Shown one piece after another: positions 1-42,260 of a stretch of 42,260 nucleotides of DNA (position 1 is its first letter; each line of letters starts with the position of its first letter). A program made the translations under genes and the position numbers. The notes under the pieces are model-generated. The model saw only the letters and a list, made by a program, of their open reading frames with translations, ran no database searches and was not told where the DNA came from. The stretch spans positions 1-42,260 of the forward strand of contig JACPPQ010000096.1 in the NCBI GenBank assembly GCA_016190925.1, written 5' to 3'. This DNA comes from Chloroflexota bacterium (GTDB lineage: Bacteria; Chloroflexota; Dehalococcoidia; Dehalococcoidales; JACPPQ01).

Positions 1-38
1 CTCTAAATCTCCCCTTCGACTTCGCTCAGGGCAGGCTC

Positions 39-117
39 CCCGTATCAAGTACGGGTTCACCCTGGTTCCACTGAGGTCACCACGAAGTGAACGGTTCACC
101 CCCGTATCAAGTACGGG
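39..117. repeat. Two copies of intergenic palindrome CCCGTATCAAGTACGGG
   Basis: 39-55 and 101-117 identical; related sequences at 21644-21651/21776-21783 (split) and 26603-26616. Confidence 0.8.
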
Positions 118-208
118 GCAAGCTGTGAACGGGGCAGGCTTTTACGAAAGGGAGACTTGCCGTCCGTAAATTGCTCCAGCAACCAAGAATGAGTAATCCC
201 TTCAAATT

Positions 209-1363
209 TCAAGAGCGGATAGAAGCCATTATTTTTTCAAGCAATGCGGACAGCCCCCATTTTTTAGCCGCGGAAATAAGCACGGTAACTTCACTGGTCC
301 CGGCACGCTGGTCGGACAGAAACTCTATGGCCGTTTTTTCATCCCATGTCTTACTGCTGTCAAGGAGAAGGTCGATCTTGTTCAGGGCGGTGATGCGCGG
401 CTTTTCCGCAAGGCCAAGCTCGGCGAGGATTCCTTCCACCACCTGGTGCTGCTCGGCGGCGTGGGGTGAAGTGAAATCGACCACATGTACCAGAACACTA
501 GCCTCTTCAAGCTCTTCCAGCGTGGCGCGGAATGCGGCCACCAGGGTAGGCGGCAGTTTACGTATAAACCCTACAGTGTCAGTGATAAGCACCTTCCGGT
601 TATCTGGTAGCGCCAGTTGTCTTGTCGTGGGGTCGAGTGTGGAAAAGAGTCCATCTTCAACATACGCACCGGCTTTAGTCAAGGCATTGAGCAGCGTGCT
701 TTTCCCGGCATTGGTATAGCCCACCAGAGAGACCACCGGGACGCCGCTCTTGCGACGCTTTTCGCGGTAGAGGCCGCGCTGTTTTCTCACCTGCTCAAGC
801 TGCTCTTTCAGACGGTGTATCTTCTGGCGCATGATGCGCTTGTCTGTCTCGAGCTGTGATTCGCCGGGGCCGCGGGTGCCGATGCCGCCTCCCAGCCTTT
901 CGAGGTGGCTCCACCGCCCGGCGAGCCGTGGCAGGAGATACTGATACTGCGCAAGCTCCACCTGGAGCTTACCTTCGCGGGTACGTGCACGTTTGGCAAA
1001 AATGTCCAGAATGAGAGCGGGACGGTCGATTATCTTGACTTCGAGGGCATCTTCCAGGTTCTGCTGCTGTCGCGGGGTAAGCTCATCATCAACAATGGCA
1101 ACCTCGTAGCCGAGGGAATTTTTCAGCGCTCGCAGTTCTTCTAGTTTGCCTTTTCCCAGGTAGTGTGTTGACGATGGTGATTTCATCCTCTGGATAAGCT
1201 TGCCCACCACCCGGACACCGGCGGTCTCAGCAAGCTGTGCCAGCTCTTCCAGGGTGACCTCCGCCTCCAATCCGCCTCTGGCATCTTTGCGAGCCACTGC
1301 CAGCAGGAATGCCCGCTCTGAATCTGCTCCCGTGTCCTTTGGCGCACCAGCAACCCGGTTTAT
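209..1363 (-). CDS. hflX: GTPase HflX (ORF track starts at GTG 1297; the homologous reading continues upstream to a candidate ATA at 1363)
   Basis: Walker A GYTNAGKSTLLNAL, DTVGFIRKLP, and the GGGIGTRGPGESQLETD HflX motif; upstream in-frame residues ERAFLLAV match HflX N-termini. Confidence 0.93.
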   Translation of the reverse strand: MNRVAGAPKDTGADSERAFLLAVARKDARGGLEAEVTLEELAQLAETAGVRVVGKLIQRMKSPSSTHYLGKGKLEELRALKNSLGYEVAIVDDELTPRQQQNLEDALEVKIIDRPALILDIFAKRARTREGKLQVELAQYQYLLPRLAGRWSHLERLGGGIGTRGPGESQLETDKRIMRQKIHRLKEQLEQVRKQRGLYREKRRKSGVPVVSLVGYTNAGKSTLLNALTKAGAYVEDGLFSTLDPTTRQLALPDNRKVLITDTVGFIRKLPPTLVAAFRATLEELEEASVLVHVVDFTSPHAAEQHQVVEGILAELGLAEKPRITALNKIDLLLDSSKTWDEKTAIEFLSDQRAGTSEVTVLISAAKKWGLSALLEKIMASIRS

Positions 1364-1701
1364 TGAATTTGCCTCCTACGTTATGTCAAATTGAATCGAT
1401 AGGGGATTACTATAAAGTCAAAGCTCATCCGCCTCAGGCGGACTCCCGCAAGGGGCGAGGAGACCAGTTCAAATATATTCATAAACTCTCAAAGGTGAGC
1501 GGACCCGCCCTTCATTTACCTCATCTAATTCCATGTTGCAATCAAGCTGGCAGATTAGTGCAGGGCAGATGCACAGGTCCGCCAGGGGCGGATGCCACCG
1601 TTTTTCTGTGCCATCATGATAGCCAATGCGAATAAGATTTTTACCCTCGTACAGGCACGAACAGGCCCTGTCCAACCGATGTTAAGAATCGGAAGCCTAT
1701 T

Positions 1702-2874
1702 TTACAGCTTTTTGCCGGCTCCCCATGCCGATAGCCGGGATAGACCCTTCACCAGTGATGCGTCCGGGATTGTCAGTGACAGGCGAATGTAACCCTCTCC
1801 GTTTGGACCATAGCCGGTGCCGGGCGTTACCACCACTCCCACCTTGTCCAGTAACTCGGTGGCAAAGCTTTTGGAGTTATAGCCAGCCGGGACCTTGGCC
1901 CATACATAGAGGCTTGCTTTGGGCGGCCTGGCTTGGAGGCCGATGCGGTTCAGCATTTCCACAACCAGGTCGCGCCGTTTCTGGTAGACATCATTATGCT
2001 GCTGGATGCAGTCCTGTGGACCGGTCAAAGCGGTGATGGCGGCTTGCTGGATAGCCTGCGCAATTCCGGAATCCAGGTTGGACTTGATGCGCATCAGGGC
2101 GTTAATCATTTCGGCATTGCCTACCGCCATCCCGATGCGCCATCCGGTCATGTTGTAGCTTTTCGAAAGGGAATGGAACTCGACTCCTATATCTTTGGCA
2201 CCGGAGGCTTGCATGAAACTGACTGGCTTATAGCCATCGTAGGCCACCTCCGAGTAAGGGCCGTCATGGCAGACCGGTATGCCGTGCTGCCTGGCAAAGG
2301 CCACTGCTTTCTCGAAGAAGCTAAGGTCGGCTACAGCGCTTGTGGGATTATTGGGATAATTGAGCCACAAGAGCTTTGCCTTGTTTAGAATATCGGAAGG
2401 AATGGCATTAAGGTCAGGCAGGAAGTTGTTCTTCTCCAGAAGGGGCAGAAAGAAGGAAGTGCCTCCGGCAAGCATGGTGCTCACCGAGTAGACCGGATAG
2501 CCGGGGTCGGGCACCAGAGCTATGTCCCCGGGGTCGATGAAACAGAATGAGATATGGCCGATGCCCTCTTTGGAACCGATGAGCGGCAGCACCTCTTTGT
2601 CCGAATCAAGTTTTACGCCGAACCTCTTCTCATACCATGTGGCGATGGTCTTGCGCAGTTCCGGCAGTCCCTCCGATTCCGGGTAGCGGTGGTTGGCAGG
2701 GTCGTGCGCTGCCTGGCAAAGGCTCTCGATGATGTGGGAAGGCGTCGGTATATCGGGGTCTCCGATGCCGAAGCTGACTACTTCCTCGCCTCTGGCCTTC
2801 TTCTCCGCAATTTTCTTGCTGATTTCCACGAACAGATATGGGGGCAGGTTCTCGACACGTTTAGAGACTCTCAT
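1702..2874 (-). CDS. dapL: LL-diaminopimelate aminotransferase (class I/II PLP aminotransferase)
   Basis: [41 protein letters not shown]-lysine region; adjacent to dapF. Confidence 0.88.
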
Positions 2875-3034
2875 CCTTTTTGCACCTCAGTTGAATAATG
2901 TGTACCTCGGGAATTCATTGAGTATGTGAGGTGAATTCCCCCTCACTCTAACTCTCCCACTCTGGGGAGAGAGCATACTTAAGCAACGTATCCCCAAAGC
3001 AGGACACCAGGATTAATTTTATACTTTGCATTTT

Positions 3035-3907
3035 TCACCTTGAACTTTCTGGCCATTCTCCGGTGAAGACTTCTTCGGCGGGGCCGCTCAGGAAGACTTC
3101 TCCCTTTCCGTCCCACTCCGCTACCAGCGTACCGCCTGGCAGTTTTATGTCAACTTTGTTATCGACATAGCCCAGTAGTTGCGCAACCGCTGCCACGGCA
3201 CAGGCCCCGCTCCCGCAGGCAAGCGTCTCCCCTGCTCCCCTCTCCCACACACGGGCTACTACCTGCCGCCTGTCGATAATGTTCACCACCTCGAAGTTCG
3301 TCCTTTTTGGGAAAATGGGGTGGTTCTCAACCAGTGAGCCGATATGCGACAGAGGGAACACGGAGACCGGCTTTTTCCAGAACAGCACCGCATGGGGGTT
3401 ACCCATCGAGACGAAACTTAGCATGAACTTTTCGCCGTCCACATCCACCGGATAGTTTAATATCGGTTGACCAGGCTCAAGGCTTTTTCTGCCTGACTTG
3501 ACTGCCACCGGCACTTCATCCGCGCCAAAGGCGGGCTGGCCCATGCCAATCTGGAGTTTGGTTAGCTGTTTCCCTCTCCTCAGAAACCTGACCTTTCTGA
3601 TGCCGCACAGAGTTTCCGCAGTTATCTCGCTACCACGCGTGCCGGCGAGACCCCTATCGAGGACATATTTCGCCGAGCATCTCAGGCCATTGCCGCAGGC
3701 TTCCGCCTCGGACCCGTCGGGATTGAAGATACGCATTCGGAAATCAGCTTTCTTGGAGGGCAGCACCAGCAGCAGTCCATCGGCACCCACCCCGAAGTGA
3801 CGGTTGCACATAGCCATCGCCAGCCGCGACCAGTTGCGCCTGGACTCTCCGGGTTCGAACAGCACAAAATCGTTTCCGGCTCCTTGAACTTTGGTGAACT
3901 TTATCAT
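3035..3907 (-). CDS. dapF: Diaminopimelate epimerase
   Basis: KVQGAGNDFVLF, EACGNGLRC and GAGETLACGSGACA active-site motifs. Confidence 0.95.
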   Translation of the reverse strand: MIKFTKVQGAGNDFVLFEPGESRRNWSRLAMAMCNRHFGVGADGLLLVLPSKKADFRMRIFNPDGSEAEACGNGLRCSAKYVLDRGLAGTRGSEITAETLCGIRKVRFLRRGKQLTKLQIGMGQPAFGADEVPVAVKSGRKSLEPGQPILNYPVDVDGEKFMLSFVSMGNPHAVLFWKKPVSVFPLSHIGSLVENHPIFPKRTNFEVVNIIDRRQVVARVWERGAGETLACGSGACAVAAVAQLLGYVDNKVDIKLPGGTLVAEWDGKGEVFLSGPAEEVFTGEWPESSR

Positions 3908-3980
3908 CAGTACAATCTAACCCTATTAAGAATTTCAAATATTATGGCAACTGGCAACCTGAAAGTGTTAGATGATGTTG

Positions 3981-4523
3981 CTATTCCAGGTCAAGAATTA
4001 CCTCGGCGGCGAACTGCGCTATCTTGCCGGTTACATCGGCGCACTTGTGCTCTTTCTGTGTCGTCGCCTTCATATCTTCGAGCACGTTGGGGTCTCTCAT
4101 GTTCCATGTTTTTCCGTATATCTTTAGCTGAATATCCCGGCATATTGTGCTGCCGAACTCCTTTTCGACCTTATCACAGAGGAGACCGGCACGCCTCATA
4201 GTCTCCTTATAGGCCGAGGACTCACCTGATTTCTCCTGCTTATCTCTTCCATAGGCCAGTCCGATAGCCATAACTCCGGCAGACAAGGCCCCGCAAGCGC
4301 TCCTGCCGGTGCGTCCAAGTCCTCCTGATAGCCCGCTGGTCGCTTTGAACGCGGCCTCATTCTCCAGTCCCAGGTTCTGCACTAGTCCCGCTAGTGAAGC
4401 AGACGCTCAACCTCCCCAGTTCATCTCCCAGTCGTGGGCGGCCTGGTTAATCTTCTTTGCCAGCGCCCTTTTTTCCTTCCCGCTCATTTTCTCGATTCGC
4501 TCCCTTACATTCTGTGTGGCCAC
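3981..4523 (-). CDS. C-GCAxxG-C-C family putative selenoprotein (in-frame TGA at 4407-4409 read as Sec; GTG 4523 or ATG 4487 start)
   Basis: Reading frame VATQNVRERIEKMSGKEKRALAKKINQAAHDWEMNWGG[TGA]ASASLAGLVQNLGLENEAAFKATSGLSGGLGRTGRSACGALSAGVMAIGLAYG... continues in phase on both sides of the TGA; the TGA sits at the position of the family's first conserved Cys; AAAGGAGG SD upstream of GTG 4523. Confidence 0.82.
4376..4403 (-). promoter_or_regulatory. Candidate bacterial SECIS hairpin
   Basis: TGA-GCG-TCTG-CTT-CACTAG-CGGGA-CTAGTG-CAGA: perfect 6-bp upper stem, 4-bp lower stem, 3-nt bulge; apical loop begins 16 nt after TGA with G at loop position 2. Confidence 0.7.
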
Positions 4524-4725
4524 ACCTCCTCCTTTCAGCTTTGAGCTTTAATTTGTCAGCTTGTAGCTTTTAGACCTCCCCGCCACTGGATTCCGGCATC
4601 CCCAGGAATGGGTTATTTGTGGGTTGGCTGATGGCACTGTCATGTCTCATGTCACAAAGATTATAACGTCAAGCTTCTCCCCGTTCAAGTTGAAAATTTT
4701 AATACACTCCAACATAGCAAATTCG

Positions 4726-5631
4726 TTAACCTTTCGGCTTATTTTGCGTTAGTATTTCATATATCCGAATGATACTCATTCTCTGTGTGCCAGGTTCGGG
4801 GTGCAACGAAGGATAGAATCCCAGGAAGGTAAGCTTGGCGGCCGCTTCTTCCTTGCTCATTCCCTGCCTGATAGCCTCCCTGACCATTTCCACAACCTTT
4901 TCAAGGAACAGGATGAACTCCCGAATCCCTTCCTTGCCGCAAACAACTCCGTGTCCGGGTACGAGCACATCTATATCCATGGCTTCAATCTTTTTCAATG
5001 ATTCTATCCAGTCCAAAGGCGAGCTATGTGCCAGAGAAGGTTGGACCCCCGTGGTGAAATTATCCCCGGCAAAGAACACTTTTTCCTCCGGTATATAAAC
5101 GCCGATGTGTCCGGGTGTATGTCCGGGCAGGTGGAGCAACTCGAAGGTATGCCTGCCTACGTAAAGTGTCAATCGCTGCGAGAAAGTGATGGTTGGCACC
5201 CGCAGCTGATAGTCCTTTGGAATCTGCAAGCCGTCCGGGTCCAACTGGCTAACCCGCAGGCGGAGGCAGTCCACCAAGCCCGCCCGCGGATTAATTCTGG
5301 TTGCCTGCTCGGCTAACTCAACGGCTACTATGCTCACCAGGGGAACAGGAGCGGTAAGCATCTCCCTGGCTTCCACATGAGACACGATTGTCCCCGGGAG
5401 AAAGTAGTTGCCTGTAATATGGTCGATATGATGGTGCGTGTTAATGAGGTAGCGCACCTCCCCTATTTTAGACAAATCTTCCCTCAACTTGACCGCGTCT
5501 GAAGGCATGTAAGGCGAATCAATAATAACTATCCCTTCCGAGGTAATCACAAAACCCGAAGTGCACCGCCGGAGTTTGGGAGGGGTGCTAAAACTGTCTT
5601 CCACATAAACATTAGATGTGATTTGTCGCAT
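4726..5631 (-). CDS. MBL-fold metallo-hydrolase (ORF extends to 5661)
   Basis: NTHHHIDHITGNYFLPG and LPGHTPGHIGVYIPEEKVFFAGDN metallo-beta-lactamase motifs. Confidence 0.88.
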   Translation of the reverse strand: MRQITSNVYVEDSFSTPPKLRRCTSGFVITSEGIVIIDSPYMPSDAVKLREDLSKIGEVRYLINTHHHIDHITGNYFLPGTIVSHVEAREMLTAPVPLVSIVAVELAEQATRINPRAGLVDCLRLRVSQLDPDGLQIPKDYQLRVPTITFSQRLTLYVGRHTFELLHLPGHTPGHIGVYIPEEKVFFAGDNFTTGVQPSLAHSSPLDWIESLKKIEAMDIDVLVPGHGVVCGKEGIREFILFLEKVVEMVREAIRQGMSKEEAAAKLTFLGFYPSLHPEPGTQRMSIIRIYEILTQNKPKG

Positions 5632-5839
5632 ATCAGTCTCCTTGTCATTAAATCGGGGCAAGAGGGTTTGACGATAGTGTATCTCGAATGGGTTGACATG
5701 TCAAACGTAGTCGATGTCGCTGGTTTTTAACCTCATTGCCTGTTCGTACAAGTGTATGGTACACTATTTCGATACTAAACCTCCTTGAAATACGAATGTG
5801 GAAATTTTGACTGGGGAGTCCTATCAGGGGATAGGAAGT

Positions 5840-6904
5840 ATGGGATTTAGAAAGATATTTGTCAGCATTGTTACGGTGAGTGTCCTACCGATACTGACCG
5901 CATGTTTTAACGCACCTTCAACAACTACGCTGGTTCCGGGACCAACTTCGCCGGTTAGCCAACCTCCACCTGCATCACCCCAACCACCTGTGACTTCATC
6001 CCCCTACCCGCTAACACCACTCCCCTCCCCGACTGCTGCACCATCAATAATATCTACTCCAACGGCACCTGTGCCGCCTCCGCCTGATAACCGGTTGACG
6101 CCTGTTCCACCGGTGACGGTTACACCGGCTATCCTGCCTGCATCCGGGGCTGGTTGGAGACAGACCAAGTCACCGCCCAACGGATTCGAGCAGAAAAATG
6201 TCCAGTGGATTGAAATAGATACATCGAGTAACTACAAACTGGTTGCTGCTGTTTTTCGTCCCGAAGGCACCGGCCCATTCCCGGTTATCGTACTCCTTCA
6301 CGCGAGCGCCGGCTTTACAGGACCATTCACAAAGGGCATCGGCAACCATTTCGTTCAGAACGGGTTCCTTGTGGTAGGGGGTTTATGGTTCTCCGGCCAC
6401 GCCCAAGGATGGGAAGCCCCGGGACTCATAGATTGGCCTCAAGGCCCTCCTTTCGCGGGTACGACCGATGAGGCTATCAAGTACGCTAATATTATCGTCC
6501 AAACTGCTCGCCTGTTGCCCGGGGCCGATGGAAAGCACATGGGAGTTTTTGGCACATCAAGAGGGGCAATGGCCTCAGTCCTGCTGGCTTCAACAGGTGC
6601 CGGTGTACAAGCAGTTGTTGCTGATTCCGCAAGTTACAGCCCGAAGAGCCCGATTGATAAACCGGCAATCGGGCTGGTGCAGAACATGGAGGCGCCCCTT
6701 CTGATGCTGCACGGCACCGCTGACCAGACCGCTCCCGTCCAATCCGCACGGGACTACGAAGCTGCACTGAAGAGACTTAACAAGCCATACGAGGCGCGTT
6801 ACTACGAAGGCGGGGCACACGTAGTAACCGTGCCAAGTAGTCCAAATCGTGCTGATGCGCTAGCTACCACCGTTTCCTTTCTGAAGAAGTATCTCATGCA
6901 ATAA
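5840..6904 (+). CDS. Secreted lipoprotein, dienelactone hydrolase / alpha-beta hydrolase family with Pro/Thr/Ser-rich linker
   Basis: Signal peptide with lipobox-like LTAC, PT-rich linker, GTSRGAMA nucleophile elbow, HGTADQTAPV and GGAHV (ORF track start 5798; MGFRKIF at 5840 more likely). Confidence 0.8.
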   Translation: MGFRKIFVSIVTVSVLPILTACFNAPSTTTLVPGPTSPVSQPPPASPQPPVTSSPYPLTPLPSPTAAPSIISTPTAPVPPPPDNRLTPVPPVTVTPAILPASGAGWRQTKSPPNGFEQKNVQWIEIDTSSNYKLVAAVFRPEGTGPFPVIVLLHASAGFTGPFTKGIGNHFVQNGFLVVGGLWFSGHAQGWEAPGLIDWPQGPPFAGTTDEAIKYANIIVQTARLLPGADGKHMGVFGTSRGAMASVLLASTGAGVQAVVADSASYSPKSPIDKPAIGLVQNMEAPLLMLHGTADQTAPVQSARDYEAALKRLNKPYEARYYEGGAHVVTVPSSPNRADALATTVSFLKKYLMQ

Positions 6905-6975
6905 GTGTATTAATAATCTGCCCTTCGGGCATAATAAACATTCAAGAGTATTTTAGCTCTTTGACCTGTTCTCAA

Positions 6976-7010
6976 CTTGACAAATCCACGAAAAGCTACA
7001 TATAATGTGG
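6976..7010 (+). promoter_or_regulatory. Sigma-70-type promoter of the pantothenate operon
   Basis: TTGACA - 18 bp - TATAAT (ctTTGACAaatccacgaaaagctacaTATAATgtgg), approximate coordinates. Confidence 0.75.
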
Positions 7011-7140
7011 TATTAATCGATTGAGCCATCGACCAGTTTCCGGCGGTGAGCTAAGAGCAGTCGAAAACGAGTGAACCTTTAACAAGATTTGGCCGCTTGG
7101 ATCGGACGTGACCGAGACGGTGAAGATGTGTGGTTCTGCG

Positions 7141-7172
7141 CCCTCTCCGGTTGTGTCCGAGAGGGTTTTTTT
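7141..7172 (+). terminator. Rho-independent terminator/attenuator ahead of the pan operon
   Basis: CCCTCTC-c-GG ttgtgt CCGAGAGGG followed by TTTTTTT, located 25 nt before ATG 7197. Confidence 0.82.
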
Positions 7173-7196
7173 ATGCCCTTTTTGAGGATGCGATAG

Positions 7197-8075
7197 ATGA
7201 TGAAACTAGGATTTATCGGAGCCGGAACGGTGGGAACTGCCCTGGCGCACAGGCTGAATGCCGGGGGATATAAGGTTGTGGCCGTGTCCAGCCGCACTAA
7301 AGCATCGGCAGAGAAACTGGCGCAATCTATCGATGGTTGCCGGGCTTATGATGACAGCCAGGGCGTGGCCGACAATGCTGAGCTCGTTTTCATCACTACG
7401 CCGGATGCCGCTATCGGTCAGGTAGCGGCGCAGACCGTGTGGCATGCAGGGCAGAGCGTAGTACATTGCAGCGGCGCGGACTCTACACAGGTGCTTGAGC
7501 CAGCCAGCAAACCGGGCGCTGTGGTTGGCACTTTCCACCCTTTGCAGACCTTTGCCAGCGTAAGACAGGCGATTGAAAATCTCCCCGGCTCGATTTTTGG
7601 TATCGAGGCTGAAGAGCCGCTACTGGGCACACTCAAAGATATGGCTATCGCCCTCGATGGGCGCTGGGTGGAACTGGATGCCAGCGACAAGGTACTGTAC
7701 CACGCATCGGCGGTTATTGCCTGCAACTACCTGGTCACCCTGGTCAAAATGGCAACCGACCTGTGGCAGAGTTTCGGCATTTCGCCACAAGAAGCAACCA
7801 AGTCGCTACTCCCTTTGCTGCGCGGGACAATCAGCAACATCGAAGCTATCGGGCTGCCGAACTGTCTCACCGGGCCTATCGCTCGCGGGGATACCGGAAC
7901 GGTCAAAAAACACCTCGATGCGCTGGAAAGGACGGCTCCAGACCTGCTTTCAGCCTATCGCGAGCTTGGCCGCCAGACAATCCCCATAGCTTTAGCCAAA
8001 GGGAAAATTAATCAGCTTCAGGCACAGGAGCTTGAGGCGATACTACAGGAACCTGTTACCCAGAGGAATCGTTAA
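7197..8075 (+). CDS. Rossmann-like and DUF2520 domain-containing oxidoreductase (possible PanG-type ketopantoate reductase)
   Basis: N-terminal [19 protein letters not shown](P) motif, GTFHPLQTF region typical of DUF2520 proteins; first gene of panDBC operon. Confidence 0.8.
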
Positions 8076-8091
8076 AGGAGCGAGTCCCACA

Positions 8092-8460
8092 ATGAGAATC
8101 ATGCTCAAGAGCAAAATACACCGGGCCAGAGTCACTCAGTGCAACATCGATTATGAAGGCAGCATCACCATCGACCGGGAGCTTATGCGTGAAGCGGATA
8201 TCCTCCCCTATGAGCAGGTACAGGTGTTGAATGTCAACAACGGCGCCCGTTTTAGCACCTATGCCATCGAAGGTGGAAAAGGCGAAATCTGCCTGAACGG
8301 CGCGGCGGCCAGGCTGGTCGACAAGGGCGATATTGTAATTATCCTTTCCTACTGTCATGTAGACGAAGCCGAGGCTCATGATTTTGCACCGAGGCTGGTC
8401 TACGTTGACGCTAAAAACTCTATCACAGGAGTCAAAAGAGAAGTCGAAACACGAGTGTGA
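8092..8460 (+). CDS. panD: Aspartate 1-decarboxylase
   Basis: [45 protein letters not shown] cleavage site present. Confidence 0.95.
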
Positions 8461-8480
8461 CCTCTTTTGAGGGAGGTGTA

Positions 8481-9308
8481 ATGCGGGTTACCATCAGCCA
8501 GATAAAAGAAATGAAGCAGGCGGGCGAGAAAATCGCCATGCTGACCTCCTACGACTACTCCACGGCAAAACTCGTTGACACAATCGACATTCCCCTGATA
8601 CTTGTCGGAGATAGCCTGGGCATGGTAGTGCTGGGCTACGAATCAACGATTCCGGTCACTATGGAAGAAATGCTGCACCACACCAAAGCCGTTGTTCGAG
8701 GCACAAAGCATGCTATGATAGTTGGCGATATGCCGTTCATGACCTACCATATCAGTATCGAGGATGCTCTGCGCAACGCTGCCCGTTTCATCCAGGAGGG
8801 GGGAGCGCAGGCAGTTAAACTGGAAGGCGGAGTAACGGTAGCGGAGAAGGTCAGAAGAATCGTGGAGTGCGGCATTCCCGTGATGGGACACATCGGCCTT
8901 ACGCCACAATCGATTAACCAGCTAGGCGGCTATAAGATTCAGGGGAAAAGCCCAGAGGCAGCGGCCGGGCTGCTCAAGGATGCTCGCGCCCTGGAAGACG
9001 CAGGGGCTTTCGCCATAGTGCTGGAGACCGTGCCTGCTCCGCTGGCGAGCCTCATTACTCAGAAAGTGAAGATTCCCACCATCGGCATCGGCGCGGGAGC
9101 CGGATGCGATGGGCAAGTGCAGGTGATAAACGACCTTCTCGGCTCCTTTGCCGATTTTGTTCCGAAGCATGCCAAGCGATATGCTAAGCTGAGCGATATT
9201 ATGTCAAGTGCCATCGGCCAATATTACAAAGAGGTCAAGGAAGGCGCTTTCCCTACCGCAGAGCACAGTTTTGCGATGGATGAGAGCGTCCTGGCGCAGC
9301 TTTCCTGA
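8481..9308 (+). CDS. panB: 3-methyl-2-oxobutanoate hydroxymethyltransferase
   Basis: MLTSYDYSTAKL, LVGDSLGMVVLGYESTIPVT, GIPVMGHIGLTPQS motifs. Confidence 0.96.
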   Translation: MRVTISQIKEMKQAGEKIAMLTSYDYSTAKLVDTIDIPLILVGDSLGMVVLGYESTIPVTMEEMLHHTKAVVRGTKHAMIVGDMPFMTYHISIEDALRNAARFIQEGGAQAVKLEGGVTVAEKVRRIVECGIPVMGHIGLTPQSINQLGGYKIQGKSPEAAAGLLKDARALEDAGAFAIVLETVPAPLASLITQKVKIPTIGIGAGAGCDGQVQVINDLLGSFADFVPKHAKRYAKLSDIMSSAIGQYYKEVKEGAFPTAEHSFAMDESVLAQLS

Positions 9309-9452
9309 TTCTGAAACGGATTAGTATAGAGGTTGCTTCGCCCCGCTCGCCTGCCAAAGTCTTGTACGGCGGGCAGGTGTACGGCGAGCAGGCCAAAGGC
9401 GAGTGGACTCGCAAATGGCGAGATAGTCTCTTTTAGGGTTAATGCCACGAGC

Positions 9453-10310
9453 ATGAAAGTCATACAGACCATAGCCGAAATGAGGAAACTGAGGCAGCGT
9501 CTTCTTGAGCCGGTTGGCTTTGTTCCTACCATGGGGTATCTCCACGAGGGACACTTGACCCTGGTCAGGAAAGCCAAAGAAAAGAACGCCTCGGCAGTAG
9601 TCAGCATCTTTGTCAATCCAACGCAGTTCGGCCCTCAAGAGGACTTCGAGAAGTACCCCCGCGACACCGAACGTGACTTAGCCATGCTGAAAACGGCTAA
9701 GACAGACGCAGTCTTTATGCCATCCGCTGAGGAGATGTACCCCGCAAACTCTGTTACCTGGGTGGATGTCAAGAAAATCACCGAGCATTTGGAGGGCGCT
9801 GCCAGGCCCGGCCACTTCAGGGGAGTTGCCACAGTTGTCGCCAAGCTGTTCAACATCGTACAACCGGACAGGGCTTACTTCGGGCAGAAGGATGCCCAGC
9901 AGGTGCTGGTGGTCAAAAGGATGGTGGCAGACCTGAACATGAACATCGAGGTCATTGCCGTACCCACTGTGCGAGAGCCTGACGGCCTGGCAATGAGCAG
10001 TCGCAATATCTACCTCAACCCGGAGCAGCGCAAGGCAGCGACAGTCCTTTACCGTGCGCTGAACCATGTTCTGGAACTATGGTCGGAGGGCGAGAGAAAT
10101 CCGGCGAGGCTGCGCCGTCACATGCTGGATGTTTTGCGAAGCGAACCGCTGGCAGTAGTCGAGTATGTCAGCGTAGCAGACCCAGAGACACTCGAAGAGA
10201 TGGAGACCGCCAAGCCGGGTGGCCTGGTATCGATGGCTGTCAGAGTCGGGAAAACGCGTCTGATTGATAACATGGTGCTAGAGCTGAAGCCCCGGCTACT
10301 CCCCGATTAA
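9453..10310 (+). CDS. panC: Pantothenate synthetase
   Basis: VPTMGYLHEGHLTLVRKA, FVNPTQF, YFGQKDAQQ, REPDGLAMSSRN motifs; start set at MKVIQTIAEM. Confidence 0.96.
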   Translation: MKVIQTIAEMRKLRQRLLEPVGFVPTMGYLHEGHLTLVRKAKEKNASAVVSIFVNPTQFGPQEDFEKYPRDTERDLAMLKTAKTDAVFMPSAEEMYPANSVTWVDVKKITEHLEGAARPGHFRGVATVVAKLFNIVQPDRAYFGQKDAQQVLVVKRMVADLNMNIEVIAVPTVREPDGLAMSSRNIYLNPEQRKAATVLYRALNHVLELWSEGERNPARLRRHMLDVLRSEPLAVVEYVSVADPETLEEMETAKPGGLVSMAVRVGKTRLIDNMVLELKPRLLPD

Positions 10311-10357
10311 GCCAGAGGTTTCCAACTATAATACCGGGTAATATAAGAGGCTGCAGA

Positions 10358-10576
10358 ATGTGGAGATTCTGGTTCTTTCTAGGATGTATTAGCGCTGTTT
10401 TGGCTGTTCTCCTGATGGTTTCCGTTATCATGGGAATGCAATTCGTCACTTATGCGGACGGACAGGCCGAGCAAACAGGCACGATGTATGCGTCATTCGT
10501 TATTCAATCACTAGCTGCTCTCGTTCTGGCAGTTGTTTCAATTATCTCTTTTAAGCAATACAACCAGTTAGGATAA
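10358..10576 (+). CDS. Small two-TM membrane protein
   Basis: 72-aa ORF with two hydrophobic segments, follows panC. Confidence 0.5.
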   Translation: MWRFWFFLGCISAVLAVLLMVSVIMGMQFVTYADGQAEQTGTMYASFVIQSLAALVLAVVSIISFKQYNQLG

Positions 10577-10649
10577 GGTGCAAAAGAGCACCGAATTTGG
10601 TTACTTCCGGGCAAGCATCTTGAAACATACCCTTGAGCTGTAGCCTCGT

Positions 10650-11885
10650 CTATTCCCTGATTAACGTCACGATACCAAGAGTTGCCAGGAAGGCCAGTCC
10701 CGCGCCGAAATAGAAAGTCGCAGCCGGACTAACGGCCTGCCACAGCCACCCGGCAATGAGGCTGGCAGGTAGCAGGGCGATACCTGCCACTCCGTGAAAA
10801 AGTCCGTAAGCAGTACCCCTCTTTTCCTGTGTCACCAGGTCCGCCACAAAGGCCCTGGCTACGCCCTGGACTGTTCCTTGATAGACTCCGTAACCGGCAA
10901 AAAGCGCCCATATTTGCCAGAGACTGGATGCCTGGGCAAATCCGAGGTAGACCAGGGCATAGAACAGCCAGCCCACCGTGATAACCCGTTTCCTTCCCAG
11001 CTTGTCCGATAGCACTCCCGCAGGGGATGAAATTACTGCATAGGTGAGATTGAACACGACAAGCATCAGAATTACTTCGAAAACGGGCGCTCCAATGTCC
11101 TGGGCGCGCAGCGTGATAAAGAACTCGCTGGAGTTGCCCAGGCTGAATATGGCCATGACAACCAGGAACAGCTTGAACCGCCCGGAGAAGGCCGGCGGCG
11201 ACTTGCCAATATCGGAACTTCGATGAGAGCCGCTTTCTGGCGGTGTAGTTTTCTTTCGTGGTTCACGGACAAGACCAAGCAGGAGCAGTACTCCCAGCAC
11301 GGCCGGAATTATTCCTACCAGTACCAACCAGCGATAGGTATTCAAGCTGAGGTTGATACTTTCACCCTGGACAAGATAGGTGATAATTGCGGCTACTGCC
11401 AGCCCCAGGGCAGCACCGGCAGTGTCCATCGAACGATGTATTCCGAAGCTCTTTCCCCGCCCGGTCTCCGCTACCGAGTCAGCAATCAGAGCATCACGGG
11501 GGGAGCCACGAAGTCCCTTCCCTACCCTATCGGTAAACCTGATTGCCAGAACTGCGCCCCAACTAGCCGCAAGATACATAAACGGCTTTGCAAGAGTGGA
11601 AAGGCCATAACCCGCGACTACCAGCGGCTTACGCCTGCCCATCTTATCGCTGAGACGACCGGCGAATATTTTAAAGATTGCGTCCGTACTTTCCGATAGC
11701 CCTCCGATAAGCCCGATAACGGTAGTTCCTGCGCCAAGAACATTGGCCAGAAAAAGAGGAACAAGAGTGAAAATCATCTCACTGCTGACATCGGTAAGGA
11801 AGCTGACAATCCCCAGGAAAAAGACATTGGGGTGAAGTCCCCATATCCTCTTGCCACCGGTTTCGGCTCTTGATGTTTGCGCCAA
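10650..11885 (-). CDS. MFS transporter
   Basis: 12-TM-like hydrophobicity, GRLSDKMGRRKP and GVLSDKLGRKRV repeats of the MFS loop motif. Confidence 0.88.
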   Translation of the reverse strand: MAQTSRAETGGKRIWGLHPNVFFLGIVSFLTDVSSEMIFTLVPLFLANVLGAGTTVIGLIGGLSESTDAIFKIFAGRLSDKMGRRKPLVVAGYGLSTLAKPFMYLAASWGAVLAIRFTDRVGKGLRGSPRDALIADSVAETGRGKSFGIHRSMDTAGAALGLAVAAIITYLVQGESINLSLNTYRWLVLVGIIPAVLGVLLLLGLVREPRKKTTPPESGSHRSSDIGKSPPAFSGRFKLFLVVMAIFSLGNSSEFFITLRAQDIGAPVFEVILMLVVFNLTYAVISSPAGVLSDKLGRKRVITVGWLFYALVYLGFAQASSLWQIWALFAGYGVYQGTVQGVARAFVADLVTQEKRGTAYGLFHGVAGIALLPASLIAGWLWQAVSPAATFYFGAGLAFLATLGIVTLIRE

Positions 11886-12184
11886 TTTATTTCCTCTCCG
11901 TTACTTGTATCATTTACGTCATTGGCTTATGACATTATAGAAGACAAACTTTTTATTTATCAAGAATTGAGTTTGTTGAGCTGGTAACTTTACGTTCGGG
12001 GACGGATGATAGTAGAATAACATTGGAGTAAGACAGATTTACAACATTACCATGTTGCATAAAGAGCGCAATCGCCCGCTCGTGGCGACCCTTCGACCCT
12101 CCTTCGCTAAGGCTGCGAAAGGCAGGCTCAGGGTGAGCGGGTTTTTTGTAATGCCAATTTACGCAACTAAACACAAGTTACATC

Positions 12185-12676
12185 ATGACCGAAGAAAAGA
12201 TTAAGCAGCACACACGACAAGTCCTGAAGAGTTTCAGCAAGAAAAAAGGAAATCTTATCCCCATTTTGCAGAGGGTTCAGGGTAGGCTCGGCTATCTTCC
12301 GCGTGAAGCCATGCTCGAAGTGGCTGAATTTCTTGGACTTCCGCCAATCCATGTCTACGGCGTGGTCACCTTCTATAACCAGTTCCGCCTCAATCCTCCG
12401 GGGAAACACTCGGTGAGGGTGTGTCTGGGTACCGCTTGCCACATGAAGGGTGGCTACATAACCCTGGATGCCTGGAAACGGAGGCTGAGTATCGGAGCGG
12501 GTGAGACCACTACCGACCGCGAGTTTGACTTGGACACTGTGGCCTGCGTGGGCTGCTGTGTCATGGCCCCGGTGACTGTGCTCGATGAGAAGCCGATGGG
12601 AAAGGTCGACCCCACCAAAGTCGATGGCCTGCTGCTTGCCTTCGAGCGTGAAAGGGAGGGCAAGAAAAAGCAGTGA
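12185..12676 (+). CDS. NADH dehydrogenase-like subunit NuoE/HndA ([2Fe-2S] 24-kDa-type)
   Basis: LIPILQRVQGRLGYLP, VYGVVTFYNQF, VCLGTACHMKGG, CVGCCVMAPV. Confidence 0.93.
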   Translation: MTEEKIKQHTRQVLKSFSKKKGNLIPILQRVQGRLGYLPREAMLEVAEFLGLPPIHVYGVVTFYNQFRLNPPGKHSVRVCLGTACHMKGGYITLDAWKRRLSIGAGETTTDREFDLDTVACVGCCVMAPVTVLDEKPMGKVDPTKVDGLLLAFEREREGKKKQ

Positions 12677-14589
12677 CAACCACCGGAGTCCAGGCTATAA
12701 TCCCTGCTTTCCAGGAGCTTAAAGTATGTGCAGAGGCACACTGGAAGGGCCTCTGGAAAAGCGGGAGGACAGTCATCACCGTAGGCACTGCTGCCTGCGG
12801 CCAGGCTGCCGGTGCGCTGGAAGTGTTGCAAGCCTTTCGGGACGAGGTGTCAAAGCTCAACCTGGACTGCCGTGTGATTGAGGTCGGTTGCATGGGTCAC
12901 TGCTATGCCGAGCCAATCGTCATCATCAGCAAACCAGGCTACCCTGCTATCTGCTACGGCCATGTCAACCCGGTCATTGCCGGGACGCTGGTCAAGGAGT
13001 TCGTTGCAGGTGATAATCCCTGCCTGGAATTCGTCCTGGGCGCCCTGGAAAAGAACGACCTCATTCCCAGCCTCTCCGAGTTTCCAAGAGCGCAGTATGA
13101 GAAGAAGCTTATCCTGAAGAACTGCGGGCATATCGACCCTACGGACATCGAGCAGTATATCGCTAACGGCGGCTACTTGGCGCTGGAGAAGGCGCTACGG
13201 ATGCGGCCGGAAAAGGTCATAGACGAGGTCAAGAGGTCGGGACTGCGGGGAAGGGGCGGCGCCGGTTTCCCAACAGGACAAAAGTGGGAAATCTGCCGCA
13301 ACAGCGCTGGAAAACCGAAGTACGCAATCTGCAATGCGGACGAAGGCGACCCCGGCGCATTCATGGACCGCTCTATCATCGAGAGCGACCCCCACTCCGT
13401 ACTCGAAGGAATGCTTATTTCAGCCTATGCCACCGGAGCGCGGCAAGGCTACATCTATGTCCGTGCTGAGTACCCGCTGGCGGTGGAAAGAGTGCAGATT
13501 GCGCTCCGGCAGGCAAAGAAGTTGGGCTTGCTGGGAAGGGAAATACTGGGGAGCAATTTCAGCTTCGATATCAAGCTCTTCCAGGGTTCCGGAGCGTTTG
13601 TCTGCGGGGAAGAGACCGCGCTGATTGCCTCGCTTGAGGGAGAAGCAGGCACACCACACGTCCGTCCACCCTACCCCGCGGTCAGTGGCCTTTTTGGCAA
13701 GCCAACGACTATCAACAATGTAAAGACCCTGACCTATGTCCGTCACATCATTAACAACGGAGCGGAGTGGTTTGCGGGCATAGGTACAAAGGGCAGCAGA
13801 GGAACCGCTGTTTTTGCCCTGGCTGGCAAGATAGTTAACACGGGCTTGGTTGAAGTCCCCATGGGGACTACGCTAAGGCAGGTCATTTTCGAGGTCGGCA
13901 GCGGAATCCCCAACGGCAAGAAATTCAAGGCGGTACAGATTGGCGGCCCTTCCGGCGGCTGTCTGCCTGAATCAGCGCTCGACCTGCCCATCGATTTCGA
14001 CTCCCTGAAAAAAGCCGGGGCGATGATGGGCTCAGGCGGCATGGTAGTCCTCGACGAAGACGACTGCATGGTGGAGATAGCCCGCTACTTCGTCGAGTTC
14101 ACCCAGAGGGAATCGTGCGGCAAGTGCACATACTGCCGGCTGGGCACCAAACAGATGCTGGAAATCCTTACCGATATTACAAAAGGGCGAGGAAAGCTTG
14201 AGGATATCGATATGCTCCAGCACCTGGCAGAGGGTGTTAAGGCAGGCTCGCTCTGCGGACTGGGGAAAACGGCGCCAAATCCGGTACTGACCACCCTGCG
14301 CTATTTCAGAAATGAGTACGAAGCCCATGTAAGGGAGGGACGGTGCCCGTCGCTGATGTGCCCCGACCTGATAGCCTATTACATCCTTCCGCATAAATGC
14401 GAACGCTCCTGCGATGCGTGCGTGGGCACATGCTCGGTAGAGGCCATATCACCCGATAAGAAGAGAATAAAGGTCATCGACCAGGAGAAATGCGTCAAGT
14501 GCAACAACTGTCTGGTGGCGTGTCCTCTGCAATATAACGCGGTGGTAAAGCTTTCGCCTCCAGGCAAAGTACCGACCTCAAAAAAGTAA
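12673..14589 (+). CDS. NuoF/HndC/HymB-like NADH-binding flavoprotein with N-terminal [2Fe-2S] and C-terminal 2x[4Fe-4S] domains
   Basis: GRGGAGFPTGQKWE, NADEGDPGAFMDR, CGEETALIASLEG, SCGKCTYCRLG, C-terminal CERSCDACVGTC and CVKCNNCLVACP; overlaps nuoE stop. Confidence 0.93.
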   Translation: MTTTGVQAIIPAFQELKVCAEAHWKGLWKSGRTVITVGTAACGQAAGALEVLQAFRDEVSKLNLDCRVIEVGCMGHCYAEPIVIISKPGYPAICYGHVNPVIAGTLVKEFVAGDNPCLEFVLGALEKNDLIPSLSEFPRAQYEKKLILKNCGHIDPTDIEQYIANGGYLALEKALRMRPEKVIDEVKRSGLRGRGGAGFPTGQKWEICRNSAGKPKYAICNADEGDPGAFMDRSIIESDPHSVLEGMLISAYATGARQGYIYVRAEYPLAVERVQIALRQAKKLGLLGREILGSNFSFDIKLFQGSGAFVCGEETALIASLEGEAGTPHVRPPYPAVSGLFGKPTTINNVKTLTYVRHIINNGAEWFAGIGTKGSRGTAVFALAGKIVNTGLVEVPMGTTLRQVIFEVGSGIPNGKKFKAVQIGGPSGGCLPESALDLPIDFDSLKKAGAMMGSGGMVVLDEDDCMVEIARYFVEFTQRESCGKCTYCRLGTKQMLEILTDITKGRGKLEDIDMLQHLAEGVKAGSLCGLGKTAPNPVLTTLRYFRNEYEAHVREGRCPSLMCPDLIAYYILPHKCERSCDACVGTCSVEAISPDKKRIKVIDQEKCVKCNNCLVACPLQYNAVVKLSPPGKVPTSKK

Positions 14590-14593
14590 CGAG

Positions 14594-15247
14594 ATGATGA
14601 AAACGGTATCGTTAACTATTGATGATAAACAAATAGAAACGCAGGCAGGGAATACGCTGCTCTGGGCGGCATTGGATAACGGCATTTACATACCTAATCT
14701 TTGCTCATTGAGGCATGCTGCCGCACCTGCCGCTTCTTGCCGCCTGTGCTGGGTAGAGGTTGAGGGCAAGGCACAGCCGGTCACCGCCTGCACCGAGATA
14801 GCGGCGGAGGGGATGGTGGCGAATACCAGAGGCACGCAGGCTCTGAGGCTGGCCCGCAACGGCTTTGAGCTTCTGATGGCCTCCCACCCCATCGAATGTG
14901 CGCGCTGTGCGGCACTTCATGTCTGCGAGCTGTTGAAAATAGCCGGGCACTTGAATGTAAAGCTTAATAAGAATCCGTATCGGAAGCTGGTCCACCATCT
15001 ACCAATCGATTCCAGTAACCCGTTGTTTAACTACGACCCCAACAAGTGCGTGGTCTGCGGGCGGTGCGTTTCAATCTGCCGCGAGCGTGGAACAGGGGTG
15101 CTGGGCTTTGCCCACCGTGGTTTCGATAGAAGGGCCACCACCTTCTACGATGAGCTAATCGGGGATTCTGCATGCGAACAGTGCGGTGAGTGTGTGCGCG
15201 CATGTCCTTCCGGCGCGCTGACCTTCAAGGTGAGCGTTAATGTTTAG
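14594..15247 (+). CDS. HoxU/NuoG-N-terminal-like iron-sulfur protein ([2Fe-2S] plus [4Fe-4S])
   Basis: CSLRHAAAPAASCRLCWVEVEG, HPIECARCAALHVCEL, CVVCGRCVSICRE, CEQCGECVRACPSGAL. Confidence 0.88.
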   Translation: MMKTVSLTIDDKQIETQAGNTLLWAALDNGIYIPNLCSLRHAAAPAASCRLCWVEVEGKAQPVTACTEIAAEGMVANTRGTQALRLARNGFELLMASHPIECARCAALHVCELLKIAGHLNVKLNKNPYRKLVHHLPIDSSNPLFNYDPNKCVVCGRCVSICRERGTGVLGFAHRGFDRRATTFYDELIGDSACEQCGECVRACPSGALTFKVSVNV

Positions 15248-15803
15248 CCAGCCTCTTGCCCAGCTCGAATGCCTTCAACATTATATCAGGGTGGTCGGTT
15301 ATCTCCCCCTTCTTGTCCACGTTGCGCACCAGCAAGTCATAGCTGTACTTGACACCGATGGACAAAAAGAAGTATTTGACCGTCATGATGGAGCCCTCGA
15401 ACAATGAAGGGCCTTTCGTTGCGCCTACCAGAATCAAACCACCCTTCCTTCCTTCCTCGCGTGGGCGCTGCTTGAGAACGTACTTCCTGGCCCACAGCGC
15501 CTGAGTGCGGTCTATGAGCGCCTTGAGCTGGGCGCTGACGCCGTAGAAAAAGATTGGAGAGGCAACTATTATGATATCGGCATCCAGGAGCTTTGGATAG
15601 ATGGCATCCATATCATCCCGGATGACGCAGTTGCCATCCTTCAGACAGCCGTAGTATTCCTTACAAGGTTCGATGTGCAGCTTGCACACCGCAATTTTTT
15701 CGACCTCCGCCCCCTGGCTTTTCGCTCCCTTTAGAGCCTCTTCCAGCAGGAGATCGGTGTTGCCCTTGATTCTGGGGCTGCCCATGATGCCGAGCACTTT
15801 CAT
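15237..15803 (-). CDS. Flavodoxin/NADPH-dependent FMN reductase family protein
   Basis: MKVLGIMGSPRIKGNTDLLLEEAL and IIVASPIFFYGVSAQLKALIDR. Confidence 0.88.
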   Translation of the reverse strand: MKVLGIMGSPRIKGNTDLLLEEALKGAKSQGAEVEKIAVCKLHIEPCKEYYGCLKDGNCVIRDDMDAIYPKLLDADIIIVASPIFFYGVSAQLKALIDRTQALWARKYVLKQRPREEGRKGGLILVGATKGPSLFEGSIMTVKYFFLSIGVKYSYDLLVRNVDKKGEITDHPDIMLKAFELGKRLAKH

Positions 15804-15910
15804 ATGCAGGATAGTTTACTACTGTTGGAGAATAAGTTCAATTGTAGGTGGGGGCAAGCATAAAAGATTGAGTTGCTGAAGAACATCGTCAACAGGCAAG
15901 GGTCGTAGTG

Positions 15911-16897
15911 CTATTGAACCCGGTTAAAACTTACAAGCTGGTTGTAGTCCAGCACAATACTCATGGCGTGATTGTCCACGTCGATTCCTGCTTCCTGTAC
16001 GGCGGCGACAGGAGTAAGTCCACCGAGCATTACCATGCCGATGCGGTTGAATTCAACCGGCACCTCGCACACCGGTTCTCCGATGTCTCCTACTGCCAGC
16101 ACTCCATCGAAGCCGCATTCACGAAGTCCCTGTATCACCTCTTCCGCTACGGGTTTGGCGGCTGCCGGAATCTCACGGAAGTTTGCCAGGAGCTTGCCGT
16201 TTCCACTCTTCAACACTCCTCTGACATCGGTCATCCTCGAACGGATGAAGGCTTCCGATGGGTCGAGGGAGGAACCGGAGTAGTATATCAGGTCGACGAA
16301 ACGCATGGGTTTGTTGTTGTTTAGCTGGACTATGCCCCCGAACTTCGACTCCATGGGAATGCCCGCCTTCAGCAGGCACCCATTGAAGACGATGGTGCAC
16401 ATCGTGGCAAAACCGACTTTTCCCGGTGGCACCATTGCCGGCCCTATCCTCTCGCCCTCATCTGCTATGAAGACCTTCTCGCTTACGCAGAGTCCAGCCT
16501 GAAATACCGGTTTCATCAGTTGAATTGAGCGGCGGAAACTGTTCTTCTGGAAGAAGGACACATTCATCGGGACCAGTCCCTCACGCTTTTTCCAGTCGAA
16601 TGTGGTCTGAAAAGCAAGCGTTTCAATCCTGGCAATGACAAAACCTACCTTGTCTGTGACCAAGGCGTTCCTTAGCTCTTCCTTGCCCTTCTGGGTTAGC
16701 GTCCGGCCGTCTCTCCCACCCGGACTGGTCAAGCCCCTCTCGTCAAGCATCCCGAAGTGATACCTGACAGCGCGCTCGCTGAGGTCGATTCCACTCTGCT
16801 TAAGACGCCTTGCGACCTCTGTGGAGCCCAGGGGCTTCCCGGCCTCGTTTAGCGCCTTTAATATGGCAACTACTTTTCTCTCTACTTCATGGTCCAT
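15911..16897 (-). CDS. NrpR-like transcriptional regulator (wHTH + DUF128)
   Basis: N-terminal winged helix (RAVRYHFGMLDERGLT), DUF128-type region FATMCTIVFNGCLLKAGIPMESKFGGIVQ. Confidence 0.82.
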   Translation of the reverse strand: MDHEVERKVVAILKALNEAGKPLGSTEVARRLKQSGIDLSERAVRYHFGMLDERGLTSPGGRDGRTLTQKGKEELRNALVTDKVGFVIARIETLAFQTTFDWKKREGLVPMNVSFFQKNSFRRSIQLMKPVFQAGLCVSEKVFIADEGERIGPAMVPPGKVGFATMCTIVFNGCLLKAGIPMESKFGGIVQLNNNKPMRFVDLIYYSGSSLDPSEAFIRSRMTDVRGVLKSGNGKLLANFREIPAAAKPVAEEVIQGLRECGFDGVLAVGDIGEPVCEVPVEFNRIGMVMLGGLTPVAAVQEAGIDVDNHAMSIVLDYNQLVSFNRVQ

Positions 16898-16962
16898 GAT
16901 CTTAAATTTATCTTACTTCTGCCGATTGGCATAAACAACTACTCGTTAAAGAGCCCAACGAG

Positions 16963-17112
16963 CTATCTCAATGCTGCCGTTATGGCAATCAAACCGATGA
17001 TGATAAGGTAGATACCAATGACGTAGGCTATGAGCCTCGGCCAGGCAATGATGAGGATTCCAACTACGATGCTGATGATACCGCCCACGAGTCCGCTCAT
17101 GCTAAGAGACAT
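16963..17112 (-). CDS. DUF3096-like small membrane protein
   Basis: MSLSMSGLVGGIISIVVGILIIAWPRLIAYVIGIYLIIIGLIAI; AAGGAGGG SD just upstream of ATG 17112. Confidence 0.7.
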   Translation of the reverse strand: MSLSMSGLVGGIISIVVGILIIAWPRLIAYVIGIYLIIIGLIAITAALR

Positions 17113-17270
17113 GTTACCCTCCTTCATTTCATTCCGTGAGGCATACTCCTGAAGCGTCGACTGGCAGCTGCGTGAAGGCAAAAGCCAGCTTCCACCCAGA
17201 TAATGACCATTTGCCCCAGACTTATGTTTAGGCGGCAGTTGTTATTTCCTGTTATTTTAGAAGGGATGTC

Positions 17271-17426
17271 TTAAGCTTCACCCTTGAGGATTTTCTCTTT
17301 GAGTGTCTCCCACTCTTCCTTTTTCAGGACGCAGAGGTTACCCTCTTCACCTATTTCCACACGGTCTTTTCCAATTTTGACCACCGGGCAACAAGAGCCC
17401 TCTCTGCACAACTCTACGATTTTCAT
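17271..17426 (-). CDS. 51-aa Cys-containing small protein (missed by ORF track)
   Basis: MKIVELCREGSCCPVVKIGKDRVEIGEEGNLCVLKKEEWETLKEKILKGEA; AAAGGAGGG SD followed by AGAA then ATG. Confidence 0.8.
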   Translation of the reverse strand: MKIVELCREGSCCPVVKIGKDRVEIGEEGNLCVLKKEEWETLKEKILKGEA

Positions 17427-17490
17427 TTCTCCCTCCTTTCTTACTTAGAAAATAAAGCAACTAAGCGATGGAACTCACCTGAGGCGAGGC

Positions 17491-17511
17491 GGGCGGGTCC
17501 GAGACCCGCCC
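17491..17511. repeat. Palindromic REP-like hairpin
   Basis: GGGCGGGTC cga GACCCGCCC perfect 9-bp arms. Confidence 0.7.
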
Positions 17512-17630
17512 CTACGACATTTTCATTGTTCACGGATGCGCGTGAGGCGGATGACCAATTGTTTTGCGAATATCATTATTATAAACCTGTGTAGTCCATT
17601 TTGCCAAAGTAAATAAGAGTCTGTGGCTCT

Positions 17631-18563
17631 TTATTCGTGGATGTCCCTGGGTAAGTTCATTTCGCAGAATACCCCGGACGGGCAGCTCTCGCACTCAAGT
17701 TGAAGGGTGGTGTGCCGGATGCTGAATTGCTCCGCCAGCCGGGTGTTTACCGCCTTCACAATGTCCGCGCTCCGGCTGACCGACTGGTCTGCAATAACCA
17801 GGTGGGCGCTCAGGGCATACAATCCAGAGGTGATAGTCCATACATGGATGTCATGCGTCTCATCAACGCCGGGAACAGTTTTCAGCACCTCGATAACCCT
17901 ATCCATCTGGATATGCGCGGGAACCGCTTCCAGTAGAATATCACTCGACTCTCTCACAAGACGCACAGCCCCTAAGAGTATTATGCAGCCGATAAAAACC
18001 GCAATGATGGGGTCGATGACTACCCAGCCCGTCAGAGATATAACTATCGCGGCGACAATCACCCCGACCGATGATATGGTGTCACCGAAGATGTGCAGGA
18101 AAGCGGCTCTTACGTTCAGGCTGCCGTGCCTCACGTCTTTCAGGAGCCAGATGCCGGCGATATTAGCAATCAGACCGATTACAGCCACCCCCAGCATCAG
18201 TCCGGGCTGGACTTCAGGCGGATCTGAAAACCGCTCATATGCCTCATAGAAAATATAAGCGGCAATCAAGACCAGGGTGACGCCGTTAGCCAGAGCAGCC
18301 ATAATCTCCATGCGGTGGAAGCCGAAGGTCTTAGTGGATGTGGCAGGTCTCCTAGCCAGAGTGATGGCAATCAGGCTCAAGGCCAGCGCCAGCGCATCCA
18401 CCAGCATGTGGCCGGCATCGCCAATCAGTGAGAGGCTATTGCTCAAAATGCCTCCCACTAGCTCAACTACCATTATCACCACGATAATAAGGAGCGAAAT
18501 CCTGAGCGCTCTGATGCGTTCAGAAGCTAGTTTGCTGACTTCATGAGCATGGTGACTGTGCAT
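17631..18563 (-). CDS. Cation diffusion facilitator family transporter (CzcD-like)
   Basis: LSLIGDAGHMLVDALALALSL, HIFGDTISSVGVIVAA, HDIHVWTITSG. Confidence 0.92.
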   Translation of the reverse strand: MHSHHAHEVSKLASERIRALRISLLIIVVIMVVELVGGILSNSLSLIGDAGHMLVDALALALSLIAITLARRPATSTKTFGFHRMEIMAALANGVTLVLIAAYIFYEAYERFSDPPEVQPGLMLGVAVIGLIANIAGIWLLKDVRHGSLNVRAAFLHIFGDTISSVGVIVAAIVISLTGWVVIDPIIAVFIGCIILLGAVRLVRESSDILLEAVPAHIQMDRVIEVLKTVPGVDETHDIHVWTITSGLYALSAHLVIADQSVSRSADIVKAVNTRLAEQFSIRHTTLQLECESCPSGVFCEMNLPRDIHE

Positions 18564-18702
18564 TTTGTTCTCACCAATCACGCTTTCGTGGGACTATAAT
18601 CTAATATTAGCTAATTCAGTCGATGTTAACAAGTTTGAATGAGGTCTTTCAAAACCAACGGTAGCTTTTACGCACACTGCAATGGTGTGTTAGAATCCCG
18701 CC

Positions 18703-19497
18703 ATGAGAGATGACCTGAATACTGACGAATACCTCAAGCTGGACCGGCCTGACATCATCCGGTTCATCTTCTACCCTCGGCAGGACTTTGGTGAAGCTCC
18801 TTCCGGCTCAACCGACTACTCCATTCCCGTGGACAAGGGTATTTCAATAGGCTGCCGTTTCTACGTCCACAGCAAGCACTCGCCCTCCATCCTCTTTTTC
18901 CACGGCAACGGTGAGGTGGTGACTGACTACGACTATACAGCGCCTCTGTATAATGAAGCAGGTATAAACCTGTTTGTGGCTGACTACCGGGGGTACGGCT
19001 CGAGCGGAGGCACTCCCAGCTTCACCGGCATGGTGAGGGACGCCCACTGCATCTTCCGGGCTTTTGTCGATGTCCTGCAACGCGAGCATTATTCCGGCGG
19101 GACATTTGTGATGGGACGTTCCCTGGGCAGCATGTCCGCCATCGAACTGGCATCCGTTTACCAGTCCCAACTGAAGGGACTGATTGTGGAGAGTGGTTTT
19201 GCCAGCGTCGTCAGGTTGCTCAGGCACCTGGGTTTACCCGCAGAGTTCCTTGGTTTAAGCGAAGTCACATTTCCGAACGCAACCAAAATGAGAACCATTT
19301 CTCTTCCTACCCTCATCATTCACGGTGACTACGATACCATCATTCCCGTCTCCGAGGGTATAGAGCTTTTCGAGAATGCCGTTGCGAAAGATAAGCACCT
19401 GGTCATTATTAAAGGTGCCGGGCACAACGATATCATGATGGTGGGTCTCGAAGAATACTTCGGCGCAATAAAAGAATTCGTGTCAGGTGAGAAATAA
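18703..19497 (+). CDS. Alpha/beta hydrolase
   Basis: LFFHGNGEVVTDY, VMGRSLGSMSAIELA, HGDYDTIIPVSEG. Confidence 0.88.
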   Translation: MRDDLNTDEYLKLDRPDIIRFIFYPRQDFGEAPSGSTDYSIPVDKGISIGCRFYVHSKHSPSILFFHGNGEVVTDYDYTAPLYNEAGINLFVADYRGYGSSGGTPSFTGMVRDAHCIFRAFVDVLQREHYSGGTFVMGRSLGSMSAIELASVYQSQLKGLIVESGFASVVRLLRHLGLPAEFLGLSEVTFPNATKMRTISLPTLIIHGDYDTIIPVSEGIELFENAVAKDKHLVIIKGAGHNDIMMVGLEEYFGAIKEFVSGEK

Positions 19498-19527
19498 GCA
19501 TAACACTTCGACAAATGGTGCTTACTG

Positions 19528-20493
19528 CTATCGCACATCCATTCCCAGGCTCTGATAAAAACTGCGTAGCCCGGACTGCTCCAGCGCATCTTGAATCAGC
19601 TTTCGGTCTTTTTCGGTGAGGGGCTGGAGCGGGGGTCTGGGGACGGACTGCTTTTTCAGGACACCCAGCATGAAAAGCGCCTCTCTGATGGCGGCGTTAC
19701 GCTTGTAGCTGAAACCGGGCGTTTCATAAAGCAACTCCGTTATGGGAAACAGGCGGTCGTTTATTTCCTTTGCCCGCGCTATGTCACCTTGCTGCATGGC
19801 CTGGAAAAGACCGACTACCCAGTGCGGAGTCAAGCTGGCCAGGCCCACCAGCGCTCCATCCACTCCGTGAAGGAAGGTGGGAAAAAGCAAGGTATCATTG
19901 CCTGTCAAAATGGAGATTTTGCGTTTTGCGCTTTTCATCGCCCAGAGGTCTCTTTCCAACCGCTTGATATCCCAGGTGGACTCCTTTACCGCGACCACAC
20001 TTTCTATCTCCGCCAGTTTTGCCAGCGTCTGCGGAGTATAAGTGAAACCCCTGGTTACCGGGTACTGAAAGAGGACGATGGGAATGTCGACGGCCTTTGC
20101 GATGGCGCTGAAAAACTGGAAGGGGGCATCCGGGCCAAGCTCGGTGGTCCCGCGCAGGGTTTCTGGCGGTAACACCAGAGCAGCGCTGGCTCCCGCCGCC
20201 TTGGCGTCTTTCATCATCTCGATAACTTCCCACGTAGCATTCGCCTGAACACCTGCCACAACAGGTATAGCGCCATTTACCTCGCTGGTGTGAATTTCTA
20301 TCACCCTCCGGCGTTCTTTACGGGAAAGTACCCAGACGTCTCCGGCACGCGCCGTGCAAAGCAGGCCGTTTATGCCTTTTACCCCCATCAAAAACCTTAT
20401 CAGCCTTCTCATCTCCTCTTCGTCAATTTCAAGCCCGTCGGTAAGGGGTAAGGGCGTAGCAGCAAAGATTCCTTGCCATTGTCCGTGGTCCAT
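19528..20493 (-). CDS. Dihydrodipicolinate synthase/N-acetylneuraminate lyase family protein
   Basis: GIFAATPLPLTDGLEID, GINGLLCTARAGDVWVLSRKERRRVIE, VVAVKESTWDI. Confidence 0.85.
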   Translation of the reverse strand: MDHGQWQGIFAATPLPLTDGLEIDEEEMRRLIRFLMGVKGINGLLCTARAGDVWVLSRKERRRVIEIHTSEVNGAIPVVAGVQANATWEVIEMMKDAKAAGASAALVLPPETLRGTTELGPDAPFQFFSAIAKAVDIPIVLFQYPVTRGFTYTPQTLAKLAEIESVVAVKESTWDIKRLERDLWAMKSAKRKISILTGNDTLLFPTFLHGVDGALVGLASLTPHWVVGLFQAMQQGDIARAKEINDRLFPITELLYETPGFSYKRNAAIREALFMLGVLKKQSVPRPPLQPLTEKDRKLIQDALEQSGLRSFYQSLGMDVR

Positions 20494-20676
20494 ACTTCCT
20501 CCTCCTTGCGGTTTCCGATAAATCAGTTTGGCCTATTCTAGCTTGATGTCAGTTTTGCGTCAAACTGCCAGGGACCGGGCTTCCCGCGAAACGCTGAAAT
20601 CTCTTTGCCAAAGCGGCACGTTTGAGCGGGACTCGGCGCTGATTCGATGATAACCGGGCGACAAAACGCTGGACAA

Positions 20677-20696
20677 AATAGCACTTTTGTGCTATT
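20677..20696. promoter_or_regulatory. Perfect operator-like palindrome inside a promoter-like spacer
   Basis: AATAGCAC TTTT GTGCTATT; lies between TGGACA and TATTAT with 17-bp spacing. Confidence 0.45.
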
Positions 20697-20707
20697 ATGT
20701 TTTGACA

Positions 20708-20760
20708 GGAAACAAATCAAGGCTAAATAGATTCGGGGATTCGTTTTTAGAGTTATGTCA
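20708..20760 (+). repeat. Dispersed hairpin repeat family, copy A
   Basis: GGAAACAAATCAAGGCTAAATAG...GGATTCGTTTTTAGAGTTATGTCA; matches copies at 31505 and 41463. Confidence 0.75.
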
Positions 20761-20889
20761 TGTTGAGGCTAAAACGACCCGGTGAAATTATTTGTTTTGA
20801 TTTGTTTTTCAAATAAGTTATGTCAAGTCGAGGCCAAAAACCGGAAAGAGAAAAACGTTTTTGATTTGTTTTTTGCGTAAGTTATGTAA
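20752..20889 (+). repeat. Degenerate ~65-bp tandem repeat (three tails)
   Basis: GTTATGTMA at 20752, 20817, 20881; intervening GT(T/C)GAGGC(T/C)AAAA..CCGG and TTGATTTGTTTTT repeated. Confidence 0.7.
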
Positions 20890-20991
20890 AGTATGGGGTA
20901 TGAGAGCGAGAATTGGCGGGTTATGCTGCGCTCTACCCACCCTGCATGGCTTGTCTTTTTGAATCATCATGGAGGGGCTGAGGCCAGCAGT

Positions 20992-21021
20992 TTGACAAAC
21001 ACGTTAGAAAGAGTGTATCTT
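20992..21021 (+). promoter_or_regulatory. Promoter of VOC-family gene
   Basis: TTGACA - 18 bp - TATCTT. Confidence 0.5.
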
Positions 21022-21079
21022 ACCCATGATTCTTGAGAAAATTATAGTCACCAGCTTGTGTGAGAAGATTGGAGGCAGC

Positions 21080-21532
21080 ATGGAAAAATCCAAGCAGGCG
21101 GAATCACCGTTCTCGCGGCTGTGCGATGTGGCGGTCATAGTCAGGGACTTAGAAAGGGCTATAGCCTTCTACCAATCCCTGGGCATAGGGCCTTTCGAGC
21201 CGACAGCAGCGACGGGCGTGACTGATAGAAAAGTATATGGCAAACCTTCCAATGCCAAACTGAAAGGGGTCAGGACACAGCTTGGACCGGTAGAGCTGCT
21301 GCTGGTCCAACCTATCGAGGGGGAGTCTGTGCAGAAGGAGTTCCTGGATACCAAGGGCGAGGGGATTAGCAAACTCGGTTTCGAAGTAGACAACCTCGAT
21401 AGGGAGGTAGCCGAGATGGAAAAGAAGGGTTTCAAGGTAATATCGAGCGGGAGATTCCCAAACGGCGGCGGTTTTGCCTATCTCGATACTCGCAAGGTCG
21501 GTGGCGTGATTCTGGCGCTGGAACAAAAGTAG
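21080..21532 (+). CDS. VOC (glyoxalase/methylmalonyl-CoA epimerase-like) family protein
   Basis: CDVAVIVRDLERAIAFYQSLGIGPFE, LLLVQPIEGES, ISKLGFEVDNLD. Confidence 0.85.
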   Translation: MEKSKQAESPFSRLCDVAVIVRDLERAIAFYQSLGIGPFEPTAATGVTDRKVYGKPSNAKLKGVRTQLGPVELLLVQPIEGESVQKEFLDTKGEGISKLGFEVDNLDREVAEMEKKGFKVISSGRFPNGGGFAYLDTRKVGGVILALEQK

Positions 21533-21651
21533 CCAGAAGGAGTGGAGCCCTTGAGCTTGCCGCGAAATGCGCTTATGGGCCGAGCCTTCTGTCCGAGGCC
21601 CGAGGGCGGGGAATCTACTTTATGCGTTATTAGACCCTCCGCTCCCGTATC

Positions 21652-21771
21652 GAGCCTGTCTCATAATTCGATAAAAACGCTGGGAAAAGGTAAAATCAAC
21701 TGCTCACAGGCACGGAGGCCTGTGCCACCGGAAGAAAATAGGGTAAAAACTTACTATTCTGAGACAGGCTC
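21652..21771. mobile_element. MITE-like element, 120 bp
   Basis: TIRs GAGCCTGTCTCATAAT / ATTCTGAGACAGGCTC (15/16 match), flanked by GTATC direct repeats at 21647-21651 and 21772-21776. Confidence 0.78.
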
Positions 21772-21937
21772 GTATCGAGTACGGGGCAGGCTCTGAACGG
21801 GACAAGCTTCGCGGAGGGTGACAGTTTAGCGGGGGAGCCCTTGTCTTGAATTGCACAAACCGGTGGTATTATTTTAATCTTACCAACGAGATTGCTTCGC
21901 CTCGCAATGACTATTAATACAATTGGGGAGGGGTATC

Positions 21938-22618
21938 ATGAACGAGGAACTATGCGTCAACTGCGCCGCGTGTGCTACACTGGTCTGCCGCACCGCCGAG
22001 TCCCAGAAAGGACCGGATTACTGCGCTACGCGCATCGAGGCAGACGTTATTGCTGGAACCAGGCCCTTGTACCAGGACCCGGAACTTGCGGAATTTGCCC
22101 GCAATGCCTCCCTTGTCGAAGCGGAGTCCTACATCAGGGTCCCGTGGTACCCGGCGCATCCGTCACCGGCAACCACCCGGTTGGAAGAGATAATCAATTT
22201 CTGCCGGAAAATGAAATACAAGAAGCTCGGAGTGGCGTATTGCGCCGGCCTGGTGAACGAAGTCAGGATTCTGGTGCCTATCCTGGAGAGCAAAGGTTTT
22301 CAGGTGCTCTCGGTCTGCTGCAAGCATGGCGGAATACCGAAGGAAGAAATCGGCATCAAGGACTCGGAAAAGGTGCGTCCCGGCAGGTGGGAATCGATGT
22401 GCAATCCCATCTCCCAGGCGCAGATACTTAACAAGGAGAAAACCGACTTCAATATAGTGGTGGGGTTGTGCGTGGGACACGATTCGCTTTTCCTGAAGCA
22501 CGCCGAAGCAATGACCACCGTTTTCGTGGTGAAAGACCGTCTTTTAGGACACAATCCGGTAGTTGCGCTATACCAGGCTTCCGGCTACTACAGGCGGGTG
22601 AAGGAGGGAAATCTCTAG
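21938..22618 (+). CDS. DUF1847 domain-containing Cys-rich protein
   Basis: MNEELCVNCAACATLVCRTAESQKGPDYC, GVAYCAGLVNEVRIL, SMCNPISQAQILN, GLCVGHDSLF. Confidence 0.82.
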   Translation: MNEELCVNCAACATLVCRTAESQKGPDYCATRIEADVIAGTRPLYQDPELAEFARNASLVEAESYIRVPWYPAHPSPATTRLEEIINFCRKMKYKKLGVAYCAGLVNEVRILVPILESKGFQVLSVCCKHGGIPKEEIGIKDSEKVRPGRWESMCNPISQAQILNKEKTDFNIVVGLCVGHDSLFLKHAEAMTTVFVVKDRLLGHNPVVALYQASGYYRRVKEGNL

Positions 22619-22645
22619 CAGCCGTAGTCGTTCCTCTTGTCAAAT

Positions 22646-24616
22646 TCACACTTTTGAAAAGTATCCCGCTTTTTCAACATCGCGGGCTATATCTCCGAGA
22701 CCCAGAGCTATCAGGCCGCTTTTGGTGGGAGTCCCGGACTTTACGTCCCAGCCGCGCTCATCATAATAATCGTCGAGCATTTTCTCACATTCTTCCCTGT
22801 TGAGCGGCTCCCCAAAGTAGGATTCCAGATACCTTTTCCCGCCGTTAGTGATGACCGGTTCAAACCACCGGTCCGGCCATTTATCATCTTTCCTGGTGAA
22901 CCCTTCACGGAGGTTAAGCACCTTTAACAGGTTATATGACCTTTCGGCAGCCAGGCCGAGTTCACGGGGCGTGGTCTCGATGCCTGTCGCCGCTGAAAAA
23001 AGCTCGGTATAGACCTGCGCGTCATAGTACTTGTCTATTCTGCCCCTGAGGCAGCCTGTACCCAGATTGTTGCTGATGAGGATATATTCGTCAGCCCATT
23101 TACAGATTCGTGCGATATTGACTTTGCCCCCGGCGAAGACCCTCTCTATGGCTTCCTGCGGGATGGCTGCCCTTTTTTGAGCCCACTCCCTGAACATCTC
23201 TCCTGACTGCATGTTCGCCTTGGCTGTTCCGTAAACGTGAGGCCGCCCCGCGTGAGCCCCCCTGGGATTGACGATTTGCCCGAACTCACCTACGCCGACC
23301 CGGTTTACCCTGGCATCATAAAGCGCCTGCATGCCCTTGACATGAATGGCTGATTTTTCGCATCCGCGACCAATCTTCTCAATCGCGCTGAGAAGCCCAC
23401 CCCCCAGGACAGCGCCGAAACCCTCGTTTTGCGCAATCTTCTCAAGGAGCTTCATAGTAGTATCGAAGTCCCATTCAAGCTTCAAGCCATCGGTGTCTTC
23501 CCCTGTGATTATTCCCTGCCGGTACAGGTCGGTGGCCCAGTCTATGAGCGCTGTGGTCTCATGGACGCACAATCCCATGCGCTGGCAATAGTCGAGGGCT
23601 TTGATGGCCCTGTTGAAACTGCCGACGTTAGAACGCCCCGCGAAGTTAGCCAACCGCCCGTAAAGGGACGAACCATAAGTTTCGAGCCCCGCAAACTCAC
23701 CCTCCCTGACTCTTACGTAGTCTTTACAGCCGACGGGACATCCGGGGTCGGCAATCCGGCGGAATTTGATATTTTTCAGGTACACATCAGGGCTGTAAAG
23801 GCGTTCCGCTTCATCTGCGGACAGCACAGAGCGCCAGTTTCGGCTGGAAACGCCCTGTACCTTGAACCACCCCTCCCAACCTGCCATAGTCCCGAGTTCC
23901 AGGTTTCTTTTGCGCATGGGGTCGCTATATATGCGCTGTTTCAAGACGGAAACTACCCTATCGAGACGCTCTGGGTCTGCTACCCTGACCGGTTTCGCGC
24001 CCCTGACAACAATGGCCTTGAGGTTTTTGGAGGCCATCAGGGCCGGCAGACCGCCTTTGCCCAGCGTCGCCACCTTGTCGACCAGACATACAGTTGTCTT
24101 TACGAATCTTTCGCCAGCAGGCCCGATAGCACATACCGAGGAGCCGGGGTGCTTTTCGGTCAAGGCATCGCTGGCTTGATAGAGGTCCGCGCCCCAGAGA
24201 TGGTCCGCATCGTAAATCCTGACCTCTTCGTTGTGAATGCCCAGGTAGCAGCGTTTGGGCGATTTTCCGGTGATGATGAGGTAATCATACCCGGCCCTTT
24301 TGAGCATGATACCGAGTTTGCCGCCACCCTTTGCGTTTTCGATTACTCCGTAAGCAGGATGCTTGTATAGAGTGAAGAACCGGTGGCTGGCGGGGGCAGG
24401 AATGCCAACGCAGGGACCAGCGCCGAAGATTATCGGGCTGTCCTCGGAAAAAACGTCCATTCCGGGCCGGATGAGGTCGTACCCCAACCTGAAATTGCCG
24501 CCCTCGCCGCCGGTAAACTTCTCAACCAATTCACCATCGAGAGGCTCTTTTCGTGCCGAGCCGGTAGTCAAATCCACGATGAGGATACGCCCGGCATAAC
24601 CGCCAGATTGCGCCAT
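22646..24616 (-). CDS. Aldehyde:ferredoxin oxidoreductase family protein
   Basis: GYAGRILIVDLTTGSARKEPL, GPCVGIPAPASHRFF, GKGGLPALMASKNLKAIVVRG, GCPVGCKDYV, NNLGTGC. Confidence 0.9.
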   Translation of the reverse strand: MAQSGGYAGRILIVDLTTGSARKEPLDGELVEKFTGGEGGNFRLGYDLIRPGMDVFSEDSPIIFGAGPCVGIPAPASHRFFTLYKHPAYGVIENAKGGGKLGIMLKRAGYDYLIITGKSPKRCYLGIHNEEVRIYDADHLWGADLYQASDALTEKHPGSSVCAIGPAGERFVKTTVCLVDKVATLGKGGLPALMASKNLKAIVVRGAKPVRVADPERLDRVVSVLKQRIYSDPMRKRNLELGTMAGWEGWFKVQGVSSRNWRSVLSADEAERLYSPDVYLKNIKFRRIADPGCPVGCKDYVRVREGEFAGLETYGSSLYGRLANFAGRSNVGSFNRAIKALDYCQRMGLCVHETTALIDWATDLYRQGIITGEDTDGLKLEWDFDTTMKLLEKIAQNEGFGAVLGGGLLSAIEKIGRGCEKSAIHVKGMQALYDARVNRVGVGEFGQIVNPRGAHAGRPHVYGTAKANMQSGEMFREWAQKRAAIPQEAIERVFAGGKVNIARICKWADEYILISNNLGTGCLRGRIDKYYDAQVYTELFSAATGIETTPRELGLAAERSYNLLKVLNLREGFTRKDDKWPDRWFEPVITNGGKRYLESYFGEPLNREECEKMLDDYYDERGWDVKSGTPTKSGLIALGLGDIARDVEKAGYFSKV

Positions 24617-24622
24617 GCTGCC

Positions 24623-25930
24623 TCAAAACCCCCTCATCATGTTTGGCAGGAAAAGCGTGATAACCGGAAAAGCCGCCAGAATCGCCACGTTGATGAGGTC
24701 AGCGAAGAAAAACGGCGTCAGGCCAAGCCATATGTCATTCATGTGAGCTTCCGGGGCAACTCCCTTGAGCGCAAAAGCCCCCAGGCCGACCGGAGGAGTA
24801 ATCAGACCGACTTCGGTCATTCTCTGGACCAGGATGCAGAAGTGTATACCGTTAAATCCCGCCCCGATGACAAGCGGGTAGACGAAAGGCATGGTAAGCA
24901 CCTTCATTCCGGCGCCGTCCATAATCATGCCCAGCGGCAAGTACAGAAAAAGTATCATGGAAAGCAAAACCATGGGGTGCAGGTTAGCACCCTGTACCCA
25001 CTTTGTAATCTGTTCAATAAACCCGGTCAAACTGGCGTAGTTGGTAAAGTAGAAAACCCCCATGATGATGAGATAAATCATGCCCGTGACTTTCAATGCC
25101 CCAACGAAGGAATTGATGAGGCCTTTCCAGGTTACCCGCTTCATTATCAAGCCGAGAACGAATACGGAGAATGCCCCTACCGCCGCCGACTCGGTAGCTG
25201 TGAAAAAGCCGCTGTATATTCCTCCTAACACTGTCACTGCAATGAGCGCAGGGCCAACCAGCCTCAGCAGGATGACGAATCTTTCTCGCCAGGTGATGGA
25301 AAACTCAACCAGAGGAGCAGACTCTGGCCTGAGCTTTACCCACGTCAAAACGAGCAAGGTATATGTAACGGCCTCGAGCACCCCTGGCAAGATACCGGCT
25401 ATAAATAGTTTACCGATGGATAGTTCCGTCAGTAAGCCAAGAAGGATAAGGCCAGTGCTTGGAGGAATCATAGAGCCGAGCGTACCCGCGGCGGCAATCA
25501 CACCAAGCCCCAGCCTGGGGCTGTAACCGTATTTTCGCATCTGCGGCCATGCCAGCGTTCCAAAGGTGACCGTTCCGCCCATGCCAGAACCTGTGAGGGT
25601 AGCAAAAGCGGTACAGCCGCCTATGGTGGTGAATGCCAGGCCGCCGCGTATTTTTCCCAGCCAGGCGTTTGCCGTGGCATAAAGGTCGTCACCGAAGCGG
25701 AAGTTGCTGGCAAAATAGCCCATGAGGATGTATAAAGACAGGCTCGCCAGACCGATGTTGCCCGAAGTATCGTAGAAAGTCGACCCCATGAGGGACAGCG
25801 ACGCCGGCAACCCGATATAGAATATGCCGCCTACCAGTCCAACAATAATGAAAACAAAACCGATGGGAATACCCAAAAAGAGAAGAAACAGGATAGCCGC
25901 CACTGCGGTGAGGATTGCTACAGGATTCAT
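24623..25930 (-). CDS. TRAP transporter large permease (DctM-like)
   Basis: Multi-TM, FLGIPIGFVFI, GSMIPPSTGLILLG, LITPPVGLGAFALKG. Confidence 0.9.
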   Translation of the reverse strand: MNPVAILTAVAAILFLLFLGIPIGFVFIIVGLVGGIFYIGLPASLSLMGSTFYDTSGNIGLASLSLYILMGYFASNFRFGDDLYATANAWLGKIRGGLAFTTIGGCTAFATLTGSGMGGTVTFGTLAWPQMRKYGYSPRLGLGVIAAAGTLGSMIPPSTGLILLGLLTELSIGKLFIAGILPGVLEAVTYTLLVLTWVKLRPESAPLVEFSITWRERFVILLRLVGPALIAVTVLGGIYSGFFTATESAAVGAFSVFVLGLIMKRVTWKGLINSFVGALKVTGMIYLIIMGVFYFTNYASLTGFIEQITKWVQGANLHPMVLLSMILFLYLPLGMIMDGAGMKVLTMPFVYPLVIGAGFNGIHFCILVQRMTEVGLITPPVGLGAFALKGVAPEAHMNDIWLGLTPFFFADLINVAILAAFPVITLFLPNMMRGF

Positions 25931-26001
25931 TTCTCAACCTCAATTAGTTTTGACAGAAAAAACACGCGCTTGCCGTCGTAGCTCGGGGGACCTTCATGCC
26001 G

Positions 26002-26514
26002 TTAAGTCGGCTTCTCACGCTGGCGGAGCAGGTCGCTTATCCGGCTCACCTGGAGGGTGGCGAAAGCCAGCAACCCGGCTGGAACAGCGGCACGGGCAAT
26101 CCAGGTAGGCCATGGAAGTGTAGTGTACATCGTATGATAATTGAAATCGTATATTGTCTTTTGCACGCCCGGCCAGACAGCCACAAGAGAAACAACAAGC
26201 ATGATAAAAGAAAAGGTTATTTCTGCAATTCGCCGTCCGGAAGGAGACATGTGGTCTAATATAATTGACATATTGATATGTCCGCCTTTGATTTCCGAGT
26301 AGCCGATAGAAATCCACACGATAAAGGCCAGTATCAAACTTGTCGCCTCTTGATGGCCTATAAATGGAACTCCGACGCGCCGCGCCACCGATTCGTATAC
26401 GGTGATGAGGATAACCGTGGATAACGCAACCGAGCCGATAACCAAAGAGGTTATCTCTGCAATCCGTTTCGGGTGGTGCATGGAACCAGCTTTCCTCCAG
26501 AATCGAATAATCAA
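26002..26514 (-). CDS. TRAP transporter small permease (DctQ-like)
   Basis: Four TM segments, GHQEATSLILAFIVWISIGYSEIKGGHINMSI. Confidence 0.85.
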   Translation of the reverse strand: MIIRFWRKAGSMHHPKRIAEITSLVIGSVALSTVILITVYESVARRVGVPFIGHQEATSLILAFIVWISIGYSEIKGGHINMSIILDHMSPSGRRIAEITFSFIMLVVSLVAVWPGVQKTIYDFNYHTMYTTLPWPTWIARAAVPAGLLAFATLQVSRISDLLRQREKPT

Positions 26515-26559
26515 GGTTGTCTGAACTGGCGAGGAAATAATCCTGTACCGGTGTCGAAA

Positions 26560-26763
26560 CTAGTGTAGTGTCCCAACAACGGATTTACAATGTCCGCTAG
26601 CCCCCGTATCAAGTACCCTTCGGCTTCGCTCCTGCCTACGCACAAGGCTACGGCGGGCAGGCAGGGCAGGCTCAGGCAGGCTCTGAGCGGGCAATGGTTT
26701 GTGCTTCGACAAAGCTCAGCACTAACGGTTATATGTTAAGTTATCACTGAGACACTACACTAG
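26560..26763. mobile_element. MITE-like element, ~204 bp, with CTAG-bounded TIRs
   Basis: CTAGTGTAGTGTCCCA at left, TGAGACACTACACTAG at right (15/16 inverted match). Confidence 0.72.
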
Positions 26764-26861
26764 CAAGGCGAAACCGCCTCACGGGAGACATCAATGGCTC
26801 TCGCCAGTCCGGCGTTGGACCGACGAGAGCCTTTTTATCCGTAGCCGATTCGCCTTTTGGG

Positions 26862-27968
26862 TTACTTAGCGGCGGCGGCCTTATCGTATACCTGCTGGGC
26901 GGGAAGACCTTTGGCTGCGAGGTCAGATACCCATTTATCAATCAGAGGCTTGATGGCAGTTTTCCATTCTTGCGGATTGGTAGGGTTATTGAATACCACA
27001 CCAGCGGTCTTGTACGCCGTAGCAACCTCTTCATCGCTGGCGTCATACCCCTTCCCGTTGTTTACCATTGCTTTGGCTGCTTCGTCCATGATGATGTCCT
27101 GGACATCCTTGGGGAAAGAGTTCCAGGTCTTCAGATTGGCGACCAGCGGTTGACTGGTCTGGCCCAGGTTGATTAATAGAACGTACTTGGTGACTTCCTG
27201 GAGGTTGTAAACCTTGGATGTTGCGATAGTGAGCTGAGTCCCGTCTACCAGGCCCGATACTAAACCGTTATAGAGGTCGGTAGCGGCCAGTGTCACCGGC
27301 ACTCCTCCCATGGCCTTCCAGTACTCTGCGGCGGGGCCGCCCGGCTGCCTTATTTTCAGACCTTTCAGGTCAGTCAAACTCAAGACCTGTTTCTTGGTAA
27401 AGAGCTGGTTCGGGCTGGTAGAGCTTATGCCAAGCAGTTTGGTATCATTATATTCCTTGTCGAGCAAGCCCGATTGTGCCAGGCGCATTCCCCCTGTCGA
27501 GGCCAGTTCGCCGGAAGCAAATAGACCGGGAAGCTGGAGAGTTTCGGTCAACGGCAATCTTCCGGTAATGTCAGAGGTAACATAGAGACCAAGGTCATTC
27601 ACTCCGTTTGCGGTAGACTGGTAAATTTCTTTCCTGGGTCCCAACTGGTCCGCATAGAAGAACTGCATGGTGACTCTTCCGTTAGTCCTCTTGTTGACCG
27701 CTTCGGCAAAAGGAAGCATGGCGTAGACCGCAGTCTGGTGCTTGGCGTTGGCCATATAGGTATTGACCCTCAGATTCCAGGTTTGCCCGGCAGGCGCCGG
27801 CGCGGGCGTAGTTGGTTTTGGCGCTGGAGCCGTGGTTGCCGGTGCGGTTGGCTTTGGCGCAGGCGCCGGAGCAGGCGCAGGTGCAGGTGCTGGTGCTGGA
27901 GCAGGCGCCTGTTGACAACCTACGACCAGCGCGGTTGCGACCAGCAACAATACTGCTCCAAGATACAT
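26862..27968 (-). CDS. TRAP transporter substrate-binding lipoprotein (DctP-like)
   Basis: Lipobox VVGC, (PA)n linker, YQSTANGVNDLGLYV, LKGLKIRQPGGPAAEYWKAMGGVPVTL. Confidence 0.88.
   Translation of the reverse strand: MYLGAVLLLVATALVVGCQQAPAPAPAPAPAPAPAPAPKPTAPATTAPAPKPTTPAPAPAGQTWNLRVNTYMANAKHQTAVYAMLPFAEAVNKRTNGRVTMQFFYADQLGPRKEIYQSTANGVNDLGLYVTSDITGRLPLTETLQLPGLFASGELASTGGMRLAQSGLLDKEYNDTKLLGISSTSPNQLFTKKQVLSLTDLKGLKIRQPGGPAAEYWKAMGGVPVTLAATDLYNGLVSGLVDGTQLTIATSKVYNLQEVTKYVLLINLGQTSQPLVANLKTWNSFPKDVQDIIMDEAAKAMVNNGKGYDASDEEVATAYKTAGVVFNNPTNPQEWKTAIKPLIDKWVSDLAAKGLPAQQVYDKAAAAK
27790..27915. repeat. Low-complexity Pro-Ala coding repeat in dctP-like gene
   Basis: APAPAPAPAPAPAPAPKPTAPATTAPAPKPTTPAPAPAG. 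Confidence 0.85.
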
Positions 27969-28268
27969 CCGTTTCTTCGCTATTCCGCTTTTCTTCTCAC
28001 TCCCCCTCTACTAAGATTATTGAAGCATGCTAACATACCAAATTTGAGTTGTCAAGGATACGCTACGTTCAATTTTTACTCTTTGATTTCCATTTATCAA
28101 TTGAAATTTCTTTGACCAGCGTCCCCGCGATGGATTGACTGTCACCAGGAGCGGGAGTAGGATATTAACAGATTGCATCGCAAAGCGAGCGAAGGTTGAT
28201 ACTGAATTCAACCGGTCTCGCCGATGCATGTGAGCTTGCTTAACACACGATACGGGAGGAGTATGTTC

Positions 28269-28760
28269 ATGGCAAATAACGGCGACCTGGAACAGGAACT
28301 CAAGATAATCAAGCAGAGACTTCAGGTGCTGGAAGACAAAGAGGCCATCCGCGAGCTCCTGGCGCGGTACTGTTTTCGCGCCGATATGCACCGCACCGAT
28401 GCTTTTCTCGATTTGTGGACCGAGGATAGCACCTTCGACGTGGTCTCGGAGTGGGGAGGCCCGCGCAAGGGCAAGGAGCAGATAAGGCACCTTCTGGATG
28501 CGCAACCACAGCAGGTTGCCATAAACAACCAGTGCCAGCATTTGCTGCTGGACCTGCTGATAGACGTTGACGGTGATACCGCGACAGCCACCGGTTACTG
28601 CGTACTTAACGTGCGGTGGCAGGGCGGCTTTGGCATGTTCCGGTGTTCGGTACGAACTTTTCGGTTTCGAAGGGAAAATGGGCGGTGGCTGGTACATGAG
28701 ACAGTGAGCCGCCTGATTGGCGACCCGGAGTGCGAGAAGCTCATTGCGCCGGATGTGTAG
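28269..28760 (+). CDS. NTF2-like / SnoaL-like nuclear transport factor 2 family protein
   Basis: DKEAIRELLARYCFRADMHRTDAFLDLWTEDSTFDV, NQCQHLLLDLLIDVDGDTATATGYC. Confidence 0.82.
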   Translation: MANNGDLEQELKIIKQRLQVLEDKEAIRELLARYCFRADMHRTDAFLDLWTEDSTFDVVSEWGGPRKGKEQIRHLLDAQPQQVAINNQCQHLLLDLLIDVDGDTATATGYCVLNVRWQGGFGMFRCSVRTFRFRRENGRWLVHETVSRLIGDPECEKLIAPDV

Positions 28761-28851
28761 TCGGCTTTAAGGAACAGGCAAGAATTCCTTGTGGTCTTTG
28801 CCACAGGGGATGAATTGACCCTGTTATAAGGGCAGGGCTTTCCCCCTGTCC

Positions 28852-28877
28852 AGTGGCGACCACAGGGGGTCGCCACT
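28852..28877. repeat. Palindromic REP-like hairpin
   Basis: AGTGGCGACC acaggg GGTCGCCACT perfect 10-bp arms. Confidence 0.75.
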
Positions 28878-28966
28878 ACAATTGATAAAGACGCTGTGCG
28901 CTTGGCACAGGGTAATTCGCGCTGGCAATGGCAGGCAAAAAGTCCTCAGCGCGTGCTCTGCGGAGG

Positions 28967-29302
28967 CTACCGTTCAAAGGTTTTCACTACCTCGAACTGT
29001 GCCCGCCAAAGCTGCTCAACTTGGAAGTCAGACCACACTTTGGTCGCTTTTTGCTTCGCCTCGGTCCTTTCCGGGCTTTTTTCGTATTCTTCGAAATCCT
29101 TACGGCCGCCGAACTCCCACAGAAGCAGATAGGTCGGCTGCTTCTCGTCCGGCCTGAGCAATTTCAATACCGTGCATCCCTTCAGCTTCTTGAACCTCAT
29201 CAGGCCAGGAACATCGCTCTCGGTAAGCCACTTGAAGACATCGGCTTCCTGGTCTGCCGGGCACTTTATGCCGACGACATTAAGGATGGTGTTGGTTTCC
29301 AT
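28967..29302 (-). CDS. Hypothetical protein, possibly ferredoxin-like alpha+beta (dimeric barrel) fold
   Basis: 111-aa ORF with SD (AGGAGGAAGG) before ATG; codon-consistent. Confidence 0.65.
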   Translation of the reverse strand: METNTILNVVGIKCPADQEADVFKWLTESDVPGLMRFKKLKGCTVLKLLRPDEKQPTYLLLWEFGGRKDFEEYEKSPERTEAKQKATKVWSDFQVEQLWRAQFEVVKTFER

Positions 29303-29323
29303 CTTTCCTTCCTCCTAACAGTT

Positions 29324-31390
29324 TCACAGATTGCAGGCAGTTACGTAACCTTCGGAGATAGCCTTGATAATCCTGCGAAACGATTTGGCATCGCCGATGG
29401 TATAGACTTCCCTGACTTTGCCTCTCAGTTCGCTGGCGAGGTTGGAGTCCGAGGGAGCAAGCTCAAGCGCAACAATAATATTGTCGGCTTCACATAAGCT
29501 CTTATTCCCGTCCCTGTCAACGACAGCTACGCCTTTCTCAGTGATTTCGTCTATCTTCACAGAGGTCAGAACCTTAACATTCCCTTTTTCAATCTCGTTC
29601 TTCAGTCCCACCATGGTATGGGCTTCCATGTCTTTGCCAAGCTTATCGGACTCTTCCAGGATAGTGACCTTCTTCCCTTTGTGGGCCAAAAACAGCGCCA
29701 GCGAACAGCCCGGAAACTGCCCGCCGATGATAGCCACCCTTTTCTTAACCAGGAGGTTTGATTTCAGCAGGCGGCTGACTGTCGGCGCCGTAACCAGGCG
29801 ATTAGCTAAGCGCGAAACCATTGAAAGGAGAAAGCCTTTGTGAACCGGAATACCGTTCATGACGGCCAGCAAGTCCCTGGCGCCGAGCACGTTGTTTCGA
29901 TTGATGCCGGGCACTGCGGGAGTCACGAATGTACCACCGCCAGCCAGTATGACTACATCCGGCTTTAACTCTTCAACAATGGCCGGGGTTACCTCGCATT
30001 TCAGCCTGACTTCCACCGGCAGGTTTTCAACCTGGCTGATTAGCCACCGGGCGAAAGACGTAACCTGCTCGTTAGCCACACCCGCCAGTAACATCAGTCC
30101 CCCCAACTGCCGCCGTCTCTCGCACAAGAGCACTTCATGGCCTCTCATTGCGGCCACGCGGGCGGCTTCCATTCCAGCCGGACCTCCTCCCATTATCAGC
30201 ACCTTTTTCTTTACCGATGGTGGCTTGAGAAATTCAAGCTCGCCTTCCAATCCGGCTACGGCATTCACCGCGCACCTGACCGGTTCGGGGGGTTCCTTGT
30301 GCAGAGTGTGACGGCACTCGTTACAGGCTAAACATGGTCGAATTTCTTCAGTCCGTCCGCCGGGCATCTTCTGAGGCCAGTCAGGGTCGGCAATCAGGCC
30401 CCTGCCCAGGCAGATGAAATCGGCTTTACCTTCTCGCAGCACTTTTTCAGCCAAGCGGGGGGCGTCCAATCGGCCTCCGACATAGACCGGGATGCCCGCT
30501 GCTTCCTTTATCGCCACAGCGAAGGGTATGAAAACGCCCCTGGGATAAAAATACGGTGGCACAGCCGCCATTTTCACCCCGTACACGCCGGATGATATGC
30601 CGATACCGTCCACCCCTGCCGCTTCCAGTTTCTTAGCCAGGGCTTGGGACTGTTTTACATCCCAGCCGCCGGGGAGGAAGTCCCGGATTGAATATTTGAC
30701 TGTCAACGCAAAATCAGGGCCAACCGCCTTCCTGACAGCACCCACGATTTCCAGGAGGAAGCGACACCGGTTGTCCAGGCTGCCGCCGTATTCATCCGTT
30801 CTCCTGTTAAAGTATGGAGACAGGAATTCAGTGAGAAGGTATCCGCCGTGCGCATGGATTTCTATCATGTCGAAACCGGCATGTTTGACGTTCTGAGCGG
30901 CGCTGGCACACAACTGTACGATTTTTCTTATCTCTTCTACCGATAGCACCCGCGGTTGAATGGGATGCTTTTCTTTTCCCACGGCAGGGACACCGGATGG
31001 AGATACGGGCTGCGGGTGCGAACCGGGAAGCCAGGGTTCTCCATCGACGGCCTGGGCACCGAATCCCGGCGAGAGCTGCAATGCTGCCCTGGCCCCGTTC
31101 GTGTGAATCGCCTCGGCAAGACGCTCAAATCCTGGTATAAAAGAGGTATCATCGATTCGTAGCTGGCGGGCATGCACCCTCATAGGGTCTACCGCGGTTG
31201 CGGCACAGGCTCCCTCGACAATGAGCAGCGCTGCTCCTCCCTTTGCCCGCCTGGCATGCCAATTTATCAGGGTATCGGTGACTTCTCCTGATTCCGAGCA
31301 GAACATGGTTCCCATCGGGGGGAGGACGATTCTGTTTTTCAATTCCATTGTCCCGATTCTGCCCGGACTGAGCAGCTTCTCGAATTTCAT
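29324..31390 (-). CDS. Old-yellow-enzyme / 2,4-dienoyl-CoA reductase-like NADH:flavin oxidoreductase
   Basis: FEKLLSPGRIGTMELKNRIVLPPMGT, IEIHAHGGYLLTEFLSPYFNRRTDEYGGSL, CLACNECRHTLHKEPPEPVRCAVN, VLIMGGGPAGMEAA. Confidence 0.92.
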   Translation of the reverse strand: MKFEKLLSPGRIGTMELKNRIVLPPMGTMFCSESGEVTDTLINWHARRAKGGAALLIVEGACAATAVDPMRVHARQLRIDDTSFIPGFERLAEAIHTNGARAALQLSPGFGAQAVDGEPWLPGSHPQPVSPSGVPAVGKEKHPIQPRVLSVEEIRKIVQLCASAAQNVKHAGFDMIEIHAHGGYLLTEFLSPYFNRRTDEYGGSLDNRCRFLLEIVGAVRKAVGPDFALTVKYSIRDFLPGGWDVKQSQALAKKLEAAGVDGIGISSGVYGVKMAAVPPYFYPRGVFIPFAVAIKEAAGIPVYVGGRLDAPRLAEKVLREGKADFICLGRGLIADPDWPQKMPGGRTEEIRPCLACNECRHTLHKEPPEPVRCAVNAVAGLEGELEFLKPPSVKKKVLIMGGGPAGMEAARVAAMRGHEVLLCERRRQLGGLMLLAGVANEQVTSFARWLISQVENLPVEVRLKCEVTPAIVEELKPDVVILAGGGTFVTPAVPGINRNNVLGARDLLAVMNGIPVHKGFLLSMVSRLANRLVTAPTVSRLLKSNLLVKKRVAIIGGQFPGCSLALFLAHKGKKVTILEESDKLGKDMEAHTMVGLKNEIEKGNVKVLTSVKIDEITEKGVAVVDRDGNKSLCEADNIIVALELAPSDSNLASELRGKVREVYTIGDAKSFRRIIKAISEGYVTACNL

Positions 31391-31504
31391 TTTCTTCTCC
31401 GTAGCACACGATGGCGATTGAATCATACAAGAGGGAGAGCCTGATGTCAAAGGGAGGTTGACAAGGTCCTCCCGGCAAAAGGGAATATACTATCAGTTTC
31501 CAGG

Positions 31505-31558
31505 GGAAACAATTCAAGGCTAGATGAGCGTGGGAATCGTTTTTAGAGTTATGTAAAG
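31505..31558 (+). repeat. Dispersed hairpin repeat family, copy B
   Basis: GGAAACAATTCAAGGCTAGATGAG...GGGAATCGTTTTTAGAGTTATGTAAAG. Confidence 0.75.
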
Positions 31559-31852
31559 TACAGAGTTACGGATTGCTTCGTCGTCCGACTGAGGCGGACT
31601 CCTCGCAACGACATTTCTAAACAACCTTTGTTGATTTTCTGAAATAAGCCCTGCATCTTTGTCCGCAAGCATCCTGTAAAAACTCAAAAAGCAAAAATGC
31701 AGCTTAAAACTTAAAAGGTTTCTCAGAAGTTGGAGCCAGAAATAATCTTTATTTAACAAGGTTCTTAATAAGAGCTTAACAATTGGGGGGGGTATAATAG
31801 CGATAGTCGTGGCTGACAGAGAGCAACCAGAAGCGGGGGAGGTTGTGCTATA

Positions 31853-31883
31853 GTTACCCTAAAAGGACACAAAGGAGGGTAAC
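31853..31883 (+). promoter_or_regulatory. SD-sequestering hairpin before lipoprotein start codon
   Basis: GTTACCCT aaaaggacacaaagg AGGGTAAC, ATG at 31885. Confidence 0.6.
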
Positions 31884-31884
31884 A

Positions 31885-32546
31885 ATGGACCCCAGAATTA
31901 AACGGCTGTTTGTTTATCAGTTCTTCTTCTCATTATAGCTTCAATGTTGCTGGCGGGGTGCGTGACGCCGCAGGTAATTCCCTTTACAACAACGCCCGCC
32001 CTTGCGCCTACTTCACCTGTTGCACTTACTCCAACGGCTACGATTACTCAGTCACCTGCGCCCACTCCCACGACCATACCAATACTTCCAAGCCCAAGGT
32101 TTCCCCCGCGGCCAGAAGAAGATATTTTAAGAGAGATGGTTATTAATTCAGACCTGATTGTTGCGGGCACCATCACTGACCTCAGGTATGAAGTGATAAC
32201 AGTTGAACAGGGAGCCGCAGCAGGAAAACAAGCATACACTATATTTACGCTCTCTGTTGACACAGTAATAAAGGGAGACCCTGCTACCAAAAGCGTCCTT
32301 ATACGGGTAAGTGGTGGAAAGATTGACGAAAAGATAACTGAAGGGCCATTGGACTATTACTTCACTGTGTCCGACCGAGTTCTCACCTGCCTTCAGCGGG
32401 GCAATGATGGCATATACACTATACCGGCGTACGGTGTACTTTGGCGTAAAGGCAGCATCATAAATACCGCATTAGATATTCAATATGTTATTAGCCGAAT
32501 CATTCAGGTCATGAGAGATAATAATATCCCGGTCTCACTTCCGTAA
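31885..32546 (+). pseudogene. Putative lipoprotein with PT-rich linker; signal-peptide region frameshifted (or sequence error)
   Basis: MDPRIKRLF in frame from a strong SD, then a 1-nt shift near 31906-31914 gives LSVLLLIIASMLLAGC; ORF track starts internally at 31944. Confidence 0.65.
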
Positions 32547-32668
32547 TACAGAGTGGCCTCTTTCGATTTGTGAGTTGTGACATTAGGGGTAACTGAATCC
32601 CAGACTGTCAAAATAGGCGAATAGAGGAGGCGTAAAATGAATCGCTGAACGTCGCCGGGGAAAACGGT

Positions 32669-33169
32669 CTAGAGAAAACGCAAAAGAGGCATAAGAATCG
32701 TGGCAATGAGAACAGCCACGGAGCCTACGCGCTCGACGGTTGAAATGCGACGAGCGAGACGCCCCATTTCTTCACTCTCCGCAGCGGCAGGTTGGCGTCC
32801 TTCAATACTCCGCCCCAACGTGTCCATACGTGCACCGGATGGTAACAAGATTCCGAACCCGGCAATAAGGTAAATCACAACTGCAATGAAGGCGATAAAT
32901 ATAGCCCAGCCCCTGCCCGTGCTGAAAAGCGCACTGATGGACAACCCGGTGCGCAATGCCATGGCTATCCCGGTACCCAGAACAATGAGTGAGAGCACTG
33001 ACATGATTGGACTGGTGACGCGCATTAATCCTCTGACAGCAGGGCGTTCAATGGCAGGCCCCAATGACTTCAGCACCGGCAATAGAACGAAGCTGGCATA
33101 GAGGACCGTCCCTGCCCAGAATATCCCAAACACCACGTGTATGATTCGCAATATCGCATCCATAGCCAA
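32669..33169 (-). CDS. Four-TM integral membrane protein (DUF2269/CopD-like)
   Basis: ILRIIHVVFGIFWAGTVLYASFVLLP plus further hydrophobic segments. Confidence 0.7.
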   Translation of the reverse strand: MAMDAILRIIHVVFGIFWAGTVLYASFVLLPVLKSLGPAIERPAVRGLMRVTSPIMSVLSLIVLGTGIAMALRTGLSISALFSTGRGWAIFIAFIAVVIYLIAGFGILLPSGARMDTLGRSIEGRQPAAAESEEMGRLARRISTVERVGSVAVLIATILMPLLRFL

Positions 33170-33264
33170 CCTCCTCTTTGAGTTGAACCTATTATGTCCG
33201 GTAGTACCAATAGAATCAATCCCAGAAATATGGGGGAGAAAATGAAAAAGATGTATAATGTGGT

Positions 33265-34365
33265 ATGACGATTAGCCGGGAAGCTGGACAATTGGTGCGT
33301 GAACTGTCGCTTCTTGCGGCAGAACCTACAGACGCAAACGTTTTTCGTTGCCAGGCAAACGACCTGGTCAAGAAGGCGGTCGGATGGGACTTTGCGGTAT
33401 GGTCTACGGTAGACCCACCGACGATGCTATTTACGAACTGTATGGTGTTTGATGTTCAACCGGACCCACGCGTCGAATCGCTGTTGTTCGAGCTGGAATT
33501 TGGCGGAGAGGATGTGAACCTGTTTACAGACCTGGCACAGGCGAATCAGCCCGCCCATTCGCTCAATCTTGCCACTGAGGGACACCCTTCGCGCAGCCGG
33601 CGTTTCCGCGTGTTATTGCAACACACGGGCTGTCGAGACGAGTTACGCGCCGTTTTTAAAACAGCCGGCATGACTTGGGGAGCGTTGACAGCATACCGCA
33701 CACCAAGCTCAAAGACATTTTCGGAAGCAGATTCCGTGCTGGTTTCTCAGGTTGGCCAAGTCGTTGCTGAAGGGCTCCGCCATTGCCTCCTGCGGACGGC
33801 GGTTGAAGCGCCATACCGGCTGGATGACGGGCCCGGTCTGGTGCTGTTCTCCAAAGAGGGGCGGATACTCGAGGTTTCTCCTATGGGAGAGCGATGGTTA
33901 TCGCTGATAAACGACCCAGCAGGACGGTCAACTGCCGTACGTTCGGTAGCCGCGAGGACAAGAACAGGCGGGGCTGTTGTGACCATACCAGTCCGAGCAC
34001 AAACGGGACAATGGCTTCTTCTGCACGGTTCACGCACCAGTAGCGGAGCGGTAGCCGTCATAATCGAAGAAGCCCGTGCGATTCACTGCACAGAGGTGAT
34101 ATCCCGCGTGTACGGTCTGACGCCACGCGAACGCACTGTTACCGAGTGCATTCTGCAAGGATGGCCCACTAAAGAAATAGCCGAGAGACTCAAGATATCG
34201 GCGTACACGGTTCAAGACCACCTGAAGTCGATATTTGAGAAGACTGGCGTTCGAAGCCGCGGAGAGCTGTCCAGCGTAATCTTCAAGGGGCTTTACGTGG
34301 AGAGGCGCCGTGCAGGCAGCACACCCAGCCCATATGGTTGGTATTTGAATGACGAGCGTTCGTAA
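33265..34365 (+). CDS. LuxR-family transcriptional regulator (no receiver domain)
   Basis: C-terminal LTPRERTVTECILQGWPTKEIAERLKISAYTVQDHLKSIFEKTGVRSRGEL HTH. Confidence 0.9.
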   Translation: MTISREAGQLVRELSLLAAEPTDANVFRCQANDLVKKAVGWDFAVWSTVDPPTMLFTNCMVFDVQPDPRVESLLFELEFGGEDVNLFTDLAQANQPAHSLNLATEGHPSRSRRFRVLLQHTGCRDELRAVFKTAGMTWGALTAYRTPSSKTFSEADSVLVSQVGQVVAEGLRHCLLRTAVEAPYRLDDGPGLVLFSKEGRILEVSPMGERWLSLINDPAGRSTAVRSVAARTRTGGAVVTIPVRAQTGQWLLLHGSRTSSGAVAVIIEEARAIHCTEVISRVYGLTPRERTVTECILQGWPTKEIAERLKISAYTVQDHLKSIFEKTGVRSRGELSSVIFKGLYVERRRAGSTPSPYGWYLNDERS

Positions 34366-34696
34366 GAACTGCAAAATGGCGACCGTTTGCAGAATGCTCC
34401 CGCGGGAGGCGGATGCGGTTATGGACGGCAGCTCGGTGATTGGGACTACCACTGATGCCCAGGTGCAGATTCAATCCTGATAGGCTTACCTCGTAAGAGC
34501 TAAAAGAGGGGCTGGGTTCTCCGCCTGAGGCGGACCCGGATCCCTTTTGTTTGTTGAAGCCCCCCTTTTCACGTCCTTTTCATTTTTCACAACTTTTTCA
34601 TTTTTACCTCCCCTGTTTTCACGTGTTTTTCATCCCCCTTATGTTAAGCTCTAATGAGAGACTGCGTAAAGCATATCTGGCTAGGGAAAATCGACC

Positions 34697-36628
34697 ATGA
34701 AATTTCCACGGGCAGGCATAAACTGGTTTAGACATCCGCTCGGCAGCTTAACGCTGCAAAAGAAGATGGGCTTACTTGTCCTGGCCGGACTGACGGTGGG
34801 CCTTGTCCTGCTAAGCTGGCTTGGAATCCAATCGGTGGGTGAAAGCGTGGAAAGAACGCTTCACGAGCGTCTCACCATCGCCCGCGAAATGGCAGGTCGG
34901 CTGGACACTACTCTCACCTTTGCCCTTCTGCAAGTACAGAGCGCGGCCAACGCTAACGATGGGCTGCCTCCAAAAGAGCATTTCCGGCAGGTGGCAGAAC
35001 AAACCCGTGAAACCCTTGCCAAACTGGGGATTGCCACACAGAACATATTTCTCGTTGATAAAGCAGGAGCGGTCCTCGATGTGGAGCCGCAAAACCTCAA
35101 AATCGCTGACCCCACCATATCACTTTACCCTAATTTATCGAGCACAATTGAATCAGGGATATCCGCCATATCCGACCTGGTCTCCAGCCCGTCCACAGAG
35201 ATTCCAGTGGTATTTATCACTGCCCCGGTGAGTAGCAAGGGAAAAATCGCAGGCGCGCTGGTTGTCTCCATCGATATGGAAAACTCAAGCATCAGCGCCT
35301 TCAAACCAAGCGTAACCGTAGGGAAGACCGGATATACGGAGATTGTCGATGGTAACGGAATTGTGCTTGCCCGCACCAGCCCCGGCTTTCCGCCCGCAAA
35401 ATTCGAAAAGAGCGACCATCCCGGACGGTTCGCGAAGCTTATCAGCCAGGGACAGGCTACCGTGGGGACATGCCACAGATGCCATGAGACCGATAGCGGC
35501 GCCGAGCTCGAGAGACGGCAGGACGTGCTGGCATTCGCTCCTCTGTCTACCGCTTCCTGGGGAGTCGCCATCAGGCAATCCGAGGAAGAAGCCCTGGCTC
35601 CGACACAGCGGCTGGAGAGAAGCCTCTTGTTGCTGGGCACCATTTTCCTGGCAAGCATGCTGCTGCTGGTCTGGGCCATGATGCAAGCGATTGTGAAGCC
35701 CCTGAGGATGTTGACCACCGCCGCCAAGAGAGTGGCAGGGGGCGATTTTACAGTAACGATGCCCCTCCACCGCGGGGACGAAATCGGGCAGCTAAGCATG
35801 GCTTTTCACACTATGACGGAAGAGCTCACCAGGGCAAGAGATAAACTGGTCTCCCGGTACAAAGAGGCAAAGCACAAAGAGCAGATAAGGGGACAACTGC
35901 TAAGCAGCGTCATCAATGCCCAGGAAGAGGAGCGCAAGCGGATTGCCAGGGAATTGCACGATGAGCACGGTCAGACGCTCAGCGGGCTGATTTTGAGCAT
36001 CGAGTCTATGGAAAGCATGACACCGCTGCAGCCTCAACTGAAAGATAAGCTGAAAGCTACGAAGCTATCCCTGATTCGCGCCGTCGAGGATATACGGCGG
36101 TTAACGCTTAACCTTCGACCTTCATCGCTCGATGACCTGGGTTTACCTGCTGCTGTTCGAGCCTATGCCGCGAACAGATTGGGAGTTGCCGGCATCCAGA
36201 TGAGGTTCGAGTCCAAAGGAATATCGGAACGCCTCGACCCGGATGTTGAAACTGCCATTTTCAGAATCGTTCAAGAGGCAATCAATAACATCGTTAAGCA
36301 TGCAAAGGCACATAACGTCACGGTTAAACTTACGGCGCAGGAAAGCAAAATTACGGCTGCGGTAGAAGACGATGGGCAGGGTTTCGACGTGGAGTCCGCC
36401 TTTGCTACAAAAATCGGGACAACTTCACTGGGGCTTCTCGGCATCAAGGAAAGGACTACCCTTCTCGACGGCACCTTCACCATCAATTCGAGGGTGGGAG
36501 AAGGCACGCGTCTTGTAGTAGAGGTTCCCCTGGTCATGGCACGGCCGCTCGCAGAGAATTTGCCAGAGAATGAAGGTAGCGCTGCATTTGTCGAGGCAGG
36601 AGCTAAACAGGGAGGAATGGGAAAATGA
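34697..36628 (+). CDS. Sensor histidine kinase (Cache-like sensor with CxxCH, HAMP, HisKA_3, HATPase_c; NarX-type)
   Basis: TM-Cache-TM, TCHRCHETD heme-c motif, RKRIARELHDEHGQTLSGL H-box, GTTSLGLLGIKERTTLLDG. Confidence 0.92.
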   Translation: MKFPRAGINWFRHPLGSLTLQKKMGLLVLAGLTVGLVLLSWLGIQSVGESVERTLHERLTIAREMAGRLDTTLTFALLQVQSAANANDGLPPKEHFRQVAEQTRETLAKLGIATQNIFLVDKAGAVLDVEPQNLKIADPTISLYPNLSSTIESGISAISDLVSSPSTEIPVVFITAPVSSKGKIAGALVVSIDMENSSISAFKPSVTVGKTGYTEIVDGNGIVLARTSPGFPPAKFEKSDHPGRFAKLISQGQATVGTCHRCHETDSGAELERRQDVLAFAPLSTASWGVAIRQSEEEALAPTQRLERSLLLLGTIFLASMLLLVWAMMQAIVKPLRMLTTAAKRVAGGDFTVTMPLHRGDEIGQLSMAFHTMTEELTRARDKLVSRYKEAKHKEQIRGQLLSSVINAQEEERKRIARELHDEHGQTLSGLILSIESMESMTPLQPQLKDKLKATKLSLIRAVEDIRRLTLNLRPSSLDDLGLPAAVRAYAANRLGVAGIQMRFESKGISERLDPDVETAIFRIVQEAINNIVKHAKAHNVTVKLTAQESKITAAVEDDGQGFDVESAFATKIGTTSLGLLGIKERTTLLDGTFTINSRVGEGTRLVVEVPLVMARPLAENLPENEGSAAFVEAGAKQGGMGK

Positions 36629-37290
36629 ATAATCGAAAGATAAGGGTACTGATAGCCGATGACCATGTATTGGTACGCGAAGGCATACGCGCCCTCCTGG
36701 AGGCCCAGCCTGATATCGAGGTCGTGGAGGATGCCACTAACGGCGAGGAGGCGGTCAGCATTACAGAGGCGAGTCATCCTGATATTGTGTTGATGGATAT
36801 TACCATGCCGGTGATGAATGGACTGGAAGCCACCCGCGAAATCAGGCGGCACAGTTCCGAAGTCAAAATTCTGGTGCTGACCATGCACGAGGGAGACGAG
36901 TATTTCTTCAAGATTCTGGAAGCGGGCGCTTCCGGTTATTTCGTCAAAGGCGGCTCTTTCACCGAGCTGATATCGGCGGTGCGGGCAATCTGGCGGGGCG
37001 ATGTTTTCATCCATCCCACCATGGCCAAGAAGCTCCTCAACGACTATCTACAGGGAGTCAGGTCCGGACAGGAAAAAGAGAGCTATGACGGATTGACCAA
37101 CCGCGAACAGGAAATATTGAGGCTTGTGGCGGAAGGCAACAACAACCAGGAAATTGCGGAGAACCTGGTGCTCAGCCCGGCAACGGTGCAAACCCACCGT
37201 GCCAACATAATGTCAAAACTGAGGTTGCACGACCGGACAGAGCTGGTGAAATATGCCCTGCGGCATAGAATCATAGTCCTGGATACTTAA
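36625..37290 (+). CDS. NarL/FixJ-family response regulator
   Basis: LIADDHVLVREGIRALL, DIVLMDITMPVMNGLEA, LTNREQEILRLVAEGNNNQEIAENLVLSPATVQTHRANIM; overlaps kinase by ATGA. Confidence 0.95.
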   Translation: MNNRKIRVLIADDHVLVREGIRALLEAQPDIEVVEDATNGEEAVSITEASHPDIVLMDITMPVMNGLEATREIRRHSSEVKILVLTMHEGDEYFFKILEAGASGYFVKGGSFTELISAVRAIWRGDVFIHPTMAKKLLNDYLQGVRSGQEKESYDGLTNREQEILRLVAEGNNNQEIAENLVLSPATVQTHRANIMSKLRLHDRTELVKYALRHRIIVLDT

Positions 37291-37294
37291 AACT

Positions 37295-37319
37295 ATGTAG
37301 TCGTCTACATTGTATGTAG
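37295..37319. promoter_or_regulatory. Alternating inverted repeats after response-regulator gene
   Basis: ATGTAG tcgt CTACAT tgt ATGTAG. Confidence 0.5.
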
Positions 37320-37399
37320 TACACCAGCCCTCTAATCTCCACTGTTTATAGTACCCAAGTTCCACTCTTACGTGTATACTTATCTCCTGCATTCTATGC

Positions 37400-37417
37400 T
37401 ACCATGTAATCATGGTA
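37400..37417. promoter_or_regulatory. Perfect dyad, candidate regulator-binding site
   Basis: TACCATG taat CATGGTA. Confidence 0.5.
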
Positions 37418-37598
37418 AGTGACATTTCCTCATATTCTCCAACGATAGTACGTTCCACAACATCATTATATCCACTACAGTCTTTTCTGATAAGTTCTAG
37501 TGCATTATTGACGCATCATATCCGATTAATTCACTGGTCTGGTGGTTTGTACACAATATGGGAATAGAACGCTATAACGAAGGAGGTCTCTGGATTAA

Positions 37599-38375
37599 AT
37601 GGAAGCATGGATGATTTTTCTAATTGTCGTAGCGGCACTGGTTCTTTTAGCTTTATCAGTCAGGGTTGTAAAGCAGTACGAGCGCGGCGTGCTGTTTCGC
37701 TTCGGGCGAGTGGTCGGAGTGAGGCAGCCCGGGCTGAACTTTATCCTGCCCGGCATCGACCGACTGCCCAAGGTCAGCCTCCGTGTGCAGACAACCGTGC
37801 TGGAGCCGCAGGAGGTCATCACCAGGGATAATGTTACGGTCAAAGTGGACGCCGTGGTCTATTTCATGGTCATCGACCCGCAAAAGGCGGTAATCAACGT
37901 GGAAGACTGGCGGGAAGCCATTATCCAGCTCGCCCTGACCACTCTCAGGAGCGTCCTGGGACAATCCGAGCTCGATGAGCTGCTTTCCCACCGCGACCAG
38001 ATTAACCTGAGGCTGCGGGAGATTATCGACGAGCAAACAGAGGAGCCCTGGGGCGTCAGGGCAACGCTGGTGGAGGTTAAGGACGTACTCCTGCCCGAGG
38101 CGATGCAGCGGGCTATGGCACGGCAGGCTGAATCCGAACGGGAAAAGCGCGCCAAGATTATTCACGCGCATGGCGAACGTGAAGCCGCCGAGACCCTGGC
38201 AGCCGCGGCAGAGATAATCCAGAGACAGCCGGCGGCGCTGCAGCTGCGCTACCTTCAGACCCTGGTCGAGATATCGGGTGAGAAAAACACGACCATCATA
38301 CCATTGCCGATAGATATTATTAACGCCCTGTCCACCAAGACTCCTCTCAAGCAGTATCTGGGAGGAGGCAGCTAA
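37599..38375 (+). CDS. Slipin / SPFH (stomatin-like) family protein
   Basis: [58 protein letters not shown]. Confidence 0.94.
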
Positions 38376-38401
38376 CGAGTCGCGGGAGGACCGATAGATT
38401 A

Positions 38402-38995
38402 ATGAGGTGGACTAGAGTTATGAACGGAGAAACACAAGGCCTGGCAACAACCGAAAAATGGTGGCAGCAGTTTCGGTGGTGGTTTGCATGCGCCGCGGTG
38501 GTTGCCGCTGCCATTACCGGTTTCTTGTTCGCAGGAACGCAAACCAGCGCCGATTCACCTGCCGGCGAGCCGCTGAACTGCACCAGCTGTCACAGCAAAA
38601 CAGCGCTGCGGTTTCATGATAAGCTCGGCTCAGGGAACACGGCCTGCCTGGTGTGTCATGACGCCACGGATATGAAGAAGCTGCGCCTGCTCAATGGCAA
38701 TACGCTGCCGCGCTCAGAGTCCAGCCAGGTCTGCGGACAGTGCCATCAGGAACGCTACGCCGCCTGGAAAGCGGGAACGCATGGTATCCCGGGCACCGTT
38801 GCCGCAGTATCCTGCACCACCTGCCATAATCCTCACCAGCCGCAGATGGCTTTCCTGAATATGACCAAGCCCCACCCACCCCCGGACCACACACCGCCTC
38901 CGCCATCGGTGGACCTGGCGGTAATACTCGGCACCACTTTCTTATCTTTAGTAGTAATCGGCATAGTAATCTCGAAGCAAAGGAAGCCGGCGTGA
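38402..38995 (+). CDS. Membrane-anchored tetraheme cytochrome c
   Basis: Four CxxCH: CTSCH, CLVCH, CGQCH, CTTCH; N- and C-terminal hydrophobic segments. Confidence 0.88.
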   Translation: MRWTRVMNGETQGLATTEKWWQQFRWWFACAAVVAAAITGFLFAGTQTSADSPAGEPLNCTSCHSKTALRFHDKLGSGNTACLVCHDATDMKKLRLLNGNTLPRSESSQVCGQCHQERYAAWKAGTHGIPGTVAAVSCTTCHNPHQPQMAFLNMTKPHPPPDHTPPPPSVDLAVILGTTFLSLVVIGIVISKQRKPA

Positions 38996-39867
38996 GACAG
39001 ATTGAGCGCAGAGACTTTTTGAAATATGCGGGCGGACTGGTAGGAGTTACGCTACTGGGTCAATACACCCGCCTTTCATTGACCCGTGAGAATGCAGGAG
39101 CTTCAGGCGCGGTAAATCCAGTTGAATCGAAAGCCGTAAGAGCCAAGATGCGGGCCGCCGATGGGCTTGGAACGGACATCGACCCCGGCAAGAAGTTCGG
39201 CCTGGCCATAGATGTAGGCGCATGCATCGGTTGCCGGAGGTGCATGTGGGCCTGCAAAGAGGAGAACAACATTCCCGATACCATCACTCCTCTGTGGATA
39301 GAAGTCTTTCGCATGGAAGACAGCGCAGGTCTGACCGGACATCCTTCAATGGAAGACCTGCTCAACGGGAGCACCACCTCCTATGAGAAGTCACCCGAAG
39401 AGGGGCACTGGTACATGCCTGCCCAGTGCAATCACTGTGATAATCCTCCATGTGTCAAGGTCTGCCCGGTGGGGGCGACTTACAAGGATAAAGACGGTCT
39501 TGTGTTGATGGACTACGATAGATGTATCGGCTGCCGGTTCTGCGTGGTGGCTTGTCCCTACAGCGCCCGCCGCTTCAACTGGTCGAATCCCTCGGTTGCG
39601 GCTGATAAAGTCAACCCCCTGGTGCCGCTGCGCCCGGTGGGAGTAGTCGAAAAATGCACCTTTTGCGTACATCGCACCAGGCAGGGAAAGCTGCCCCGAT
39701 GCGTGGAAGTTTGTCCCGTTGGGGCCAGGCACTTCGGCGACCTGAACAACCCCGATAGCGAAGTGTCCAGGATACTGAAGGCAAATCCGGGATTCCGTCT
39801 TCTGGAGGAGGTCAACACCAAGCCGAATATCTGGTACATCACCAGGGGTAAGAAATATACGAGGTAG
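38992..39867 (+). CDS. Tat-exported 4x[4Fe-4S] ferredoxin (DmsB/PsrB/NrfC-like)
   Basis: RRDFLKYAGG Tat signal; CIGCRRCMWAC, CNHCDNPPCVKVCP, CIGCRFCVVACP, CTFC...CVEVCP; 4-nt overlap with cytochrome. Confidence 0.93.
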   Translation: MRQIERRDFLKYAGGLVGVTLLGQYTRLSLTRENAGASGAVNPVESKAVRAKMRAADGLGTDIDPGKKFGLAIDVGACIGCRRCMWACKEENNIPDTITPLWIEVFRMEDSAGLTGHPSMEDLLNGSTTSYEKSPEEGHWYMPAQCNHCDNPPCVKVCPVGATYKDKDGLVLMDYDRCIGCRFCVVACPYSARRFNWSNPSVAADKVNPLVPLRPVGVVEKCTFCVHRTRQGKLPRCVEVCPVGARHFGDLNNPDSEVSRILKANPGFRLLEEVNTKPNIWYITRGKKYTR

Positions 39868-39869
39868 AA

Positions 39870-41168
39870 ATGTTACAGAGAGTAGCTAGAGCACAGGGAC
39901 ATAACGAGCGCATCGAGCAGTTGCTGAGGCCGATGCTTCAGACCAGCCCGCTTTTCTATGTTTTTTGCGGCATACTGCTGACAATAATAATCTGGTTTGC
40001 TTATGCCTGGTACATACAGTTGACCCACGGCCTGGGAGTCACCGCCATGAGGACGCCCGTGGGGGCCGCATGGGGGGTGTACATCGCCAGTTTCGTGTTT
40101 TTTGCCTCGATGGCGCACGGGGGCATGGCAGTCTCGGCGTCGGTGCGTTTGCTCAAGCTGCGCCGCCTCCTGCCGGTGGCCCGAATGGGTGAAGTGCTCA
40201 CCGCCGTCTGCCTGATGATGGCCGGATTAAGCATTGTCATCGATATGGGCAGGCCGGACCGGGCATTCAGCATGCTATTCTACTGGCCTCAAAGGGTAGT
40301 CTCGTCTCCGCTTAGCTGGGACATGACTGTAATAATACTTTACTTTACGCTATCCGCTTCTTATCTCTGGCTCACCATGCGCAGCGACCTGCTACATTGC
40401 GAAAAAAGGTTTTCACGCAGAGGCATCATCTACCGGCTCCTTCTGATAGGCTACCAGCCGGGCGAAAAAGAAAGGGTGGACCGGCTGGCATGGTGGCTCT
40501 CCATTGCAATTGTCTTCCTGATAGTGATGCTCAGCGGCGGCGTCATCCCCTGGATTTTCGGGCTGATGTCATCAAGGCCGGGATGGTTCAGCGCGCTGGC
40601 AGGACCGTACTTCCTGACCGCGGCAATTGCTTCATCGATTGCGGCAGTCATCCTGGTAGCCGGTATTTTGAGAAAGGTTTATCACTGGCAAGAACACATC
40701 GACCCGGCAATCTTCAAAGGGCTGAGCGTTTTTCTGGGCGTCGTTTCATTGTTCTACATGTATCTTACCTATGCCGAACAGATTACCATGAGATACGCCG
40801 CCCCCGAAGCGGAAACCATGGTATCCGAGATGCTGCTACAAGGAGAGCTTGCTCCTCTCTACTGGGGCATGCTGATTCTGGGATTCATCGTGCCTTCACT
40901 GATGCTGATAATTCAAGCTATGCGACCGGGGTGGTTCAGCATAACCAGGACTGTGCTTGCCTCCGGTGTCATCATCGCCGCCTTCTGGCTCAAGCGTTTC
41001 TTCATCGTGGTGCCATCCCTGCTGAGGCCATTGCTGCCGTTCCCTACCGGGACCTACCAGCCTACATGGATTGAGTGGTCCATACTCGCAGGCACATTCG
41101 CCATTGCCGTTCTTATCTATACTTTGTATCTTAAAATATTGCCGATAATGGAACTAGGGGAGGAATAA
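39870..41168 (+). CDS. NrfD/PsrC-family polysulfide reductase-like membrane subunit
   Basis: Multi-TM protein immediately after NrfC-like gene; GAAWGVYIASFVFFASMAHGGMAVSA. Confidence 0.88.
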   Translation: MLQRVARAQGHNERIEQLLRPMLQTSPLFYVFCGILLTIIIWFAYAWYIQLTHGLGVTAMRTPVGAAWGVYIASFVFFASMAHGGMAVSASVRLLKLRRLLPVARMGEVLTAVCLMMAGLSIVIDMGRPDRAFSMLFYWPQRVVSSPLSWDMTVIILYFTLSASYLWLTMRSDLLHCEKRFSRRGIIYRLLLIGYQPGEKERVDRLAWWLSIAIVFLIVMLSGGVIPWIFGLMSSRPGWFSALAGPYFLTAAIASSIAAVILVAGILRKVYHWQEHIDPAIFKGLSVFLGVVSLFYMYLTYAEQITMRYAAPEAETMVSEMLLQGELAPLYWGMLILGFIVPSLMLIIQAMRPGWFSITRTVLASGVIIAAFWLKRFFIVVPSLLRPLLPFPTGTYQPTWIEWSILAGTFAIAVLIYTLYLKILPIMELGEE

Positions 41169-41169
41169 T

Positions 41170-41358
41170 ATGATAGGTCTAGTAATCATCGGAGTAATAC
41201 TCGTGCCGGTCATCGCCATAATCGCAACGTTCATGCTGGAAACACGGCGAAAGCCCAGGGTGCCCGGCCTGTTCCTCGGCTCGCTGGTAGTGCAGGTTAC
41301 GGGCATCGTAGCATCCTTTGTGTTGCTTGGCGCTTTGATGGGAATGCTGATTCCGTAA
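41170..41358 (+). CDS. Small two-TM membrane protein of the NrfD cluster
   Basis: 62-aa hydrophobic ORF, 1 nt after the NrfD stop codon. Confidence 0.65.
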   Translation: MIGLVIIGVILVPVIAIIATFMLETRRKPRVPGLFLGSLVVQVTGIVASFVLLGALMGMLIP

Positions 41359-41462
41359 GCAAGAAGCTTTCAGCCGTCAGCTTTCAGTTTTCAGAGTGAC
41401 GTTAGCCGATGCGACAAAACCCGCCAGACAATACAGGATATATGGACTAATGTGTGCTGGCG

Positions 41463-41521
41463 GGAAACGAATCAAAGCTAAATAGCTATGAGGATTCGTT
41501 TTTTGCGTAAGTTATGTCAAG
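41463..41521 (+). repeat. Dispersed hairpin repeat family, copy C
   Basis: GGAAACGAATCAAAGCTAAATAGCTATGAGGATTCGTTTTTTGCGTAAGTTATGTCAAG. Confidence 0.75.
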
Positions 41522-41937
41522 CTCTCAGCGGTCAGCTATCAGCTTTCAGTCTTCCCCGCCATACCCTGAGATTCTTCAGTCGCCCCGCCAAAGGCGGGCG
41601 GACTACTTCAGAATGACATCATCGGACACTCTCGGACTTTATCCCCCTTATTGTTTGCTGCTTTCGGTTTTCAGCCTTCCCTCCCCCAAGACTCTTTAAT
41701 CATCCTTCGGCAAACTCCAATTACCTCCGATGACTTGAGTAGGAGTACCAATTTCTCACATCCAGTTTTGAGGCTGAAAAATGCTGTTTCTCAAACTTCC
41801 TATGACGTTCAGGTGATTTACAAAAATCTGTTTCCAGTATCAAATTATGAGGAGCGATTTCTTACTTTAGTACCCCCGGAAGAACGGTAACAAAGCAGGG
41901 CAAACCTTTGTTTTTAAGTTAAAGAGGAAAATTTGAA

Positions 41938-41961
41938 GGGCGACCTGGTGAGAGGTCGCCC
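41938..41961. repeat. Palindromic REP-like hairpin
   Basis: GGGCGACC tggtgaga GGTCGCCC. Confidence 0.65.
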
Positions 41962-42166
41962 GTTTGAAGGCTTAAGAAATAAACTGACTGGCTGGCCAGT
42001 TCTCCGCTGCCTTCATATCTATTATAAAGCAGAACCAGTGAATTTTCAATACTCTGTGCCCAGCCAGCGAAAAGGAGGTGCATAGGGCAAAGCAAGTATT
42101 AGCGGACAAACTCTTATATCGTTATGTCTCAAACAAAAACGGACAAAGAGTCATGAAGGAGCTGGA

Positions 42167-42260
42167 ATGAAGAAACTATTAATGGTAGCCTTGTTTTGTT
42201 TAGCGATACTGGGCACAATCGTTGGCACCGTTGCCGCCCAGACCAGCCTGGCCAATGTCA
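42167..42260 (+). CDS. 5' end of a secreted protein (truncated by window edge)
   Basis: MKKLLMVALFCLAILGTIVGTVAAQTSLANV signal peptide; AAGGAGCTGGA SD. Confidence 0.75.
   Translation, partial: MKKLLMVALFCLAILGTIVGTVAAQTSLANV

Follow-up and report, generated by a model that had tools for sequence, protein, structure and literature searches.

A gene on the minus strand of the window, by which is meant the whole 42,260-nucleotide stretch of Dehalococcoidales DNA analysed, very probably encodes a small redox selenoprotein of the C-GCAxxG-C-C family, with selenocysteine (Sec) inserted at residue 39 by the sel system with the help of a hairpin (Table 1). Sec insertion, the redox function and the partner residues of the Sec are predictions rather than observations. 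Gene callers stop at the TGA codon and so lose the residue that is most likely the catalytic one, and the annotation is consequently wrong here, as it will be in this and similar Dehalococcoidales genomes.

Reading frame and family assignment

The ORF called with translation table 11 covers 3981..4382 (minus strand) and codes for 133 aa from a GTG start. The first-pass annotation had proposed that this frame, starting at GTG 4382, runs on upstream past one TGA, and translation confirmed both points. Between 4523 and 3981 on the minus strand the TGA at 4409-4407 is the single interruption and the stop codon lies at 3983-3981. With TGA read as U from GTG 4523, a product of 180 residues is obtained with one U, at residue 39. 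A Shine-Dalgarno-like sequence does precede GTG 4523, as had been claimed, and ATG 4487 is also in frame, 12 codons downstream of that GTG. U39 is preceded by 38 residues if GTG 4523 is the start and by 26 if ATG 4487 is. The ATG is the closer of the two to the usual start of the homologues, an example being L021 (MKKDKEAVLKKAYEMGFYYSKEYKGC), and either codon may serve as the start of the gene. It should be mentioned that TGAs in open frames of comparable size number 25 in the whole window, and an interrupted frame alone therefore means little. Only one of these 25, the TGA at 4409-4407, has a SECIS-like hairpin behind it whose stem counts at least six Watson-Crick pairs.

Table 1. Features of the predicted selenoprotein gene in window coordinates.
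Feature	Position	Strand	Remarks
Selenoprotein gene, C-GCAxxG-C-C family (predicted)	3981..4523	minus	180 aa with TGA = Sec; start GTG 4523 or ATG 4487
In-frame TGA, predicted Sec codon, residue 39	4407..4409	minus	aligns with the family's first conserved Cys
Shine-Dalgarno-like AAAGGAGG	4528..4535	minus	four bases 5' of GTG 4523
SECIS-like hairpin	4376..4403	minus	UCUGC / UUC bulge / ACUAG, loop CGGGA, CUAGU GCAGA
Codon of conserved C77, Cys of the GCAxxG motif (here ACGALSAG)	4293..4295	minus	sequence and alignment
Codon of conserved C128 (STIC)	4140..4142	minus	sequence and alignment
Codon of conserved C161 (HKC)	4041..4043	minus	sequence and alignment

The read-through product belongs to the C-GCAxxG-C-C family, as had been suggested, with scores above the cut-off for both Pfam C_GCAxxG_C_C (PF09719; E = 2.5e-23, 82.8 bits against a cut-off of 27, residues 39-174) and NCBIfam TIGR01909, "C-GCAxxG-C-C family (seleno)protein" (55.1 bits against a curated cut-off of 47.4, residues 39-176). 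Both matches start at residue 39, which places the family's first Cys position at the TGA. The family pattern C ... GCAxxG ... C ... C is found in full with Sec as its first member (U39, C77, C128, C161), the three downstream Cys residues predicted by the first-pass annotation (CGAL, STIC, HKC) all being there.

Homologues were sought in 156 genomes of the same order and matches were obtained in 83 of these. From them, 50 distinct homologous frames were aligned with TGA read as U, the window gene included. In the TGA column 38 of the frames have Cys and 12, counting the window gene, have TGA, while no other residue occurs. Homologues with neither Cys nor Sec at this position, which would have spoken against the proposed selenoprotein, are thus absent (0/50), and the placement of U at the first conserved Cys stands. 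Where the homologues have further in-frame TGAs, these are placed 22 or more alignment columns ahead of the Sec column, or at or beyond the domain's C-terminal end. In an alignment of 22 sequences, C/U39, C77 and C128 are invariant and C161 is nearly so.

These alignments also bear on the possibility that the true translation start is the one 3' of the TGA, at GTG 4382, with a functional shortened protein lacking the first Cys and with the upstream homology as a relic. The ORF 3981-4382 is complete and has a GTG start, as this would require. However, the 38 codons upstream of the TGA align with family members up to the invariant Cys column, Cys or TGA is retained there in every one of the homologous frames, and a strong Shine-Dalgarno sequence precedes GTG 4523, so that a downstream start is considered extremely unlikely.

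The nearest homologues of the window gene in the 156 genomes are only about 35% identical to it. No close relative in which the conservation of the window TGA could be followed was found among these genomes, and a scan of contigs with the selenoprotein as query found no relative. No part of the broad homologue alignment was sufficiently conserved to serve as a search query; searching from a close clade of Cys forms yielded 21 named loci.

The SECIS-like hairpin and the Sec machinery

The hairpin lies directly 3' of the UGA, with an apical loop that begins 16 nt after it, an upper stem of 5-6 bp and six Watson-Crick pairs. Folded alone, it has an energy of -9.7 kcal/mol. According to published rules, a bacterial SECIS element (bSECIS) has a loop of 3-9 nt whose first or second position is a G, a stem of 4-16 bp, a distance of 16-37 nt from the UGA and an MFE of -7.5 kcal/mol or lower (PMC13188914). 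The window hairpin agrees with every one of these, its spacing of 16 nt being at the lower limit. None of 400 synonymous recodings had six Watson-Crick pairs at a permitted position; the background in ordinary window genes is 6 of 2504 codon positions. In the homologues, at least six such pairs were found in 6/12 TGA genes versus 0/38 Cys genes, and the remaining TGA homologues reach six or more pairs once G-U pairs are allowed. The loop starts 16-20 nt after the UGA in all 12 TGA genes, mostly at 20 nt and with GUU or CGUGAU loops. In terms of free energy, the 40-nt stretch does no better than its synonymous recodings (P = 0.52), and once 46 nt or more are folded another structure is favoured, so the support for the hairpin comes from its geometry and not from its stability. 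Geometry with controls was used in place of folding energy, which alone did not single out the Sec hairpin. Scanning the window for Rfam families and tRNAs returned nothing for the selenoprotein gene.

A host genome lacking selB or selC had been named as grounds for rejecting the selenoprotein. The search for the machinery found selA, selB, selC and selD all present, together on one 14 kb contig (C30) of the window's own genome, with scores of 569.3 bits for selA, 349.5 for selB, 394.1 for selD and 71.5 for tRNA-Sec. ARAGORN independently identified a tRNA-SeC with anticodon TCA on the same contig. The selD gene (L070, 2122-3048) itself has one in-frame TGA in the context GAG-U-ACK, with a hairpin bearing a GGA loop 20 nt after the TGA. 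The selenophosphate synthetase SelD of this organism is therefore itself a predicted selenoprotein, and if so the organism would need Sec decoding even for this enzyme. Within the order, selB is present in 93/156 genomes, and at E ≤ 1e-60 in 8/9 genomes with TGA-bearing homologues, the exception (G082) being an incomplete MAG. This association goes in the expected direction and is weak, because selB is common in the order, so that it is only suggestive.

A pseudogene, or an assembly or sequencing error, might also have turned a Cys codon (TGC or TGT) into TGA, in which case the 133-aa fragment or nothing at all would be made. A single base change separates TGA from either Cys codon, a GTG is available for the 133-aa ORF itself, and the source genome is a fragmented MAG (2.31 Mb, 178 contigs, 87% complete). 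Nevertheless, the frame is otherwise intact and keeps all other conserved residues, a hairpin of the kind expected for a Sec codon is present at a permitted spacing and is lacking in the Cys homologues, eleven further copies in other genomes have TGA at the identical column, and the genome decodes Sec. A pseudogene or such an error is accordingly judged very improbable, and the gene is taken in what follows to encode a Sec-containing protein.

Cys/Sec exchange within the order

When the Sec state is mapped on a tree of the 50 homologues, five changes are required, of which at least three are forced by well-supported branches, pointing to repeated exchange of Cys and Sec at the first position. 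With about five such changes within one order, the family offers a handy natural series for studying what is gained with Sec as against Cys. The window gene forms a solitary long branch apart from the Sec genes of family f27, and its exact placement is unsure. In five f27 genomes the TGA-bearing homologues (L078, L079, L080, L083, L084) lie directly 3' of a uvrB-like gene, as judged by eye (MPDFKIVSDFKMTGDQPQ...), and one of these loci (L080, genome G100) has two tandem Sec copies.

The window's genome also has a second member of the family, in the Cys form, on another contig (C35 of G000; L077, 3266-4063). Its product carries a twin-arginine-like signal (TTRRQFLKTVGG) and is therefore probably exported. 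A Cys form is found directly 3' of selA-selB on the same strand in two genomes, each from a different family of the order (L073, 4164-4706, in G053; L074, 3744-4280, in G060), overlapping or with a gap within about 80 bases, which suggests that in these two genomes it is in an operon with the Sec machinery.

Predicted structure, possible function and known relatives

A model of the window protein (3984-4523), built with 18 relatives from named records of the close Cys clade loci, is all-helical and confident (pLDDT 90.1, pTM 0.90). Helices in the model start at residue 39, at the 77/78 step, at 128 and at 160/161. The N-terminus of a helix is a common site for reactive thiols or selenols. A sequence search of the PDB found no relative of the selenoprotein and a fold search with the model returned nothing at E ≤ 0.001, leaving a confident predicted fold with no match among solved structures.

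In the proposed mechanism, SelB and tRNA-Sec, together with the hairpin directly after UGA 4409-4407, would recode the UGA on the ribosome, and Sec would replace the first of four conserved cysteines in a small all-helical protein. From its place at the beginning of a helix, the selenol of residue 39 may then act together with C77, C128 or C161, or several of these, in redox chemistry of the thiol/selenol-disulfide type or in metal handling. Judging by the model, the four conserved positions could together make up a site for redox chemistry or metal handling; these Cys/Sec positions, and the Pfam label "putative redox-active protein", suggest a thiol/selenol redox function. The neighbouring genes on the same strand are a diaminopimelate epimerase gene 73 bases downstream and one for a metallo-beta-lactamase-fold protein about 200 bases upstream, and these give no clear hint of a substrate.

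Elsewhere in the window, an Rfam pan motif (RF01749, 37.3 bits) is located at 7024-7124 on the plus strand, upstream of pantothenate-synthesis-like genes (panD/panB/panC-like ORFs, 8032-10310). The region 21923-24616 holds genes for a DUF1847 protein and an aldehyde:ferredoxin oxidoreductase, adjoined by TRAP-transporter-like genes on the minus strand.

It may also be imagined that in Dehalococcoidales the C-GCAxxG-C-C family, with a fold so far missing from the PDB, serves selenium metabolism itself, for instance by carrying or buffering reactive selenium. The repeated Cys/Sec exchange and the Cys copies behind selA-selB in two families prompt this idea, though it is considered unlikely. The predicted redox selenoprotein is the reading followed in the comparison below.

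C-GCAxxG-C-C selenoproteins (PF09719) have been tabulated as forms 1 and 2 with one Sec each (PMC13188914), and there is one entry for them in a second source (PMC9312934). The window gene shares with forms 1 and 2 the Pfam family, the single Sec per protein and bacterial sel decoding of UGA, and differs in being a new locus, from Dehalococcoidales. With respect to TIGR01909 it scores above the cut-off, but differs by the 38 (or 26) residues before the first Cys/Sec position. There is weak similarity over residues 38-163 to the HUGP/GUXX-star fusion selenoprotein (NF045501); at 42 bits versus a cut-off of 325, the window protein is not a member of that group. That the use of Sec by the family was already established, the novelty being the locus and the organism, is borne out by the review tables, and the window gene clearly adds one more example to a type of selenoprotein that was known before.
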